DNA from: Alphaproteobacteria bacterium
GTDB lineage: Bacteria; Pseudomonadota; Alphaproteobacteria; CAAGCB01; CAG-977
Assembly: GCA_017616015.1 (NCBI GenBank)
Contig: JAFZYY010000009.1
Span: 121,517 to 185,516, forward strand
DNA length: 64,000 nucleotides
Direction of reading: 5' to 3'
Below, one piece after another: positions 1-64,000 of the stretch (position 1 is its first letter; the number at the start of each line of letters is the position of its first letter). The position numbers and the translations under genes were made by a program. The notes below the pieces were generated by a model. The model saw nothing but the letters and a program-made list of their open reading frames with translations. It ran no database searches and had not been told where the DNA came from.

Positions 1-1
1 C

Positions 2-394
2 CGGGCCTTAATGGAGCAGTATAAGGCGCCTTCGGCCGAGCTGGTCGGCTATTCCGGCGGAGGGGCTGTCGCTTTGCTGGCGGCTTTGAAGATACCCGAA
101 ATTTCAAAGGTCTATACGGTTGCGGGTGTTTTGGATCATCAGGCTTGGACTTCTTATCATAAAGATTCTCCTTTGACGGATTCCTTAAATCCGGCGAATT
201 ATAAGAAGAAGTTGATGAAAATTCCGCAGACGCATTTTGCAGGCAATGCGGATAAAAACATTCCCGTTTCTTTGACGGAAAAGTTTGTTTATTCTCTGAA
301 AAGCGACCGGGCGGAAATTATTGTCGTTCCCGATGCCTCACACAACAAAGGGTGGGTCGGTATTTGGAACAGGTTGATCGAGCCGTTGAAGTAA
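2..394 (+). CDS. Alpha/beta hydrolase, C-terminal part (5' end outside window)
   Basis: The reading frame is open from the first bases, so the N-terminus lies outside the window; the ATG at 11 is internal. The visible part holds the nucleophile elbow GYSGGGAVA (G-x-S-x-G), an Asp-containing strand end (HFAGNADKNIP) and a late His (DASHNKGW), in the Ser-Asp-His order of alpha/beta hydrolases. The substrate cannot be told. Its 3' end overlaps the convergent tatD gene by 57 bases, so the two genes end inside each other. Confidence 0.7.
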   Translation, partial: RALMEQYKAPSAELVGYSGGGAVALLAALKIPEISKVYTVAGVLDHQAWTSYHKDSPLTDSLNPANYKKKLMKIPQTHFAGNADKNIPVSLTEKFVYSLKSDRAEIIVVPDASHNKGWVGIWNRLIEPLK

Positions 395-1126
395 AAAACG
401 TTCGGCGTTTTGACGCAAAAGAGTATTGAATGAGGCGGCGTCCGTTTTTCTGATGCCGGCAATTCCTTCAAGGATTAAAGGCAGATTGGCGGGCACATTG
501 CGCTTTTCTTTCCAGAAAGGCGGCGGCATATCCGGCGCGTCCGTTTCGACTAAGAGACGATCGGCGGGCAGGGCGGCAATTACTTTCCGAAGCTTTTGTC
601 TTTCAGGAAACAGAGCGGTTCCGGAAAAAGAAAAATAAGCGTTAAAGCGGCTTAAAAATTCCGCTTGTTCCAAAGTGCCCGAAAATCCGTGAAACATCAG
701 AGCAGGCGGTCGCTTTTTTAACCGTTTCAGGCAAGCCGCGACTTTATCAAAGCTTCTGACGCAGTGAATAACGCAGGGACGGTTCATTTCAGCGGCAATC
801 GTCATTTGTTCTTCAAAGGTGCTTTCCTGTGCGGGATTGCTTTTAATTGAATCCAGCCCGATTTCGCCGATGCCGGCAGCGGAATAGTCGTTTAACAGCC
901 GTTTTAATAAGGAAGAATTATGTTGATCCGCGTACCACGGGTGTGTGCCGATAAAAGGATATATGTTTTTACGCTTTTCGGCCAATTCAATTACTTTTTC
1001 CCAATCGGCGGGACGGGTCGCCGCGCAGAAAAAAAACGTTACGCCGCCGGCTTCAGCTTGTTTTAACAGCGTTTCGCGGTCCAAATCAAAACGGTCGTCC
1101 TGTAAATGAAGATGAGCGTCGATCAT
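338..1126 (-). CDS. tatD: TatD family metal-dependent deoxyribonuclease
   Basis: 262 residues, the usual TatD length. The N-terminus MIDAHLHLQD carries the metal-binding H-x-H; GEIGLD supplies the bridging Glu, then VIHCVR and FHGFSG supply His ligands and LLVETDAP the late Asp. TatD proteins form a TIM barrel and act as 3'-5' exonucleases or DNA-repair nucleases. I chose the ATG at 1126 because AAGGA precedes it by a good distance and the family starts with M-I/L-D-x-H. An in-frame ATG 12 codons upstream (1162) has no visible ribosome site. The C-terminal 19 codons overlap the convergent hydrolase. Confidence 0.9.
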   Translation of the reverse strand: MIDAHLHLQDDRFDLDRETLLKQAEAGGVTFFFCAATRPADWEKVIELAEKRKNIYPFIGTHPWYADQHNSSLLKRLLNDYSAAGIGEIGLDSIKSNPAQESTFEEQMTIAAEMNRPCVIHCVRSFDKVAACLKRLKKRPPALMFHGFSGTLEQAEFLSRFNAYFSFSGTALFPERQKLRKVIAALPADRLLVETDAPDMPPPFWKEKRNVPANLPLILEGIAGIRKTDAASFNTLLRQNAERFLLQRLDQPVPNTDPPFVV

Positions 1127-1202
1127 ACCTATCCTTTTAAGTATCTGTTCAAACCGGTTCATTGTTTTTAAGATAAAGCCGTTTGAAGGAAAACGGAAGA
1201 CA

Positions 1203-1568
1203 ATGCGAAAGATTATTTATATTTTTCTGGCTTTATGGACTTTGCCGGCCGCGGCGCAGGATATGCCGCCCAGATGTTGGGAGCCGTATCTGTATGTTCA
1301 GAATTACGGTCCATGGAGTCTGAATAACGGAATATGGAGTTTGCCCTTTACCTGTTCTTCCGGTTTTAACGGCAGTGTCGAAATCGCGGCTGAAAACGTC
1401 GAAAATCAGGGATATGCCGAATATTATATCAATGCGGGGGACATTGAAAACGGCAAGACGTTTTTCTATACGGAGCCGTGCGGCGCGATGGGGGCTTTCT
1501 GTCAGTATGTCTCTTTGCCGAGACAAGGGGATTTTCAGCCGCCGTATTCTTTGGAACCGATAGAATAA
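1203..1568 (+). CDS. Small secreted protein of unknown function
   Basis: 121 residues. The first 18 or 19 residues form a signal peptide (MRKIIYIFLALW..AAAQ) with a likely signal peptidase I site after AAA. The mature part has a few Cys (RCWEPY, FTCSSG, EPCGAMGAFC) that could form disulfides, and is rich in aromatic residues. I do not recognise a family. A purine-rich GGAAGA sits just before the ATG. It is divergent from tatD, with about 75 bases between the starts. Export to the periplasm is likely; function is unknown. Confidence 0.55.
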   Translation: MRKIIYIFLALWTLPAAAQDMPPRCWEPYLYVQNYGPWSLNNGIWSLPFTCSSGFNGSVEIAAENVENQGYAEYYINAGDIENGKTFFYTEPCGAMGAFCQYVSLPRQGDFQPPYSLEPIE

Positions 1569-1638
1569 AAATCATTTCTTTTTCCGACAATTCCTGTGCT
1601 ACTGTAACAGTCGAACGGTTGAAAAAAGAAAGACGCAG

Positions 1639-2193
1639 ATGCTTCAATATATAGCGTTTTATAAACCTTACGGCGTGCTCAGCCAATTTACGGCCGAGGG
1701 CGGACACGAAGGCTTGGGCGGATTTGATCTGCCTTCCGGCGTTTACGCGGCCGGCAGATTGGACCACGACAGCGAAGGGCTACTGCTTTTAACAAACGAC
1801 GGTAAACTGATTAAAAAGCTTTTGGATCCCGATTTCGCTCACCCGCGCTCTTATTTGGCTCAGTTGGACGGCGACGTGACGGAACAAGCTTTGGAACGTT
1901 TGCGGCAGGGCGTAAAGATTAAAGGGTATCAGACAAAGCCGTGTCTGGCCGAGAAGATTGCGGAACCGCCAGATTTGCCGGAGCGGATTCCGCCGATACG
2001 CTTTCGTAAAAATATTCCGACATCATGGATCAAACTGACTTTAACGGAAGGCAAAAACCGGCAGGTTCGCCATATGACGGCGGCGGTAGGGTTTCCGACG
2101 TTGCGATTGATTCGCGTTTCGATCGGAAAGCTGACGTTAAGCGGAATGCGTCCCGGACGGTGGATAAAAATTGAAAAACGGGATATTCTCTAA
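1639..2193 (+). CDS. rRNA pseudouridine synthase, RluE-like (RsuA/RluB/E/F group)
   Basis: 184 residues without an S4 RNA-binding domain, as in RluE. It starts with the KPYGVLSQF motif and contains the catalytic block AGRLDHDSEGLLLLTNDG, whose Asp is the catalytic residue, followed by the late motif EGKNRQVRHMTAAVGFPTLRL. Members isomerise one uridine in rRNA (position 2457 of 23S rRNA for RluE). Family membership is clear; the exact target is inferred from size and missing S4 domain. The gene stands alone, with short gaps on both sides. Confidence 0.88.
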   Translation: MLQYIAFYKPYGVLSQFTAEGGHEGLGGFDLPSGVYAAGRLDHDSEGLLLLTNDGKLIKKLLDPDFAHPRSYLAQLDGDVTEQALERLRQGVKIKGYQTKPCLAEKIAEPPDLPERIPPIRFRKNIPTSWIKLTLTEGKNRQVRHMTAAVGFPTLRLIRVSIGKLTLSGMRPGRWIKIEKRDIL

Positions 2194-2258
2194 GCGCTTG
2201 CATTTTTTATTCAAACGGGCAGAATAAAGACGGAATTTTTTTTACGGCGGGTTGTTTT

Positions 2259-3971
2259 ATGAAAAAAAAGTATTTTCTTAGTCTGAACGCGAAAATCTTT
2301 CTTTTTTTGTTTTTAAGCTTTTCGGGAATATGCACGCTTTTTTTGCTGACGTTTATGAACAGTTACGTCAATCAGCTGGAACAGGAATCGATGCTTGTCC
2401 GCAAAAAAGCGGAAACAGTGTATGAATTATATAATGAAAACGAACAGTTAAGAAAAATCGTTTCCCAAATCCAGGAAGAACAGGAACTTTCTGAAAAAGA
2501 CTTTTTTACAAGGCTGTGGGCGGAGCAGGATTATGATATTGATTTTACTCTGAAACCGCAAAGCCAGCGCAGTTTGGAAATGCGCAAAGAAATCATGAAA
2601 GATATAAAGGACGCGCGTAAACGGGACAACAAATTTCATATGCTGGGATATTTTGTCCTCTCCGCGTTTTTGTTGGTTTTTTTCATTTTGGAATTGCTGT
2701 GGCTGATTGTGCGCCGATGGATTTTGAAACCGATTGAAAGATTGCTGGAGGCTACGCATAAAATTTCTTCCGGAGATTTAGACTTTCGCGTTTCCGTTTC
2801 TCCGAAAATTTCCAGAAGCGACGAGTTGGATATTTTGGCTCGCGATTTTAATAAAATGGCGGACGATATTCAGAAAAACATTCAAAAAATTCAGGAAAAC
2901 GAAAAGTTCTTGCAGGATATGATTGATAATATTCCGGACGGAATTCGCGTTTTTGATGAAAAATACAATATTATTCTGACGAATTCGGCTTATGACAGGA
3001 TTAATCAAAGTCTGAAGGGAAAAGAAAACAAAAAGTGTTTCGAATATTATCGCAATTCCTGCCCGTGTTCCGCCGAACAGCACCCGTGCACATTGGCTTT
3101 GCTGCGTCAGAATCCGGATAAGCCGATTAATGTTATTCAGCGCTATACGGACGAAGACGGTCGTGAAAAATTTGTTGAAGTGTCCGCGGCGGCTACTCAT
3201 CACAAAACAGAAGAAGGCGATGTTTTATGGGTAATCGAGCTTGTTCGCCCGTTGGACAAGACGATATTGTTTTCGCATCAGCAAAAGTTATCCGCGGTCG
3301 GTATGTTGGCCAGCTCGGTAGCTCATGAAATGCGTAATCCTTTGGGATCTGTCAAGCTGATTTTGGAAAATCTTTTGGACAAGATGGAAAGTAAAGATCA
3401 GCCGCCGAAAGATTTAAAGCATTATCTGAGCGTTGTTTACGATCAGATTGATATGTGTATTAATGTGACTTCGCGCCTGTTAAAACTGTCCAGAAAGCCG
3501 GAAAAGACCAATAAGCCCGTCGATATGAACGAAGTCGTTTCGGAAACGGCGTCTTTGTTGGAATACGAAGCGAAAAAAACGGGTATAGAAATTACCGTTC
3601 AGGAATCTGAAAAACCGGTTGTTATTTCCGCGGCGGACGCCGAAATGCGCATGGTTGTGGTTAATTTGATGCAAAACGCTTTTCACGCGATGCCGAACGG
3701 CGGAAAAATGGACATTAAGATTTATGCGGAGGACAAGAAGGTTTTGCTTGATTTTTCGGATACGGGAACAGGCATTGAGCCGGAAAATCTGACGCGCATT
3801 TTTGAGCCGTTCTTTTCCAAGCGCGCGGATCGTGAAAAACAGGAAGGTGTCGGTTTAGGACTGTCGATTGTAAAAACGATCATAGAAAACAGCGGCGGCA
3901 TTATTTCCGTGGAAAGCACCGTCGGGAAGGGAACGACTTTCCATTTAAGCTTTGACGCAATGTCGAAATAA
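2259..3971 (+). CDS. Membrane sensor histidine kinase with HAMP and PAS domains
   Basis: 570 residues. A first transmembrane helix lies near residues 10-31 and a second near 128-152, enclosing a short periplasmic sensor. HAMP follows (about 150-205), then a PAS domain (about 220-330), HisKA with the phosphorylated His356 in SSVAHEMRNPLG, and HATPase_c with N box (NLMQNAFHAMPNGG), G1 (DTGTGIEPE) and G2 (GVGLGLSI). The PAS part holds clustered cysteines (KKCFEYYRNSCPC, then HPC) that could bind a metal or sense redox state. No response regulator gene is next to it, so the partner is unknown. A strong hairpin follows the stop. Confidence 0.9.
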   Translation: MKKKYFLSLNAKIFLFLFLSFSGICTLFLLTFMNSYVNQLEQESMLVRKKAETVYELYNENEQLRKIVSQIQEEQELSEKDFFTRLWAEQDYDIDFTLKPQSQRSLEMRKEIMKDIKDARKRDNKFHMLGYFVLSAFLLVFFILELLWLIVRRWILKPIERLLEATHKISSGDLDFRVSVSPKISRSDELDILARDFNKMADDIQKNIQKIQENEKFLQDMIDNIPDGIRVFDEKYNIILTNSAYDRINQSLKGKENKKCFEYYRNSCPCSAEQHPCTLALLRQNPDKPINVIQRYTDEDGREKFVEVSAAATHHKTEEGDVLWVIELVRPLDKTILFSHQQKLSAVGMLASSVAHEMRNPLGSVKLILENLLDKMESKDQPPKDLKHYLSVVYDQIDMCINVTSRLLKLSRKPEKTNKPVDMNEVVSETASLLEYEAKKTGIEITVQESEKPVVISAADAEMRMVVVNLMQNAFHAMPNGGKMDIKIYAEDKKVLLDFSDTGTGIEPENLTRIFEPFFSKRADREKQEGVGLGLSIVKTIIENSGGIISVESTVGKGTTFHLSFDAMSK

Positions 3972-3991
3972 TTTAATAAAGAGCAAAAGAA

Positions 3992-4028
3992 AAGAAGCCG
4001 CGAGGAGGACTCAAATTCGCGGCTTCTT
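3992..4028. terminator. Bidirectional terminator between the kinase and the first Cys-rich gene
   Basis: AAGAAGCCGCGA and its exact reverse complement flank a 13-base loop, giving a 12-bp stem with an A-rich left side. It can end both the kinase transcript and the minus-strand Cys-rich transcript. Confidence 0.75.
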
Positions 4029-4058
4029 CGTTATGGAGCAATCAACTATCGGTTAGTT

Positions 4059-5777
4059 TTATGCTCCGCTACCGGGTTGAGACAGTCCTGAGGATACGCA
4101 TTCTCCCCGGTTATTTAATGTGTAGCCGCTTTTGCACGCTGTGCAATATCCGGCCGAGCAACCGTCCGCGCAGTTAGCCGGACATCCGATGTTTACACAC
4201 GTTCCCAGTGCTGGGTGGTATACTTGCCCGCTGGGACAATTTGAGACGCATTGTCCGTTTCGCAGTGTATATCCGCTGGAACAGTTGGTACACGTTACGT
4301 TGGTAGTCCAGCCGTCTTTGCCGTTTCCGCCGTTGCTGCTGGTACATTGCGTGCAACCGGCTATCGCGTCGGAACAAGCCGGGCATCCGCCGTTATTGTA
4401 TTCCATGTAATGTCCTGATGCGCAGGCCGGGCAATATCCTAACTGTATTTGCTTTTCGCAAGTGGAATTCGGATAAGCGCAGTTTGTGAAGCACGCCGGA
4501 TACACGCATCTGTTTAATACGGGGTGATACACTTCGTTAGAAGCGCATGTCGGCGTATTCGAGACGCATTGCCCGTTTTTCAATGTGTATCCGCTGGCGC
4601 ATCTGGAACACGTTACGCCGCTTGAGCTGCTGGAACACTGCGTGCAGTTTGCGACCGCCGTAGAGCAGGCCGGGCATGTTCCGTCGGTGTAGTTCAGGTA
4701 ATATCCGGAGCTGCAAGCTATGCAGTAGTATTCTGTCGAATGACAATTCGCACAATTCGCAACGCATTTTTGCTGAATGCATTTCTGAAGAGTCGGATGA
4801 TAAACGTAACCGGTGGGACACGTCGGCGTATTCGAGACGCATTGCCCGTTTTCCAATGTGTATCCGCTGGCGCATCTGGAACACGTTACGCCTGTCGAGC
4901 TGCTAGAACACTGCGTGCAGTTTGCGATCGCCGTAGAGCAGGCCGGGCATGTTCCGTCGGTGTAGCTCAGGTAATATCCGGAGTTGCAAGTGATGCAGTA
5001 GTATTCTGTCGAATGACAGTAATTACAATTCGCAACGCATTTTTGCTGAATGCATTTTTTAATGGTCGGGTGATAGACCTGTCCGCTGGGACATGTCGAT
5101 TCGTTTATTTCACATTGTCCGTTTTTCAGCGTGTATCCTGAGTTGCAGGTCAAACAGGTCACAGTCGATCCGGATTGTTTGCATGTTGCGCAGTTGGCAA
5201 TCTTTGTGGAACAAGCCGGACAAGTTCCGTTATCCGAAATGAAGTATCCCGTTAGCGGTTTTAACGTTGAACCGGTGCCGCAACTGTTGTCCTGACAGCC
5301 CGGAGAACAGATCGGATTATCTTTGACGCAACCGCCGTAGATTGAATTATAGGAATATCCGTTGGAGCAGGACGATTCGCAACAACACTTGTCGGAACCC
5401 GGTTTTGCAACATAACCTTCATTGCAGACTACGCCTGAACAAAACATGGTGCACTGACCGTTTGTCGGGGAAAGATATTCTCCCGTGGAGCACATTGGCA
5501 TTTGACAGACACAATATCCGCCGCTGTCGACGCCCGTATTGTATTCGCAGGGAGCTTCCTCAATTTTTATGCAGGTATCTCCGCTTTTACAATATCCTGC
5601 GCCGCAACCGGTTTGTTCTCCGCCGCCGATAATGATCTCCGGCGTTTGGATATTGGGTTTGTTAATAGAGTTGCCTGACTTTAAAGAATGGCGTCCTAAT
5701 TTGAAAACGCTGGCTTCGACCGGTGCATAGGCTGTGAACGCTAACAGCCCGATTAAAAGAAACAGATATTTTTTCAT
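4059..5777 (-). CDS. Family A secreted cysteine-rich repeat protein (572 aa)
   Basis: A signal peptide (MKKYLFLLIGLLAFTAYAPVEA) is followed by the family mark FKLGRHSL. The rest is a chain of Cys-rich modules with C-x2-C spacing and the recurring pieces VYHP, GYTLxNGQC, CPACS and NCTQC. A 91-residue unit is repeated in tandem, and the DNA is nearly identical at a 273-bp period (for example 4551 and 4824). The pattern resembles furin-like or GCC2/GCC3 repeats and protozoan variant surface proteins; that is similarity of style, not proven homology. No membrane anchor is visible at the C-terminus. It is the second gene of a B-A pair, 27 bases after the gene ending at 5805. Confidence 0.8.
   Translation of the reverse strand: MKKYLFLLIGLLAFTAYAPVEASVFKLGRHSLKSGNSINKPNIQTPEIIIGGGEQTGCGAGYCKSGDTCIKIEEAPCEYNTGVDSGGYCVCQMPMCSTGEYLSPTNGQCTMFCSGVVCNEGYVAKPGSDKCCCESSCSNGYSYNSIYGGCVKDNPICSPGCQDNSCGTGSTLKPLTGYFISDNGTCPACSTKIANCATCKQSGSTVTCLTCNSGYTLKNGQCEINESTCPSGQVYHPTIKKCIQQKCVANCNYCHSTEYYCITCNSGYYLSYTDGTCPACSTAIANCTQCSSSSTGVTCSRCASGYTLENGQCVSNTPTCPTGYVYHPTLQKCIQQKCVANCANCHSTEYYCIACSSGYYLNYTDGTCPACSTAVANCTQCSSSSSGVTCSRCASGYTLKNGQCVSNTPTCASNEVYHPVLNRCVYPACFTNCAYPNSTCEKQIQLGYCPACASGHYMEYNNGGCPACSDAIAGCTQCTSSNGGNGKDGWTTNVTCTNCSSGYTLRNGQCVSNCPSGQVYHPALGTCVNIGCPANCADGCSAGYCTACKSGYTLNNRGECVSSGLSQPGSGA
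4551..5100. repeat. Tandem 273-bp coding repeats inside the family A gene
   Basis: The stretch starting at 4551 (CGGCGTATTC, then the GAGACGCATTGCCCG block) recurs at 4824 with only scattered changes, a period of exactly 273 bp or 91 codons. This marks recent internal duplication and possible length variation by recombination. Confidence 0.75.
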
Positions 5778-5804
5778 GATAAATCTCCTTTTTTAGGGCT
5801 GTTT

Positions 5805-6107
5805 TTAGAGCACAGGGGCACAACAACAAGCGTCCGAAGATAAAACCGTTCCGGACGGACAGGTTTTAACTGTGCCTTTCGATGATGATCCGGACTTTTC
5901 CAGGCAGTAACAAGTGCCATTCGGCGTTGTTTTAGACGTGCATTCCAAATCGTCGCGCGGCGCCGGGCAGGCGTTCGCCAGACATGTTAAGTTATCCAGA
6001 TAAGTTTGACAGTAATCGTCAGTCAAAGGCTTTTCTTGCGCGCTTGCTTGCTTTAAAAATACAAGAGACGCAAGTATAAGCGTAAATATAAGTAATGAGT
6101 TTTTCAT
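5805..6107 (-). CDS. Family B small secreted cysteine-rich protein
   Basis: 100 residues: signal peptide to about ASAQ, then ten Cys in the order C, C, C, C, C-x-C, C and a terminal CCC (ACCCAPVL). The same layout returns in three other small genes of the block and four times in the 379-residue protein. The even number of Cys suggests disulfide bonding after export. I do not know the family. The ATG is preceded by GGAGGG. It is the first gene of the B-A unit that ends with the 572-residue family A gene. Confidence 0.7.
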   Translation of the reverse strand: MKNSLLIFTLILASLVFLKQASAQEKPLTDDYCQTYLDNLTCLANACPAPRDDLECTSKTTPNGTCYCLEKSGSSSKGTVKTCPSGTVLSSDACCCAPVL

Positions 6108-6455
6108 TTTACCCTCCTATTCCAGTAAGATACTATTATATTAAACTATTTTTGTAAATAAAACAAACAATACTATTTATGTTTATTATTTATTATTTTT
6201 TATTGTTATTTATTTTTTTTATGTTTTTTTTATTTTGGCTTTTTTTTATTGTGTTTTAAATGAAAGACACAATGATAAAAAAAGATCGAGGGGGGGGGAG
6301 GGAGAACGGCGAAAAAAAAGCCGAATCAAAAAAACGGATTAAAAAAAGCCGTAGCAGTAAAGAAGGCTGAAAAGGCAAGAAAAAAAACGGGCAAATAAAA
6401 AAAACGCGGGGAAAATTCCTCGCGTTTTTTTATTAATGATTGAGCTATAAGCTGT
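6108..6455. other. Intergenic region, AT-rich with G9 tract and terminator
   Basis: 348 bases between two minus-strand units. The left half is extremely T-rich on the plus strand and should hold the promoter of the gene starting at 6107. A run of nine G lies at 6290-6298, followed by A-rich sequence. In the plus direction, ATG 6260 followed by the G tract can be read in all three frames as short Lys/Arg-rich peptides, with the longest Lys/Ala-rich frame closing at a TAA near 6396. No ribosome site is visible, so I do not call a gene. A terminator closes the right side. Confidence 0.5.
6399..6431. terminator. Terminator after the 450-aa family A gene
   Basis: AAACGCGGGGAA pairs with TTCCTCGCGTTT (one G-T pair) around a short loop, with A and T runs on either side. 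It closes the minus-strand transcript of the gene at 6456-7808. Confidence 0.7.
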
Positions 6456-7808
6456 TTAGTCTTGAGCGTTATATCCAGGAGTACCGCCCTGAAGGCCTCC
6501 GCCAACGTAATCACAACCACCTTCGTTATTCAGTTGGTAGTTGTCTTCACAGCGTGAGCAGTAGTTGGACTGACAACCTTCCGCACAATGTTGCGGGCAG
6601 TTTGCAACCACGCATCTGTTCAGTACAGGATGGTAGACTTTTCCGTTGCCACAGTCAGTGCAGGTGACATTGGTTATATAACCATCTTTACCCAGTCCGC
6701 CGTTACTGCTTGTACAGGACAGACAACCCGGAATTGCATCGGAACAAGCCGGGCAACCACCCATGTCATATTCCATGTAATGTCCAGCTGCGCATGACGG
6801 GCAATATCCTAACTGTATTTGCTTTTCGCAAGCGGAGTTCGGATAAGCGCAGTTTGTGAAGCACGCCGGTAACACGCATCTTTTCAATACGGGGTGAAAT
6901 ACCTCAGAACCTTGGCATGTATCCGATATATTCGGGTCATCGCCGCCGCCTGCCGCTACGCAAGCCGTTCCCGCACTGTTCGGCACAAGGTCGCCGCTAC
7001 AGGACAGACAGATGACAGCGCCGTTTTTGCCGCCCTCTGTAGAGCATGACGTGCAGTTTGCAATCGCTGTGGAGCAAGCCGGGCATGTTCCGTCGTTGTA
7101 GTTCAGGTAATGTCCGGAGTTGCAGGCCAAGCAATAAGAGTCCGTCGCATGGCAATTTGCGCAATTTAAAACGCATTTTTGAGGAACACACTTTTTGATG
7201 ATCGTATGGTATACATAACCGGGGTCGCACGTACTGGCACCACCGCCGTTTTCCTGACAGCAACAGCTGTTACCGTTAACTACCGTATGGTATCCGTCAC
7301 GGCAGGTCACAGCGGCGCACACGCTTACGCAGGAACCTTCGTGTTTGTATTGTCCCGTCGGACAGCTGTCATTCGGCTGACTCGGCGTCCGACAACCGCA
7401 AGTTCCGTTGCCTTGACGATAACCTTCTTTACCGTCTCCGCACTTTTCCGTCCATTCGGTTACCGTGAGGCATTCCTGGGAGCTCGATTCTACGCAATAG
7501 CCCTCCCCACTGCAGGCGGGGTGTATAGTGTTGCAGGAGCAAGACCCGTTCGTATTAATAACCGTATCATTACCAGAGCAACGTGCGGCCTTAAAGTCGT
7601 CCATAGAAAGACAGTTACAACCTACTTTGCACTGTGACGGGCTACAGGAAACAGTACAGGCATGATTATGACCATCGCCGCCGAATGTGTTACCGACAAA
7701 AGGATTGATGCCAAATTTTTGCCTTCCTATTTTCTTAACGGCCGCATCAGCTTCGCCGGACACCGCGAACGCTAATAATCCAGCTATAAGGAATAAGTAT
7801 TTTTTCAT
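6456..7808 (-). CDS. Family A secreted cysteine-rich repeat protein (450 aa)
   Basis: A signal peptide (MKKYLFLIAGLLAFAVSGEADA) is followed by VKKIGRQKF, the same post-signal mark as the other family A proteins. The mature protein is Cys-rich throughout, with modules shared almost word for word with the 572-residue paralogue (ACFTNCAYPNSACEKQIQLG, HYMEYDMGGCPACSDAI, VYHPVLNRC). I start at 7808 rather than the in-frame ATG at 7820 because GGAGGG lies five bases upstream of 7808. It follows the 379-residue B-type gene by 29 bases and is closed by a terminator. Confidence 0.8.
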   Translation of the reverse strand: MKKYLFLIAGLLAFAVSGEADAAVKKIGRQKFGINPFVGNTFGGDGHNHACTVSCSPSQCKVGCNCLSMDDFKAARCSGNDTVINTNGSCSCNTIHPACSGEGYCVESSSQECLTVTEWTEKCGDGKEGYRQGNGTCGCRTPSQPNDSCPTGQYKHEGSCVSVCAAVTCRDGYHTVVNGNSCCCQENGGGASTCDPGYVYHTIIKKCVPQKCVLNCANCHATDSYCLACNSGHYLNYNDGTCPACSTAIANCTSCSTEGGKNGAVICLSCSGDLVPNSAGTACVAAGGGDDPNISDTCQGSEVFHPVLKRCVLPACFTNCAYPNSACEKQIQLGYCPSCAAGHYMEYDMGGCPACSDAIPGCLSCTSSNGGLGKDGYITNVTCTDCGNGKVYHPVLNRCVVANCPQHCAEGCQSNYCSRCEDNYQLNNEGGCDYVGGGLQGGTPGYNAQD

Positions 7809-7837
7809 TTTTCCCTCCATTTTTTTCGCAGTGTCTA

Positions 7838-8977
7838 CTAATCAATGGCTTCGTTATAAAAATCTTCATTAAGAAGCGCATCGCCGAATCGACCGGCTTG
7901 ACCGCTGACTTTCGGAACGCAACAGCACCCCTGCGTGTTCATATCCGTCGGGCAAGTCGTGATCTCATCGTATCCGTAACCGTCCGCTGCGTATCCGTCC
8001 TGACTGAATGGCTGTTCGCCGCCGCTGATGATCGTAGGATCGTCGCCGACATTAGGATTAATGGGATCCAAGCAGACGCATAATCCGCGGGATCCGACTT
8101 GATGCTCTGTACATGTATAACCGCTTACAGGCGCAGGGCAAACCGAAGTCGAACAACGGATTGAATTCGGGAAGAGTTCTGCGCACTCCTCAGCCGTCAA
8201 TTCGTTTCCTGTCACGTTGTGTTCTGGCGTAGTAGTTGTTGTACTCTGACTGGTGCCGGAATTTGCAGACCCTCTGCATTGACATGAAACGTTCGTGTTC
8301 GGAATCGTTTCAGTGTGGCAACCAAGAGCCGGAGTCTTGCATGTTTCATGACAGTTCGTATTGTAGTTTGTGCATTGCTCTTCTACCGTCGGCGGTGTCG
8401 GCGGCGTCGGCGGCGTACCGCCGCTATTGCCATTGCTTACTACGCATTTGCAAAGACCATACGGTGCCGAATAATCCTGACAAGTCTGGTTGGCTCCGGC
8501 ATGCGAAGCGCAGTTGCTGGGAGCATAACAATCTGACCCACCCTGCAATTGACAGTATGCATCGGTAATGTTTTTGGTTAAGCAGTAACAATGTCCGTAA
8601 TATAAGGACGGATACGGCTCACCTTTGTCTGTACAAGCAGTTCCAACCGGTGCGGCGCTTCCGTTGCAGTGGTTTTCGCCCCAACTGCCGTGGTTGTATG
8701 ACCAGCAAGAATCGGAATTAATGACGTTGGAATCATTTCCGTAATAAGAACGGCATTCCCCGTCTGTAATAGGACGATGCTGATCTCCGCCGCCGCTACC
8801 GGTGCCGTGACCGTCACCATAGCCGTCGCCGGAGCTTCCGCCAGTGCTACCTCCTGCCTGTCCTCCCGTGTAACCGCCGCTTGTTCCGCCGCAGTTACCT
8901 ACGCATACGCTGAATGCCTGAGAAGAAACAAGCGTCCCGGCTATCAGCGCTAATGAAAATAGTAGAGTTTTTTTCAT
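7838..8977 (-). CDS. Multi-module family B secreted cysteine-rich protein (379 aa)
   Basis: Signal peptide (MKKTLLFSLALIAGTLVSSQ, cleavage near QAFS), then a Gly/Ser-rich linker, then about four modules of the family B kind, each running C ... C ... C ... C ... C-x-C (HCYCL, LCKCV, SCQCR, LCVCL). Pro-rich and Thr-rich linkers (around TPPTPPTPP and TTTTTP) separate modules. It ends with TCPTDMNTQGCCCVP, matching the CCC tails of the small B proteins. So it reads as a fused, repeated form of the short B genes. GGAGGG precedes the ATG. It is first in the unit with the 450-residue family A gene. Confidence 0.75.
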   Translation of the reverse strand: MKKTLLFSLALIAGTLVSSQAFSVCVGNCGGTSGGYTGGQAGGSTGGSSGDGYGDGHGTGSGGGDQHRPITDGECRSYYGNDSNVINSDSCWSYNHGSWGENHCNGSAAPVGTACTDKGEPYPSLYYGHCYCLTKNITDAYCQLQGGSDCYAPSNCASHAGANQTCQDYSAPYGLCKCVVSNGNSGGTPPTPPTPPTVEEQCTNYNTNCHETCKTPALGCHTETIPNTNVSCQCRGSANSGTSQSTTTTTPEHNVTGNELTAEECAELFPNSIRCSTSVCPAPVSGYTCTEHQVGSRGLCVCLDPINPNVGDDPTIISGGEQPFSQDGYAADGYGYDEITTCPTDMNTQGCCCVPKVSGQAGRFGDALLNEDFYNEAID

Positions 8978-9064
8978 AATAAGCCCTCCTCAAACTAAAT
9001 ATATGCTTATATTAAACATCAAAATTACACGCTTTAGAAGAGATTTATACCGCTAGGGGTATTT

Positions 9065-9082
9065 TTTGTAATCATTTTGAAA
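9065..9082 (-). promoter_or_regulatory. Conserved upstream element, copy 1
   Basis: An 18-base stretch (plus strand TTTGTAATCATTTTGAAA) sits 88 bases upstream of the start at 8977. A 16/18 match lies 90 bases upstream of the start at 10811. Shared sequence at a shared distance in otherwise different AT-rich DNA suggests a binding site or promoter part. Confidence 0.4.
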
Positions 9083-9139
9083 CAAAAGGTGGAGAAAAAA
9101 GAAAAAATATTCCTTTTTTCGCGTAAAAGTCCGGAAATG

Positions 9140-9168
9140 AAAACCCTCGCGGATTAGGCGAGGGTTTT
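9140..9168. terminator. Terminator after the 437-aa family A gene
   Basis: AAAACCCTCGC and GCGAGGGTTTT form an 11-bp perfect stem with a 7-base loop. It lies just beyond the stop of the minus-strand gene at 9190. Confidence 0.8.
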
Positions 9169-9189
9169 CGTTGTTCAGATTCTTTTTCT

Positions 9190-10503
9190 TTAGTTGGCCA
9201 TGCAATAGCCGTCTACCTCATGATAAGGGGAATTGCAACTGCATGTGCCGTTGTCGTTTAACGTCCATGGGCTCTGGCATCTCAAACAGGTCCATAATCC
9301 GGTGGACGAATATGTAAAGCTACTGAAACAATGATGCGGCTCAACGTTGTAACCCGTGACGCATTTGTTCAGCTGTGTGTTCCACATTTGTCCCGATGAA
9401 CAATGAGGAAGACAGGCTTGATTCCCGACCAGTCCCGTCGAATCGTAGCCGCTGTCGCATATTCTGCAGACAACCATATCATAACCGCTTGTTAATCCGC
9501 TGCTTTGACATGTATGGCAATTCGTTATTGAAGCGGAAGAACATGAGTAACATTCTCCGTCGGCAAGACTCAGGTAATATCCGGCTTCGCACGCGGCGCA
9601 GTAATGATCCGGAACGGACGATGAACAGTGCGGATTATAAGACGTAAATATATCCACACAGTTTTGAATGACCGGATTGTAAACCTTGTCCTCGTTACAT
9701 GACATAATCGGCTGGCTCGGATCTATCGTCAGTTCGCAACGGCACCCTCCCTCGTAAGGTTGAGGCGTATATAAACTGTTGCATACGACGCCGCTGCAGT
9801 TTTCAATGCAGACTCCGTTGGTTGTGTGATGCGTTGAAAGATCGCAATCTCCCGGTCCGTCTTCGCAGTTGCATTTGCCGCCTTCGCTTACGGAATGCTG
9901 GCCTGACGGGCATGCGAAACTCGATATCGGATCGTAACAAGTGCCGTTGTTGTCCGTACACCCGGCGCATGAAGAAGAACCGTCCGGTTCGCACCCGCAT
10001 GTGCCGTTCGTGTTCTTTATGGGGTGTTGTCCCGTCGGGCATGACGGATAACTCGATACCGGATTATAACACGTGCCGTTCGATGTGCAGCCGGCGCATG
10101 AAGAACCGTCCGCTTCGCACCCGCATGTACCGTTCGCGTTCTTTATGGGGTGTTGTCCCGTCGGGCATGACGGGTAACTCGATATCGGATTATAACAAGT
10201 GCCGTTCGACAAGCACCCGGTACATTGACTTTCTAATACGCAGGCGCATATGCCGTTATTACTTATAGAGTACTGACCCGGCGGGCATCCGTAATTCGAT
10301 ATCGGATCGTAGCAGATGCCGTTTGCTCTGCACCCGCCGCATTGTCCGGGCGGTGTTCCGGGAACGTCAATGTTTCCGCCGAAAGTATTCGGGTTCAGTC
10401 CTGTTCCCAATGTCTGCCGTCCTAATTTTCGAGCCGCCGCTTCCGCGTTGTTCGTTGCCGCGAATATCAGCAGTCCTGCTAAAAGGAATATGTATTTTTT
10501 CAT
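9190..10503 (-). CDS. Family A secreted cysteine-rich repeat protein (437 aa)
   Basis: Signal peptide (MKKYIFLLAGLLIFAATNNAEA) followed by ARKLGRQTL and NPNTFGG, the family mark. The N-terminal half is a tandem array of modules built on CAGC, NGTCYNP, SYPSCPTGQHPIK and NGTCGCE, 42 residues each; the DNA repeats at 126 bp (10021 and 10147). The C-terminal half has the GYYLSLADGEC and CxxC modules found in the other A proteins. The ATG has AAGGAG upstream. It follows the B gene ending at 10518 by 14 bases. No anchor or sorting signal is visible at the C-terminus. Confidence 0.8.
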   Translation of the reverse strand: MKKYIFLLAGLLIFAATNNAEAAARKLGRQTLGTGLNPNTFGGNIDVPGTPPGQCGGCRANGICYDPISNYGCPPGQYSISNNGICACVLESQCTGCLSNGTCYNPISSYPSCPTGQHPIKNANGTCGCEADGSSCAGCTSNGTCYNPVSSYPSCPTGQHPIKNTNGTCGCEPDGSSSCAGCTDNNGTCYDPISSFACPSGQHSVSEGGKCNCEDGPGDCDLSTHHTTNGVCIENCSGVVCNSLYTPQPYEGGCRCELTIDPSQPIMSCNEDKVYNPVIQNCVDIFTSYNPHCSSSVPDHYCAACEAGYYLSLADGECYSCSSASITNCHTCQSSGLTSGYDMVVCRICDSGYDSTGLVGNQACLPHCSSGQMWNTQLNKCVTGYNVEPHHCFSSFTYSSTGLWTCLRCQSPWTLNDNGTCSCNSPYHEVDGYCMAN

Positions 10504-10517
10504 TTTTTTTCTCCTTT

Positions 10518-10811
10518 TTATTCACGTACAAGACAAGCTGTTTCGTCGTTGTTAAGGTCCATATCGTCCGGACATTCTTCGACAGGGGGAGTGGGAATCG
10601 GCTCCCAACAGAAACATTTGTCGTTGCTGTTCATCATACGAATAATGCAATATTTCCCGTCCGGCCGGCTTCCCCTGCATCGATTTTGGGAACTTTCATG
10701 ACAGTTAGAGTGAATTCGCTCTTCGCAGGAGTGTACCAATTCCGCTTTTGCTCGTCCGGAAAAGATAAACAACACTGCAGTCAGCATCAGCAATAAAGAT
10801 ATTTTTTTCAT
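10518..10811 (-). CDS. Family B small secreted cysteine-rich protein
   Basis: 97 residues. The signal peptide (MKKISLLLMLTAVLFIFSGRAKA) is nearly the same as that of the gene at 11004. The mature part has eight Cys in the family order, including the C-x-C (KCFCWE) and a final single Cys instead of CCC. AAGGAGGG precedes the ATG. It is the first gene of the unit ending with the 437-residue family A gene. Function unknown; disulfide-bonded periplasmic or secreted protein is the likely state. Confidence 0.68.
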   Translation of the reverse strand: MKKISLLLMLTAVLFIFSGRAKAELVHSCEERIHSNCHESSQNRCRGSRPDGKYCIIRMMNSNDKCFCWEPIPTPPVEECPDDMDLNNDETACLVRE

Positions 10812-10900
10812 TTTTACCCTCCTTAGATAAAGCTTCCGCTTATTATATTAGATAATAAAAAGAGCCGCATTAAAAGGATATTGTAGGGGGAGGGAGTATA

Positions 10901-10918
10901 TTTGTAACCGTTTTGAAA
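10901..10918 (-). promoter_or_regulatory. Conserved upstream element, copy 2
   Basis: Plus-strand TTTGTAACCGTTTTGAAA, 16 of 18 bases equal to the element at 9065-9082 and at almost the same distance (90 versus 88 bases) from the following minus-strand start. Confidence 0.4.
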
Positions 10919-10949
10919 AAAAAAGTTTGACCGGAAAATTTATAAACAA

Positions 10950-10978
10950 AAAGCCTTCGCGCATTATGCAAAGGCTTT
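10950..10978. terminator. Probable terminator after the lone family B gene
   Basis: AAAGCCTT and AAGGCTTT flank a 13-base middle that can partly pair (GC/GC). It lies 26 bases beyond the stop of the gene at 11004. Confidence 0.55.
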
Positions 10979-11003
10979 CGTTAACAAAAGAATTATTGTT
11001 TTC

Positions 11004-11300
11004 TTAATCGATCATATAAATGCAACTTTCATCGCCTTCTTCGCAATCCTGAACGGACTTGGAAGAAATGTTTTCCCAGCAGTAACATTTTTCCTTGCTG
11101 TTATGAAAGTCGTGAACGACGCATTGCTTTCCGGCCGGCGCGCTGCCCGAGCAGGAGTTCACATAGTCGTTACTGATCACGCACGTGTCATTATTAAACG
11201 CTTGCGCGCAATCGGTGTTGCTGAGAGTCTGTTTGTCCGCTCGTGCCGGTGTGCAAAAAACAAAAAGTGCCAACATCAGCAATAAAGATATTTTTTTCAT
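11004..11300 (-). CDS. Family B small secreted cysteine-rich protein (unpaired)
   Basis: 98 residues with signal peptide (MKKISLLLMLALFVFCTPARA) and eight mature Cys in the family B order, including KCYCWE. It is closest to the neighbour at 10518, sharing the signal peptide, GSAPAGKQC/GSRPDGKYC and the CxCWE block, so the two are likely recent duplicates. Unlike the other B genes it has no A gene directly after it: a hairpin follows the stop and the next unit has its own upstream element. An AGGGG sequence precedes the ATG. Confidence 0.68.
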   Translation of the reverse strand: MKKISLLLMLALFVFCTPARADKQTLSNTDCAQAFNNDTCVISNDYVNSCSGSAPAGKQCVVHDFHNSKEKCYCWENISSKSVQDCEEGDESCIYMID

Positions 11301-11422
11301 GGCGCCCCTGCATATTAAACTCTAAGTATATTACATATACCATAAAAACGTATTTTAGAAGAAAAATATACGCACTCTTTAAAATATATTTTGAAAATTT
11401 TTTTAAGTGGTCGCAAAAAAAT

Positions 11423-11453
11423 CCCCGCGTCTTTTTTTTCGCGGGGACTTTTT
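11423..11453. terminator. Terminator after the 252-aa family A gene
   Basis: CCCCGCG and CGCGGGG form a 7-bp GC stem over a 10-base loop, with runs of A on the left and T on the right, so it can work in both directions. The minus-strand gene ends at 11476. Confidence 0.75.
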
Positions 11454-11475
11454 TTGATAATAACAGATTCCGGCT

Positions 11476-12234
11476 TTATTCGCACGTGCGTCCGTCGGCC
11501 GACAGCGTATAGCCGTTTTTGCATACCCGACATATCACGTCGTCGCCCCAGTCCGGCGGTTCCAATTCTCCGTTGCTTTGGCAGACGGAGCAATTGGAAA
11601 TATATATTTCGCAGTCCCAACATTCGCCGTTAAAAGCGTGGCTTAAATAATATCCGATTTCGCATATCCGACAATATTCCGAAGTGGCAGATAAACAATA
11701 ATTAATATAGTCTCTTTTCGGAACACATTTGTGAAGTGACGGATGATAAACCTCGGAGCTGTTCGCGCATGTCTGCGGCTGTTCCGGCTGTGATGCGTCG
11801 GCGATACAGCAACAACCTGTCGAATTTGCTTCAGGGCTGTATCCGACATTGCATAAAACGCCGTGACAGTTGGAAACGCAATGACCGCTGCTATTCAGAT
11901 GCTCGTTTTCCGGACATGTCGTCGCGGAATTGTTTTTTTTGCAACCGCATGAGCCGTCAGGCTTCTTTACTGGTGTATAATCCTGCGGGCAACCGGAGTA
12001 ATCCGACACCGGATTATAACAAACGCCCTCCGCTTTGCAGCCGGCGCATGATTCCGGAGGCGGAGGCGGAGGAGGTGGAGAAGGCGGTGTCGGAACGTCT
12101 CCGCCGACAGCAATGCTGTTCGGATTGATGCCACCGTAGAGTGTTTGACGTCCCAGTTTCTTTGTTTTTGCTTCGGTAAATCCGATCGTTGCAAATATAA
12201 ACAAGCTTGCTAAAAGGAAAATGCTCTTTTTCAT
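11476..12234 (-). CDS. Family A secreted cysteine-rich protein, short form (252 aa)
   Basis: Signal peptide (MKKSIFLLASLFIFATIGFTEA) followed by TKKLGRQTL and INPNS, as in the longer A proteins. A Pro-rich linker (poly-P near residue 55) leads to one CAGCKAEGVCYNPVSDY module like those of the 437-residue paralogue, then VYHPSLHKCVPKR and two CxxC modules ending VCKNGYTLSADGRTCE. So it has the same parts with fewer copies. It begins 12 bases after the B gene at 12247; AAGGAGG lies before the ATG. Confidence 0.78.
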   Translation of the reverse strand: MKKSIFLLASLFIFATIGFTEAKTKKLGRQTLYGGINPNSIAVGGDVPTPPSPPPPPPPPESCAGCKAEGVCYNPVSDYSGCPQDYTPVKKPDGSCGCKKNNSATTCPENEHLNSSGHCVSNCHGVLCNVGYSPEANSTGCCCIADASQPEQPQTCANSSEVYHPSLHKCVPKRDYINYCLSATSEYCRICEIGYYLSHAFNGECWDCEIYISNCSVCQSNGELEPPDWGDDVICRVCKNGYTLSADGRTCE

Positions 12235-12246
12235 AGTTTCCTCCTT

Positions 12247-12555
12247 TTATTCCAGTACGCAACAGCAATGATCGGCGCTTTCCGTCATATCGTCCGCGCA
12301 TTTTTTTACAGGAGGCAGAGAAACTTCTTCCAAACAGGAACATTTCCAGCTGGGATCCCAAAAACTTGGAAAAGAACGGGTGACGCATTCCGTTCCTTCC
12401 GCTACGGCCAAACACGAATTGCCTAACCAGCAAAGCTGATTGGTAAAAGAAATTTGGCAGTCTGTGGTTGTCGGGTTCTGATAAGCATGCGTTTGTTTAA
12501 TAAAAACAAACGATGCTAGTATTAAAGCAATAAAAAAAGTAAATGCCTTATTCAT
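12247..12555 (-). CDS. Family B small secreted cysteine-rich protein
   Basis: 102 residues: signal peptide (MNKAFTFFIALILASFVFIKQTHA), then ten Cys in family order with KCSCLE and the tail HCCCVLE. It is closest in layout to the B gene at 5805 (C-C-C-C-CxC-C-CCC). GAGGAGG precedes the ATG. It is first in the unit with the 252-residue A gene. The 120 bases upstream are very AT-rich and should carry the promoter. Confidence 0.68.
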   Translation of the reverse strand: MNKAFTFFIALILASFVFIKQTHAYQNPTTTDCQISFTNQLCWLGNSCLAVAEGTECVTRSFPSFWDPSWKCSCLEEVSLPPVKKCADDMTESADHCCCVLE

Positions 12556-12677
12556 TGTAGATTCCTCCTCAAAATATACAAGAATAATAATATTCTAATA
12601 TTTATATAATATTTTTAAAAGTGAATATTTTATTTCATGCTTATTTTAAATAAATGTTTGTGATTGTATAAAAATAA

Positions 12678-12708
12678 AAGTGTAAAAGAGAGAATCTCTT
12701 TTACACTT
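12678..12708. terminator. Terminator after the methyltransferase gene
   Basis: AAGTGTAAAAGAGA and its exact reverse complement form a 14-bp stem with a three-base loop; the minus side continues into T-rich sequence. It separates the methyltransferase from the Cys-rich block. Confidence 0.75.
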
Positions 12709-12744
12709 GGGATTGTTTAAGTTTTTACTTGGAAGGCCGGACTC

Positions 12745-13326
12745 TTAATCGGCGTTTTTCTGATATATAAAAACTTTTGTCGGGATTTTAAGCGTGTCCG
12801 TTTGTATCTTTTCTTTTAATCGCAAAGAACCTAATTCAAATGTTTCGGAAACGATAAGCGCGTCTTTCGAAATCTCCTGATTCAGTTTTTCGCCCAAAAT
12901 CGCCGATAAAGACTCGCCTGTGTAACACATGATTAGTTGCATGTCGCCATAGCTTTCTTTCATAAAGTTGCGGCGGTATATATGAACATTCGGCAGTTTT
13001 CGCGAGCGGAATTTCGCAATCAGGTACGGAACAATATCCCAGTCGTACCCAATAAAATGATGTTGGGGAAATTTTTTCGCCAGAGGAATCAGCAGACTGC
13101 CGCTACCGCACCCCAAATCGGCGACGTTAACGGGATCCTTTTTTTCCTGTAAGATTTTTTCGGCTTCCTGAATGACAATCTTTTTCGCTTTGCCCAAAGA
13201 ACAGACAAAAGGCGGATACTTCCCGAAACCGGAACGCAAATATGTGATAAAAAAGTAAAGCGTGAAAACGCACGCGCCTAAACCAATAAATAAAGCTAAA
13301 AGAACAATAATATTATTAATAAGCAT
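12745..13326 (-). CDS. Membrane-anchored class I SAM-dependent methyltransferase
   Basis: 193 residues. One hydrophobic helix at about residues 5-29 anchors the N-terminus. The soluble part has the SAM-binding motif I VADLGCGSGSLLIPLAKKF, and an acidic strand end (FIGYDWD) for motif II. No substrate-specific motif is visible, so the target is unknown. Related proteins are often annotated only as class I SAM methyltransferases. It is transcribed away from the acetyltransferase pair at 13447, with a 120-base shared promoter region. Confidence 0.75.
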   Translation of the reverse strand: MLINNIIVLLALFIGLGACVFTLYFFITYLRSGFGKYPPFVCSLGKAKKIVIQEAEKILQEKKDPVNVADLGCGSGSLLIPLAKKFPQHHFIGYDWDIVPYLIAKFRSRKLPNVHIYRRNFMKESYGDMQLIMCYTGESLSAILGEKLNQEISKDALIVSETFELGSLRLKEKIQTDTLKIPTKVFIYQKNAD

Positions 13327-13446
13327 TTTTATATCCTGTCTTTTCTTGAAAACCGTTTCAGAATATCATAAAGAATATGTGCGATTTAAGAAATATTTTC
13401 CGTTGTAATAAATGTTTCAAGAATAATCAGGAGCGCTAAAAAAAAG

Positions 13447-14004
13447 ATGCTGAAAGAAAAAATATCCGGACAGAGAATAAGCCTGACACGTCCGTTGCCG
13501 GATAAAAAAACGGCCGGAATCATTTTTAATTCTATGGATAAAAGCAGAAAAGCGCTTTCTCCGTGGCTTTATTGGGTGAATGATACGCAATCGCCGGACG
13601 ATACTTTACGGTTTTTAGAAGAGGTTGATCAGGATTGGAATGATCAAAAGCAATTCGTTTATGCAATTTCTTTTCAAAATAATTTCATCGGTCTGATCAG
13701 TGCGATTTGTGTGTCTTGGCGACATAAAAGAGTGGAAATCGGATACTGGCTGGATACGGATTACACGGGGCAGGGCTTTATGCGGGAAGCCGTTTCCTTG
13801 CTTGAAAAAGAGCTGTTCGCGAACGGCTTTAACAGAATAGTCATTCATACCGATGTGCTGAATACGAAATCGGCTAATGTCGCCCGAAAACTCGGTTACG
13901 TTCACGAAGGCGTCCTGCGTCAGGAACGCTATTCCGAAACACAAGGACGTTTCAGAGATACAAACGTGTTTTCAAAACTGAAGTCGGATTTAAAAGAGGG
14001 ATAA
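13447..14004 (+). CDS. GNAT acetyltransferase, RimJ/RimL type
   Basis: 185 residues with the RimJ/RimL layout: substrate-side N-terminus (SMDKSRKALSPWLYW), EIGYWLDTDYTGQGFMREAV carrying the acetyl-CoA-binding turn (Q/R-x-x-G-x), and the C-terminal NTKSANVARKLGYVHEGVLR. RimJ/RimL enzymes acetylate the N-terminus of ribosomal proteins, but relatives act on other amines, so the substrate is open. AGGAG lies 13 bases before the ATG. It ends two bases before the next GNAT gene, so the two are co-transcribed. Confidence 0.85.
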   Translation: MLKEKISGQRISLTRPLPDKKTAGIIFNSMDKSRKALSPWLYWVNDTQSPDDTLRFLEEVDQDWNDQKQFVYAISFQNNFIGLISAICVSWRHKRVEIGYWLDTDYTGQGFMREAVSLLEKELFANGFNRIVIHTDVLNTKSANVARKLGYVHEGVLRQERYSETQGRFRDTNVFSKLKSDLKEG

Positions 14005-14006
14005 AT

Positions 14007-14531
14007 ATGATTTATTTTCAATCAAACGACATCGTTATCAGAGATTTCGTCGAAAGCGACGCTCAAATCATTACGGACGAGGAAATCGCGCAAGGTTGGG
14101 TAAATCAGAAAATCGACAAGTATCTGAACCGCCTGAAAGATCGAAACGACGGAAAGTGCTTTTCTTTGGCCGCCGAATATCAGGGCAATGTCGCCGGCTA
14201 TGTGAACGTGTATCCCAACTCACAGTGGGGCGCTCTGGGGGGCAGGGGATATGCGGAAATCATCGACTTCGGCGTTTTGGAAAAGTACCGCAAAAACGGC
14301 ATCGGCTCAAAACTGATGGACGTCGCGGAACAAATCGCTTCCAAGTATGCGGATACGGTGTATCTCGGCGTCGGGCTGCACAGGGATTACGGCAGCGCTC
14401 AGCGCATGTATGTGAAACGCGGCTACATTCCCGACGGCAGCGGCCTGTGGTATAAAGACAAACAGCTGGAACCTTACGCACCGATGAACAACGACGACGA
14501 AGCCTGCCTGTATCTGTCAAAGAAACTTTGA
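14007..14531 (+). CDS. GNAT family N-acetyltransferase
   Basis: 174 residues with the GNAT core: IIDFGVLEKYRKNGIGSKLM is motif A with the R/K-x-x-G-x-G acetyl-CoA loop, followed by YLGVGLHRDYGSAQRMYVKR and the RGYIPDGSGLWY C-terminus. Substrate unknown. AGAGGG lies before the ATG and only two bases separate it from the RimJ-like gene. It is the last gene before the accessory island; its stop is 23 bases from the first 33-bp island repeat. Confidence 0.8.
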   Translation: MIYFQSNDIVIRDFVESDAQIITDEEIAQGWVNQKIDKYLNRLKDRNDGKCFSLAAEYQGNVAGYVNVYPNSQWGALGGRGYAEIIDFGVLEKYRKNGIGSKLMDVAEQIASKYADTVYLGVGLHRDYGSAQRMYVKRGYIPDGSGLWYKDKQLEPYAPMNNDDEACLYLSKKL

Positions 14532-14554
14532 AATACTGAAGAAAAACAAAAGCG

Positions 14555-14587
14555 TTATTCTCCGGTTGCGTTTTAAGGCGGGCTTGT
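14555..14587 (+). repeat. 33-bp direct repeat, left copy
   Basis: The core CTCCGGTTGCGTTTTAA is followed by a single variable base and GCGGGCTTGT. The same 33 bases, with one change, occur at 19953-19985. The copies bracket the chimeric recombinase, the type IIG-like enzyme and the relaxase fragment, so this may be an attachment site or a duplicated gene edge. Confidence 0.7.
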
Positions 14588-14602
14588 ATCGAATACGGCA
14601 AA

Positions 14603-15157
14603 GTGATCGACGCACGCTTTCGACCGCCGACGGACGCGAAAGAAAACCTGTTCGGAAACAAAGTCACTTTACCGAAACGGGACTATGAACGGCTTTGTCT
14701 TCTGGCGAGCCGGAAAGGGATTGAAAGTCAGGAGAAAATCGCGTTGGAAGTGATGTTAGCCGAACGTAAGGAACTGGACAGCTACAAAGCCGTGACCAAA
14801 GCGCAAAACCGCCCGTTCGGAAGCGCGGCGAAAAGGTATCTGCTGTTTTTAAAAGAACGGAGCGGTAATCCGGCAGAGGGCAACCTTTTCAAACCCGAAG
14901 TAACGGCGAAAATGCCGGCGTATTTTGCGACGCACGTCAAGCCGGAAATCGGGATAACGGGCTTTTGCCTGCACGCTTTAAGGCACAGCTTCGCGTCAAT
15001 GGCAGCGGCGTTGGGATATTCGGACAACATCATCGCGGGATTGTTAGGGCATCACATCAACACGATTACGAACCGATACACGCACCTGACGGAAAAGGTC
15101 GTCGTTGACGCCGCCAACGTCGTCAGCGAAAAAATCGCGGAATTGATCGGAGTGTAA
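14603..15157 (+). pseudogene. Chimeric ORF ending in a tyrosine recombinase (integrase) catalytic domain
   Basis: The last 65 residues are a tyrosine recombinase C-terminus: HALRHSFAS with the catalytic Arg, LLGHH, and the Tyr in NRYTHL. The N-terminal core-binding domain and first catalytic Arg are missing. Instead residues 1 to about 85 (VTLPKRDYERLCLLASRKG, AERKELDSYKAVTKAQN) are charged and helical and do not look like an integrase; they resemble a piece of a mobilization protein. The frame is also open back through the 33-bp repeat. The likely start is GTG 14603, if it is translated at all. It is probably the product of a deletion joining two mobile genes and not active. Confidence 0.6.
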
Positions 15158-15180
15158 AAGAAAACAGGGAAAAAATTATG

Positions 15181-15202
15181 GGACAGAGAAAAATCTCTGT
15201 CC
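15181..15202. terminator. Hairpin between the recombinase remnant and the type IIG-like gene
   Basis: GGACAGAGA and TCTCTGTCC form a perfect 9-bp stem with an AAAA loop. It lacks a long T run, so termination is plausible but not certain. A similar hairpin (CGACAGGGA..TCCCTGTCC) lies within 18591-18612. Confidence 0.45.
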
Positions 15203-15256
15203 TGTAAAAGGTCGTATTCAGAAAAAGCAAAGCAGGTTATTTGATTACAACGTCAT

Positions 15257-18200
15257 TCACTTTTTCTCTATTTCTGCGATTTCACCTTTTGTTAGTCCAT
15301 AAAGTTTGTAAACCAAGGAATCAATTTTTTTATCTGTTCCATCAATAATAGATTTGAGTGATTTAGCTTCTTGTGATAACCGATTAAATCGGTCATACCA
15401 GTCATCTTTTTTTATTCCGATTAGCTTTATATTTTGTTCTTTCAATGTATCTATAAAAGAACTCCATTCCAAATCATACCAATTTATCAATGATGAGTTG
15501 ATATTTATATCTTTGAAATCACCTCTCAATAAACTATAAAACTTAGTGGATAAATCTTGTAATTCCGTGTTTTTATTAAGCATAATATCAACTAAATTAA
15601 CAAAAGGTTTTTGTTGCTTTGATGATATTTTTTTTATTGGAAGGTCTCTCAACAAGCTTAATCTAATTTGTGGGAATGTTTTTCCGCCTTTTGAGTTCTT
15701 GGTAGGATAATAATAAGCAAAAAGCTTTGAATTATAAAGTGCTAATATATATTTGATGTTATATTTTTTATCCATTATATATGTACTATGAAGTGTGTGT
15801 TCATAATACATATTATTGCTATCCAATGTTGCAATTATTTTACCCCCTATTTGACGAGATAAAATCTTTGTTCGTTCAAAGATTTTTGGTGTTCGCATCC
15901 ATAAACCAATCCTTTTCCCTTGTTTTCGGAGTGTTTCTTCTCTCATCATATCGCTTGGTTTATAATTTACATATTTTGAATATCCAAACATTCTGTATCT
16001 ATGTATATCTTGTCCGAATAGCAAAGGTTTAGAATCTTCATCTATTACATCATCTACATACAATAAATCTTTAATACTTCCCGCGACTATACCATCTTTA
16101 ATTTCCGCTATTGATTTTAAATTAATAGTGTCTTTTTCTATTTTAGATATAATTTTATTTGTTTTATGGTCTTGTTTTAATCTAAATATATGTTTCTTAT
16201 CGGCAGCAATATCCGATAAATCACTATTACCGAGAGAAATATAATTACTCTTTCTTAAAACGGAAGTTTTATATTTATTTTTTGTTATCCTGTCATACAA
16301 AATAATTATGCTATCAACAGAAGCATCTGAAAACACTTTATCATCGATAGAAACGACACAAACACCACCGTCTAATAATTGTTCTCGTGATTTTGAAAAT
16401 TGCGTATTATTCAAGTATTTTGCTGGAATTATAAAACAGAATCTTCCAAACTTATTCAATATATTATAAGACTTCTCTATAAAGAGAGAATATAAATCAA
16501 ACCTGCCAATCGCTGTTTTATACTTTGATTCATAATATCTTCTATCATTAAATGAAATCATTTCAATTCCTACATATGGTGGATTACTAATGCAAATATC
16601 AAACCCCCCATTTGACATAATCTCTGGGAACTCCTTATTCCAATCAAATGCGTGTTCTGGGTCTATTTCTGGGTCATCAACTAATGAATTACCACATTTG
16701 ATATTATTATCCAATGATGTTAGTGGGTCGTTCTTATTAGCAGTTTTCAACCATAATGCCAATTTCGTAATTTCAACCGATTCTGCATTCAAATCCACGC
16801 CGAAAATATTATGCGATAAGATATGTTTGTCATAATTAAATAAGTCTGATTGTTGTCCCTCTAAATTAGCAATCTCTTCATTGACTAATCTGCTTTGTTC
16901 TTTCAAGTAATCAAAAACCTGAACCAAAAATGATCCGCTACCACAGGCGCAATCCAATACGGTGATGTTGTTTAATACTTTTCTAAATTCCAACCAAAAA
17001 GCCAGATGCGCTTTAACTTTTTTATTTGTTTTTTTTGTCTTTCCTGTTTTTAAATTAACTTTTTCATATTCACTAAACTTCGGCAGGTTGTAATAACCTA
17101 ATTCTTTCTTTTTATCTTCTAACCAACCACCAACAGCTTCATCCACAATATATCTGGTAATGTATTCTGGTGTGTAGAAGATACCGTCTTTCTTGCGTTT
17201 GCCTTTCTTTTTATCAATTTTTTCGCCATTAAAAGATGCTTTGATTTCTTCCAAATCAGTGATGGATTGTTCAAAAATGTGTCCCAAGATATTGACATTT
17301 AAATCACTTTCAAAATCGTATGTTTCAAGCGATATAATGCCTTCTAAAACGGAATCTTTTATAACTAAATTATCTATAACCGAATCTTCATTGAACAATC
17401 CGCCGTTAAACCTATTGATATGCTCTGAAGGATAGCCTTTATCTATCATATTAAACAATGCTTTTGTTCGTTCCCATAATTTTGTTTCTCTGGTATCAAA
17501 GCGAGCACTTTTTGCTTCTTCTAAGATTTGTTTGAATACTTTATATGGCAATAGCCCGATATCTTCACAAAAACAGATAAAAATAATCCTGTCTAATATT
17601 TTTTGTGATTTTTCCAAAATAATATTGTCGTTTATATCCGGATTGTTTTCTTTGATGTGATTGAATAATATTGTTCTGTATTTTTTATAGTCTTCATAAA
17701 AACGTTTAGTAATTTTAGTATCAGACTCAATTTTATTTTTTAATAATTTGTCTATAATAGATTCTGTTTTCTGACAAAACAATCTATCTTTGGCAAGTAA
17801 AGCATAAAATGTTTTTAATACATTAGGCTTTATTAAATCTTTAACCATAAACTTCTGATAAACGGAACTGTCATTCGACGGGTATAATCTGATTTCAATA
17901 AAATTAGAAACAATTACCCATTTACAGTTTCCACCTGATTTGGAAACATAACTAAAAGCTTGTTCTACAGGTGTCCTGTTATCATTTTTTCGATTTTGTT
18001 TATGATCTAAGTCGGTATAAGCGTCTTTTAATTCAATAACAACACGAATATCCTTGTTCGTAGATGTCAGATATCCTAATACACCATCAGGTTTTGTGCC
18101 GTCAGTCTTTGATTTTTCTTCTTTTTCAAGATTATATTCATCTAATCCTCGTTGATAAGCATAATCTAACACTTTTCCGAATAAATCATTCAGAAAATCG

Positions 18201-18367
18201 GACTGAAGCTGTTCTTCTTTTTTATTATAAATTGTCTTTTTTTCTATTTCTTTTGCCCATCCACTGATAACCTTTATCTTGCCGTCTATATCAGGGATAT
18301 TGAACTTATCTAAAGATAATTTTTCTTTTAAGAGTTTATCCACAAAAAGAGCATTATATTCCGGCAT
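15257..18367 (-). CDS. Type IIG-like restriction-modification enzyme (Eco57I-type, nuclease plus N6-adenine methyltransferase)
   Basis: About 1036 residues. The N-terminus has a nuclease-like PDG...IELK pair (near 93 and 113), fitting PD-(D/E)xK. The middle holds methyltransferase motif X (FYTPEYITRYIV), motif I (LDCACGSGSFLVQVF, near 474) and motif IV (ISNPPYVG, near 594), typical of gamma-class N6-adenine enzymes; the C-terminus resembles TaqI-like target recognition. It would cut and methylate with one chain. I start at ATG 18367, with GAGG seven bases upstream; in-frame ATG 18379 and TTG 18388 have none. Much more AT-rich than neighbours, so probably acquired separately. The recognition site cannot be predicted. 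Confidence 0.8.
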   Translation of the reverse strand: MPEYNALFVDKLLKEKLSLDKFNIPDIDGKIKVISGWAKEIEKKTIYNKKEEQLQSDFLNDLFGKVLDYAYQRGLDEYNLEKEEKSKTDGTKPDGVLGYLTSTNKDIRVVIELKDAYTDLDHKQNRKNDNRTPVEQAFSYVSKSGGNCKWVIVSNFIEIRLYPSNDSSVYQKFMVKDLIKPNVLKTFYALLAKDRLFCQKTESIIDKLLKNKIESDTKITKRFYEDYKKYRTILFNHIKENNPDINDNIILEKSQKILDRIIFICFCEDIGLLPYKVFKQILEEAKSARFDTRETKLWERTKALFNMIDKGYPSEHINRFNGGLFNEDSVIDNLVIKDSVLEGIISLETYDFESDLNVNILGHIFEQSITDLEEIKASFNGEKIDKKKGKRKKDGIFYTPEYITRYIVDEAVGGWLEDKKKELGYYNLPKFSEYEKVNLKTGKTKKTNKKVKAHLAFWLEFRKVLNNITVLDCACGSGSFLVQVFDYLKEQSRLVNEEIANLEGQQSDLFNYDKHILSHNIFGVDLNAESVEITKLALWLKTANKNDPLTSLDNNIKCGNSLVDDPEIDPEHAFDWNKEFPEIMSNGGFDICISNPPYVGIEMISFNDRRYYESKYKTAIGRFDLYSLFIEKSYNILNKFGRFCFIIPAKYLNNTQFSKSREQLLDGGVCVVSIDDKVFSDASVDSIIILYDRITKNKYKTSVLRKSNYISLGNSDLSDIAADKKHIFRLKQDHKTNKIISKIEKDTINLKSIAEIKDGIVAGSIKDLLYVDDVIDEDSKPLLFGQDIHRYRMFGYSKYVNYKPSDMMREETLRKQGKRIGLWMRTPKIFERTKILSRQIGGKIIATLDSNNMYYEHTLHSTYIMDKKYNIKYILALYNSKLFAYYYPTKNSKGGKTFPQIRLSLLRDLPIKKISSKQQKPFVNLVDIMLNKNTELQDLSTKFYSLLRGDFKDININSSLINWYDLEWSSFIDTLKEQNIKLIGIKKDDWYDRFNRLSQEAKSLKSIIDGTDKKIDSLVYKLYGLTKGEIAEIEKK

Positions 18368-18476
18368 TTTCAACCTCATATTTTTCAAAAGGATATATAA
18401 ACAGTAATCGTTTTTCCGTATATGTAAAGCTGTTTTCTCTGGATTTTTTTATCGATGACATACTATCCGTAAACCG

Positions 18477-18857
18477 TCATCGTTCGATACCTCTTTCTTT
18501 TGAATGTTCTGCGGGCTTGGGACGGTTGGCGGCGGCGCGGGATCGTTTCAGCTGTTCAAGCGTTTTGTGTTTGCGCGGAATGACGACTTGCGACAGGGAA
18601 AAGTCCCTGTCCTGAAACCGCGTCGCCTGCAATTCGACGCCGAACCGTCTGGCGATTTCGGACTGGCGCAAGCGCATTTGCTCGATTTCCCGCCGATTGA
18701 ACTCCAACCGTTTCAAGCCGTTGTTCAGTTTCAAAATAAAGTGAATGTGTTTGTGTCTTTGATGACGGTAACGGATGCTTTGAACGAACCGGCGAGAATC
18801 CATAATATGATTTACAAGCTGATTCGCGATATGAACGCCAACGCCGTTTTGAAGCAA
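18477..18857 (-). pseudogene. Probable relaxase (MobA/MobL-like) fragment
   Basis: The frame contains RHQRHKHIHFILK, resembling the metal-binding H-x-H of relaxases, followed by GLKRLEFNRREIEQMR and FGVELQATRFQDRD, which match the style of the region after the histidines in MobA/MobL proteins. No intact relaxase N-terminus is visible upstream, and the open frame is only 126 residues, so I read it as a remnant of conjugative or mobilizable DNA. A competing plus-strand frame (18504-18923) has a natural-looking C-terminus from about 18770, so the locus may join two broken genes. Confidence 0.4.
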
Positions 18858-18931
18858 ATCAAAGAAATCGACGACTTCGACGAAAAATACGCCAAAGGAA
18901 GAAGACTCGGATATTTCAGATAAAAAAACAG

Positions 18932-19000
18932 ATGGGCGATCAACTGCAATCAGACCGAAATCCTGCTTAAAAAAGCTTAATGCAGTATATATCCCATCTT
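18932..19000. other. Long imperfect inverted repeat
   Basis: CAGATGGG..AACTGCA near the left and TGCAGT..CCCATC near the right pair as two 6-bp blocks separated by a 6-base mismatch, with AAGCTT between. It lies between two minus-strand genes of the island and may be a weak terminator or a relic of a mobile-element end. Confidence 0.35.
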
Positions 19001-19042
19001 TCTGATAAGGAATATAAGGTTATCCCCGCCGTTTGTCAAGCG

Positions 19043-19876
19043 TTATCGTTTAGCGGGTCTGCCTTTGCCGCGCCGTCCGACCGTTTGAAGCCCCCATCCG
19101 TTCGCCAGTCGCGCCGCTTCCTGTATCTGATTTTCGGAAGCGAACTCGAATCCTTTTTCTTTCGCTTTTTTAATCAAAGCCCGTTCGACGACTTTGTTTT
19201 CGGGGATATTGTCGGCGGTGTAGCCGTTTTCCTCTATCACTTCGGCGACAAGGGCAAGCAACGGCGGTAAGGCGGATTTCTTTTCCGCCTGTTTTGCGTC
19301 CTCGTATTTGAACAAAGGCGGATTCACGGGCGAACAAACGCGCATCAGCTCTTTCGTATCGACCTCTATTTCCGCAAAGCCCCGCAAAAAGCGCGATACT
19401 CTGTTGCGCTTCAAATCCAGTCTGAAATCGGCGATCGCGCCCATCGTTCCGTAAGTGATGACCGGATAACGAGCGTCTTCGACGGAAGTTTCCTTGCCGA
19501 ACAGTTTGCGGTATCGCTTTAATCGCAAAGTTTGCCAATCAGGAACGGGGATGTCGCCTTCCTCAAACTCGGCGGCGGGATCGGAACACTCGAAATCGAA
19601 ACGTCCCGCTTTGTGGCAATACCGGGCTTTGAAGTGATACACTTTCCGGCAGACGCCGTTGAAATGAAAAGCCTGAAGATTTTCCAACCACCGGTAATAT
19701 AAAAAACTGACCGGAAGCTTCGTTCTCGGGTGAAACAACCGCGTCAAGCCGATCAAGAAGCAGAGCAACATCATCAAAAAGCGCGTGAAAAGCCACATGG
19801 TCAGCGTGTCCGCCCCGAAAAAGAAAGCGTAACGTCCGGTTATGGCGACTTTTTGCGTTTTAATCAGCACTTTCAA
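19043..19876 (-). CDS. Island-encoded protein of unknown function
   Basis: 277 residues. An N-terminal hydrophobic stretch (about residues 26-46, TMWLFTRFLMMLLCFLIGL) may be a membrane helix. The rest is basic and charged, with VRKVYHFKARYCHK-like and IADFRLDLKRNRVSRFLRG pieces, and a C-terminus ending in GRRGKGRPAKR, which suggests nucleic-acid contact. I do not recognise a family. It lies just before hsdM, on the opposite strand, and next to the relaxase fragment, so it may belong to the old mobilization region. Confidence 0.5.
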   Translation of the reverse strand: MKVLIKTQKVAITGRYAFFFGADTLTMWLFTRFLMMLLCFLIGLTRLFHPRTKLPVSFLYYRWLENLQAFHFNGVCRKVYHFKARYCHKAGRFDFECSDPAAEFEEGDIPVPDWQTLRLKRYRKLFGKETSVEDARYPVITYGTMGAIADFRLDLKRNRVSRFLRGFAEIEVDTKELMRVCSPVNPPLFKYEDAKQAEKKSALPPLLALVAEVIEENGYTADNIPENKVVERALIKKAKEKGFEFASENQIQEAARLANGWGLQTVGRRGKGRPAKR

Positions 19877-19952
19877 TTTGTCTTTCGCCGCCTGTAAAAG
19901 CCTTTTAGTGCCACAAAAACGGCAAAAAAACGACCTCGTTTAAGTAAAAAGT

Positions 19953-19985
19953 TTATTCTCCGGTTGCGTTTTAAAGCGGGCTTGT
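19953..19985 (+). repeat. 33-bp direct repeat, right copy
   Basis: Matches 14555-14587 except for one base (A for G after TTTTAA). It lies 37 bases before the hsdM start. The distance between copies is 5398 bases. Confidence 0.7.
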
Positions 19986-20022
19986 CTAATCTTTTTTTGA
20001 TAAAAGCGAGAGAGGATCGACA

Positions 20023-21537
20023 ATGCCCAAACAAATCAAAAAAGCCGAAAAGTCGTTGGAGGAACTGCTGTGGGATTCCGCAAACAAATTGCGGGGGACG
20101 GTGGTTTCGTATGACTATATGAACGTCTGCTTAGGACTGATCTTTTTGAAATATGCGGGGGATCGTTTCGACGCTCGCCGTGCCGAGCTGATCGCGATGG
20201 GGCGCGAAAAGTATATTGACAATCCCGTTTTTTATATGAGCGAAAACGTCTTTTACCTGACGCCCGCGTCCCGTTGGTCGTATCTGATCGGGAACGCGAA
20301 AAAGCCCGACCTGCCGTTGTTGATTGACACGGCTTTGGCGGAAATCGAAAAGAACAACGAGGCTTTGAAAGGCGCGTTGCCCGACAATTTTTATTCGCGT
20401 CTGACGATGGATACATCGAAACTGTCGGCTCTGGTGGACATCATCAATCAAATCAAAATCGATTCTCACGACTTCGACCTGTTCGGGCGGGTGTACGAGT
20501 ATTTTTTGGGCAAGTTCGCGGCGTCGCAGGGACAAAAGGGTGGCGAATACTACACGCCGAAGTGCATTGTCCGTCTGCTGACCGAAATGATCGAGCCGTA
20601 TAAAGGGCGCGTCTATGACCCGTGCTGCGGTTCGGGCGGAATGTTCGTTCAGTCGGCGAAGTTCATCGCGGCGCACGGCGGGGAAACGAACGACATCGCT
20701 ATTTTCGGGCAGGAGCAGAACTCCGCGACATTGAAGCTGGCGAAGATGAACCTTGCCATACGGGGCATTTCGGCGGACTTGGGCGCGATGCCGGCGGACA
20801 CTTTTTCCAAAGACCAGCACAAAGACCTGAAAGCCGACTTTATTTTAGCCAATCCGCCGTTCAATCTGAAAGAATGGCGCGCCGAAAGCGAACTGACGGA
20901 CGATCCGCGCTGGAACGGTTTTGAAGTGCCGCCCGCGGGCAACGCGAACTACGGCTGGATTTTGCACATGCTGTCCAAGTTGAGCGACAAGGGCGTTGCG
21001 GGCTTTGTTATGGCGAACGGTTCGATGAGTTCTTCAACGGGCGGGGAGGACAAGATCCGCCGCGCGCTGATAGAAAAAGGCTTCGTCGAATGTATGATCG
21101 CCTTGCCCGCGCAGTTGTTTTTCACCGTGCAGATTCCGGCTTGTCTGTGGTTTATCCGCAAAAACAGGGAGCGCAGGGAAACGCTGTTCATCGACGCGCG
21201 CAACGTCGGCTTTATGGCGGACAGGACGCACCGCGACTTTTCGGACGAGGACATCGCGAAAATCACGAAGACCTATCACGATTGGCGCAAAGGTTCCCCC
21301 GATTACCAAGACATCAAAGGCTTTTGCAAATCGGCGGATTTAACAGAGATTGCGGCGAACGACTACACGCTGACCCCCGGACGCTATGTCGGTATAGAAG
21401 AAACCGAAACGAGCCAGGAAGAATTTGAAACGAAAATGGCGGCGTTGGTGGCGGATTTGAACGCGCAAATGGCAAAAGGCGCGGAACTTGACGCGCAAAT
21501 CAAAGCAAATCTGGCGCAAATCGGGTGGAAAGTTTAG
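20023..21537 (+). CDS. hsdM: Type I restriction-modification methyltransferase subunit HsdM
   Basis: 504 residues, normal for HsdM. The helical N-terminal domain (LWDSANKLRGTV, VCLGLIFLKYAGDRF) is followed by GGEYYTPKCIVRLL (motif X), the SAM-binding YDPCCGSGGMFVQS (about 199) and the catalytic ILANPPFN (about 274), typical of N6-adenine methylation. Two HsdM bind one HsdS, and HsdR joins for cleavage. The C-terminal coiled region contacts HsdS. GAGAGGA lies before the ATG. Its GC content is like hsdR and higher than that of the inserted genes after it. First gene of the hsd cluster, which runs to 32026. Confidence 0.95.
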   Translation: MPKQIKKAEKSLEELLWDSANKLRGTVVSYDYMNVCLGLIFLKYAGDRFDARRAELIAMGREKYIDNPVFYMSENVFYLTPASRWSYLIGNAKKPDLPLLIDTALAEIEKNNEALKGALPDNFYSRLTMDTSKLSALVDIINQIKIDSHDFDLFGRVYEYFLGKFAASQGQKGGEYYTPKCIVRLLTEMIEPYKGRVYDPCCGSGGMFVQSAKFIAAHGGETNDIAIFGQEQNSATLKLAKMNLAIRGISADLGAMPADTFSKDQHKDLKADFILANPPFNLKEWRAESELTDDPRWNGFEVPPAGNANYGWILHMLSKLSDKGVAGFVMANGSMSSSTGGEDKIRRALIEKGFVECMIALPAQLFFTVQIPACLWFIRKNRERRETLFIDARNVGFMADRTHRDFSDEDIAKITKTYHDWRKGSPDYQDIKGFCKSADLTEIAANDYTLTPGRYVGIEETETSQEEFETKMAALVADLNAQMAKGAELDAQIKANLAQIGWKV

Positions 21538-21571
21538 GGAAGCGCATCGCTCTTTAAACGGAAAAATAATA

Positions 21572-21692
21572 AAGTTCCTTTGAAAAAGTGTAACGTAAGC
21601 GAGGAAGTTCATTTGAAAAAATGTTACTTTTCGCTTTAAGTTCCTTTGAAAAAGTGTAATATATCAGCATAAGTTCGTTTGAAAAAATGTAA
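21572..21692 (+). repeat. Four 22-bp direct repeats at exactly 33-bp period
   Basis: Copies start at 21572, 21605, 21638 and 21671. Each reads AAGTTC, one variable base, TTTGAAAAA, A or G, TGT and two A/T bases. Copies 1 and 3 are identical. The 11-base gaps are unrelated in sequence. The array fills the gap between hsdM and the DUF4143 ATPase gene. The period is about three helical turns, so bound proteins would stack on one face; it also equals 11 codons, and the minus strand reads as repeated FS(N/K)EL peptides. Confidence 0.85.
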
Positions 21693-21710
21693 ATCAGGAG
21701 CAAAAACGGA

Positions 21711-23015
21711 ATGGAACGAATTGCTTTAAAGCGGCTGAATGAATGGAAAGACAAGCAAAACCGGAAGCCTTTGATCGTTCAGGGGGCGCGTCAGGTCGGC
21801 AAGACGTGGCTGATGCAGGAATTCGGGCGATTGCAGTTTTCCAAAGTCGCGTACTTCATTTTTGAACAGAACGAACAGCTGAAAGCCCAGTTTGAAAAGG
21901 ATGTCAACACGGATCGACTTTTGGAAAGTCTGGGAATCCTTGCCGGATTTAAAATCACGCCGAACGACACGCTGATTATTTTCGATGAAATTCAGGAATG
22001 TCCGAACGCTCTGACATCGTTGAAATACTTTTACGAACAAAAGCCCGAATATCATATCATAGCGGCGGGCAGTCTGTTGGGCGTCGCTTTACACGGCGGA
22101 ATGTCATTTCCGGTCGGGAAAGTCGAGTTTTTGAACCTGTATCCGTTGAGCTTTTACGAATTTCTGTCCGCTATGGGGCAAGATATGGCTCTGGAGCAGA
22201 TCAGGAAAAACAATTTCGCCGTCCTGACACCTTTGCACGATACTTTTATCGATTGGGTCAAGCGGTATTTTTATGTCGGCGGTATGCCCGAAGTCGTCAA
22301 AGCATTTGCCGAACACAGGGATTATCAGGAAGTGCGCTCTTTGCAACAAGCGATATTGCGTTCCTATGAAAACGACTTCTCAAAGCACATTCCGAAGGAC
22401 GGACTTCCCAAATTGAAAATGCTCTGGTCGTCAATTCCGGGGCAACTGGCAAAGGAAAATAAGAAGTTCATTTACAGCAAAATTCAGAAAGGAGCGCGGG
22501 CGAAAGAATTTGAAAACGCGCTGACGTGGTTGGAAGCCTGCGGACTGATTTATAAAGTCTGTCGGGTGAAGAAACCCGATCTTCCCCTGGTCGCGTATCA
22601 GGATTTGACGGCGTTCAAAATCTATGTTTCCGACGTCGGACTTTTATCGGCGATGTCGTCGCTTGACGCGAAAACGCTGTTGTCGCCGTCGGATATTTTT
22701 GAAGAGTTCAAAGGGGCTTTGACGGAACAGTATGTCCTGCAGGAGTTGAAAAATCTGCCGGAAATGCCTTTGGCGTATTGGGCGAACGAGAGCGGCACGA
22801 ACGAAGTCGATTTCATCATTCAAACCGGATCGGAGATCGTTCCCGTCGAAGTCAAAGCCTCGACAAACCTGCGGGCGAAAAGCCTGAAATGGTATATGGA
22901 AAAGTTCAATCCGAACCGTGCCGTTCGTCTGTCCGCCGCCACATTTAAGCAGGAAAACGAACTGATTGACTTGCCGTTATACGCCGTTCCACAGATTGTC
23001 AGCATTTCAGAATAA
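21711..23015 (+). CDS. AAA ATPase with DUF4143 domain
   Basis: 434 residues. Walker A GARQVGKT is at residues 25-32, Walker B LIIFDEIQECP near 88, followed by an arginine-containing LxxYPLSFYEFL segment. The C-terminal DUF4143 part contains ANESGTNEVDFIIQ and IVPVEVKAS, a D..E-x-K arrangement like PD-(D/E)xK nucleases. Such proteins are widespread in bacteria and archaea with unknown roles. It lies inside the hsd cluster but carries its own repeat array upstream, so it may be an independent accessory unit. AGGAG lies 11 bases before the ATG. Confidence 0.85.
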   Translation: MERIALKRLNEWKDKQNRKPLIVQGARQVGKTWLMQEFGRLQFSKVAYFIFEQNEQLKAQFEKDVNTDRLLESLGILAGFKITPNDTLIIFDEIQECPNALTSLKYFYEQKPEYHIIAAGSLLGVALHGGMSFPVGKVEFLNLYPLSFYEFLSAMGQDMALEQIRKNNFAVLTPLHDTFIDWVKRYFYVGGMPEVVKAFAEHRDYQEVRSLQQAILRSYENDFSKHIPKDGLPKLKMLWSSIPGQLAKENKKFIYSKIQKGARAKEFENALTWLEACGLIYKVCRVKKPDLPLVAYQDLTAFKIYVSDVGLLSAMSSLDAKTLLSPSDIFEEFKGALTEQYVLQELKNLPEMPLAYWANESGTNEVDFIIQTGSEIVPVEVKASTNLRAKSLKWYMEKFNPNRAVRLSAATFKQENELIDLPLYAVPQIVSISE

Positions 23016-23145
23016 GGGGGAGGCTTTTCTGTTCCGGACGAAACGGAGCAGGGCGCAAAACCTGTAAATCCGCTTGCTACTTTTGATAAATCGGATAGGA
23101 TAATAAACGGACGCAATAAGCAATAATTTTAAGGGAATCCCCGGA

Positions 23146-23706
23146 ATGTTTTTTTATCCCGTTATTATGGAACAAACAAAAGATTGGATTGATTATTTAT
23201 CCGCTTTTGGTCCTGTGATTGCCGCCTTTATTGCAATCGGCATAGCCGTTTGGCAGGGAAAAATTCAAAATCGTCAGCATAATTTAGCCTTATTTGAAAA
23301 AAGATGGGCTTTTTGGGAAGAAACAAAAAAGCTTGGCTATAAAGCGCAAACATTTAAACATATTCCCGCCAGCGAAATGGGCGATGGTTCAGATCCTGAA
23401 AAGAATTTTTGGACGGTTAGTCAGGAAATACAAAGTCTTGCTAAGAAAAGTGGTGTTCTGTTTGGTAAAACCTTTGAAATGGAAATCAATGAAATTGCTA
23501 AACTTTTTGAACAATATCATATTCTTTTAGAAAAGATTTTAGAAAAAGAAAAATATAAAGATGATTATGAACGGTCAGGACGAAATATAATAAAAGAGTT
23601 ATCCCAAGATCATGATGATAGAATAAATATTGGGATGCAGCATATGAAGAAATGGGACGATTTAGCCCAGCATATTTTTGATAAGATACGGGAATTGGAA
23701 GTATGA
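23146..23706 (+). CDS. Small membrane-anchored protein in the hsd cluster
   Basis: 186 residues. One transmembrane helix lies at about 21-40 (FGPVIAAFIAIGIAVWQG), followed by IQNRQHNLALFEKRWAFWEE, a charged helix common in membrane proteins of accessory islands, and a coiled cytoplasmic C-terminus. Function unknown. Start 23146 has AGGGA nearby; in-frame ATG 23167 is the alternative. Its stop overlaps the next start (ATGA), so the two are translated together. It is AT-rich compared with hsdM. Confidence 0.65.
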   Translation: MFFYPVIMEQTKDWIDYLSAFGPVIAAFIAIGIAVWQGKIQNRQHNLALFEKRWAFWEETKKLGYKAQTFKHIPASEMGDGSDPEKNFWTVSQEIQSLAKKSGVLFGKTFEMEINEIAKLFEQYHILLEKILEKEKYKDDYERSGRNIIKELSQDHDDRINIGMQHMKKWDDLAQHIFDKIRELEV

Positions 23707-24335
23707 TTCATTCTTGGTATTGGTTTCAGGAAAACTGGAAAGATTTTTTTGAAGTGCTCTCAGCCGTGGTCGTTGCGGGATGCGCTGTTTCGGCTTTGCA
23801 TACTTGGCGGAAAGAATTTGTCGGAAAAAAGAAAATAGAATTTGCGGCGGAATTTGTTGAAAAAGCAATCGATATGAAAGATTTTATTGCTTATGTCCGA
23901 AACGGTTTTTCGCTTGCAAGCGAAGAAGAAGATATTGAGAATGAATTAAAAAAAGAAAATAAAAATATTCCAAACGGAAAAACGTCTTACTTAACTCCAA
24001 AATACAGGATAAAAGGAAAAGAGGATGATATAAGAAATTTTTATTTGCTTAAAACAAAAGCACTTATGTATTTTGGTGAAGATGCTCTGAAAATTTATAG
24101 TGTAGTAAACTCAATAATTATCAAAATTAAGATATCGTCAGACGAATTGTACAGAGGTTCTTGCTATAGCCATCTGAAAGATGAAAAAGTAAAACAAGAT
24201 ATGGAAGTTATTTGGTCTTCTTATTCTTCAGACGATAAAATTGCTCAGGAAATTGAAAGGGCTGTTGAAGAGTTGAAACTTAATTTGGAGCCGCTTTATC
24301 AGGACAAAAAATTTGAATGGAAAAAATTAAAATGA
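23703..24335 (+). CDS. Second membrane-anchored protein in the hsd cluster
   Basis: 210 residues. A hydrophobic segment near 13-30 (FEVLSAVVVAGCAVSALHTW) is followed by a charged helical body (EFAAEFVEKAIDMKDFIAYVR, KTKALMYFGEDALKIYSVV). It resembles its neighbour in plan: one N-terminal helix and a cytoplasmic helical domain. Start and stop both overlap the neighbours by ATGA, so it is in a tight operon with the gene before and with hsdS. Function unknown; a membrane partner of a defence system is possible. Confidence 0.65.
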   Translation: MIHSWYWFQENWKDFFEVLSAVVVAGCAVSALHTWRKEFVGKKKIEFAAEFVEKAIDMKDFIAYVRNGFSLASEEEDIENELKKENKNIPNGKTSYLTPKYRIKGKEDDIRNFYLLKTKALMYFGEDALKIYSVVNSIIIKIKISSDELYRGSCYSHLKDEKVKQDMEVIWSSYSSDDKIAQEIERAVEELKLNLEPLYQDKKFEWKKLK

Positions 24336-25654
24336 CTGAATGGAAAGAGGTTAAATTAGGGGATGTGTGCCTTGATGTATCTTATGGATATACAGCTAGC
24401 GCAACATCGGAAAAAATAGGTCCAAAATTTTTAAGGATTACAGATGTTGTTCCTTATTTTATCCACTGGGATGATGTTCCGTATTGTAATATTCCAGAAG
24501 ATTTATTAGAGCGTTATCTTTTAAAGAAAGGCGATATTGTAATTGCAAGAACGGGAGCAACTAGTGGATATAACGCAGTAATAGATAATGACATAAAAGC
24601 AGTTTATGCTTCTTATTTGATTAGATTTAGACCTAATCCTGAAAATGTTTTTAGTTTTTTTATGAAATATGTATTAAAATCAGAAAAATATAAAGATTTT
24701 ATAAAAAGTAACGTATCAGGTTCGGCTCAACCTGGTATTAATGCTCAAGTTTTATCTCAGTTTTCTTTTTCCCTTCCACCTCTTGAAATTCAGCGGAAGA
24801 TTGCGGGGATATTGGGGGCGTTGGACGACAAGATCGAGGTGTTGCGCGAACAAAACAAGACTTTGGAACAAATGGCGCAAGCCGTGTTTCAGTCGTGGTT
24901 TGTCGATTTCGACATCGTCCGCGCCAAAGCCGCCAATATGCCGACCGAAGACATTTGCAAAAAATACCATATCACCCCCGACCTTTGCGCCTTGTTTCCC
25001 GCCACCTTCACCCCCGACAACCTCCCGCTCGGCTGGGAAAAAATTCCTTTTTCTGAAACAATGGACATCATAAGCGGAGGAACGCCAAAAACAACGGAAG
25101 CCTCTTTTTGGAATGGTGAAATTCCTTGGTATTCCGTTGTCGATGCTCCCGCTTCCGTTTATGTGTTAGATACGGAAAAACATATTACGGGATTAGGGCT
25201 GGAAAAATCCCCTTGTTCACTTTTAGAAAAAGATACAGTTATCATTTCGGCAAGAGGAACTGTTGGAAAACTTGCTATAGTAGGAAAACCAATGGCAATG
25301 AATCAATCGTGCTATGGTTTGAAATTTGATTTTCCGTATTACGGCTATTTAATGACAAAGCAAATGCTGGTTTGGCTAAAACAGAATGTTCACGGAGCCG
25401 TTTTTGATACAATAACCAAAGACACATTTAAGACTGTTCAAACGATCAATGTTTCAAGAGATTTAAAAGAAGCTTTTACAAATATTGTGAGTTCGTTTTT
25501 CAATAAAGTATACGAAAACAGCAAACAAATCCGCACGCTGGAACAAACCCGCGACACGCTCTTGCCCAAATTAATGAAAGGCGGAATTGATGTTAATGAC
25601 GTTTGTTTTTTAACATCTTCCATAAACGTAGAGGAAAAACATGAAAAGATTTGA
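24332..25654 (+). CDS. hsdS: Type I restriction-modification specificity subunit HsdS
   Basis: 440 residues with the HsdS plan: target recognition domain 1 (about 1-145), central conserved helices (PPLEIQRKIAGILGALDDKI, TLEQMAQAVFQSWFVDFD), domain 2 (about 235-370) and C-terminal conserved helices (QIRTLEQTRDTLLPKLMKGG). It sets the DNA sequence recognised by HsdM and HsdR. I start at 24332, the ATG that overlaps the previous stop as ATGA; the in-frame ATG at 24317 would overlap more. The two recognition domains are AT-rich while the central conserved part is GC-richer, as expected if recognition domains have been exchanged. The sequence recognised cannot be read from this. Confidence 0.92.
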   Translation: MTEWKEVKLGDVCLDVSYGYTASATSEKIGPKFLRITDVVPYFIHWDDVPYCNIPEDLLERYLLKKGDIVIARTGATSGYNAVIDNDIKAVYASYLIRFRPNPENVFSFFMKYVLKSEKYKDFIKSNVSGSAQPGINAQVLSQFSFSLPPLEIQRKIAGILGALDDKIEVLREQNKTLEQMAQAVFQSWFVDFDIVRAKAANMPTEDICKKYHITPDLCALFPATFTPDNLPLGWEKIPFSETMDIISGGTPKTTEASFWNGEIPWYSVVDAPASVYVLDTEKHITGLGLEKSPCSLLEKDTVIISARGTVGKLAIVGKPMAMNQSCYGLKFDFPYYGYLMTKQMLVWLKQNVHGAVFDTITKDTFKTVQTINVSRDLKEAFTNIVSSFFNKVYENSKQIRTLEQTRDTLLPKLMKGGIDVNDVCFLTSSINVEEKHEKI

Positions 25655-26981
25655 AACAATTAGTGTAAACAATTTGATAGTTAATCCTGAAAATGACAGA
25701 CATGGAGCATTAGGAACTGAGGAAAATGCTATTAATTGGTTGTTACAGAATAAAACCGAAAAGATGAGAGCTTTGGCAAAAGATATCGCTATTACAGGGC
25801 AACTTTTTGAAACACCTTTGGTAAAAGATGAAAGAAAAGAAAAATATGTCGTTTATGATGGCAATCGACGAATTACTTGTTTAAAAATTTTATCGGGTCT
25901 TTGTGATTCTTATGATTTGTTTGATAGAGACTTCTATGTAAAAATTCGAAATGATTATAATTGCTATGATAGATTACCGAAAGAAATAATCTGTGAAGTT
26001 AACACGGAACAAAATGAGATTGACGAAATAATCAGACGCAGACATGCTCCCACAAATTCTGGAGAAATAAAATTAAACTGGGAGCCCTATGAAAAAGAAA
26101 CTTTTTTAATACGAACAGGAAAAAGCGATAAGATCAATTTTGCTAAAGAAATTCAAGACTTGTTGCAAGGTGAAAATTTATTGTCTAATCAAGATAAAAT
26201 TCCTTTAAGCAATTTTAATCGACTGTTTTCCTCAGAAAAGTATCGAAACTTATCCGGCATAAGCATAAAAAACAATAAAATTGAGTTTATTGCAAAAGAA
26301 GATGTTTCGTTAAATGCGTTATCTTATATCGCGCGTTTAATGATTAGCGGAGAAATTTCTTTAAAGGATATATTAAACGATGAATTAAAAATGGAAGTCT
26401 TCGCTTCTCTTCAAAATAAAGGCATTCTACCAACACTTTCAGACAGATTAAAGAGGTCTGTTACATCATCCACAAAAAAGCATTCACAAACGAAAATAAA
26501 ACCACAAAAAATTTCAGGAGAATTAACAAGAGATACTTTGTTAAATAAGTCATTGATTCAACCGAAAAGAAATCAATATTGCACAGCGAAAATTTATAAT
26601 CTTTTTATTGAATTACAGTACGATTTGCTAATTCGAAAACACATAAATGCAATTTCTATTTCTTTTCGCGTGCTTATAGAGTTATTAACACAGGCTTATG
26701 CTAAAAAGCATACAATTATATTTGGAGAAAATGAAAAATTATCAAATAAAATAGGAAGAGTCTTTGATCACATACAATCGCCTAAAAAAGATACTGAAAA
26801 TGTAAAATTCATAAAGAATTTATCTCAAACAAATACTTATTTTTCGATTGGCACATTAAATGGTTTTGTGCATTCGTCAACCAATCTTCCTGTTGCACAA
26901 GATCTTATTAATTTTGCAGATAATTTTGAGAGTTATATGACCTTGATTATAGAGGATTTAAACGAGGGAAAAAATGAATAG
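25641..26981 (+). CDS. ParB-like domain protein, possible defence-module component
   Basis: 446 residues. The N-terminus (ISVNNLIVNPENDRHG, then ALAKDIAITGQLFETPLVK and YVVYDGNRRITCLKIL) fits a ParB/sulfiredoxin-like fold, which can bind CTP or act on DNA. The C-terminal 130 residues are helical (SISFRVLIELLTQAYAKK, LNGFVHSSTNLPVAQDL) and vaguely recall HEPN domains, which I cannot confirm. It overlaps hsdS by 14 bases, with GAGGA before the ATG, and is followed by an SMC-like ATPase. It is not a chromosome-partition ParB by context. Strongly AT-rich, so probably imported. Confidence 0.65.
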   Translation: MKRFETISVNNLIVNPENDRHGALGTEENAINWLLQNKTEKMRALAKDIAITGQLFETPLVKDERKEKYVVYDGNRRITCLKILSGLCDSYDLFDRDFYVKIRNDYNCYDRLPKEIICEVNTEQNEIDEIIRRRHAPTNSGEIKLNWEPYEKETFLIRTGKSDKINFAKEIQDLLQGENLLSNQDKIPLSNFNRLFSSEKYRNLSGISIKNNKIEFIAKEDVSLNALSYIARLMISGEISLKDILNDELKMEVFASLQNKGILPTLSDRLKRSVTSSTKKHSQTKIKPQKISGELTRDTLLNKSLIQPKRNQYCTAKIYNLFIELQYDLLIRKHINAISISFRVLIELLTQAYAKKHTIIFGENEKLSNKIGRVFDHIQSPKKDTENVKFIKNLSQTNTYFSIGTLNGFVHSSTNLPVAQDLINFADNFESYMTLIIEDLNEGKNE

Positions 26982-27033
26982 ACATTCAAGTTGATATAAA
27001 GATTGGTGTAACTAGAATGGAAAAGGAAAAATA

Positions 27034-28743
27034 ATGCTAAATTCTATAAAAATAAATAATGTTAAAGGAATCGGTCATAAGGCGTTTAATCTTGATTTAT
27101 ATCCGAATAAACCGTCAATACTGGTTGCACCGAATGGCTTTGGAAAAAGCTCTTTTGCGATAGCGTTCAAATCATTTAATAATGCAAGAATGATATTAGA
27201 TGATGATGATATTCGCGAGGGTTGCAGTGCATCTGATGCGTCAATAGAAATTGAGCATGACAATAATAAATATGTTATCAATTCTCAGTACAATACATTT
27301 AGCCGAGATTTTTCTTGCTTTGTCATAAATAGTGCCTTATATGCCAAAACTAAAGGACAATATATGGGGAGTTTTATTGGACATAAAGCTCTGCTTGCTA
27401 TTCCGGATATTGAGTTAGAGAATAATGTTCCCAGCAAACCTCATATTAATTATTCAATAGGCGAAAATAGGAAAAAATTTGGTCTTAATGGGAAAATATT
27501 AAATAATATATCTTATCTCATAGATAAGTTTGAATTTATTGATGAATTAAAAAGTAAAAATGTTGATATCTGCGGTTTAAAGAAATGTAGGTCTTATATT
27601 AATCCGATAAATGATATAAAAAATAAAATAAATAATTATGTTGGAAAATCTGATGATATAATATCAAAAATAAATACATGTCTTGTTCAAAGTTTTGCAG
27701 GGATAGAATGCTTAAATAGTATAAAAGAAACTGTTGAAAAATATAGTGAAAACAAAGGAAATATAGGAAAAATCTATCTTGAAAGTATGCAAATTGCTGA
27801 TTTTATGCTTTCTGCAGAATATGTTGCATACTCGGATTGGTGCTCTTATAAAGTAAACAGAAAATACATAGAAGATTTAATAAAAGATTTTGATACAACA
27901 AAAAGTCAAGACTTAATAATTAAAGAACAAGGGAAAAATCCAAAAAAACTATTTATATCTTTTCCTTCAGCAAAAAGAATATCGAATGGGCAGAGAGATA
28001 TTTTAACGTTCATTTCAAAACTATATTGTGCAAGAAGAAAATTAAAGAAAACAAACAATATATTAATTATTGACGAAATATTTGACTATTTGGACGATGC
28101 AAATTTAGTAGCATTTCAGTATTATACAACAAAATTTATAGAAGAATATAAGAAAAATGGAAAGAAATTGTATTGCATACTTCTTACTCATCTTGATCCT
28201 GAGTTTTTTCAGCATTTTTGTTTTAGTAAACATAAATTACAAATTCGATATTTACAAAAAACAGGAATGTGCTCTAGTGAGGTTTTGAATTTAATGAAAA
28301 AGAGAGAAGCCTCTGATGATATTAGTAAATATTTATTTCATTTTCATAATGAAGAAAAAAATATAGAAGGATATAAAAATACGAAATGGTATCAAAAAGT
28401 ATATGATGAAGTATATAAAAAATATCTAAGCGATTCTGAAAAAGGTTTTGACAGTTTGAAAATTTGTTTAGCTGTTCGAATTAAAATAGAAGAATTAGCG
28501 TATAAGATGTTGAAAACAGACGCAGATAAAAAGTTTTTTTTAGAGAAACATGGAACAAAAAATAAACTAGAGTATCTTTCTGAAAAAGGAATGGATTACC
28601 CTGAGACGTGGTCGTTATTAGGTCTAATATACAATGATAACTTACATTGGAAAGAAAATCATGATTTTGAAACACCTTTGAGATCAAAATTATCTAATTT
28701 CGTTATAAGGCATATGATTCAAATACTATTTAAGGATAAATAA
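27034..28743 (+). CDS. SMC/RecF-like AAA ATPase, partner of the ParB-like protein
   Basis: 569 residues. Walker A APNGFGKSSF lies at 32-41, an ABC-type signature ISNGQRDIL near 315 and Walker B NNILIIDEIFDYLDD near 343-357, the order of ABC/SMC-type DNA-linked ATPases. A helical middle section replaces the long coiled coil. The C-terminal 190 residues have no motif I can name. It is 52 bases after the ParB-like gene and should work with it. ATPases of this kind occur in many antiphage systems (OLD, Lamassu, PARIS and others), but I cannot place it in one. Confidence 0.75.
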   Translation: MLNSIKINNVKGIGHKAFNLDLYPNKPSILVAPNGFGKSSFAIAFKSFNNARMILDDDDIREGCSASDASIEIEHDNNKYVINSQYNTFSRDFSCFVINSALYAKTKGQYMGSFIGHKALLAIPDIELENNVPSKPHINYSIGENRKKFGLNGKILNNISYLIDKFEFIDELKSKNVDICGLKKCRSYINPINDIKNKINNYVGKSDDIISKINTCLVQSFAGIECLNSIKETVEKYSENKGNIGKIYLESMQIADFMLSAEYVAYSDWCSYKVNRKYIEDLIKDFDTTKSQDLIIKEQGKNPKKLFISFPSAKRISNGQRDILTFISKLYCARRKLKKTNNILIIDEIFDYLDDANLVAFQYYTTKFIEEYKKNGKKLYCILLTHLDPEFFQHFCFSKHKLQIRYLQKTGMCSSEVLNLMKKREASDDISKYLFHFHNEEKNIEGYKNTKWYQKVYDEVYKKYLSDSEKGFDSLKICLAVRIKIEELAYKMLKTDADKKFFLEKHGTKNKLEYLSEKGMDYPETWSLLGLIYNDNLHWKENHDFETPLRSKLSNFVIRHMIQILFKDK

Positions 28744-28900
28744 AATATGCATTCTATCTCTATCTCGGAAATGTTTTATGAGTTTTGATAAACAGCTTTT
28801 ATAAGTTCAGTTTTTTCCGTTTTATAAAATTGCCGTTGCGTTAAGCCGTTTGGCAGGATACCTTTGTTGATAAGTGTTTTGTTTGGTGGGGATTGTTGTT

Positions 28901-31900
28901 ATGCGCCGGTTTAATGAAGCTTCGTTGGAACAGGTCGTCGTCGAACGGCTGGAGGAAAACGGCTTCACTTACGTTCACGGCGATGATATGGAGCGCGACT
29001 TGTCCGACGTGCTTTTGCGCGAGGACTTGGTCGCTTATCTGAAATCCCGTTATCCCGAATTGACCGGAGCGGAGCGTGCGCGGTTCATAAAAACGCTGGA
29101 TAATTACTCCGCCGGAGCGGGGGCTTTGTATGATTCCAACCGTGAGATTTTCCGGATCATTTCAACCGGCATTATCTTTCATCGCGACGATCCGCAGGAC
29201 AAAGACGTCCTGATCCGCCTGATCGACTATGACACACCTGACGCAAACCTGTTTAAAGTCGTTAATCAATTTACCGTTAAAGGTGCAAGCGAAACGCGCA
29301 TTCCCGATGTTGTCGTTTTCATCAACGGGTTGCCCGTCGTTGTGATGGAGCTGAAAACGCCCGTTAAAGAGGAAATCACGATCGAAGACGCGTTCAAGCA
29401 GCTGACCGTGCGTTACCGCCGCGATATTCCGGAACTTTACAAATACAACGCTTTTATCGTTATTTCGGACGGTGTGAATACGAAAGTCGGTTCCGTCTTC
29501 GCCGACCTGAACAATTTTTACGCTTGGCGCAGTAAAGGAACGGCGGAAGAGGCGGACGGCATCAAAGCTCTTTACACGATGCTGGACGGGCTGTTCAATC
29601 GGGACGCGCTTTTAAACGTTTTGCGCGACTTCATCTATTTCCCCGACAAATCGGACAAGGAATTGAAAATCGTTTGCCGCTATCCGCAATTCTACGCGAC
29701 GAACAGCCTTTACAAAAACATTTTGAAGCACGTTGAAATCGGCGACAACAAAGGCGGCACTTATTTCGGGGCGACGGGGTGCGGCAAGAGCTTTACGATG
29801 CTTTACCTCGCCCGCAAGCTGATGCGTTCGTCCGAATTGAACAATCCGACGATTTTAATCATCTCCGACCGTATCGAATTGGACGGGCAGTTGTCGGGGC
29901 AATTCGTGAACGCCAAGAAATTCATCGGCGACGACTGCATTCTGCAAATCGAAAGCCGCGCTCTGTTAGGGCAAAACTTAAGCGGACGCGTCAGCGGCGG
30001 GCTGTTCCTGACGACCGTTCAGAAATTCACCGAAGACACGGGGCTGTTGAGCGACAGGAAAAACATCATCGTGATTTCGGACGAAGCTCATCGTTCCCAG
30101 ACGAACATTCAAAAGAGCGTCAAAGTTTCGGAAAAAGGCGTGGAGGACAAGTTCGGTTTCGCTTATTTCCTGCGTCAGTCTTTGCCGAACGCGACGTATG
30201 TCGGCTTTACGGGAACGCCGATCGACGCGACTTTGGACGTGTTCGGGGATATTGTTGAAGCCTACACGATGACGCAGGCGGTCAACGACGGCATCACCGT
30301 CCGCATCGTTTATGAGGGGCGCGCGGCAAAGGTCGCCGTCGATAACGAAAAACTGGCTCTGATCGAAAAATATTACGAAGAATGCGAAGAAGCGGGCGCG
30401 AACGAATATCAAATCGAGGAAAGCAAGAAAAAAGCCGCGACGATCAAGTCCGTTCTGGGACACCCCGACCGCTTGAAAGCGATCGCCGGGGACTTTGTCG
30501 CCCACTATGAAGCCCGTGTTTCCGAAGGGGCTACCGTCGCCGGAAAAGCGATGTTCGTTTGCTCCGATCGGGAAATCGCTTATGACTTTTACAAAGATGT
30601 CATCGCTTTGCGTCCCGACTGGGCTGTTGCCAAAGAAGCCGACGAAAACGCCGTCCTGACCGAAGCGGACAAGCGCGACTTGAAGCCGATGGAAAAAATC
30701 AAGCTGGTGATGACGTATAACAAAGACGACGACCCCGCTTTGTTCAATATGCTGAAAAAAGACGATAAGGAAGAATTGGCGCGGCAGTTCAAAAACGATA
30801 AGTCCAACTTTAAAATCGCCATTGTTGTCGATATGTGGTTGACGGGCTTTGATGTGCCGTCTTTGGACACGATGTATATCGACAAGTATGTGCATAAGCA
30901 TACGCTGATCCAGACGATTTCCCGCGTCAACCGCGTCTATGAGGGCAAGGAAAAAGGGCTGGTCGTCGATTATATCGGCATTCAGCGCGCTTTGACCGAA
31001 GCTGTCGGCACTTACGGCACGGGCGGGGAAGGCGGCGCGCCGACCGATAACGGAACTTCCGTTTCTCTGGTCAAAGACGAGTTGGATATTTTAAACAAGA
31101 TGTTCCATTCCTTTGACTCTTCGCGCTACTTTAACGGAAAGAATCGGGAACGGCTGGATTGCCTGAACGATGCCGCGGAATTTGTTTTACAGACGGAAGA
31201 ACTGACAAAACGGTTTATGTGGCACGTCAAGCGGCTGAAAAGCGCGTTCAATCTCTGTCTGATGAGCGAAGAAATCTCGACCGCCGAACGCGATCTGATT
31301 CATTTTTACGTCGCCGTGCGGTCCATCGTCTTTAAAATGACGAAAGGCGATGCGCCCGACATTTCCGAAATGAACGCCCGCGTGCGTCAAATGGTGGAGG
31401 ACGCTCTTGTTTCAAGCGATGTCGAGGACATCTTTAAATTAAGCGAGAAAAATTGCTCCGTCGATTTGTTCAGCGAAGAATATCTGGAACGGGTGCAGGC
31501 GTTGAAGCGTCCGAACACGCGCGTTCAAATTCTGGAACGGCTGCTGAAAAACGCTATTTTCAAATTCCGCGAAGTCAATAAAATCAAAGCCGTCGATTTC
31601 GCCGAGAAGCTGAACGGCATTCTGGAACGCTATAACGACAGGACGGATAAAATCGACCTGAACGAAATCGTTGATGAAATGATCGACTTGATTTACGAAA
31701 TGCAAACGGAGCAGACGTCTTTTGTCGCTTTGGGCATCGACTTTGAGGAAAAGGCGTTTTACGACATTTTGAAAGCCTGCGCCGTTAAATACGGCTTCAC
31801 TTATCCCGAAGACAAAACGATTTTTCTGGCAAAGGAAATCAAACGCCTTGTCAGCGATAAAGCCCGATACGCGAACTGGTCGCAAAAAGCAAGCATCAAA

Positions 31901-32026
31901 GCCGCTTTGCAAGCCGACCTGATCGTGTTGCTGGACGAAAACGGCTATCCGCCCGAACCGCAGGACGAAGTGTACCAAAACGTTATCGAACAAGCCGAGA
32001 ACTTCAAGAAATATCAGGCAGCGTAA
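28901..32026 (+). CDS. hsdR: Type I restriction endonuclease subunit HsdR
   Basis: About 1041 residues. The N-terminal nuclease has PDVVVFINGLPVVVMELK (D..E-x-K, about 134-152). Two RecA-like motor domains follow: Walker A GATGCGKSF (about 289), the ISDEAHRSQ box (about 393), FTGTPID, and the late IQTISRVNRVYEGK motif. It translocates DNA and cuts at unmethylated sites when joined to HsdM and HsdS. I start at ATG 28901, with GGTGGGG upstream; an upstream in-frame start at 28874 is less likely. It is separated from the ATPase gene by a gap of 157 bases, so it may have its own promoter. Confidence 0.95.
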   Translation: MRRFNEASLEQVVVERLEENGFTYVHGDDMERDLSDVLLREDLVAYLKSRYPELTGAERARFIKTLDNYSAGAGALYDSNREIFRIISTGIIFHRDDPQDKDVLIRLIDYDTPDANLFKVVNQFTVKGASETRIPDVVVFINGLPVVVMELKTPVKEEITIEDAFKQLTVRYRRDIPELYKYNAFIVISDGVNTKVGSVFADLNNFYAWRSKGTAEEADGIKALYTMLDGLFNRDALLNVLRDFIYFPDKSDKELKIVCRYPQFYATNSLYKNILKHVEIGDNKGGTYFGATGCGKSFTMLYLARKLMRSSELNNPTILIISDRIELDGQLSGQFVNAKKFIGDDCILQIESRALLGQNLSGRVSGGLFLTTVQKFTEDTGLLSDRKNIIVISDEAHRSQTNIQKSVKVSEKGVEDKFGFAYFLRQSLPNATYVGFTGTPIDATLDVFGDIVEAYTMTQAVNDGITVRIVYEGRAAKVAVDNEKLALIEKYYEECEEAGANEYQIEESKKKAATIKSVLGHPDRLKAIAGDFVAHYEARVSEGATVAGKAMFVCSDREIAYDFYKDVIALRPDWAVAKEADENAVLTEADKRDLKPMEKIKLVMTYNKDDDPALFNMLKKDDKEELARQFKNDKSNFKIAIVVDMWLTGFDVPSLDTMYIDKYVHKHTLIQTISRVNRVYEGKEKGLVVDYIGIQRALTEAVGTYGTGGEGGAPTDNGTSVSLVKDELDILNKMFHSFDSSRYFNGKNRERLDCLNDAAEFVLQTEELTKRFMWHVKRLKSAFNLCLMSEEISTAERDLIHFYVAVRSIVFKMTKGDAPDISEMNARVRQMVEDALVSSDVEDIFKLSEKNCSVDLFSEEYLERVQALKRPNTRVQILERLLKNAIFKFREVNKIKAVDFAEKLNGILERYNDRTDKIDLNEIVDEMIDLIYEMQTEQTSFVALGIDFEEKAFYDILKACAVKYGFTYPEDKTIFLAKEIKRLVSDKARYANWSQKASIKAALQADLIVLLDENGYPPEPQDEVYQNVIEQAENFKKYQAA

Positions 32027-32042
32027 TTTGGACGTTATAAAA

Positions 32043-32066
32043 ACAGGGCGGATTACTCCGCCCTGT
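32043..32066. terminator. Bidirectional terminator after hsdR, overlapping the HTH gene end
   Basis: ACAGGGCGGA and TCCGCCCTGT form a perfect 10-bp stem with loop TTAC. The stop codon of the minus-strand HTH gene lies inside it. Confidence 0.7.
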
Positions 32067-32283
32067 CTGTTGATACGTTTTTGTTGATCCACTCGTCCAA
32101 ATCGGCTTTGCGGTATCGGACGATTTTCCCCAATTTGATAAACGGCAAGCCGTATCGGTTCGTCATTCGCCAAACGGCAAGCGTGTTGATTTTCACGCCG
32201 ATATAAACGGCTGCGTCTCGCGGTGTCATCAATCCGGCAGGCGTGAAGTTGCAGGCTTCTTTAATCGGTGTTGCTTCTCTCAT
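32053..32283 (-). CDS. Excisionase-like helix-turn-helix protein
   Basis: 76 residues. LMTPRDAAVYIGVKINTLAVWR is a MerR-like winged helix-turn-helix, followed by the wing LPFIKLGKIVRYRKADLDEWI, the layout of AlpA/Xis-type small proteins. These bend DNA near attachment sites to direct excision or regulate nearby genes. I start at 32283, with GGGAG seven bases upstream; the TTG at 32301 is less likely. It lies 370 bases from the 3' end of tRNA-Leu, where an excisionase of an integrated element is expected, although the integrase here is broken. Confidence 0.82.
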   Translation of the reverse strand: MREATPIKEACNFTPAGLMTPRDAAVYIGVKINTLAVWRMTNRYGLPFIKLGKIVRYRKADLDEWINKNVSTDRAE

Positions 32284-32544
32284 ATTTTTTCTCCCGAACA
32301 AAAAGGAGAAAACGGCAAAAAACGCATTTCTCCTTTTGTTCCGATTTAAAGGTTGGAAATGCGAGCAAAAAATTTTGGTCGTTGCTGAAAAGCATATTTA
32401 TTAAAGCAAATTCATCGGCTTGAATCAACATCTCCGATGTTTGCCGATGATTGTTTGTGATTGATGATGATGTCGGACTTGAAAAACGCGCCCGATTCAT
32501 TGATAATCATTCTTGTTCATTGGCAGGAACAAAACGGAAATACG

Positions 32545-32566
32545 GCGGTGCCCCAGCGGTGCCCCA
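32545..32566 (-). repeat. Tandem 11-bp repeat related to the tRNA-Leu 3' end
   Basis: GCGGTGCCCCA occurs twice head to tail. Its core GGTGCCCC equals the sequence at the 3' end of the tRNA-Leu gene 85 bases away (ATGGTGCCCCTG as read on the plus strand). This may mark a used or secondary attachment core. Confidence 0.4.
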
Positions 32567-32615
32567 CGGCGTCTTGAAAGGATAGAAAAAGGGAAGGCGG
32601 ATAAAAGCGGGCAAT

Positions 32616-32643
32616 AAAAAAAGCCCTGATTTCTCAAGGCTTT
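32616..32643 (-). terminator. Terminator after tRNA-Leu
   Basis: On the minus strand AAAGCC pairs with GGCTTT over an AT-rich loop and is followed by a T run. It lies directly after the tRNA CCA end. Confidence 0.6.
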
Positions 32644-32649
32644 ATTTTA

Positions 32650-32736
32650 TGGTGCCCCTGACCTGAATCGAACAGGTACGTCCGAAAGGACAACAGATTT
32701 TGAGTCTGTCGCGTCTACCAGTTCCGCCACAGGGGC
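32650..32736 (-). tRNA. tRNA-Leu(CAA)
   Basis: On the minus strand the acceptor GCCCCTG pairs with CAGGGGC, followed by A and an encoded CCA. The anticodon arm ACAGA-CTCAAAA-TCTGT gives anticodon CAA. A long variable arm (class II tRNA) and TTCGATTC in the T arm are present. 87 bases including CCA. Its 3' end faces the accessory island, a classic integration target. Confidence 0.95.
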
Positions 32737-32883
32737 TCTCAAAACAGAAAGCAATATAGCTGATTTTTCGTTTCTGTCAATCATTAAAATCACTTATTTG
32801 AAAAAACGCGATTTCTTTGTGGAAAGTTCTGCCGGATAAGGCTAAGTTTTATCCGGAATCTTTAATCGCCAAGGTGTGCTGCA

Positions 32884-33423
32884 ATGATTTTCTGGGGCTA
32901 TTTTTTCACGATAATCAACTATGTGTGTTATTGCGTCAGCCGTTTTTTGAAAACAAAGCAGCAAATGTTGTTGCTTGATTTAATTTCTAAAGTTTTTACG
33001 ATCTTGGGGCTATATTGTTTGGGGTCAATGACGGGCGTATGGGCTTTCGTTTTAATGTTTGTCTGGCTGATCGTCGCGAATGTCAAAGAAAAGTACAATA
33101 AAAAATGGATATTCGGCTTTGTTTTGTTTCAAGGTTTGTATTGTTTCGTTCTGGTTTATACGTATGCGGGAATCTCGTCGTTTCTTGTGTTTTTGAATTC
33201 TTCCATCTACCTTTTTTGCGTTTGGTGGCTGTCTCCGCAAAAGATACGTTTTATAGGCGGTTTTAACAGCTTTCTTTATCTGGCCTATCAGATCAGCATT
33301 AAAAACTGGGCCGGCTTAATTGAGATTTTTGTGATTGTCAGCAATTTTGCGGCGTTCTTTAAAAATAAAGAAGGCGGAGCCGATCAAGCTCCGCCCGATA
33401 AAGAAAACGTGTCTGCCGACTAA
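32884..33423 (+). CDS. YgjV-like inner membrane protein
   Basis: 179 residues, almost entirely hydrophobic, with about five or six membrane helices. The opening (WGYFFTIINYVCYCVSRF), a Lys-rich loop and the repeated short helices match the Imp-YgjV family of unknown function. The C-terminus is charged. It converges on parE, and the two stop codons overlap (33420-33423). Confidence 0.65.
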   Translation: MIFWGYFFTIINYVCYCVSRFLKTKQQMLLLDLISKVFTILGLYCLGSMTGVWAFVLMFVWLIVANVKEKYNKKWIFGFVLFQGLYCFVLVYTYAGISSFLVFLNSSIYLFCVWWLSPQKIRFIGGFNSFLYLAYQISIKNWAGLIEIFVIVSNFAAFFKNKEGGADQAPPDKENVSAD

Positions 33424-35423
33424 ATGTCCAGATCGTCTACGAACTTAGCGTGTTCCTGTATGTACTGGAAGCGCAGTTCCGGCTTCGAGCCCATCAGCTG
33501 TTCCACCAGATCCGCCGTCATTTGGTATTCGTGTTGGTCTTCCTCTCTGCGGGGATCGGGGATTAAAACGCGCAGCAACAGTCGTTTTTCCGGCGCCATG
33601 GTCGTTTCTTTCAGCTGAGAAGGCGGCATTTCGCCCAGCCCTTTAAAGCGGCTGATTTCGATTTTTTGTGCGTTTTTGAATTCTTTTTTGATGATTCTGT
33701 CTTTGTCTTCGTCATCAATCGCGTAAAAGACTTTATTACCGTAAGCCAGACGATACAGAGGAGGCACGGCTAAGTACAGATGCCCTTTCTGGATCAGCTT
33801 CGGCATTTCGCGATAGAAGAAGGTCATCAACAAAGAAGCAATATGCGCGCCGTCTACGTCCGCATCGGTCATGACGATGATTTTTTCGTAGCGCAGGGCG
33901 TTTTCGTCGTACTTTTCGCGCCTGCCGCAGCCCAGAGCTTCCGTGATGTTACTGATTTCCTCACTGGCGAAGATTTTTTCTTCCGAAGCGCTCGCGACGT
34001 TCAGAATTTTACCGCGGATAGGCAGAATGGCCTGTGTTTCGCGGTTTCTGGCCTGTTTTGCGGAGCCGCCTGCGGAATCTCCTTCCACGATAAAGATTTC
34101 TGTGCCGTGCGAAGAAGTTCTTGAGCAATCCGCCAGTTTTCCCGGCAGACGCAAGCGCTTGGTCGCCGAAGCTCTGGCGGTTTCGGTCTGTTTCTTTTTG
34201 CGCTGACGTTCCGCCGAACGTTCCAGAATATGCGTCAGAAGGGTCGTCGCGTTTTTTGTATCGCCGGACAGCCAGTGATCAAAAGGATCTTTGATTGCCG
34301 TGTCAACCAGGCGCGTCGCTTCCGGCGAGCCGAGTTTTTCTTTCGTTTGGCCCTGGAATTGCGGGTCTTTCATAAACAGAGAAAGCATAATCGCCGCTGA
34401 GCCGATGACGTCTTCGGTCGTGATTTCAGCGCTTTTACGGTTGCCGAGCATTTCGGCATATCCGCGCAGACTGCGGGTGAGGGCGGTTCTCAGTCCCGTT
34501 TCGTGCGTGCCGCCCTGCGGCGTGTTGATCGTGTTGCAGAACGAGCTGATAAAGCTAGCGTCGGAATCTTCCAGCCAAGTAATAGCCCATTCCAGATGAC
34601 CTTTTCCGTCCGGCAGTTCCGCCCGCCCGGCGAAAGGCTTCGGCGTGACGCAGGCTTCTTCTTTCAGACGGTATTTCAGGTAATCTTCCATGCCGTTCGG
34701 GTATTTCAGCGTTTCTTCCGCCGGCGTTTTGTCTTCGCCGGTCAGTAATAACGGATCGCATTTCCAACGGACTTCCACGCCTTTGAACAGGAAGGCTTTA
34801 GAGCGCGCCATGCGGAACAGGACGCTGGGTTTGAAGCGTAAGCGCTCTCCGAAAATTTCCGTGTCCGGCTTAAAGATGACGGTCGTTCCGCGGCGGTTGG
34901 CAACCGCGCCGACTTTTTCCAAAGTCGTTGTCGGTTTGCCGCGGGAGTATTCCTGTTTCCAGACGCATTTGTCGCGGGCGACTTCCACGGTCATGGCTGA
35001 CGACAGGGCGTTGACCACGGCCATGCCGACGCCGTGCAAACCGCCGGAAACGGTATAGGCCTTTCCGCTGAACTTGCCGCCGGAGTGCAGGGAAGTCATA
35101 ATGACTTCCAAAGCGGATTTTTCGGGATACTTAGGGTGCGGATCGACGGGAATGCCGCGTCCGTTGTCTTTGACGCGCAAAGATCCGTCCGCATATAATT
35201 CCATTTCGATGACGCTTGCGTAGCCGGCAACGGCTTCGTCCATCGCGTTGTCCAGGATTTCCGCCGCCAGGTGATGAAAAGAAGATTCGTCCGTGCCGCC
35301 GATATACATGCCCGGACGGCGGCGAACGGGTTCGAGGCCTTCCAGAATTTCAATATCCTTTGCGGAATAATTGTCGGAGGGTTGAACGGTTGATTCATTA
35401 AACAAGTCAGGCATGATTTTCAT
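33420..35423 (-). CDS. parE: DNA topoisomerase IV subunit B
   Basis: 667 residues. The N-terminal GHKL ATPase has EILDNAMDEAVAG and DNGRGIPVDPHP; the transducer region follows; then TOPRIM motifs EGDSAGGSAKQ (about 443) and TDADVDGAHI (about 518) and a C-terminal RFKGLGEMPPSQL block. ParE with ParC unlinks daughter chromosomes. Size and the absence of the extra GyrB insert favour ParE over GyrB. Two starts nine bases apart (35423, 35414) are possible. It starts three bases after the DUF2207 gene, so they form one unit. parC is not in the window. Confidence 0.9.
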   Translation of the reverse strand: MKIMPDLFNESTVQPSDNYSAKDIEILEGLEPVRRRPGMYIGGTDESSFHHLAAEILDNAMDEAVAGYASVIEMELYADGSLRVKDNGRGIPVDPHPKYPEKSALEVIMTSLHSGGKFSGKAYTVSGGLHGVGMAVVNALSSAMTVEVARDKCVWKQEYSRGKPTTTLEKVGAVANRRGTTVIFKPDTEIFGERLRFKPSVLFRMARSKAFLFKGVEVRWKCDPLLLTGEDKTPAEETLKYPNGMEDYLKYRLKEEACVTPKPFAGRAELPDGKGHLEWAITWLEDSDASFISSFCNTINTPQGGTHETGLRTALTRSLRGYAEMLGNRKSAEITTEDVIGSAAIMLSLFMKDPQFQGQTKEKLGSPEATRLVDTAIKDPFDHWLSGDTKNATTLLTHILERSAERQRKKKQTETARASATKRLRLPGKLADCSRTSSHGTEIFIVEGDSAGGSAKQARNRETQAILPIRGKILNVASASEEKIFASEEISNITEALGCGRREKYDENALRYEKIIVMTDADVDGAHIASLLMTFFYREMPKLIQKGHLYLAVPPLYRLAYGNKVFYAIDDEDKDRIIKKEFKNAQKIEISRFKGLGEMPPSQLKETTMAPEKRLLLRVLIPDPRREEDQHEYQMTADLVEQLMGSKPELRFQYIQEHAKFVDDLDI

Positions 35424-35426
35424 CTT

Positions 35427-37739
35427 CTATTTTGAATTCGGCTTTTTAAAGCGCGAGGGGGAAGCGCTCTTTTCAGAAGCGTTCTTTTTGGGGAAAACCT
35501 TTTCGAATTCAGCGAACAGAGCTTCAATAAAGTTTTCGGTGAAGGGCAGTTTACCCTTGTACCAATCCGGTTTCAACTGATTTTCTTTTTCGGAAAACGC
35601 GACGAAACGGCGCGTCCAGAGTTTCTCTAATTCCAAAGCGACGGCAAAGGGCAGATGCTTTCCGTACAGCGCTTTGATTTTCGTTTCGGCGCTGCGCATC
35701 GTGTTTAACAAGGTATCGTCCTGAGAGGACAAATACAGCTTATATCCGTCAATATTTTCCAAAATCGAATTTCCCAATTCGGACGGGGTGCGCAGAGCCG
35801 CTTTGAAGAAGCCGATGCAAATCAGCAATGCAAAAAATAGTATGGCTGTCCAGACGGTCGTTTGAATGCTGTAATACGTAAGCAATCCCGCTAAACAGGC
35901 AAGGAACGGCAAAATTATGATGCAAAGATGGATAAACTTCAGTTTGTTTTCTTTCCATGTCTTTTTCCGGATTTCGTCATAAATTTTTCCGCCGAAGAAA
36001 GAAAGGGGAAGGAAAACGACAACGCTTGCCGCCAAAGTCAAAAAAGTAATCAGCGGGAACAGAGACATGGAAGAAATTGAAATAACGGCAATAACAGCCA
36101 TTAAGATACCGAACCAGAAATATGTTTGCGGAAAAACGGTGAATTTTTTGCGGTATTCTTTAATCAGACTTTTTTCGATTTCAGTCATGATGCGCGTTAA
36201 ACGCAAAGCGTTTGCGTGCGTCAGAGCAAAAGAAGTGCTGTCTTTGGTGAATAATTTCCCGGCGACTCTTTTTTCAAGCGGCGTTAAATTTTTTTCCTGA
36301 TCCGTTTCTTTGACCAACAGCAAAGTATCGTTGCTGTCTTGGGAAAAAGACAAAAAGCCCTTGGCAGCCATGCCGAGCAAAATAATGAACAAAGAATTCG
36401 GCGTAATTTTTTTCTTTAAAGCGTAATTTAAAACCGCGGGCGTCAAATCGCCTTTCTGCGGCAAAGCGGTTTGCGTTTTCGGTTGTTCCTGATTTTTTCG
36501 CAGACTGAACCATGTCGCTATATAATAGGACAAAACAAACAAAAAAGAAATTAAAGAAAGCGTGAAAGTGCCGTGTTCTATGATAAAGCGGTCGAGTTTT
36601 CCGTTTTGAAATATCGGCGCCGGATTGATTTCCGCCCAGTTCGCCAGAACAGTCAGCCCTTCGTACGGCGCTAAAGGAAATGTCAGCGTGAAAGACAAAT
36701 CGTTTCCTTTGTCTTTGCGGATTTTATAGTTGTCTCCGTATCCGGCTCTGCCGCCGGTCACGGCCGATTGAGAATACAATTTTGATTTCGGCGGGAAAAT
36801 CATTACGGCTCCGGCGCGTGTGATCGGAATATCCCAATGCGTGCCGGTTACTTCCCAAATCAGTTCTTTGAATTCGGGGGCGTCGGCTTCTTTTAAATCG
36901 TTTTTAAATTCCGTGATTTTGTTGGAAAACAAATACGTAACGCTGTACAGATGCGTTCCCGGCGCCTGAGGGTAATCCGTATGCAAAGCTACGCGAATTC
37001 CCTGCATATCAGGCATTAACAGCGCTGAAATCGGCCGGTTGTCCACCGAAGCTTCCAGAATAGTCAGGTTCGTTTTGTGACGTTTGCCCGTTCTGTCAAT
37101 ATAATATTTTGAAAAATAACGATCTATGCCCTTAAAATCCTTTTCCGCGGGTTCAACGACGCGTTCGATCGTTTCGGTAACTTTAATGTCTCCGTTGTTT
37201 AAAATTTCAATCCGGCTGAAAAAGTAAGGAATATGCTTTAAAAAGGGAACCTCGATTACGGCATTCGGCGGAATGGAAGCCAAAGTTTTTTCCCCGTCAT
37301 AATTGAGCTCCAAAAAACGCATTTTTTTCTTTGAGGAAGAAGGGCTTATTAACGGCTCGTTTGAGGTCTTTCTGCTGAAAAAAACGGGATTGGCCGGCGG
37401 TTCTTCCTTTTGGAATTGTCCGCCGAAAAGACGTTTGCGCGCCCGATCCAAAGTTTTTTGCAACATATTCGAAGACTTTGTTTTAACAAGGCCGCCGATT
37501 TTCGGTTTTCTGTCTATGGAATTCGAGTTGTCAAAAAAGACCAGGGTGCCTTTTGCTTCCAAAATATCCGATAATTTAGGCGCGGAGTAGGGACTGTGCT
37601 TCTTTCTAGAAGAGTCAAACGTGTCTAAAATTTCGACGTCCGAGTCTATGGTAATGTCGTTTTGTTCGGCGGCAAAACAATCAGCGCTCGTTGACGCTAA
37701 AAGAACAGAGGCTGTCAGAAATAAGAAAAAATCACGCAT
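35427..37739 (-). CDS. DUF2207 membrane protein
   Basis: 770 residues. A signal peptide (MRDFFLFLTASVLLAS) leads into a long extracytoplasmic part rich in beta-strands (FSRIEILNNGDIKVTETIER matches the start of DUF2207), then a helix near 425-445, more helices near 570-620 and 640-690, and a charged Lys-rich tail. DUF2207 proteins (YciQ-like) are of unknown function. I start at 37739, an ATG with AAGGAC upstream and a proper signal peptide, rather than 37796. It is directly upstream of parE. Confidence 0.78.
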   Translation of the reverse strand: MRDFFLFLTASVLLASTSADCFAAEQNDITIDSDVEILDTFDSSRKKHSPYSAPKLSDILEAKGTLVFFDNSNSIDRKPKIGGLVKTKSSNMLQKTLDRARKRLFGGQFQKEEPPANPVFFSRKTSNEPLISPSSSKKKMRFLELNYDGEKTLASIPPNAVIEVPFLKHIPYFFSRIEILNNGDIKVTETIERVVEPAEKDFKGIDRYFSKYYIDRTGKRHKTNLTILEASVDNRPISALLMPDMQGIRVALHTDYPQAPGTHLYSVTYLFSNKITEFKNDLKEADAPEFKELIWEVTGTHWDIPITRAGAVMIFPPKSKLYSQSAVTGGRAGYGDNYKIRKDKGNDLSFTLTFPLAPYEGLTVLANWAEINPAPIFQNGKLDRFIIEHGTFTLSLISFLFVLSYYIATWFSLRKNQEQPKTQTALPQKGDLTPAVLNYALKKKITPNSLFIILLGMAAKGFLSFSQDSNDTLLLVKETDQEKNLTPLEKRVAGKLFTKDSTSFALTHANALRLTRIMTEIEKSLIKEYRKKFTVFPQTYFWFGILMAVIAVISISSMSLFPLITFLTLAASVVVFLPLSFFGGKIYDEIRKKTWKENKLKFIHLCIIILPFLACLAGLLTYYSIQTTVWTAILFFALLICIGFFKAALRTPSELGNSILENIDGYKLYLSSQDDTLLNTMRSAETKIKALYGKHLPFAVALELEKLWTRRFVAFSEKENQLKPDWYKGKLPFTENFIEALFAEFEKVFPKKNASEKSASPSRFKKPNSK

Positions 37740-37928
37740 ATTTCGGAACGTCCTTTTGATTTTTTTATTATGTCCAGTGCGAAAAATCGAAACCAATATA
37801 AACGGTCGGTTATTTTTTAACCGATTTGAAAGATTTTAGCAATCAATTAAAAATGAAAACAAAACTTTAAACAATTCTTGGATTGGTGTATACAAAAACC
37901 TGTTTCATTTTTTTATAAGGAAAAAAAC

Positions 37929-39170
37929 ATGGCGACGATGTCCCTTAATAAAGACAAAATCAAAATTTTGCTACTGGAAGATCTGCACGAAAACGCGGAA
38001 AAATATTTCAGAAGCCATGGTTATAATAATCTGGTGATGCTGAAAAACGCTTTGGATCCGGAAGAACTGAAAAAAGAAATCGCGGACGTTCATATCATTG
38101 GCATTCGATCCAGAACGAAACTGACGGCGGAAGTATTTGATGCCGCTAAGAAGCTGATTGCGGCCGGTTGCTTTTGCATCGGAACCAATCAGGTGGATTT
38201 GGAAGCGGCAAAAGCGCACGGGATTCCCGTTTTTAACGCGCCATATTCGAACACGCGTTCCGTTGCCGAATTAGTGATAGGGGAAATCGTCATGCTGATG
38301 CGCGGTGTGCCGCAGCGCAGTCGGGCGGCGCACGAGGGTATATGGCTGAAAAATGCCAAGGGATCCGTCGAAGTCCGCAACAAGGTTCTGGGTATTGTCG
38401 GCTACGGCCATATCGGGACGCAGGTTTCCGTTTTGGCGGAAGCTCTGGGCATGAAAGTGCGTTACTATGACATTGTTGACAAACTGGCAATGGGAAACGC
38501 GGAATCGTGTTCTTCTTTGTCGGAATTGCTCAGTGTTTCCGATATTATCAGCCTGCATGTGCCGCAAACGCCTTTGACGAAGAACATGATTTCTCACGCC
38601 GAATTTTTTGCGATGAAAAAAGGCGCTTTTTTCATTAACGCTTCGCGCGGCAGCGTCGTTGACATTGACGCGTTGAAAGAAGCGTTGGATCAGGGGCAGA
38701 TTGCCGGCGCCGCTTTGGACGTTTTTCCGAAAGAACCCGCGGATAAATCCGAAGAATTCGTTTCCGTCCTGCGCGGTATGCCGAATGTTATTCTGACGCC
38801 GCATGTCGGAGGCTCAACATTGGAAGCGCAGGCGAATATCGGTTTGGAAGTTTCCGAACGTTTGGTGAAATATTCCGATAACGGTTCGACATTGGGAGCC
38901 GTTAACTGCGTTGAAGTTTCTCTGCCGGTTCAGGAAAGCGGCAAAACGACGCGCTTTATGCATATTCACAGAAATGTGCCGGGCGTATTGAGCGCGATTA
39001 ACGGCGTGTTTTCAAAGCACGGGCTGAATATCAGCGGACAGTATCTGCGTACGGACGGGGAATACGCTTATGTCGTCGTTGACGTGGACGGCCATTTGGA
39101 AAACGCTTCAAGCTTGCAAAAAGAATTGGAAGCAATCAACGGCACATTAAAAGTGCGTTATTTGTTCTAA
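37929..39170 (+). CDS. serA: D-3-phosphoglycerate dehydrogenase
   Basis: 413 residues, the size of E. coli SerA. It has the substrate-side Arg/Glu/His set of D-2-hydroxyacid dehydrogenases (GIRSRTKLT, LKEALDQGQIAGAALDVFP with the Glu after, PHVGGST), the NAD-binding GIVGYGHIGTQVSV (about 157) and a C-terminal ACT domain (HRNVPGVLSAINGVFSKHG) that normally binds serine for feedback inhibition. It starts serine synthesis from 3-phosphoglycerate. ATG 37929 with AAGGA seven bases upstream is preferred over 37878. Confidence 0.93.
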   Translation: MATMSLNKDKIKILLLEDLHENAEKYFRSHGYNNLVMLKNALDPEELKKEIADVHIIGIRSRTKLTAEVFDAAKKLIAAGCFCIGTNQVDLEAAKAHGIPVFNAPYSNTRSVAELVIGEIVMLMRGVPQRSRAAHEGIWLKNAKGSVEVRNKVLGIVGYGHIGTQVSVLAEALGMKVRYYDIVDKLAMGNAESCSSLSELLSVSDIISLHVPQTPLTKNMISHAEFFAMKKGAFFINASRGSVVDIDALKEALDQGQIAGAALDVFPKEPADKSEEFVSVLRGMPNVILTPHVGGSTLEAQANIGLEVSERLVKYSDNGSTLGAVNCVEVSLPVQESGKTTRFMHIHRNVPGVLSAINGVFSKHGLNISGQYLRTDGEYAYVVVDVDGHLENASSLQKELEAINGTLKVRYLF

Positions 39171-39284
39171 TCTTTTTTCTTCTTTGCTTTTCGGGGATAA
39201 TATCGTTAATATATTTAGAAAAAATATCCTCTTATCGGGACGTTTCGCGTTTTTTATTGAATGAACTTGTATAGGGAGAGCGGT

Positions 39285-40559
39285 ATGGACGAAGTGAATT
39301 TGATTGCGGCAAGAAAAGATACTCTTGCTTTGGTTTTGGCGGGCGGAAAAGGCTCTCGCCTGAAAAATTTAACGGAAGTGCAGGCTAAACCCGCCGTGCC
39401 GTTCGGCGGTAAATTCAGGATTATCGATTTTCCGTTGTCCAACTGCATCAACTCCGGCATGCGCAGAATGTGCGTTTTAACTCAATATAAGGCGCACAGT
39501 CTGATTAAACATCTTCAACAAGGGTGGAGCTTTTTGCAGCCGGAATTGAACGAATTCGTTGAAATCTGGCCGGCACAGCAACAAACTTCGGACGAAGTGT
39601 GGTACCAAGGGACGGCAGATGCGGTCTATCAGAATCTGGAAACGATTCGCGCGCATTCCCCGCGTTATATTTTGATTTTGGCCGGCGACCATATTTATAA
39701 GCAGGACTATTCCAAAATGCTCAAGCAGCATATCGAAGCCGGCGCCAAAGCAACGGTGTCCTGCATTGAAGTGCCTTTGGAAAAAGCGCATGAGTTCGGT
39801 ATTCTGGACGCTGACGAAAACAGCAATATCGTTCGTTTCGTTGAAAAGCCCAAAAATCCGCCGTGCATTCCCGGAAAGCCGGATCGTTCTTTCGCCAGTA
39901 TGGGAATTTATATTTTTGACGCGGATTTCCTGATCGATTTGTTGGAGAAAGACGCGCAGGATAAGAATTCTTCGCACGATTTCGGCAAGGATATTCTGCC
40001 GTCGTTGATCGGAAAGGTTAAAATAATCGCTCACCGTTTCCAGGACAGTTGCGTGTTTAATAAAACGGACGAAGCGTATTGGCGCGATGTGGGGACGTTG
40101 GACGCTTACTGGGAAGCCAATTTGGATCTGACAAACGTTATTCCGGATTTGGATTTGTATGATACGCGTTGGCCGATCTGGACGTTCCAGGAACAGCACC
40201 CGGCCGCCAAGTTCGTTTTTGAAAGCGATTTAAGAACCGGTATGGCGGTTAAGTCTCTGGTTTCTGCAGGCTGCATTATTTCCGGTGGCACCGTGCGTCA
40301 TTCTCTTCTGTTTTCTTCCGTTATGGTTCATTCCTTCTCTTTGGTGGAAGATTCGGTCGTTTTGCCGCATTGCGTGATTAACCGTCACGCCCGCGTCAGA
40401 AAAGCGATACTGGCTCAGGGCTGTGTCATTCCCAGAGGATTGGTCATCGGCGAAGATCCAAAAGAAGACGCCAAATATTTCCATGTTTCGGAAAAAGGGG
40501 TTGTTCTGGTAACGCCGGCGATGCTGGCAAAATTGCCTCCTGTTCCCGAATTATCGTAA
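39285..40559 (+). CDS. glgC: Glucose-1-phosphate adenylyltransferase
   Basis: 424 residues. The nucleotide-binding start ALVLAGGKGSRLKNLT (about 16-31), KPAVPFGGKFRIIDFPLSNC, the YQGTADAVYQN substrate loop, SMGIYIF and the beta-helix C-terminus (SGGTVRHSLLFSSVMVHSF) are those of ADP-glucose pyrophosphorylase. It makes ADP-glucose for glycogen and is normally allosteric. Start 39285 has GGGAG six bases upstream; ATG 39261 does not. No other glycogen gene is in the window. A terminator follows. Confidence 0.93.
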   Translation: MDEVNLIAARKDTLALVLAGGKGSRLKNLTEVQAKPAVPFGGKFRIIDFPLSNCINSGMRRMCVLTQYKAHSLIKHLQQGWSFLQPELNEFVEIWPAQQQTSDEVWYQGTADAVYQNLETIRAHSPRYILILAGDHIYKQDYSKMLKQHIEAGAKATVSCIEVPLEKAHEFGILDADENSNIVRFVEKPKNPPCIPGKPDRSFASMGIYIFDADFLIDLLEKDAQDKNSSHDFGKDILPSLIGKVKIIAHRFQDSCVFNKTDEAYWRDVGTLDAYWEANLDLTNVIPDLDLYDTRWPIWTFQEQHPAAKFVFESDLRTGMAVKSLVSAGCIISGGTVRHSLLFSSVMVHSFSLVEDSVVLPHCVINRHARVRKAILAQGCVIPRGLVIGEDPKEDAKYFHVSEKGVVLVTPAMLAKLPPVPELS

Positions 40560-40568
40560 CGAACTGAA

Positions 40569-40600
40569 AAAAACGGAGGTTGACCGATCTCCGTTTTTTT
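40569..40600 (+). terminator. Terminator after glgC
   Basis: AAACGGAG and CTCCGTTT flank a 10-base loop, followed by a run of T. Confidence 0.8.
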
Positions 40601-40620
40601 TGTTTTTGACGGATTCTTAG

Positions 40621-41334
40621 ATGTTCAATATTTCCAGACGCATAGATCAACTGAGAGACAGCATAAATTTCTTTTTGAAATTGGCAAAATGGCCGGTTGC
40701 TTTCACGATGATATTAGTTGTGCCGGCAATGTGGCAGGTATGTAAACGTTATTATGTTATCAGAGAGCAGCTGAATTGGCATAATTTGGTTTATTTTGCA
40801 ATAGGCGCGGGTTGCTTTGCCGCAATACGGGTGATGATTTTGCTTCAAAGAGGAAAGGCGGAAACGCTGGAACATGAAATGACACATACGCTGTTCGCCA
40901 TGGCGACCTTTCATCGCGTGAGCGGTATCGAGCTGAAAGAAACGGGCGGCGGTTCCATGCGCTTTTCGGGAAAGGGAAACTGGCTGATTGCCATTGCGCC
41001 GTATTTCTTTCCGCTGACGGCTTTTACGATGATGTTTTTTGCGGTCGCGACGAAGCAGATCGTGGGCTATTTCCCGGATTGGATCTATATGGGATTGGGC
41101 ATGACCGTTTGTTATAATTTGTTTTCGTTCGCGGAACAAACGCACCCGCATCAAACGGATTTTAAAGTTGCCGGATATTTGTTCACGATTTCGTTTTTGC
41201 CCGGTGCCAACTGTCTGTCTTTCGGAACAATTTTGGCTTTTGCCGAAAGAGGGTGGGACGGCGTTCTGTTCTTTTACCGGTTGCTCTGGTACTATTTCCG
41301 GCAGGACTTTAACGTCGTTTTAAACTATTTTTAG
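40621..41334 (+). CDS. M50-like membrane metalloprotease, putative
   Basis: 237 residues with about four to six membrane helices. TLEHEMTHTLFA contains H-E-x-x-H next to a membrane segment, and a later HPHQTDFKVAG could give the third zinc ligand (Asp), as in the M50/S2P-like group. Intramembrane proteases of this kind cut regulatory membrane proteins; a substrate cannot be named. No strong ribosome site. It converges with the MBL-fold gene and overlaps it by four bases. Confidence 0.6.
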   Translation: MFNISRRIDQLRDSINFFLKLAKWPVAFTMILVVPAMWQVCKRYYVIREQLNWHNLVYFAIGAGCFAAIRVMILLQRGKAETLEHEMTHTLFAMATFHRVSGIELKETGGGSMRFSGKGNWLIAIAPYFFPLTAFTMMFFAVATKQIVGYFPDWIYMGLGMTVCYNLFSFAEQTHPHQTDFKVAGYLFTISFLPGANCLSFGTILAFAERGWDGVLFFYRLLWYYFRQDFNVVLNYF

Positions 41335-42152
41335 AGCGTGAGCGTTAAGTTTTCTTTCGCCGCGAATAAGCGTGCGTCCATTGCCTGAGCCTGCTGTTCT
41401 ATCTGGCGCATGCAAGCGTCCGTATGTGACGGCGCGTGATGAAATAAAGCCGTTTTCTTTATGTCGGCGGCCTGTGTTAAAAGTCCTGCCTGCTCCCAGG
41501 TGGAATGACCCCACCCCGGAAAGCGTTTGTATTCTTCAGGTGTATACATGGCGTCGTAAATCATTAAATCCGACCCTTTGATAAAATTGATCAATTTGTC
41601 GGATAACGTCGGAGCATGTTCATAATCGGAAATATAGGAAATAGACTTGTTTTTATAAGTCAGTCTGTATCCCGCGGCTCCGTTCGGGTGTGTTAACGGA
41701 ATTGTTTGCACATCGATTTGTCCGTCAAACAGGCTGAATTTGTCTGAAGCTTTAAAATTATGAAAATGCAGTACGGACGGAATAGCCTGCAACGGCAAAG
41801 GAAAAAACGGCGCTGACATCAGTAGCGAAAAAATTTCCTGCGCCGACTGCCCGCTTTGTTGGAAAGGAGCGTAAATGCCGATGTTCGATTTTTTTTCAAA
41901 AATCGGTGTAAAAAAGGGAAAACCGCAAACATGATCCCAATGCGTATGGGAAATCAGCAGAGTTATATCCGTTGTTTTTTGCTCAACCAGACGGTTGCCC
42001 AGCATGCGCAAACCGGAGCCGGCGTCGAAAATGACGGTTTTATCGTCCAGAGTTACCTGAATGCAGGACGTGTTGCCGCCGTATTCCGTATATTCTGCGG
42101 AACAACACGGAATGCTGCCTCGCACCCCCCAAAAAGTAACACTGACCGCCAT
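41331..42152 (-). CDS. MBL-fold metal-dependent hydrolase
   Basis: 273 residues. The metallo-beta-lactamase motif ISHTHWDHVCGFPFF (H-x-H-x-D-H) follows the family start VTFWGVRGSIP and YGGNTSC, which are typical of the RNase Z-like/PhnP-like subgroup (cyclic-nucleotide or phosphodiester hydrolases). Further ligands appear in LTHPNGAAGYRL, SDYEHAP and ALFHHAPSHTD. Substrate unknown. AAGGA precedes the ATG. A TTGACA box about 55 bases upstream on the minus strand is a likely promoter element. Confidence 0.82.
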   Translation of the reverse strand: MAVSVTFWGVRGSIPCCSAEYTEYGGNTSCIQVTLDDKTVIFDAGSGLRMLGNRLVEQKTTDITLLISHTHWDHVCGFPFFTPIFEKKSNIGIYAPFQQSGQSAQEIFSLLMSAPFFPLPLQAIPSVLHFHNFKASDKFSLFDGQIDVQTIPLTHPNGAAGYRLTYKNKSISYISDYEHAPTLSDKLINFIKGSDLMIYDAMYTPEEYKRFPGWGHSTWEQAGLLTQAADIKKTALFHHAPSHTDACMRQIEQQAQAMDARLFAAKENLTLTL

Positions 42153-42350
42153 AATTAATCCTTAAATTCTAATGTTGCTTAAAGCATACATTATTATAAA
42201 CATAGTTTGTCAATAAAAATAGTTAAAAAGGACTTTTTATACAGTATTAAAAAAAATTTAAACGGAAAAAATAGAGGAAAGATTGATTTTTTGAAGATCT
42301 AAAGCTAATCTGACAATTAAAGAAAACGTCAAACGTAAAGAGTGTGCAGT

Positions 42351-42818
42351 ATGGGAAAGTTTTTCGTAAAAGTTTCTATTTTGTGTTTCTTTTTCGTTCT
42401 TTTGCCTTTTGAACAAAGCTATGCGCAGCAAAAAGATGTCAAACAGTTGCCTACATGTTTGGATTTTACTGACGTGTACAGCAAAACAGTTTTGCAAACG
42501 TCTCCCGCGACAAAAGAAGACGATCAGGAAATGCAGTCTTTAGCTTCGATTATGATGGGATATGTATCCGCTTTGCAGGATATATACGGCAATCGTTTGG
42601 TCGGAATGTCCGCCCGGGATAACGAATGGACGTTGTTGGATAAAGTCGCTCAGTACTGTCATCAATATCCGCAAATGTCATTTCAGCGAGCCGTTCGTTC
42701 TATTCCTGCTGTTTCTCAAACAATTCAGGCGTTACAGGACGAAGAATTCAAACGCTGCAACAATTATATCGAACAAATGAAAGTGGCTATTTGTTCAACG
42801 CAGAATCAGAACAAATAG
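42351..42818 (+). CDS. Small secreted protein, HdeA- or Rap1a-like layout
   Basis: 155 residues with a signal peptide (MGKFFVKVSILCFFFVLLPF, cleavage near SYAQ). The mature part has four Cys and a GYVSALQD motif, then YCHQYPQMSFQRAVRSIP and a C-terminal Cys, a pattern like HdeA or Rap1a/Tai small helical periplasmic proteins. The match is by eye and weak. I start at ATG 42351; GTG 42342 would only add three residues. It is upstream of uvrA, with a gap of 65 bases. Confidence 0.5.
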   Translation: MGKFFVKVSILCFFFVLLPFEQSYAQQKDVKQLPTCLDFTDVYSKTVLQTSPATKEDDQEMQSLASIMMGYVSALQDIYGNRLVGMSARDNEWTLLDKVAQYCHQYPQMSFQRAVRSIPAVSQTIQALQDEEFKRCNNYIEQMKVAICSTQNQNK

Positions 42819-42883
42819 TTCTTTAAAAATCAATTTGATCGTCTTATATCTGTGAAACGGCGTTTGACAGACGGGGCTTTGCC

Positions 42884-45658
42884 ATGGACACCATTAAAAT
42901 CCGCGGCGCGCGGGAGCATAACTTAAAAAACATAGATTTGGACATTCCCAAAAACAAACTGGTCGTCGTGACCGGGCTGTCGGGATCGGGCAAGTCCTCT
43001 CTGGCTTTTGACACACTGTATGCCGAAGGGCAGCGCCGGTACGTCGAAAGCCTGTCCGTTTACGCGCGTCAATTTGTCGATTTGATGAAAAAGCCAGATG
43101 TAGATTCGATAGAAGGGCTTTCTCCCGCGATTTCGATCGAGCAAAAAACGACGTCGCACAATCCTCGTTCGATCGTTGGCACGGTAACGGAAATTTACGA
43201 CTTTATGCGTCTGCTGTGGGCGAGGGCGGGGATTCCGTATTCTCCGGCGACGGGACTGCCGATCGAAAGTCAGACCGTCACGCAGATGGTCGATAAAGTG
43301 ATGGCCATGCCGGAAAGAACAAAGCTGCTTTTACTGGCTCCGATTGTCCGCGGCCGAAAGGGCGAATACAAAAAAGAAATCAAAGACCTGCAAAAAAAAG
43401 GCTTTCAGCGTCTGAAAATCGACGGGGAGATTTATAATATCGAAGAGACGCCCGAACTGAATAAAACGCTGAAACATGATATAGCCGTTGTCGTCGACCG
43501 CGTTGTCGTCAAAGGGGGCATGGAAAGCCGGCTGGCGGAATCGTTTGAAACGGCTTTGGGACTGTCGGACGGTCTGGCTGTTGTCGAAAACGCCGACACA
43601 CATGAGGAAACGACTTTTTCCTCCCGCTATTCCTGTCCCGTTTCGGGCTTTACGATTGAAGAAATCGAGCCGCGCCTGTTTTCCTTTAACAATCCGCACG
43701 GTTTTTGTCCCGAATGCGAAGGCTTGGGTGTCAAACTCTATGTCGATCCTGATCTGGTCATTCCGGACAAAACAAAACGGCTGGAAGAGGGGGCAATAGC
43801 GCCGTGGTCGGGTGCTAACGGGGAAATCTATCCGTGGCATAAGGAAGCTTTATACGGTTTAAGCCGCCGTTTCGATCTGGATTTGTCCGCACGGTGGTGC
43901 GATCTGTCTGAAGAAACGCAAGAGGCAATTCTATACGGCAAAGGGGCTTTTGAAGGCGTCATTCCGAATCTGAACCGCCGTTTTCTGGAAACGGATTCCG
44001 AGTATATGCGGGAGGAAATCCAAAAGTTCCAAAACAACATCGTTTGCGAACACTGCCACGGCAAGCGACTGCGCCCTGAAGCTCTGGCGGTCAAAATCGC
44101 CGGCAAGGACATCGCGGACGTGACAAATATGTCAATCGACGAAGCGCGCAAATGGTTCGGGACTGTTTTGGAACAGTTGAAACCCCAACAACAAGAGGTT
44201 GCCGGCCGCATTTTAAGAGAAACTAACGAACGGCTGGACTTTTTAATCAATGTCGGTTTGGGATATTTGTCATTAGGGCGGTCTTCGGGAACGCTTTCCG
44301 GCGGGGAAAGTCAGAGAATCCGCTTGGCTTCGCAAATCGGGTCGGGGCTGACGGGCGTTCTGTATGTGCTGGACGAACCTTCTATCGGTCTGCATCAGCG
44401 CGATAACGACAGGTTGTTGTCAACGCTGTTCCGTTTAAGGGATTTGGGCAATACTGTCATCGTTGTCGAACATGACGAAGACGCGATGCGCGCGGCCGAT
44501 ATGCTGATTGACATGGGACCCGCGGCAGGCGCGTTGGGCGGCTCCGTAATTGCCGCCGGAACGCCTGAGGAGGTCGCGGATAACCTGAACAGTCTGACAG
44601 GGCGGTATCTGTCGGGAACGAAAAAAATTCCCGTGCCTGCGAAACGCCGCAAAGGAAACGGAAAAACGCTGAAGGTTGTTGGAGCAAGCGTTCATAATCT
44701 GCGCCATATCGACGCCGAATTTCCGCTCGGGACGCTGACGTGTGTGACGGGCGTTTCGGGCGGAGGAAAATCATCTCTTGTGATTGAAACGCTCTATAAA
44801 GGTTTGGTCAAAGCGTTGAACGGCACACGCGTGACGGTCGGCGCGCACGACAGAATAGAAGGGCTTGAGCATATCGATAAAGTAATAGACATCGATCAGT
44901 CGCCGATCGGACGGACGCCCCGAAGCAATCCGGCGACATATACGGGCGTTTTTTCATATATCCGCGATTGGTTTGCCGGTCTGCCGGAAGCCAAACTGCG
45001 CGGTTACAAGTCGGGACGTTTTTCGTTCAACGTGAAAGGCGGACGGTGCGAAGCCTGTCAGGGCGACGGCGTTTTGCGTATTGAAATGCACTTTCTGCCC
45101 GATATGTACGTCCAATGCGACGAATGCAAAGGGACGCGTTACAACCGCGAAACGCTGGAAGTCAAATACAAAGGCAAGTCGATTGCTGATGTGTTGGATA
45201 TGACGGTCGATGAGGCGGTCGTTTTCTTTGATGCCGTGCCGACGATTAAAAGCCGCCTGACACTGTTACAGCGGGTCGGGCTGGGCTATATCAAGCTCGG
45301 GCAGTCGGCAACGACGCTTTCCGGCGGCGAGGCTCAGCGCGTCAAGCTGTCTAAAGAGCTTTCCAAAAAAGCGACGGGAAAGACGGTTTACATTCTGGAC
45401 GAACCGACGACGGGGCTTCACTTCGAAGACATAGCCAAATTATTGGACGTGTTACAGCAACTGGTTGAACAGGGCAATACCGTTATTGTGATCGAACACA
45501 ATCTTGAAGTGATTAAAACAGCCGACTGGATTATCGATTTGGGACCTGAAGGCGGGGACGGCGGCGGAAAAATCGTCACCGTCGGGACGCCGGAGCAGGT
45601 TGCCGAATGCAAAAAAAGTTATACCGGCAAATATCTGAAAAAGTATTTGAAAAAATAA
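42884..45658 (+). CDS. uvrA: UvrABC excinuclease subunit A
   Basis: 924 residues. Two ABC ATPase units are clear: Walker [10 protein letters not shown] and GVSGGGKSS, signatures LSGGESQRI and LSGGEAQRV, and Walker B boxes [10 protein letters not shown] and [10 protein letters not shown]. The C-terminal zinc finger (CEACQGDG, then CDECKGTRY) is intact. The first zinc finger has SCPVSGF in place of C-x2-C, a variant I believe is common in alphaproteobacteria. UvrA finds bulky DNA damage and loads UvrB. It is alone on this strand and closed by a two-way terminator. Confidence 0.97.
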
Positions 45659-45669
45659 GGATAAAAAAA

Positions 45670-45690
45670 ATCCCCGTATGAAGCGGGGAT
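45670..45690. terminator. Bidirectional terminator after uvrA
   Basis: ATCCCCG and CGGGGAT form a 7-bp stem with A-rich left and T-rich right flanks, serving uvrA and the convergent metallopeptidase-like gene. Confidence 0.75.
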
Positions 45691-45708
45691 CTTTTGGTTG
45701 TTGAAGCA

Positions 45709-46860
45709 TTAGCGGCTTCTGTTGTTTTTAATCGCGGCGATTTTCGCGGTTTCATTTGCGGGAATAAAGCGTTTGATGTCTTTCCCGATACGCGCTTTCG
45801 CTTCTTTCAGTTCTTTTTCCGCATTAACGTCATGTTCGCCTTTAATCGCGGCGGCGTTGACTTTTTCAACGGCTTTGATGGCGGACATAACTGTGTTCGA
45901 CACGCGCTTTTCAAGAGGATCCGTTTCCTTATCAAGCAGTTTGGGATAGATGTCTTCGCGTGTTTTCTTGATATATTTATCCGCATATATCTGAGCCGCG
46001 GGATTGTCTTTTAAGTCGCGGACGGGAACATTCTTTAAGGACGGATCGCGCGGTGCGCCCTGCGCGGCGGCGGCTTCGTCATACAATTCGACGGCTGTTT
46101 TTGTCAGCAAATGAACCTGCCGCGCCTGTTTGCTGTCTAAAAATTCTTCGAATCCTTCGACACGGTCGCCGCCGCAGAAATGCGCAATATCGGCAGGCGT
46201 TAAAGAAACAGGTTCGCGATAATCCGGTTCGGCGGTCAGGTTGTTTAAGTAAACGTCAACGTCATAGCCTTGCTCATAGGAAGAGGCTATGCGATCGTCA
46301 TCATACCACCCTTTGAACGCGTCGGACAGAGAACCTCTCTTGTTATAAGCGTCGACAATCGGTTTGTAGTGCTGTTCGAAACGCTTCATCGGCGCGTCAT
46401 GGCCGATAGCTTCCCATTCTTTGCAGGCTTTAATCGCTTGTGTCTGGGCGTCGGCTTCGGTCGCGCGGTTGATCATTAAACGGGACGCGTAATCCAGATT
46501 CTGGGCTTCCGCTTCGTTTCTGCCCTGATTGTTTTGCAGCAGATGGCGCGCTTCGTGAACCAAAGCAAATTCCATAAAGTCCATGCCCAAGGATTTCGCC
46601 ATGACGATTTGATTCTTTTCCGGATCAAAATAGCCGCCCGCCGTTCCCAAGGCTGTTTCCAAAAAGAAATCGACTTTGAATTTTTTCATATCTTCAATGG
46701 CTTTGCGGCCGGTCGGAATGGAAGCCAGAGAATCGAATAAATCCTGCGCAAATTGTTTTTCGGACGGCGTGACGTGAACATTAACGCCGTGAATTTTGAA
46801 CAGTTGAACTTCTTCCTCTTTATCCGGGGACTTTTTGTTAAAATCTTCTTGAGCTGACAT
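45709..46860 (-). CDS. HEARH metallopeptidase-like protein, paralogue 1
   Basis: 383 residues, no signal peptide. FALVHEARHLLQ (about 101) has the zinc motif H-E-x-x-H, and RATEADAQ some 30 residues later offers the gluzincin third ligand Glu. The N-terminal part has IPTGRKAIEDMKKFKV and a predicted Asp/Asn-rich loop; the C-terminal half (CGGDRVEGFEEFLDSKQARQ, VPVRDLKDNPAAQIYADKYI) is conserved in all three paralogues and of unknown role. The family may be that called DUF6782. No substrate is suggested. It has its own promoter with the shared palindrome. Confidence 0.75.
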   Translation of the reverse strand: MSAQEDFNKKSPDKEEEVQLFKIHGVNVHVTPSEKQFAQDLFDSLASIPTGRKAIEDMKKFKVDFFLETALGTAGGYFDPEKNQIVMAKSLGMDFMEFALVHEARHLLQNNQGRNEAEAQNLDYASRLMINRATEADAQTQAIKACKEWEAIGHDAPMKRFEQHYKPIVDAYNKRGSLSDAFKGWYDDDRIASSYEQGYDVDVYLNNLTAEPDYREPVSLTPADIAHFCGGDRVEGFEEFLDSKQARQVHLLTKTAVELYDEAAAAQGAPRDPSLKNVPVRDLKDNPAAQIYADKYIKKTREDIYPKLLDKETDPLEKRVSNTVMSAIKAVEKVNAAAIKGEHDVNAEKELKEAKARIGKDIKRFIPANETAKIAAIKNNRSR

Positions 46861-46898
46861 GATAAATTGTCCTGTCTTTAAAATTGAAATACGGAAAG

Positions 46899-46943
46899 TA
46901 TAATGCGCTTATCAAAGGTTTTTGTCAACTTTTTTGACAAAAA
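46899..46943 (-). promoter_or_regulatory. Promoter with palindrome of metallopeptidase paralogue 1
   Basis: TTTTTGTCAA and TTGACAAAAA flank a five-base spacer (46919-46943). The inner arm is a minus-strand TTGACA (-35), with a CATTAT-like -10 17 bases on. The gene starts about 60 bases downstream. The same arrangement precedes the other two paralogues. Confidence 0.65.
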
Positions 46944-46946
46944 GAA

Positions 46947-48179
46947 TTAGTACTCCTTCGATGAAAAAAGCCCTTTTAACGTTGTTGCGGTTTTATTTAA
47001 AGAGCTGCTCTTTTTAGGAGTAAGCCATTCTTTGATTTCTGAATACAATCGCTTTTTAGTAGCGCTCAATGCTTTTTCGGCATCAGTATTGTGTTCGCCT
47101 TTAATCGCGGCGGCGTTGATTTTTTCAACGGCGTTAACGGAATCTCTGACGGCGGATATGATAGCCGAGTATGTCGTTTTTTTCGGGGAATCCAGGGAAG
47201 CGCGGTCTAAAGAAAAGTCTTCCCGCGTTTCTTTGATGTATCTGGCCGCGAATATCTGAGCGGAAGGATTGTCCTTTAAATCCCGCACGGGAATATCGGC
47301 CAAAGACGGATCGCGCACCCCGAAAGCGGCAAACATCAGTTCGTCATGCAGTTCCGCCGTAACTTTCGTCAGCAAATGAACCTGCCGCGCTTCTTTGCTG
47401 TTCATGAACTCTTCGAAATCTTCAATCCGGTCGCCGCCGCAAAATTTGGCAATATCGGACGGTTTTAAAGAAACGGGGGGAGGACAGTCGGCCGGGGGCT
47501 CTTTGGGCAGGTATCTCCGGTTTTCGGGATTAAACGTATACAGATCGGTGTTTATGTAATATTCCACATCATAGCCCTGCTCATAAGAGGCGGTGATATG
47601 TTCGTCGGCATACCAGCCTTTGTAAGCGTCCGATATGGAATTGTTTTTGTTATAGGCGTCAACAATGGGTTTGAAATGTTTTTCAAAACCTTTCAACGGT
47701 CCGTTCTGACCAATCGCTTCCCATTCTTTGCAGGCTTGCATTGCCTGAGCCTGGGCATCAGCTTCGGTTGCGCGGTTGATCATTAAACGGGACGCGTAAT
47801 CCAAATCCAAAGCTTCAGCTTCCCGGCGTCCCTGATTGTACTGTAATAAATGGCGGGCTTCATGAACCAGACAGAACTTAGAGCACTCTAATCCCAAAGC
47901 CGGATTCAGCACGACGTTATTGTTGTGTTGGTCATAGAATCCCCCTTCTTTTTCCGATCCCGGTTCTAAAAGAAGAGTGGCATTGTATTTTTTCATGTCT
48001 TCAATCGCCTGGCGTCCCGTGGGAATAGCCGCCAAAGCGTCAAACAGCTCCTGAACAAATTCTTTTTCGGAAGGGCGGATATTCACTTTAACGCCATGGA
48101 CGATAAATTCCTGTTTTTCTTCAAATTCTTTGCTTCCGGTTCCCGCGGAAGACTGTTCAAATTCTTTTGTAGGCGACAT
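46947..48179 (-). CDS. HEARH metallopeptidase-like protein, paralogue 2
   Basis: 410 residues, no signal peptide. VHEARHLLQYNQGRREAEA gives the zinc motif near residue 106 and RATEADAQAQAM the later Glu. It is nearest to paralogue 1, with the same IPTGRQAIEDMKKY, KFCGGDRIEDFEEFMNSKEA and DIPVRDLKDNPSAQIF blocks. I start at 48179, where GGAG lies eight bases upstream, rather than 48254, which would begin before the promoter palindrome. It stands in tandem with the other two paralogues, each with its own promoter. Confidence 0.75.
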   Translation of the reverse strand: MSPTKEFEQSSAGTGSKEFEEKQEFIVHGVKVNIRPSEKEFVQELFDALAAIPTGRQAIEDMKKYNATLLLEPGSEKEGGFYDQHNNNVVLNPALGLECSKFCLVHEARHLLQYNQGRREAEALDLDYASRLMINRATEADAQAQAMQACKEWEAIGQNGPLKGFEKHFKPIVDAYNKNNSISDAYKGWYADEHITASYEQGYDVEYYINTDLYTFNPENRRYLPKEPPADCPPPVSLKPSDIAKFCGGDRIEDFEEFMNSKEARQVHLLTKVTAELHDELMFAAFGVRDPSLADIPVRDLKDNPSAQIFAARYIKETREDFSLDRASLDSPKKTTYSAIISAVRDSVNAVEKINAAAIKGEHNTDAEKALSATKKRLYSEIKEWLTPKKSSSLNKTATTLKGLFSSKEY

Positions 48180-48213
48180 GACAATAGCTCCAAATGCTGT
48201 TGGAATCGAATAG

Positions 48214-48256
48214 ATAATGAGCCTGTTTTTAAATTTTGTCAACTTTTTTGACAAAA
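48214..48256 (-). promoter_or_regulatory. Promoter with palindrome of metallopeptidase paralogue 2
   Basis: TTTTGTCAA and TTGACAAAA (48234-48242, 48248-48256) around CTTTT. The minus-strand TTGACA is followed 17 bases later by CATTAT. The palindrome ends 55 bases from the start. Confidence 0.65.
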
Positions 48257-48313
48257 GAAAGCTTCTCAGAACGCTTTTTTTGCGTTTCCCCGTAAAGTGA
48301 ATGAAGAGGGATA

Positions 48314-49528
48314 TTAATTATGCCGGCTGTTTTTGCCCTTTATCGCTAAGAAAGATTGGAAAAGCGGAGTATTTGCAGGAGTATTTGTATGCTTCTGTTC
48401 TTTCTTTCCCGTTATATGGGCAAAAAAGTTCTTTTTGGCGGTTTCCAATTCTTTTTCCGCCTCGTTGTCCCGAGAACCTTTAAAACAGGCGTTATTGATC
48501 TTTTTTACGGCATTAAAGGCATCAGCGATATGCGAACGGAAGCCTTCGGTTCCGTTGTCGGAATTAAGGTTAAAGTCCTTGAATGCCTGAGCGATAAGCG
48601 CGTCGGCTTGCGTCTTTGCTTCGGGATTGTTTGTCAGATCCCGCGTGGGAATGCCCTGTATGGACGTATCGGGTTTTAATCCTTTTGCTTCGCGTAAAAG
48701 ATTGTACAGTTCAAAAACGGTTTTTGTTTGCGCATGCACCTGCCGGGCTTGATCGCTGTTTAAAAATTCCTCGAATCCTTCCACCCGATCCGCGCCGCAG
48801 AAGGGGGCTATGTCTTTAGGTTCTGCGGAAACAAGGGGGAAACGCCATTTGTAAGGATTTTTATCCAATCTTTTCATCTTTGACATATAAGGAAGAATGC
48901 CGTAAAGACGTTCATACTTGCCGACAGTCAGTTCATCGGCATACCAAGCTTTAAAAGCGTCGGACAAAGAATGGGTTTTATTATAAGCCTCAACCATCGC
49001 TTTGCGGCCTTTTGCCAATTCTTCCAGCGGTCCTTTGTCCCCCAAAGCCTCCCATTCTTTGCATGCTATCAGCGCTTCTACGTCCGCATCGGCTTCAATC
49101 GCGCGGCCGATCATTAAATCGGAAGCGGCGTCTAATCTTTGCTGACGACATTTATCCTTTCCCAAAGAGGATTGTTTCCGATGGCGAGCTTCATGAACCA
49201 AAACGAATTTCATGGAATCCATGTTCAGCAAAGCGTCATTCAGAACAATTTCATTTTTATCCGGATAATAAGCGCCTTTGGTATCCAGAGCGGAATCAAA
49301 AGAAAGCGTCGTTTTATCTTCCTGTAATGTTTTTAAAGCTGTCCGTCCGGTCGGAATGGCTTCCAAAGCGCCTAAGAGCTTTTCGACTTTCTCCTTTTCC
49401 GAAGGTTTGATTCGGACTTGGACGCCGTGAATGGTGCAAAGCTCCTTGGTTTCGTCCTGTCCTGAGAGCAATGTACCGGGTTCTTCTGTTTTCGCTAATA
49501 AAGAAGCGGGTGTCTTTGAAGAAGTCAT
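48314..49528 (-). CDS. HEARH metallopeptidase-like protein, paralogue 3
   Basis: 404 residues, no signal peptide. FVLVHEARHRKQSS (about 110) is the zinc motif and GRAIEADADVEAL the later Glu. It is the most divergent of the three but keeps IPTGRTALKTLQ, FCGADRVEGFEEFLNSDQAR and IPTRDLTNNPEAKTQADALI. Its C-terminus differs and is Lys-rich. The promoter palindrome lies just beyond its start and next to the 3' end of the glutathione peroxidase gene, so it is probably transcribed separately from that gene. Confidence 0.72.
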   Translation of the reverse strand: MTSSKTPASLLAKTEEPGTLLSGQDETKELCTIHGVQVRIKPSEKEKVEKLLGALEAIPTGRTALKTLQEDKTTLSFDSALDTKGAYYPDKNEIVLNDALLNMDSMKFVLVHEARHRKQSSLGKDKCRQQRLDAASDLMIGRAIEADADVEALIACKEWEALGDKGPLEELAKGRKAMVEAYNKTHSLSDAFKAWYADELTVGKYERLYGILPYMSKMKRLDKNPYKWRFPLVSAEPKDIAPFCGADRVEGFEEFLNSDQARQVHAQTKTVFELYNLLREAKGLKPDTSIQGIPTRDLTNNPEAKTQADALIAQAFKDFNLNSDNGTEGFRSHIADAFNAVKKINNACFKGSRDNEAEKELETAKKNFFAHITGKKEQKHTNTPANTPLFQSFLAIKGKNSRHN

Positions 49529-49562
49529 GGCGCTGAATCCTGGCTGAAGTTAATGCTAATAA

Positions 49563-49606
49563 AATGATGCTCTCTTCTTTTTATTTTGTCAATTTTTTTG
49601 ACAAAA
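49563..49606 (-). promoter_or_regulatory. Promoter with palindrome of metallopeptidase paralogue 3
   Basis: TTTTGTCAA and TTGACAAAA (49584-49592, 49598-49606) around five T. The minus-strand TTGACA is followed 17 bases later by CATCAT. The palindrome ends 56 bases from the ATG. Confidence 0.62.
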
Positions 49607-49615
49607 GAGCCTCTT

Positions 49616-50089
49616 TTATCCGACCAGCGATTCAATATCCGGCATGATTTCTTCGGGAGTGACCGGAGGAGCATAGCGTCTGACGATGTTTCCTTCCCGA
49701 TCGATTAGGAATTTGGTGAAATTCCACTTGATAGCGCCTTTGAAATCCCCGGATTCCTTTGTCAGATACGTATACAAAGGATTCTGCGTTTTCCCGCGCA
49801 CGTCAATCTTTGCAAAAACCGGAAAAGTCACGCCGAAATTGATTTTGCAAAAGTTTTGAATTTCTTCATTCGTGCCGGGATCCTGATGCAAAAACTGATT
49901 GCAGGGAAATCCCAGAATCACAAAACCGTTGTCCTGATATTTTTTATACAAGGCCTCTAATCCCGCAAACTGTTTTGTAAAGCCGCATTTGCTGGCGGTG
50001 TTGACAATTAGGACGGCTTTGCCGCGATAGTCGGAAAGAGGCTGGTATTCGCCGTCGGCTTTTTGCATGGAAAAATCATAAATGTTCAT
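49616..50089 (-). CDS. Glutathione peroxidase (Cys type)
   Basis: 157 residues. VNTASKCGFTKQFAGLE carries the peroxidatic Cys35 (Cys, not selenocysteine), LGFPCNQF a conserved Gln and a second Cys that can resolve the disulfide, and IKWNFTKFLID the Trp-Asn pair. Bacterial Cys types mostly use thioredoxin and reduce hydrogen or lipid peroxides in the cytoplasm; no signal peptide is present. It is monocistronic by layout, divergent from the ClC gene. Confidence 0.92.
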   Translation of the reverse strand: MNIYDFSMQKADGEYQPLSDYRGKAVLIVNTASKCGFTKQFAGLEALYKKYQDNGFVILGFPCNQFLHQDPGTNEEIQNFCKINFGVTFPVFAKIDVRGKTQNPLYTYLTKESGDFKGAIKWNFTKFLIDREGNIVRRYAPPVTPEEIMPDIESLVG

Positions 50090-50205
50090 TTTATTGCTCC
50101 TGTTCGTTTTTTCAGCGGATCATAGTGCGTTTAAAAAGAATAATAAACATCTCTTTTCTGATTAAGTATTGTCAAAAGGCTTAATTAATTTTAATCTGCC
50201 CGATA

Positions 50206-51564
50206 ATGAAAATAAAAAAGGCCGGAAAGATGTTTCCCGTTCAGGAAATTAAAAACGAAGAAATTATTTGGGGCAATGTTATCAAATGGCTGGCGCTTTC
50301 AGTGGTCGCGGGAGCTTTAACGGGAGCTTTGATAGCATTTTTCCTGCATTTGCTGAATCAAAGCATCTCCTTTGTTCAATCGTTGCCGGATTGGCGATAC
50401 GCTTTAATCCCTGTCGGTTTGTTGGCCAGTTACTACACCGTTCGTTCAATCGAACCGACGGCGGAAGGACGGGGAACGGATAAAGTTATCGAAGCTTTTC
50501 ATTATCGGGCGGCTCGCGTGCCGTTTATGGTTGTTCCCGCTAAAATTCTTTCTTCGATTTTTACGTTGGCGCCGGGGGGCGTTGTCGGTACGGAAGGCCC
50601 CAGCGTTCAGGTCGGCGCCGGATTTACCTCGGCGCTGTCGGTTCTGCTGCGTTTTTCCGAAAAGGAGCGCAAAAAATTAGTGATTTGCGGCGTTGCCGCG
50701 GCGCTTTCGGCCGTGTTGGGAACACCGATCGCCGGCGCGATTTTCGGCGTGGAGGTTTTATTCGTCGGCAATTTCTTTTATCCGGTTTTGCTTCCTGCCG
50801 TAATCAGCAGTATTTCTTCTTATTTTGTTTGTGTGGCTTTCGGAATTTCGTACGCTGTTCCCGCCGTGACGATTCCGCCGCTGTCTTTAGCGATGTTCGC
50901 ATGGTGTGTGGGCGCCGCGGCTTTTTTCAGTTTTGTGTGCATTTATCATGTCGAGACGGTTCACGGGATCGAACGGCTGTTCAAAAAAATGAATTTGCCG
51001 ATGCCGGTCAAAAGCTTTATTTCCGCAGGCATATTGTTGTCTGTTGCCGCTTTTTCCGGTGATTCTTTTCTGGGTATGGGAACAGAAGGAATAAACGGTG
51101 TTCTTTCCGGTCATGCGGAGCCGTGGTACGCTTTTTTGCTTAAATCCGCTTTGCTGGCCGTAACGCTTTCCGGCGGAGGATCCGGAGGTGTTCAAACGCC
51201 TACTTTTTTTATCGGAGCTTCCGCGGGCGGTTTGTTTGCTTCCGTTTTCGGATTGGATATAGGTTTTTTCGCCGCGTTAGGGCTTGTCGCCTGTGTCGCC
51301 GGTTCCATGAATACGCCTTTGGCCGCGGCGTTCATGGCGGTTGAATTGTTCGGAAACGCGATAGCGCCTTACGCCGGAGCCGTGTGCATTATTTGCTATA
51401 TGCTGACCGGACTGCGCAGTCTTTATCCGACTCAAATTCTGGTGCAACCGAAGTCGGACGCATTTATTTTGGCGGAACCGTCCAATAAAAAAAGCTGGAA
51501 GGTTCTTCCGCGTCGGATTTTACGGAAAAATGTTTTCTTCCGAAAGAAAAAGAAATCTAAATAA
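50206..51564 (+). CDS. ClC family chloride channel/transporter
   Basis: 452 residues with about ten or more membrane helices. GVVGTEGPSVQVGA is the ClC signature with the gating Glu, and SGGGSGGVQTPTFFIGAS corresponds to the GxFxP-like chloride-binding loop, here GVQTP. The Glu suggests a proton/chloride exchanger. The start is unsure: ATG 50206 has no clear ribosome site and ATG 50230 is an option. It overlaps the convergent NSS transporter gene by eight bases. Confidence 0.88.
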   Translation: MKIKKAGKMFPVQEIKNEEIIWGNVIKWLALSVVAGALTGALIAFFLHLLNQSISFVQSLPDWRYALIPVGLLASYYTVRSIEPTAEGRGTDKVIEAFHYRAARVPFMVVPAKILSSIFTLAPGGVVGTEGPSVQVGAGFTSALSVLLRFSEKERKKLVICGVAAALSAVLGTPIAGAIFGVEVLFVGNFFYPVLLPAVISSISSYFVCVAFGISYAVPAVTIPPLSLAMFAWCVGAAAFFSFVCIYHVETVHGIERLFKKMNLPMPVKSFISAGILLSVAAFSGDSFLGMGTEGINGVLSGHAEPWYAFLLKSALLAVTLSGGGSGGVQTPTFFIGASAGGLFASVFGLDIGFFAALGLVACVAGSMNTPLAAAFMAVELFGNAIAPYAGAVCIICYMLTGLRSLYPTQILVQPKSDAFILAEPSNKKSWKVLPRRILRKNVFFRKKKKSK

Positions 51565-52873
51565 GCTCAATGCCCTTTAATAAAATCAGAAGAATGGCAA
51601 TCGGAGCAATCCATTTAATGCAGAATTCGAAACTTTTTTGAAGCCGGCTGTTGTTAAAAACAACTAATTTTCCGGATCCCAATATCCAACCGACGGCTAT
51701 ACAGGTCAGGAAGCCTCCCAGCGGAAGTAAAATATTGGAAGCCAGAAAATCGAACTGATCAAACAGGATTTTTCCGGCGATTTTAAATTCGCCGAGCTTT
51801 CCGAAAGACAGCGAAGTGAACGTTCCGGTAATCAGGCAGAATACTGTAAATAAAACAACCGCTTTGGGGCGGGAGAATTTCATTCTGTCACATAAAAAAG
51901 CAACGGGGACTTCCATTAATGAAATGGAAGAGGTCGCCGCGGCGCCCAGTAAAATGATAAAAAAGATCAGTCCGAAAAACTGTCCGAACGGAAGCGAAGC
52001 AAAAATTTTCGGCAATGTGATGAAAATCAAAGCCGGTCCGGCATTAATCGGAATATTGAATGAAAAAACCGCCGGAAAGATCGTCAGTCCGGCCAATAAC
52101 GAAATCAGCACGTCCAAAACAACTACCGGCCACATGATGCGGCTGACGGATTCCGTGTTGTCCTTTACATAAGAGCCGTAAGTGATGTAAACGCCCATGC
52201 CGACGGAAACGGAAAAAAACACTTGTCCCATCGCGTCCAGCATTGTTTTGCCGTTCAGTTTTGAAATGTCCGGCAGGAAAAAGAACTTTACGCCTTCCAA
52301 AGCTCGATCCAGCATCAAAACGCGTATCATCAAAACAATTAATAAAACGAACAGAACGGGCATCATGATTTTGCAGAATTTTTCAATTCCTTTCTGAATG
52401 CCCATATAAACAATAATCGCGGTTCCGATCATGTAAGCGTAGAAGAACAAAAGCGGTTCGAATGCGGACGATGAAAAATCGGTGAAAGCTTCTCCGAAAT
52501 TTTTGATGGAAGTGATTGAAAAAGATTTGAATATATAAGCTAAAATCCAACCGCCGACAACGTTATAATAGGGCAATATGATTGCGCTGGTAAGAATGCA
52601 CAAGCCGCCGATGAATTTCAATCGCGGGTGAATCCAGCCGAAAGCGTCCGAAGGCTCTGATTTGACTTTCATACCCAAAGCCGCTTCCGTGAAAACAAGT
52701 GCCGCTCCGATCGTAAACGAACAGATTAAATAGATAATCAGAAACGACCCGCCTCCGTTTTGCGCCGTGCAAAAGGGAAAACGCCATAAATTTCCCAATC
52801 CGACGGCGGATCCGGCCGATGCCAACATAATGCCCAATTTCGATCCCCATGCGGCGCGGTTTGTTTCAGTCAT
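51557..52873 (-). CDS. Sodium-dependent transporter, NSS/SNF family
   Basis: 438 residues with about eleven or twelve membrane helices. The N-terminal GIMLASAGSAVGLGNLWRFP is the NSS sodium-binding signature, and QNGGGSFLIIYL follows as in LeuT-type proteins. These carriers import amino acids or related compounds with sodium; the substrate is not readable. CCGTTAATG-type purine-poor upstream region; the ATG at 52873 is preceded by GGAGG. It is monocistronic. Confidence 0.9.
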   Translation of the reverse strand: MTETNRAAWGSKLGIMLASAGSAVGLGNLWRFPFCTAQNGGGSFLIIYLICSFTIGAALVFTEAALGMKVKSEPSDAFGWIHPRLKFIGGLCILTSAIILPYYNVVGGWILAYIFKSFSITSIKNFGEAFTDFSSSAFEPLLFFYAYMIGTAIIVYMGIQKGIEKFCKIMMPVLFVLLIVLMIRVLMLDRALEGVKFFFLPDISKLNGKTMLDAMGQVFFSVSVGMGVYITYGSYVKDNTESVSRIMWPVVVLDVLISLLAGLTIFPAVFSFNIPINAGPALIFITLPKIFASLPFGQFFGLIFFIILLGAAATSSISLMEVPVAFLCDRMKFSRPKAVVLFTVFCLITGTFTSLSFGKLGEFKIAGKILFDQFDFLASNILLPLGGFLTCIAVGWILGSGKLVVFNNSRLQKSFEFCIKWIAPIAILLILLKGIELI

Positions 52874-52930
52874 GCTTCCTCCGTTAATGTATCTGATTTG
52901 TTTTATAGGGCAAAAAAAAGTCTGTAAACA

Positions 52931-53527
52931 TTATTTTTCTGAAAAAACATTTTCTTTTTTCAGCAGATTGCTCAGACAGATCATGTTTTTCAGGCAAGGA
53001 ATGCTCTGAACGCCGAAAATAATTGTCGTATGATCAAAAATCAGGCAGGGAACGGCGCGCAACCCTTCCGGCATGTTGGCCGGCAAAGGATTTCGGCTCG
53101 GATTTCTATGTTCCGCGTTCAGGGGTAATCCGTAATGTTCCGCAATCGGGCGGATTGTTTCCGGGACACTGACATCTTTGCCGAAGGAAAAAAAAGCGCT
53201 GAATATATCGTCCAGAACATTGTATTCTTTTTTGCTGAAGGCGGTACGCACCAATTCGCAGGGCAGGGAAAGATCCGAAGAAAGTTCCGGAATGGCGTCG
53301 AAATTAACGGATATTCCCGCTTCCCGCAGGAAAGGGCGCGTCTTTTCTTCCAGCATTCTGGCTCTGTCGGCGGCCTGAATATCAAATCCCGGGAAGAAAG
53401 AGTCTCCGTTTATAAAGAAAGGCGATATAGTCGCCCGAGCCGCGTTTTCTTCCAGCGCCGTCCGTAGCTGACGCCAGGCAATATATGACCATAAACAGGT
53501 GATGTCTAATATAAAGTCAATATTCAT
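52931..53527 (-). CDS. DsbA/FrnE-like thioredoxin-fold protein
   Basis: 198 residues without a signal peptide, so cytoplasmic. The N-terminal active-site position reads DITCLWSYI: a single Cys followed by Ser where oxidoreductases have C-x2-C. A later GLRAVPCLIFD offers the cis-Pro loop. The middle helical insert and the lack of CxxC fit the FrnE/2-hydroxychromene-2-carboxylate isomerase branch. Redox exchange is therefore doubtful; isomerase or glutathione chemistry is possible. A short gap separates it from the plus-strand operon at 53607. Confidence 0.68.
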   Translation of the reverse strand: MNIDFILDITCLWSYIAWRQLRTALEENAARATISPFFINGDSFFPGFDIQAADRARMLEEKTRPFLREAGISVNFDAIPELSSDLSLPCELVRTAFSKKEYNVLDDIFSAFFSFGKDVSVPETIRPIAEHYGLPLNAEHRNPSRNPLPANMPEGLRAVPCLIFDHTTIIFGVQSIPCLKNMICLSNLLKKENVFSEK

Positions 53528-53606
53528 TTTTTTATCCGGATTTCTTTTTATTTTTACCGTTTTTTTATGTATAAAAGATTAAGAAGCAACAGCGCCGGAC
53601 GGACAA

Positions 53607-54950
53607 ATGGGACGTTTGCAGGAATTTATGGATAAAAGTGAACTTGCGGAAGAAGATCCTACTCCCGATCTTTTGGCGCAGGAAATGCTGTTGGAACAGC
53701 AAAAGAAAACGGATTTGCAACGCGCTATGGCGCGATCCGTGATTCGTCCTCTGAAAAAGGAATTGCGCCATTCCCAAATGGAAGGACGGTACATTCGTCC
53801 GAAAGAAATAAAAAAAGAAATCGAAAAATTAGAGCAGGCAAAACGACAGGCCGAAGAAAAAAAGAAAGGCTTTTTCGGACGATTCTTCGGTAAGAAAAAG
53901 AAGGAAGAAACGGCAGAAAAGGAACCGGAAAACACAACGTCAAAAACAGCCGGTTTGTCTGATGCCGAAAAAAAGAAAAAAGTCGAACATATCCGCCAGT
54001 TAAGAGGAATCGCTCTGGCCAAAAAAATCAGAGAACAAAAAGAAGCGGAAGCAAGATACCTTGAAGTAAACGGCCTTTCGGAAACAAAACAGGAATACGG
54101 TTTCATTCCGGAAGAAACGGAAATACCGGTGGAACATATCACTCGGACGCCGTTTGTGGAATCCGTTCAGCGTCTGTCTGATGAATCGAATCCTGATTGG
54201 CAGGACAATCCGCCGCAGGAAGAACTGGTTGATGAAACGACAATGGCTCGTCTGCAGTTCATGCCCGTTCCTACGGACGGACCGGACGGAATTATAGCCA
54301 CGGCTTTGTCCGTTGCGGTCGGCTTTATTTATTTTGAAGAAGACGGACAAAAAGTCGATCGTATCATCACAATACGAAAATTGTTTTTCCGGCAGGGCGA
54401 TATTTTAATCGACGCTTTTTGTCACGATATTGCAGCGCCGCGTCTGATCGCTTTTTCCAGCGGCATTAAAATGTATAATCTTCAGTCGATGAAGGCTTAT
54501 GAAAATCCGCGCGAGTTTTTATTGTGCCGTATCGCCGGATTAAACGAAACAAATAATTTGGGAGATTCAAGCTTTGCCGCGGTTTTATCGGTTGTTCGCT
54601 ACGAGCTGGCGGCATTGGTTTTTGTCGCTAAATCCGATTTTAACAGAACAGATGAAGAAAACGATCTGATTTTGGCGTATATTTCTCAACGTTGTCCGAC
54701 TATTGACTTTGACGAAAACGAAATGTTGGATTATATTGCAATGCTTGTTCCCGATGAACAAAGCTTTTCCGAAGCGTTGGGAATCGTGGTCAAACAACCG
54801 CAAGACGTTGTTCTGTCGTTCGTGCGCACTTTTTTGCAAATGATGCTGTCGGACGGCGTGTTGCATGAAAATGAACGGGAATTGCTGGCGGAATTGCTTT
54901 ACCTGTTGCAGACAGAAGGGATAGAATTAGATCGTATTGGTTTAAAGTAG
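53607..54950 (+). CDS. TerB-like protein with charged N-terminal region
   Basis: 447 residues. The first 180 residues are Lys/Glu-rich, probably coiled coil (IKKEIEKLEQAKRQAEEKKK, a GRFFGKKKKEE turn). A middle region (FIYFEEDGQKVDRIITIRK, LIDAFCHDIAAPRLIAF) is like the WYL-type sensing domain of TerB proteins. The C-terminal 110 residues (FLQMMLSDGVLHENERELLA) fit a TerB-like helical domain with its DGxxHxxE motif. TerB proteins occur in stress and tellurite-resistance contexts. It starts an operon with the next two genes (6-10 and 27 base gaps). Confidence 0.65.
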   Translation: MGRLQEFMDKSELAEEDPTPDLLAQEMLLEQQKKTDLQRAMARSVIRPLKKELRHSQMEGRYIRPKEIKKEIEKLEQAKRQAEEKKKGFFGRFFGKKKKEETAEKEPENTTSKTAGLSDAEKKKKVEHIRQLRGIALAKKIREQKEAEARYLEVNGLSETKQEYGFIPEETEIPVEHITRTPFVESVQRLSDESNPDWQDNPPQEELVDETTMARLQFMPVPTDGPDGIIATALSVAVGFIYFEEDGQKVDRIITIRKLFFRQGDILIDAFCHDIAAPRLIAFSSGIKMYNLQSMKAYENPREFLLCRIAGLNETNNLGDSSFAAVLSVVRYELAALVFVAKSDFNRTDEENDLILAYISQRCPTIDFDENEMLDYIAMLVPDEQSFSEALGIVVKQPQDVVLSFVRTFLQMMLSDGVLHENERELLAELLYLLQTEGIELDRIGLK

Positions 54951-54959
54951 AGGTGCTTG

Positions 54960-55415
54960 ATGTTAAAAATTATTCCAATCAGTTTGGCAGTATGCCTGTT
55001 GTCCGCTACGGTTCATGCGGCGGATTCAACGTCGGAGCAGATGATGCGGGCTGAATTTGACCAGAACAAAAGTAAAATCAACGAGATTTTTCAGGATAAG
55101 GTTCAGAAAATTTCCGCGCGTCCCGCATTGCCGGAAAAAATGCGTAGCCTGCTGATTTCTCAGGCTGACGAGATCCGCCAGTTTGATTTGGATATGTTGC
55201 AAAAGAAAATGAATATAAAAATCCGTCAGGCAAAACAGCGCGACGAAATGAAAGAACGTTTGCGTCAGGACGCGCAAAACCGCGCGAAGTGGCTTTTGGA
55301 AGACGAAGAAAAATTCCAGGAAAATAAAAAAGACAGAGAGCAAAAGGAACGCGCGATTCTGAATCAGGTTCAGGATATTCAGCAAGAGGCTGAAAATAAA
55401 AAGCTTAAGAAATAA
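54960..55415 (+). CDS. Secreted charged coiled-coil protein
   Basis: 151 residues. Signal peptide (MLKIIPISLAVCLLSATVHA) followed by an entirely helical, strongly charged body rich in Gln, Arg, Lys and Glu (RQAKQRDEMKERLRQDAQNR), with no Cys. It resembles small periplasmic chaperone-like coiled coils only in composition. I start at ATG 54960; the frame also has a TTG three bases upstream. AGGTG is the ribosome site. It is second in the operon. Confidence 0.6.
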   Translation: MLKIIPISLAVCLLSATVHAADSTSEQMMRAEFDQNKSKINEIFQDKVQKISARPALPEKMRSLLISQADEIRQFDLDMLQKKMNIKIRQAKQRDEMKERLRQDAQNRAKWLLEDEEKFQENKKDREQKERAILNQVQDIQQEAENKKLKK

Positions 55416-55442
55416 TTCTGTACTTAAAAAAAGGAAGAAAAA

Positions 55443-57596
55443 ATGCTTCATTTTTTGTCACGGTTCAGTCTGGCGACACGGATTTATATCGGCTTCCTTT
55501 TTTTGGGCATTTATGTCGTTTCGGTTTGTTTCGCGTCTATTTTTGCGGTCGGATACATACATCGCGAATATGCCAAAACGGACAATATTATAGAAAACAC
55601 TCGGCAATTTTCCGTTTTGGAAAACAGTTTGTTTACTTTAAAGCGTTCTTTGTATTTCTTTTCGTTAAAAGGATCAGAAGACGAAAAGGTCGCCGTGGAA
55701 GAAGCTTTTAACGCATTTGAAGAAAAGTCCAAAGAAATAGAAAATTCTTTGGAAATTCCGGAAGTTCGCGAAAAATATCAACAAATTCTGAGCGCTTCAT
55801 TGGAAAAATATCGTACGGATATGACAAAGATGTTTTCGTTGCATGAAAAAAGCATAGAAGCAACGGAAAAAGTCAATAAATTAGCTGAAAAAGCCTCGGA
55901 ACAGCTAAATGAACTGATTGAGGAAACAACGCTTCCTTCCGCTTCTTTTGCTTTAAACGGATTGCGGGAACAGCTTGACGCTACGCTGCGTTCCATAGAT
56001 GCCGTATCGGCTGATAACGCGGAAAGCGAAAAGCAGCTGAATACGGAATTCGCTTCTTTAAAAAAAGCGCAGAATACGGCGAAACAAGCCGAAATGATTA
56101 ATACAAAACAGTTAAAAGCGCTTTTTTTGACGTTTAATCTCCTTGAAGAGGAAATAAACAGAAAATTAAGAATAGATAAAACCTTACGGGAAAAAATAAC
56201 GGAAATTTCTTCCGTAAACGAAAAAAATATTCAGGATTTAAAAGATATTTTAGGCATTATAGCGCGTTCAACCACTCAACTGCTGTCTCAGGCCGATGCG
56301 GGAAAAATAGCTTTGCAGAAAGCGTTCGTTTTCGCCGCGGGATTAGGCGGTGTTTTAGCCGTTTTGTCGGCTTTTTTAGCTCTGTTCGGCGTTCGTTATC
56401 CTTTGGCGCGCCTGATTGAAAACGCGCAGGCCATGGCGCGGGGCGAACGTTCCGTTCAAATTCATTTTACCGAACGCAGCGATGAAGTCGGCGCTTTGGC
56501 AAAATCATTGACAGCCTTGTTGGCTCAGCTGAAAGAGACTCCTTTTTTGGCCGGCGAGCTTTTGCGCAGTCATCAAAATGTGACTTTCGGCTCGGATTTC
56601 GCCTATAAAAACAATGAAAATAAAATCGAAGAAACGCCAAACGATCCGAATACCGGCGAAGAATTCGCTTATTTCGGACAGGAAGTCGGAGTCGATACGG
56701 AAAGTCAGCTGAACCAAATGCTTTTCCTTGTTCAGTACATCAGTAATTCCGCGACGGAATTAACGCAGAATATCAAACAGCATTTTTTGGTTTGCCGCGA
56801 TAGCTTGAAAGAATTCAGTGATTTGACAAAAGCCGTTGATGACGGCGTTTCATCGATTAACGAAAAACTTGCGGAAAACAGCCTGAATGCTCTGTTGTCC
56901 GAAACAAACAAGCTGATAGAAACGTTTTCTTCAAGCTTTGACGAATTCGATGAAATACAGGATTTATTTTCCAAACAGGATTCTTTACTGGAAATAATGC
57001 TTGTTCAGTTACAACAACTTCAAAGCTTTGTTCCTAAATTGACGGAATGGGGGCAGGTTGCCGGAGAATTGACAGGAACAATCCGTTCCCTGACTTCAGA
57101 AACAAAGATTTTATCTTTAAACGCTTCCATTGAAGCCGCAAAATCGGGTGAAAGCGGAAAATCGTTCGGCGCTGTCGCTTTGGATATGCGCCAGAAAACG
57201 CATCAGACGGCGGAAGCGGCCGAACGGTTAACCTCACATTTGAATTCTATCCGCGAGGAAGCTGTTCATTTTGCCGAAACGATGAATGCCGTCGGTTTCC
57301 AAACGGAGGAAATACGTCGTTATATTCAGGCTATCCGCCCTATTCAGACCAAGCAGGTCGATCAAATCAATACGGCCTTCGACTTTGTGGAGAATGTTAA
57401 TAAGGAAATGGGAACTTGCAGAGAAAATTATGAAAAAATTCAGCTGCAGGCTTCGTTTTTGCCGGAACGCCTTCAAAAAACAAGCCAGTTGGAACCTCAG
57501 ATGGAACAACAGATAAAAGAGATCGAAGACTTGTTGGATAAATTTAATTCGTCCTTGCCTGTATACGAGGAAGATAAAGAAAGTAAGAACGATTAA
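55443..57596 (+). CDS. Divergent methyl-accepting chemotaxis-like transducer
   Basis: 717 residues. A transmembrane helix lies at about 13-38, a long extracytoplasmic helical part (about 40-285), a second transmembrane helix at about 293-315, and HAMP after (LIENAQAMARGERSVQIHF). The C-terminal coiled coil has LSLNASIEAAKSGESGKSFG (about 556), the MCP signalling tip in altered form. It should bind a CheA/CheW complex if one exists. No che genes are in the window. Last gene of the operon, and its partner proteins upstream (TerB-like and secreted coiled coil) are unusual. Confidence 0.72.
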   Translation: MLHFLSRFSLATRIYIGFLFLGIYVVSVCFASIFAVGYIHREYAKTDNIIENTRQFSVLENSLFTLKRSLYFFSLKGSEDEKVAVEEAFNAFEEKSKEIENSLEIPEVREKYQQILSASLEKYRTDMTKMFSLHEKSIEATEKVNKLAEKASEQLNELIEETTLPSASFALNGLREQLDATLRSIDAVSADNAESEKQLNTEFASLKKAQNTAKQAEMINTKQLKALFLTFNLLEEEINRKLRIDKTLREKITEISSVNEKNIQDLKDILGIIARSTTQLLSQADAGKIALQKAFVFAAGLGGVLAVLSAFLALFGVRYPLARLIENAQAMARGERSVQIHFTERSDEVGALAKSLTALLAQLKETPFLAGELLRSHQNVTFGSDFAYKNNENKIEETPNDPNTGEEFAYFGQEVGVDTESQLNQMLFLVQYISNSATELTQNIKQHFLVCRDSLKEFSDLTKAVDDGVSSINEKLAENSLNALLSETNKLIETFSSSFDEFDEIQDLFSKQDSLLEIMLVQLQQLQSFVPKLTEWGQVAGELTGTIRSLTSETKILSLNASIEAAKSGESGKSFGAVALDMRQKTHQTAEAAERLTSHLNSIREEAVHFAETMNAVGFQTEEIRRYIQAIRPIQTKQVDQINTAFDFVENVNKEMGTCRENYEKIQLQASFLPERLQKTSQLEPQMEQQIKEIEDLLDKFNSSLPVYEEDKESKND

Positions 57597-57602
57597 TATA
57601 TT

Positions 57603-58043
57603 TTAATGGACGGGCGTTTCCGTATTCATGCGGCCGACATTGCTAATCATTTGATCCAAAATTGTCAAAGATTCTTCAGCTTCCTGCGAAGAGGCCGGAC
57701 TCGGAGAAAAAGCGCGTCCCTGTTCCAACGTTTTCTTTTCGACGTTTTGCAGAACGCCGTCGCGGTTAAATTTAAAAACGATTACGGTTCTTTCGGTTTC
57801 TTTCGGTTTCAGAAAAGCGATTCGCTTTTGTTTCGAATGAATGTAAACCCACTCTTCACTCTCAAAAAGAACCTTGGAAGAGGGAGAGCCCAGCTTTTGT
57901 TGAACTTCCGTATAAAGAGTCTCGTTCGGTTTGAATGACGCCAATACTTCCGGATCTACCGCGTCACCATGGACGTCTATCATCGCGGAACAGGCGGACA
58001 GTGTGAAAAAAAGCGGAATAATAGCGGGTAAACGAAAATGCAT
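57603..58043 (-). CDS. bamE: BamE/SmpA/OmlA-like outer-membrane lipoprotein
   Basis: 146 residues. A lipoprotein signal peptide with lipobox LSACS places Cys as the lipidated N-terminus. The BamE fold motif follows: FKPNETLYTEVQQKLGSPSSKVLFESEEWVYI, then VFKFNRDGVLQNVEK. BamE is an accessory part of the outer-membrane beta-barrel assembly machine. The start is uncertain: ATG 58043 has no clear ribosome site, and the upstream TTG at 58061 is an alternative. It is divergent from the DUF177 gene, as is common in alphaproteobacteria. Confidence 0.8.
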   Translation of the reverse strand: MHFRLPAIIPLFFTLSACSAMIDVHGDAVDPEVLASFKPNETLYTEVQQKLGSPSSKVLFESEEWVYIHSKQKRIAFLKPKETERTVIVFKFNRDGVLQNVEKKTLEQGRAFSPSPASSQEAEESLTILDQMISNVGRMNTETPVH

Positions 58044-58112
58044 GCACAAAAACCGTATCAAAAATCAAAAGATGAGATAAAATAACGTAAAAAATCTTTA
58101 AAGGAAAGCTCT

Positions 58113-58634
58113 ATGAAAGAAATAAGTCCTGAATTTTCATATATGGTCGACGTTAACCGTATCCCGACGTCGGGATTGTCTTTGAATTTGCAAGCGAACG
58201 AAGAACAGAAATCCGCTTTGGCAAAACGCTTCGGGTTGGAGGAAATACGTTCGTTAACCGCTGAAATGACATTTAAAAGAATTAATAAAAAGCGAGTCCG
58301 CGTTGATGCGCGCTTTAACGCGGAAGTCAAACAAATCTGCGTTGTTACGTTAGAACCCTTTAATCAGTCGGTCAAAGACGAATTTTCCGTTGTGTTTTCG
58401 CAGGAAGACGACGTTTCTTTGCGATTGAACGAAATTGACATGGATATGAACGAAGACGACGATGTCGAGTTTTTACAGAGCGATAAAATAGATGCCGGCG
58501 AATTGATCGCTGAATATTTATCATTGTCCTTAGATCCTTTTCCTCACGCTCCGAACGCGAAATTTGAATCCGAATCTGACGCTGAAACGGAAAAAAATGC
58601 TTTTTCCGTTCTGGAAAAGCTTAAGTTTAAGTAA
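58113..58634 (+). CDS. yceD: DUF177 family protein (YceD-like)
   Basis: 173 residues. The pattern EISPEFSYMVDVNRIPTSG, CVVTLEPFNQSVKDEFSVVF and DAGELIAEYLSLSLDPFPHA is that of DUF177, whose usual place is upstream of rpmF, as here. The family is tied to 23S rRNA handling, with unproven details. The C-terminus is acidic. A 105-base gap without other features separates it from rpmF. Confidence 0.85.
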   Translation: MKEISPEFSYMVDVNRIPTSGLSLNLQANEEQKSALAKRFGLEEIRSLTAEMTFKRINKKRVRVDARFNAEVKQICVVTLEPFNQSVKDEFSVVFSQEDDVSLRLNEIDMDMNEDDDVEFLQSDKIDAGELIAEYLSLSLDPFPHAPNAKFESESDAETEKNAFSVLEKLKFK

Positions 58635-58739
58635 AATTGCCTTGCAGTTTGATAAAATTTTTTATATAGACATATCCTAGCGCTTTCGGGGTTGAGCCTG
58701 AAAGCAAAAGAATAACAGTTTTATGAGAGAGTTAAAGAA

Positions 58740-58934
58740 ATGGCAACACCTCGTAGTAAAAAATCGAAGTCCGCACGCAATATGCGCCGTTCTCATCTGG
58801 CGTTAAAGGACAACGCCGTTATGGAATGCCCGAATTGTGGTGAAATGAAGCGTCCCCACAATGTATGTCCCAGCTGCGGCAGCTACAACGGTAAAGAAAT
58901 TGTCGCGCAAAAAGAAAATAAAGTTGAAGAATAA
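58740..58934 (+). CDS. rpmF: 50S ribosomal protein L32
   Basis: 64 residues, basic N-terminus (MATPRSKKSKSARNMRRSHL) and a zinc-ribbon CPNCG...CPSCG pair, as in L32. Located between DUF177 and plsX, its conserved neighbourhood. GAGAG lies shortly before the ATG. Confidence 0.95.
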   Translation: MATPRSKKSKSARNMRRSHLALKDNAVMECPNCGEMKRPHNVCPSCGSYNGKEIVAQKENKVEE

Positions 58935-58954
58935 CTTTGTTTGAGGACGCGGCG

Positions 58955-59995
58955 GTGGAAAACGCATCCTTTGTCATAGCAATCGATGCTATGGGTGGCG
59001 ATCATGCTCCGGACAGCGTGATCGCGGGCGTGAAGTTTGCTGAAAAAAAACATTCGGACGTTCGGTTCCTGATATTCGGCGATGAGGCTAAAGTTCAGCC
59101 GTTCATTGATAAATATCAACTGGATAAGGGGCGCTATCAATTCGTTCATACGCCGGATTATGTCGCTTCGGACGAAAAACCGTCGGCGGCTGTCCGCTCC
59201 GGGCGGAAATCCAGCTTGTGGCTGGCGATAGACGCCGTTAAAAAGGGAGACGCGGCCGCGGTTGTCAGTTCCGGCAATACGGGAGCGCTGATGGCGTTCT
59301 CAAAATTGATTCTGGGAACAATGCCCGGAATCCATCGTCCCGCGATAGTGACGATTTTACCGACGTGCAAAAGCGAATGTGTCGTGCTGGATTTGGGCGC
59401 GAACGCGGAATGTGACGCGCGTAATCTGGTCGAATTCGCGATCATGGGGGAAGCTTATTGTCACGCCGTTTTAAAACGAGAAAAGCCGACAATCGGTTTG
59501 CTGAATATCGGTTCGGAAGACATCAAAGGGCGCGACGAAATCAGGCAAGCCGCTCAAATTCTGAGGGATTCTCCGCTGTCAGAGGAATTTAAAGGATTCG
59601 TCGAATCCGATGACATTGCTACTGGCGCGGTTGATGTTTTCGTAACGGACGGATTTACCGGGAATATCGCTTTGAAAGCGATTGAAGGAACTGCGCGCCT
59701 GATGGTCAGCGCGCTTAAAGACGCCGCTTCCAGAAGTATTTTGTCAAAACTGGGATTTTTATTGGCTCTGCCTTCGCTGAAAAAACTGAAAAAAAGAATG
59801 GATCCGGGACGTTATAACGGCGCTATGTTGGTCGGATTAAAAGGAATTTCGATTAAAAGCCATGGCGGTGCGGACGCTTTCGGTTTTGCAAACGCGATTA
59901 ATGTGGCGCTTGACACTGTTCGTCATGATTTGGTCGGTAATATTGCCAGACGGCTTGAATCCGTAGAATTTTTGGAAGAGGAAAAAGAAAAATGA
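58955..59995 (+). CDS. plsX: Phosphate acyltransferase PlsX
   Basis: 346 residues. IAIDAMGGDHAPDSVIAG is the family start, then SSGNTGALMAF, VVLDLGANAECDARNL and TDGFTGNIALKA. PlsX turns acyl-ACP into acyl-phosphate for phospholipid synthesis. I take GTG 58955, which has GAGGA seven bases upstream, over the longer TTG start at 58937. It overlaps the fabH start by four bases (ATGA), so both are co-translated. Confidence 0.92.
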   Translation: MENASFVIAIDAMGGDHAPDSVIAGVKFAEKKHSDVRFLIFGDEAKVQPFIDKYQLDKGRYQFVHTPDYVASDEKPSAAVRSGRKSSLWLAIDAVKKGDAAAVVSSGNTGALMAFSKLILGTMPGIHRPAIVTILPTCKSECVVLDLGANAECDARNLVEFAIMGEAYCHAVLKREKPTIGLLNIGSEDIKGRDEIRQAAQILRDSPLSEEFKGFVESDDIATGAVDVFVTDGFTGNIALKAIEGTARLMVSALKDAASRSILSKLGFLLALPSLKKLKKRMDPGRYNGAMLVGLKGISIKSHGGADAFGFANAINVALDTVRHDLVGNIARRLESVEFLEEEKEK

Positions 59996-60966
59996 CAATC
60001 CGTTCCCGTATCGTTGGTGTTGGTTCGTATTTACCGGAACATATCAGCACAAATGATGATATGGCTAAAATCGTCGATACCAGTGATGCCTGGATTGTGG
60101 AAAGAACCGGCATTCGCGTCCGTCATTTTGCGGACGAAAACACGCATACTTCAACCATGGCGATCAATGCGGCTAAAGAAGCTTTGGCTGAAGCCGGCAT
60201 GACCGGCGACGATCTTGATGTGATCGTTGTGGGAACAGTGACGCCGGATAAATCTTTTCCTGCGACAGGAGTTTATATTCAGGCTGCTTTGGGAATGAAG
60301 CACGGGTGCGCGTTTGATGTCGTTGCCGCTTGTTCCGGTTTTCTGTATTCGCTGAGAGTGGCGGATAACATGATCCGGCTGGGACAAGCTAAAACGGCTT
60401 TGGTCATCGGTGCGGAAAAAGTTTCCTGCGTAACGGACTTTACGGACAGAAACACTTGCGTTCTGTTCGGCGACGGAGCCGGTTGCGTTATTTTAAAAGC
60501 CGAGGAAGGGAAAGGGGATTCTTCGGATACGGGCGTTTTGGACACGTTGGTTTATTCCGACGGAACATATGCGCCGGAATTGTGTTCCACCGGCGGCGCG
60601 TCAACCAATCACGAGGTTGGCTATGTGACAATGAACGGGCGGGAAGTATTCCGTCATGCCGCCGTCAATATGGCTGATGTTTCGCTGGAAATATTGGAAA
60701 AGAACGGCGTTTCTTTGGCGGACGTCGACTGGCTTGTTCCGCATCAGGCCAATATCCGCATTATCGAAGCGACGGCCAAGCGACTGGACGTTTCCATGGA
60801 TCGTGTGATTTGCACGGTCGATCAGCATGCGAACACGTCTGCGGCATCGATTCCTTTGGCTTTGGCCGAAGGGGTTAAAAGCGGCAAACTTAAGAAAGGA
60901 CAGCTTCTCCTGTTGCCGGGTATGGGATCCGGCTTTACATGGGGTGCCAGTCTGATACGACTCTGA
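59992..60966 (+). CDS. fabH: 3-oxoacyl-ACP synthase III
   Basis: 324 residues, as usual. The catalytic triad is visible: Cys114 in VAACSGFLYS, His251 in PHQANIRI and Asn281 in DQHANTSAAS. FabH starts fatty acid synthesis by joining acetyl-CoA and malonyl-ACP. It overlaps plsX. After its stop, a CGGAG..CTCCG hairpin without a strong T run may be a weak terminator. Confidence 0.96.
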   Translation: MTIRSRIVGVGSYLPEHISTNDDMAKIVDTSDAWIVERTGIRVRHFADENTHTSTMAINAAKEALAEAGMTGDDLDVIVVGTVTPDKSFPATGVYIQAALGMKHGCAFDVVAACSGFLYSLRVADNMIRLGQAKTALVIGAEKVSCVTDFTDRNTCVLFGDGAGCVILKAEEGKGDSSDTGVLDTLVYSDGTYAPELCSTGGASTNHEVGYVTMNGREVFRHAAVNMADVSLEILEKNGVSLADVDWLVPHQANIRIIEATAKRLDVSMDRVICTVDQHANTSAASIPLALAEGVKSGKLKKGQLLLLPGMGSGFTWGASLIRL

Positions 60967-61066
60967 GTTTTTTCGGAGAATCCTCCGGAAAATCAAGAAT
61001 ACCTTGAAAAAAAAGCAGAAATTTCTTACTCTATAAGACAGTGTGTAAGAAAAAAGGGGGGCATTT

Positions 61067-61369
61067 ATGTCTACAGAGGATAAAAATATTACGCGCGCTG
61101 AATTGGCCGAAGCCATTTACCATGAAGTCGGCCTGTCTTTAAATGAATCTTCGAAACTGCTGGATATGATATTGGAAGAAATTTCCAAGGCTTTGGAAAA
61201 AGGAGATACGGTAAAGCTGTCTTCTTTCGGATCGTTCGCTGTCAGAAATAAAAAAATGCGCATGGGGAGAAATCCCAAAACGGGAGTCGAAGTTCCTATT
61301 ACGCCGCGCCGTATTTTATCGTTTCATCCGTCGCATATTTTAAAAAATCAAGTTAACCGGAAAAAATAA
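61067..61369 (+). CDS. ihfA: Integration host factor subunit alpha
   Basis: 100 residues. The HU/IHF fold is clear: [20 protein letters not shown] at the start, [20 protein letters not shown] in the beta-arm and [13 protein letters not shown] near the end. IHF bends DNA at specific sites. Its position between fabH and a MerR-type gene is the standard alphaproteobacterial one. It has an AAAGGGGGG-type ribosome site. Confidence 0.93.
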
Positions 61370-61374
61370 AGACT

Positions 61375-61794
61375 ATGGAAGAAGAGATTGAAAACGCGGA
61401 TCTGTTTGATAAAAAAGCAGCTCGGGCGTTTCGGACAATTACTGAAGTTTCCGCGGAATTAAATGTTCCGACTCATGTGTTGCGTTTTTGGGAAAAAAAG
61501 TTTTCCGAAGTGGCACCCGTTCAGCGGGTGGGCGGCAGACGTTATTATCGCCCCGAAGACATTGCTTTATTAAAGAAAATCGAATATCTGCTGCATAAAG
61601 AAGGGTATACGATAAAGGGCGTGCAAAAACTGCTGAAGGAAGGAACGATTAACGCGGTTGTTGAAAGCAGGCAGAATAATATGGAACAGGAAACGGAAAA
61701 TACGCCGGTACAGGTTGACGAAGAAGGTTTGCCGATAGAACCGAAACCGGAATTCGACAGCGTTATCGCCGAGTTGGAAGAAATCAGCGCTTAA
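61375..61794 (+). CDS. MerR family transcriptional regulator
   Basis: 139 residues. [20 protein letters not shown] is the helix-turn-helix and [24 protein letters not shown] the wing and first coil of MerR proteins. The C-terminus is short and acidic, without metal-binding Cys, so its signal is unknown. It begins five bases after ihfA and is in the same transcript. This gene follows ihfA in many alphaproteobacteria. Confidence 0.85.
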
Positions 61795-61870
61795 TTAAAA
61801 AAAGCCGTTTAATCTAAAGAATTACGCTTGCTTTTCCAAAACGGGCATATTATATTCTCCCCTGCATTGT

Positions 61871-61947
61871 CGGAGCGTGGCGCAGTCTGGTAGCGCACTT
61901 GTATGGGGTGCAAGGGGTCGAGAGTTCGAATCTCTCCGCTCCGACCA
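61871..61947 (+). tRNA. tRNA-Pro(GGG)
   Basis: 77 bases. Acceptor CGGAGCG pairs with CGCTCCG, then A and encoded CCA. The anticodon arm CTTGT-ATGGGGT-GCAAG (with one G-T pair) gives anticodon GGG. The D arm and TTCGAAT T arm are normal. Confidence 0.95.
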
Positions 61948-61956
61948 TTTGAAAAT

Positions 61957-62001
61957 GAAAAGCTAAAAAGACGTCCATTAAGGACGTCTTTTTAGCTTTT
62001 C
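61957..62001 (+). terminator. 20-bp perfect hairpin after tRNA-Pro
   Basis: GAAAAGCTAAAAAGACGTCC and its exact complement, with loop ATTAA. The right arm contains a T run. It can stop tRNA-Pro transcription. Its GACGTCC core returns in the next hairpin. Confidence 0.6.
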
Positions 62002-62059
62002 ATCAATGAGGACTTAATAAGGCGAGACGGCAGTCGAAGCCGAATTTAGACCGAATTGC

Positions 62060-62088
62060 AAGACGTCCTTAACGGACGTCTTTTTTTT
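62060..62088 (+). terminator. Second terminator sharing the GACGTCC stem
   Basis: AAGACGTCC and GGACGTCTT around TTAAC, followed by eight or so T. It looks like a truncated copy of the preceding 20-bp hairpin, with a proper T tail. Confidence 0.7.
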
Positions 62089-62114
62089 GTATTCCGGAAA
62101 AAGCTTTTCCTGCG

Positions 62115-62321
62115 TTACGCGATAATGTCCGGCAGCAACATATTTTCCAGTCGGGTAATTTCATCTTTAATGGCAAGCTTGTGTTTTTTTAATCGGCAAA
62201 CGCGAATCTGATCCAAAGAAGAGGAAGACATCTCCTGCGCGATTAAAATATCCAGCTTCTGATGCTCTGATCGAAGCGATTTTAAACGTTGCCTGATTTG
62301 GCTTTGTGTAAGGGATTCCAT
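62115..62321 (-). CDS. DUF465 family protein
   Basis: 68 residues, mostly helical coiled coil. LKSLRSEHQKLDILIAQEM and RLKKHKLAIKDEITRLE are the DUF465 (YdcH-like) pattern of two helices with a charged turn. Function unknown. A second family member lies after pfk (63657). Confidence 0.75.
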   Translation of the reverse strand: MESLTQSQIRQRLKSLRSEHQKLDILIAQEMSSSSLDQIRVCRLKKHKLAIKDEITRLENMLLPDIIA

Positions 62322-62446
62322 AGTGTTTAAGACTTCAAAGATAAAAAAAAGTTTAAAAAATTGATTTTAGACTAGCAGAAAAGTAAGAAAAAAGGTATTT
62401 ATTTCAGAGCAAAAAAACACAAGGTTCTTTTTTTAGGAGTTTTAAT

Positions 62447-63535
62447 ATGCCGCAGATCAAAAGAATTGGCGTTTTAACCAGCGGTGGTGACTGCGCCGGC
62501 CTGAATGCCGTTATTCGTGCTGTAGTTCATCGCGCGATTTGGACGTATGGTTGGGAAGTTTACGGAATTCTCGACGGAACGGACGGTTTGACTTTCCGTC
62601 CGTTGCGCTATCGCAAGATGTCGATTGCCGATTTCCACGCGCCATATGCCCGTTTGGGTGGAACAATGTTGGGAACGATCAATAAGGGAAGTCCTTTCGC
62701 TCACCCGATGCCGGACGGCACGACAAAAGATTTGACCGAAGATTTCGGGGCAGGGTGCCGTGAATTAGGCTTGGACGCTTTGGTCGTAATCGGCGGTGAC
62801 GGTTCTATGGCTATTGTTTCCAGGCTGTGCCGCGGAGCCGGCGTGACGATGGTTGGTATTCCCAAAACGATTGATAACGATACGCCCGTTACGGAACACT
62901 CTGTCGGATTCGCTACGGCGCGCGACGTTTGCGTGGAAGCTTTGGATCGCTTGGATTCGACAGCGTCTTCGCATCACCGCGTGATGATCTGCGAAGTTAT
63001 GGGACGTGATGCCGGACATGTGGCCTTACACTCGGCGATTGCAGGAAATGCTGATGTTTGCTTGATTCCTGAAGTCCCGTACACGTTGGAAGGCGTCGTG
63101 CGCAAATTGCATTTGGTGCGCGAACAGGGACGCGATCACGCTTTGATCGTTGTCGCTGAAGGCGTCAAGACTCCGGACGGTCAGAATATTTCTGTCGCTC
63201 AGGTGGACGGTGTGCGCTACGGCGGTATCGGTCAGTATTTAAGCGCTCGCTTAAACGAAATTGATCCTCGTTTTTCGACGCGCGTTACCGTGTTGGGTCA
63301 CGTACAGCGCGGCGGCGTTCCTGCGGCTCACGACCGTTTGTCGGCGGCGTGCTTCGGCGTTCATGCCGTTGATGTTCTGGCTCAGGGCAAAACGGATCGC
63401 ATGGTTGTTTATAAGAGCGGTTCGATTTCAGACGTCAGCCTGGACGAAGTCGCGGCAATCGGCACGGCCAAAGTCGATCCGAACGGCGTGTTTGTTAAAA
63501 CAGCGCGCGGTTTAGGCATGTATATCGGCGAATAA
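62447..63535 (+). CDS. pfkA: 6-phosphofructokinase
   Basis: 362 residues. GVLTSGGDCAGLNAVIRA is the nucleotide-side start, VVIGGDGSMAIVSRL is the GGDGS motif with Gly at the position that selects ATP (Asp would select pyrophosphate), and GIPKTIDNDTPV has Lys where classic ATP enzymes have Gly. That mixed signature belongs to the so-called group III enzymes. VMGRDAGHVALHS binds fructose-6-phosphate. I predict ATP use with lower certainty than the family. AGGAG precedes the ATG; a terminator follows. Confidence 0.88.
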   Translation: MPQIKRIGVLTSGGDCAGLNAVIRAVVHRAIWTYGWEVYGILDGTDGLTFRPLRYRKMSIADFHAPYARLGGTMLGTINKGSPFAHPMPDGTTKDLTEDFGAGCRELGLDALVVIGGDGSMAIVSRLCRGAGVTMVGIPKTIDNDTPVTEHSVGFATARDVCVEALDRLDSTASSHHRVMICEVMGRDAGHVALHSAIAGNADVCLIPEVPYTLEGVVRKLHLVREQGRDHALIVVAEGVKTPDGQNISVAQVDGVRYGGIGQYLSARLNEIDPRFSTRVTVLGHVQRGGVPAAHDRLSAACFGVHAVDVLAQGKTDRMVVYKSGSISDVSLDEVAAIGTAKVDPNGVFVKTARGLGMYIGE

Positions 63536-63551
63536 TTGTTATTTTACGGAG

Positions 63552-63584
63552 TCGGGGAAGGGGCTTTCCTTTCCCGATTTTTAT
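63552..63584 (+). terminator. Terminator after pfkA
   Basis: TCGGGGAAGG pairs with CCTTTCCCGA (one G-T pair) around six bases, followed by T-rich sequence. Confidence 0.75.
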
Positions 63585-63656
63585 TTTCTTTCAAATAGTT
63601 TTGAAAAGCTATATACTATTTAAAGTGATTCAAATTCTATCCTGTGGAGGTATTGC

Positions 63657-63833
63657 ATGAAAGAAGAAAACGCTCATTTGCAGGCATTGAGGGCAAAGCA
63701 TGCCGCTTTGGACGAAGAAATCGCAAAGGAAATGGCACGTCCGTTACCTGATGAAACGACAATTTCAAGCTTGAAACGTCAGAAACTGAAATTAAAAGAA
63801 GAAATCGAATCTGAAACCGGTACAGCTTCATAA
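63657..63833 (+). CDS. DUF465 family protein (short)
   Basis: 58 residues, easily missed. It starts MKEENAHLQALRAKHAALDE, with a second helix SLKRQKLKLKEEIES, the same two-helix layout as the DUF465 protein at 62115. A strong GGAGG lies six bases before the ATG. Function unknown. A terminator follows the stop after 25 bases. Confidence 0.8.
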   Translation: MKEENAHLQALRAKHAALDEEIAKEMARPLPDETTISSLKRQKLKLKEEIESETGTAS

Positions 63834-63858
63834 ACGGAATTATTTAGAAAAATTTTTT

Positions 63859-63889
63859 AGCTCCTGAAAAATGTTTCAGGAGCTTTTTT
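63859..63889 (+). terminator. Terminator after the DUF465 gene
   Basis: AGCTCCTGAAA and TTTCAGGAGCT form an 11-bp stem with loop AATG and a T tail. Confidence 0.85.
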
Positions 63890-63899
63890 GTAAAGCGAA

Positions 63900-63922
63900 A
63901 ACCACGCGCTAGGCGCGTGGTT
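63900..63922. mobile_element. Perfect GC hairpin, possible IS200/IS605-type end
   Basis: AACCACGCGC and GCGCGTGGTT form a 10-bp stem with loop TAG, followed by AAGCTTATAGCTATG and a second small hairpin (63968-63981). Subterminal hairpins of this style mark the ends of IS200/IS605 elements. The window ends before any transposase can be seen, so this is tentative. Confidence 0.4.
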
Positions 63923-64000
63923 CCGGAAAGCTTATAGCTATGCACAAAAAAACTCCTTAGGTAAACTCAGACTGCGGTCTGGCAACTGCAACTGAAACTA

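Follow-up and report, generated by a model that had tools for sequence, protein, structure and literature searches.

Paired genes for cysteine-rich, putatively exported proteins in an alphaproteobacterial genus: a possible switchable surface coat

Introduction

Gut protists are known to have variable coats built from CxxC-rich proteins. The VSPs of Giardia are cysteine-rich, CxxC-bearing proteins with a variable body and a constant C-terminal end, and their hallmarks are a C-terminal membrane segment and a CRGKA tail. Ephrin_rec_like and furin-like repeats, which are also relevant here, occur in receptor ectodomains. Among bacterial promoters, that of fim3 in Bordetella pertussis is described in PMC10172299 as controlled by the length of a poly(C) tract, being on at 14 C and off at 13 C.

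The locus described here lies in a 64-kb stretch of alphaproteobacterial DNA (the window) and encodes cysteine-rich proteins in two-gene units, each consisting of a B gene followed by an A gene. No comparable bacterial system was described in the literature searched, which comprised titles and abstract openings outside subscription journals.

Results

The minus strand of the window contains nine ORFs for cysteine-rich proteins with signal peptides. They form four B-A pairs and one lone B gene, and all of those listed in an earlier, sequence-only reading are present:

12678..12708, minus strand: terminator-like hairpin separating unit 1 from the upstream gene
12247..12555, minus strand: B gene of unit 1, 102 aa, with signal peptide and intact C-x10-CCC tail
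11476..12234, minus strand: A gene of unit 1, 252 aa, KLGRQ head, furin-like C-terminal repeat
11004..11300, minus strand: lone B gene, 98 aa, degenerate tail
10949..10979, minus strand: terminator-like hairpin after the lone B gene
10518..10811, minus strand: B gene of unit 2, 97 aa, degenerate tail
9190..10503, minus strand: A gene of unit 2, 437 aa, KLGRQ head
7838..8977, minus strand: B gene of unit 3, 379 aa, with several 6-Cys modules; 26 further residues follow the CCC
6456..7808, minus strand: A gene of unit 3, 450 aa, KIGRQ head; alternative in-frame ATG at 7820
5805..6107, minus strand: B gene of unit 4, 100 aa, C-x10-CCC tail intact
4059..5777, minus strand: A gene of unit 4, 572 aa, KLGRH head, 18 CxxC

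When the whole 64 kb was scanned for cysteine-rich ORFs with a signal-like start, only the nine cluster genes were recovered, indicating that the cluster is not due to chance. All nine proteins begin with a hydrophobic, signal-peptide-like stretch and have a cysteine content of 7.9–13.1%. Simple pattern and hydropathy checks found no lipobox, second hydrophobic segment or CRGKA sequence in any of them. The four A proteins contain 5, 9, 10 and 18 CxxC motifs, and the five B proteins contain none. The gaps from B stop to A start are 12, 14, 29 and 27 nt in units 1 to 4, in agreement with the 12–29 nt reported before, and a GGAG-type site precedes each of the four A genes. The accompanying claim that clear terminators separate the units survives only in part: the two hairpins listed above do lie between units, but nine terminator-like sites were observed against 11.9 (sd 3.1) expected from shuffles, and their number is therefore not above chance.

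None of the nine window proteins exceeded the Pfam cut-off, none of six tested matched NCBIfam, and a PDB sequence search gave nothing above cut-off for those tested. The window proteins tested are thus without a curated family. The gathering cut-off of PF03302, the Giardia VSP family, was likewise reached by none of the nine. Two of five B relatives tested (P0083 and P0086) exceeded this cut-off of 31.4, with scores of 46.7 and 32.6, and 4 of 18 B proteins of relatives matched PF03302 at E <= 1e-3. An A paralogue encoded in the same genome as the window contains 17 Ephrin_rec_like stretches (E 2.5e-38), and the C-terminal repeat of A shows weak similarity to furin-like repeats. A Pfam MSC match to one long B protein, with a best stretch of 26 residues, was discounted as a coincidence of cysteine spacing. 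A structure model of B (pLDDT 60) was unusable.

Over the loci retrieved from the genus, a hand-corrected tally, which is not a census, comprised 25 B-A pairs, 6 lone B genes, 12 lone A genes and 4 B genes cut by contig ends. Pairs were present in all seven genus genomes, with intergenic gaps of 10–34 nt. B-A adjacency therefore recurs, and the copies have multiplied and diverged, in keeping with the earlier suggestion that the pair was duplicated and diversified. The suggestion that A and B act together fails as a general rule, since the unpaired A and B genes show that pairing is not obligatory.

An A profile matched 5 of 61 genomes, and 3 of 289 genomes of the class at E <= 1e-6 (G000, G003 and G007, the last from a sister genus); a short-A profile matched one of 398 phylum genomes, the source of the window itself. 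The A-profile searches miss known members, as pair-bearing G001 was unmatched in both the 61- and the 289-genome search and G006 in the 61-genome search, so absence elsewhere is valid only at that sensitivity. In protein-database searches, one A protein retrieved itself, a window paralogue and one metagenome protein. The short A proteins gave 77 matches, of which six show a source name, in each case a hypothetical protein of 'Alphaproteobacteria bacterium', and B proteins gave 13, including the window's own. A phage or viral origin was considered and rejected: tblastn of A against phage records gave no match, and a viral-contig scan with a relative's A gave none that was confirmed.

Most B genes of the genus encode a constant C-terminal tail, SCPxxMTLSxDGCCCxN, and a constant head, AKAxKLGR, opens A after the signal peptide. 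Of the window B genes, those at 5805 and 12247 have an intact tail, those at 10518 and 11004 a degenerate one, and the one at 7838 a tail followed by 26 extra residues. The four cysteines of the tail are the sole cysteines of the B protein at locus L051, and CCC motifs are found in both A and B. The fixed cysteine order previously ascribed to B is real in the small B proteins, but genus-wide the constant part is the tail and not the body. In 13 comparisons among eight units of G003 and G005, which include one A sequence truncated at a contig end, identities were 45–74% for A, 11–66% for B bodies and 64–95% for B tails. A is conserved and B bodies are strongly variable. The length of A ranges from 112 to 1820 aa, tracking repeat number. 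Mosaic copies were found in G003, where two A copies are 97.7% identical across 740 nt. Promoter and signal-peptide DNA is 91–97% alike between a B gene and A genes of this genome over 130–169 nt, beyond which they diverge, and 643 nt, mostly A, are common to two units at 89%, the units differing thereafter.

Many units of sister species carry a promoter element, TTACAAATAT(G/A), joined to a poly-C tract of mostly 12–16 C. Across 12 family genomes, TTACAAATATRCCCCC with at most one mismatch occurs at 30 sites, of which G003 has 14 and G004 has 8; the reversed pattern gave one site. Seven sites end at contig edges, one (G009) was left out, and 22 have a readable downstream gene. This was a B gene or an A gene with a KLG(R/H) head at 19 of the 22, including L202, assigned from its first 37 residues, and L133, an interrupted B. 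The other three precede an open cysteine-rich signal-peptide ORF (L194) or something else (L201 and L170). At the 19 family-gene elements the C run is 12–16 in 15, is 9, 6 and 5 in three, and is interrupted in the one from the window. Lone A genes were also found behind the same element. In G003, 12 of 24 runs of at least 10 C carried the element, and in G004 8 of 21 did; among 20 regions inspected around further poly-C runs two precede family genes (L214 and L215, both in G004). The idea that poly-C is unique to the B/A family was rejected, as C runs also occur away from family genes. The corresponding sites in the window are:

10892..10907, minus strand: TTACAAATATACTCCC, copy of the genus promoter element with one mismatch and an interrupted C tract, upstream of unit 2
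9056..9071, minus strand: TTACAAAAAATACCCC, looser copy of the genus promoter element, upstream of unit 3
6290..6298, minus strand: C9 tract outside the TTACAAATAT element, 183-191 nt upstream of unit 4

The C tracts at the first two sites are interrupted or short, and no long uninterrupted C tract was found in the window promoters; the C9 tract is the only C/G run of seven or more in the window. This genome has three runs of 10 or more C, none at a B or A gene, and we therefore do not claim switching for the window. Given the interrupted tract, the window units are probably locked in one state.

As a lead separate from the surface-protein reading, some sister-species units have, in place of the poly-C element, a structured leader RNA of about 280 nt, which also lies ahead of several other exported-type genes. 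Leaders of six loci gave no Rfam match at the gathering threshold. One leader, searched by itself, resembles sRNA-Xcc1 (RF02221) in an alignment over the full model length (34.5 bits, E 1.5e-4) that is below the gathering score of 53. In Xanthomonas cassettes sRNA-Xcc1 is placed upstream of symE by PMC12444791; here, in contrast, the matched part sits within the longer leader, before B and the other exported-type genes. Control of the window units by this RNA was rejected: its four copies in the genome of the window are on contigs C31 and C4, and Rfam gave no match in window positions 3000-14000.

The cysteine count of mature B was even in 17 of 20 pairs, and both partners were odd in only three. 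An odd count was found in 13 of the 20 A proteins, making intermolecular A-A bonds possible. DsbB and VKOR were matched in none of the seven genus genomes, as against 6 and 3, respectively, of 14 control genomes. These results do not favour the A-B complex held by disulfides that had been proposed, and such a complex is unproven.

Discussion

We consider the chances about even that the four units and the single gene belong to a genus-wide family of putatively exported cysteine-rich proteins that forms part of a changeable surface coat. The evidence consists of B-A adjacency, the B tail, the A head, the variable B bodies, the mosaics and the poly-C elements of sister species, and the VSP and Ephrin_rec_like matches of some family members add modules like those of eukaryotic surface proteins. 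Overall, the sequences would best be read as a phase-variable, mosaic repertoire resembling Giardia VSPs, with a putative surface location and putative switching. Signal peptides would carry A and B out of the cytoplasm, each unit putting out one variable B and an A with a constant head, and the A head and B tail may be docking or assembly tags. The poly-C runs of sister species would, we infer, let each gene copy flip on or off: strand slippage would change the distance between the -10 box and an upstream site made up of TTGTTACA-like direct repeats, so that individual units could switch state in the manner of Bordetella fim promoters. New mosaics would arise by recombination between copies. 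With no membrane anchor, a secreted or periplasmic location is equally possible, and the lack of a DsbB or VKOR match is awkward for a disulfide-rich coat. More tentatively, this lineage of uncultured alphaproteobacteria may have its own equivalent of the variant antigens of Giardia, with dozens of promoter-switchable, recombining units that each display a new B protein by docking its tail on the A head, in cells that do without DsbB and VKOR, the known disulfide-making enzymes, and build or oxidise the coat by some other route.

A secreted cross-linked fibre or matrix, acting as adhesin or biofilm with A as the repeat-bearing block, B as cap or linker and no antigenic role, is an unlikely alternative. 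It would accommodate the growth of A with repeat number, the weak furin-like similarity and the one clearly Ephrin_rec_like paralogue, the odd cysteine counts of A and the unanchored window proteins; it leaves unexplained why variable B bodies have constant tails and why there is one poly-C promoter per unit. The missing DsbB and VKOR matches, together with the 5 to 18 CxxC motifs of each window A protein, would suit a secreted metal- or thiol-binding system in place of a disulfide-built coat, with most of the cysteines as free thiols or as ligands of metals; we regard such a system as distinctly unlikely.

It is improbable that the variable B proteins act as effectors on competitors or hosts, with A as carrier or partner, as in other variable-plus-constant secreted cassettes. 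The variable body and constant tail of B and the constant partner gene directly downstream would fit such a role, but Pfam matches of the B proteins tested include no toxin or enzyme family, and A alone also occurs behind the same promoter element. Least probable is the obligate disulfide-linked A-B heterodimer of the sequence-only reading: adjacency recurs and both proteins carry CCC motifs, but lone A and lone B genes exist, and cysteine-count parity and the unmatched DsbB and VKOR also speak against it.

If the surface coat is real, a bacterial family with a protist-like body plan, per-unit poly-C promoters and mosaics would add a new example of surface variation that arose by convergence or exchange. 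With neither DsbB nor VKOR found in the genus, the question also arises whether proteins carrying as many as 75 cysteines become oxidised and, if so, how. The B tail and A head tags would be handles for finding the assembly machinery.

Comparison with known systems

The likeness to R-spondin furin-like repeats is a weak match of the A C-terminal repeat only, in a bacterial protein without a Wnt-pathway context. With the Giardia VSPs (PF03302) the family has in common that it is cysteine-rich and putatively of surface type, with CxxC motifs in its A proteins and, in B, a variable body and a constant C-terminal end. It differs from them in its two-gene units and bacterial promoters with poly-C tracts, and all nine window proteins are without the C-terminal membrane segment or CRGKA. 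The promoter element departs from fim2 and fim3 of B. pertussis in its many copies per genome, its unrelated protein and its upstream TTGTTACA-like repeats, which occur twice, 11 bp apart; like them it combines a poly(C) tract in the promoter, here mostly of 12–16 C, with a putative surface-protein gene.

The Cys-rich gene cluster and its paralogues

The sequence-only reading had described nine minus-strand genes in the window, eight of them in four B-A pairs and the ninth an unpaired B gene, and both the cluster and this arrangement were confirmed, with all nine genes on the minus strand. The gaps between B and A are 12, 14, 29 and 27 nt, and all nine proteins have a signal-peptide-like start. 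Simple checks found no lipobox or further hydrophobic segment in the nine proteins, and a scan of the 64 kb found no other Cys-rich signal-peptide ORFs. The window lies on contig C25 of a 2.09-Mb draft genome in 34 contigs (G000). Contig C32 of the same genome carries three further A-like genes in tandem:

L019 7952-17696, plus strand: three A-like paralogues of 762, 586 and 1820 aa, between infC-like and peptidase-like genes (neighbours named by eye)

The constant start (head) of these three proteins is K[LV]GR, none is adjoined by a B gene, and the longest contains 17 Ephrin_rec_like stretches.

Recurrence of the B-A pair

The A profile matched 5 of 61 genomes, every one in the genus. The B profile matched 8 of 12 family genomes, seven of them in the genus and one in a sister genus (G008), where the constant C-terminal tail is degenerate. 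Adjacency of B and A, proposed earlier as a check by profile search, recurs in 25 pairs across loci from all seven genus genomes, with gaps of 10-34 nt.

B and A genes by genome (fetched loci, corrected by hand; not a census)
B-A pairs, 25: G000 4, G001 1, G002 1, G003 7, G004 5, G005 6, G006 1
Lone B, readable DNA downstream and no A, 6: G000 1, G002 4, G004 1
A without B, 12: G000 3, G001 3, G003 3, G004 3
B truncated by contig ends, 4: G002 2, G003 1, G005 1

The automated count alone gave 19 pairs. Six were added by hand: two from the window, whose B tails are divergent; L136 (gap 11 nt) and L203, where the automated choice of start was too early; L134 from G006, whose A head is KLFS; and L179, which the automated count had not covered. 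Four chance 'B' assignments, at L048 (two), L126 and L137, were dropped. L133 is counted, as are pairs in which A is cut by a contig end, but contig-end A fragments (L054-L057) and B-like starts cut before the tail (L202, L214) are left out. At L133 (5017-6224, minus strand) B is apparently interrupted between body and tail, and is followed by an intact A. For a B gene of G001 (L076 981-1628, minus strand), the automated search found no signal-like ATG start.

Constant tags, variable bodies and cysteines

Most B proteins end in the tail TVxSCPxxMTLSxDGCCCxN or similar. In the window, the tails of 10518 (unit 2) and 11004 (the lone B) are degraded and 7838 (unit 3) has 26 more residues; the tail at L209 is NCC. 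In A, the signal peptide is followed, sometimes after an insert, by AKAxKLGR or a near match. In 13 comparisons among eight units of G003 and G005, A proteins were 45-74% identical, B bodies 11-66% and B tails 64-95%. The B tail may dock on the A head.

Cysteines of the mature proteins (residue 21 onwards) were counted in the 20 complete pairs of the 25; because these units are related to each other, the count does not amount to a formal test. The count was even in 17 of 20 B proteins and odd in 13 of 20 A proteins, and both partners were odd in only three pairs. This parity counts against a simple A-B disulfide; the earlier interpretation is partly right.

Whole-genome searches gave no match to DsbB or to VKOR in any of the seven genus genomes. 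DsbB was matched in 3 of 12 genomes searched and 6 of 14 controls, and VKOR in 1 of 12 and 3 of 14. A DSBA-like protein is encoded within the window (52934-53527). The genus genomes lack a DsbB or VKOR match, yet encode many Cys-rich predicted exported proteins.

A poly-C promoter element

Many sister-species units are preceded, by approximately 70-83 nt, by the element TTGTTACA-CTT-TTGTTACAAATAT(G/A)-C(n)-AT(G/A)T, from which copies in G004 and G001 deviate at some bases. Allowing one mismatch, TTACAAATATRCCCCC was found at 30 sites in 12 family genomes, compared with one for the reversed pattern. Of the 29 sites examined for a downstream gene, 22 had readable DNA and seven were at contig edges. 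B or A genes lay downstream of 19 of the 22, L202 being assigned on its first 37 residues only. Of the remaining three, one precedes an open Cys-rich signal-peptide ORF (L194) and two precede something else (L201, L170). The C run was 12-16 in 15 of the 19 elements ahead of B or A genes, and the longest at any site, 21, was at a contig edge.

Runs of at least 10 C numbered 24 in G003, 21 in G004 and three in G000, half or more of them without the element; other C runs preceded family genes in 2 of 20 regions examined. At L052 (5077-5530, minus strand) a short Cys-rich signal-peptide ORF is followed, just 3′ of its stop codon, by a C15 tract that could be an in-gene switch. Two near-identical poly-C sites approximately 1 kb apart occur in the sister genus (G008 contig C27; L225 1023 and 2084, plus strand); no B or A gene was read after either, one being at a contig edge.

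Mosaic copies

In G003, two A copies share 740 nt at 97.7% identity, and promoter and signal-peptide DNA is common to A genes and a B gene at 91-97%, with divergence beyond. A stretch of 643 nt, most of it within A, is 89% identical between two units, which differ outside it. Seven of the 14 G003 element sites are at contig edges, as expected of near-identical repeats. The nine window genes are best read as members of a mosaic family of predicted exported Cys-rich proteins.

A conserved leader

A conserved leader of approximately 280 nt, with a terminator-like hairpin 5′ of the start codon, precedes nine B genes in G001, G003 and G005:

L135 4650-4921, plus strand: leader before B
L131 5227-5506, minus strand: leader before B
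L141 4057-4336, plus strand: leader before B
Six more B genes: leader before B
L056 3360-3640, minus strand: further leader copy

For the 68 pairs of the predicted structure, 96.8% of cells were paired versus 35-47% when slid, and both-side changes occurred at 18 pairs versus 2-5, a test that favours the structure because it was derived from the same sequences. Matches to a covariance model of the leader core (10 sequences) came from 13 of the 61 genomes searched, representing 6 of the 52 genera. The next ORF, judged by eye at 20 leader loci, was B at four, lipoprotein-, signal-peptide- or barrel-like at seven, other at four (one integrase-like) and unread at five. Rfam gave a sub-threshold match to sRNA-Xcc1, and the leader is possibly a new regulatory RNA class. 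G000 has four copies, on contigs other than those with known B and A genes:

C31:108027-108191, minus strand: leader copy, followed by an ORF that is neither B nor A
C4:262031-262199, minus strand: leader copy
C4:254091-254257, plus strand: leader copy
C4:261278-261443, minus strand: leader copy

Comparison with a known switch

The family proteins are likely to be surface-displayed. In the window the element precedes units 2 and 3 with its tract interrupted or short, and switching is therefore not claimed for the window units. In sister species the family is best read as phase-variable, the poly-C element resembling Bordetella fim promoters. In Bordetella, fim3 is no longer expressed when one C is lost (PMC10172299); by analogy, the sister-species element would switch its units in a fim-like manner.
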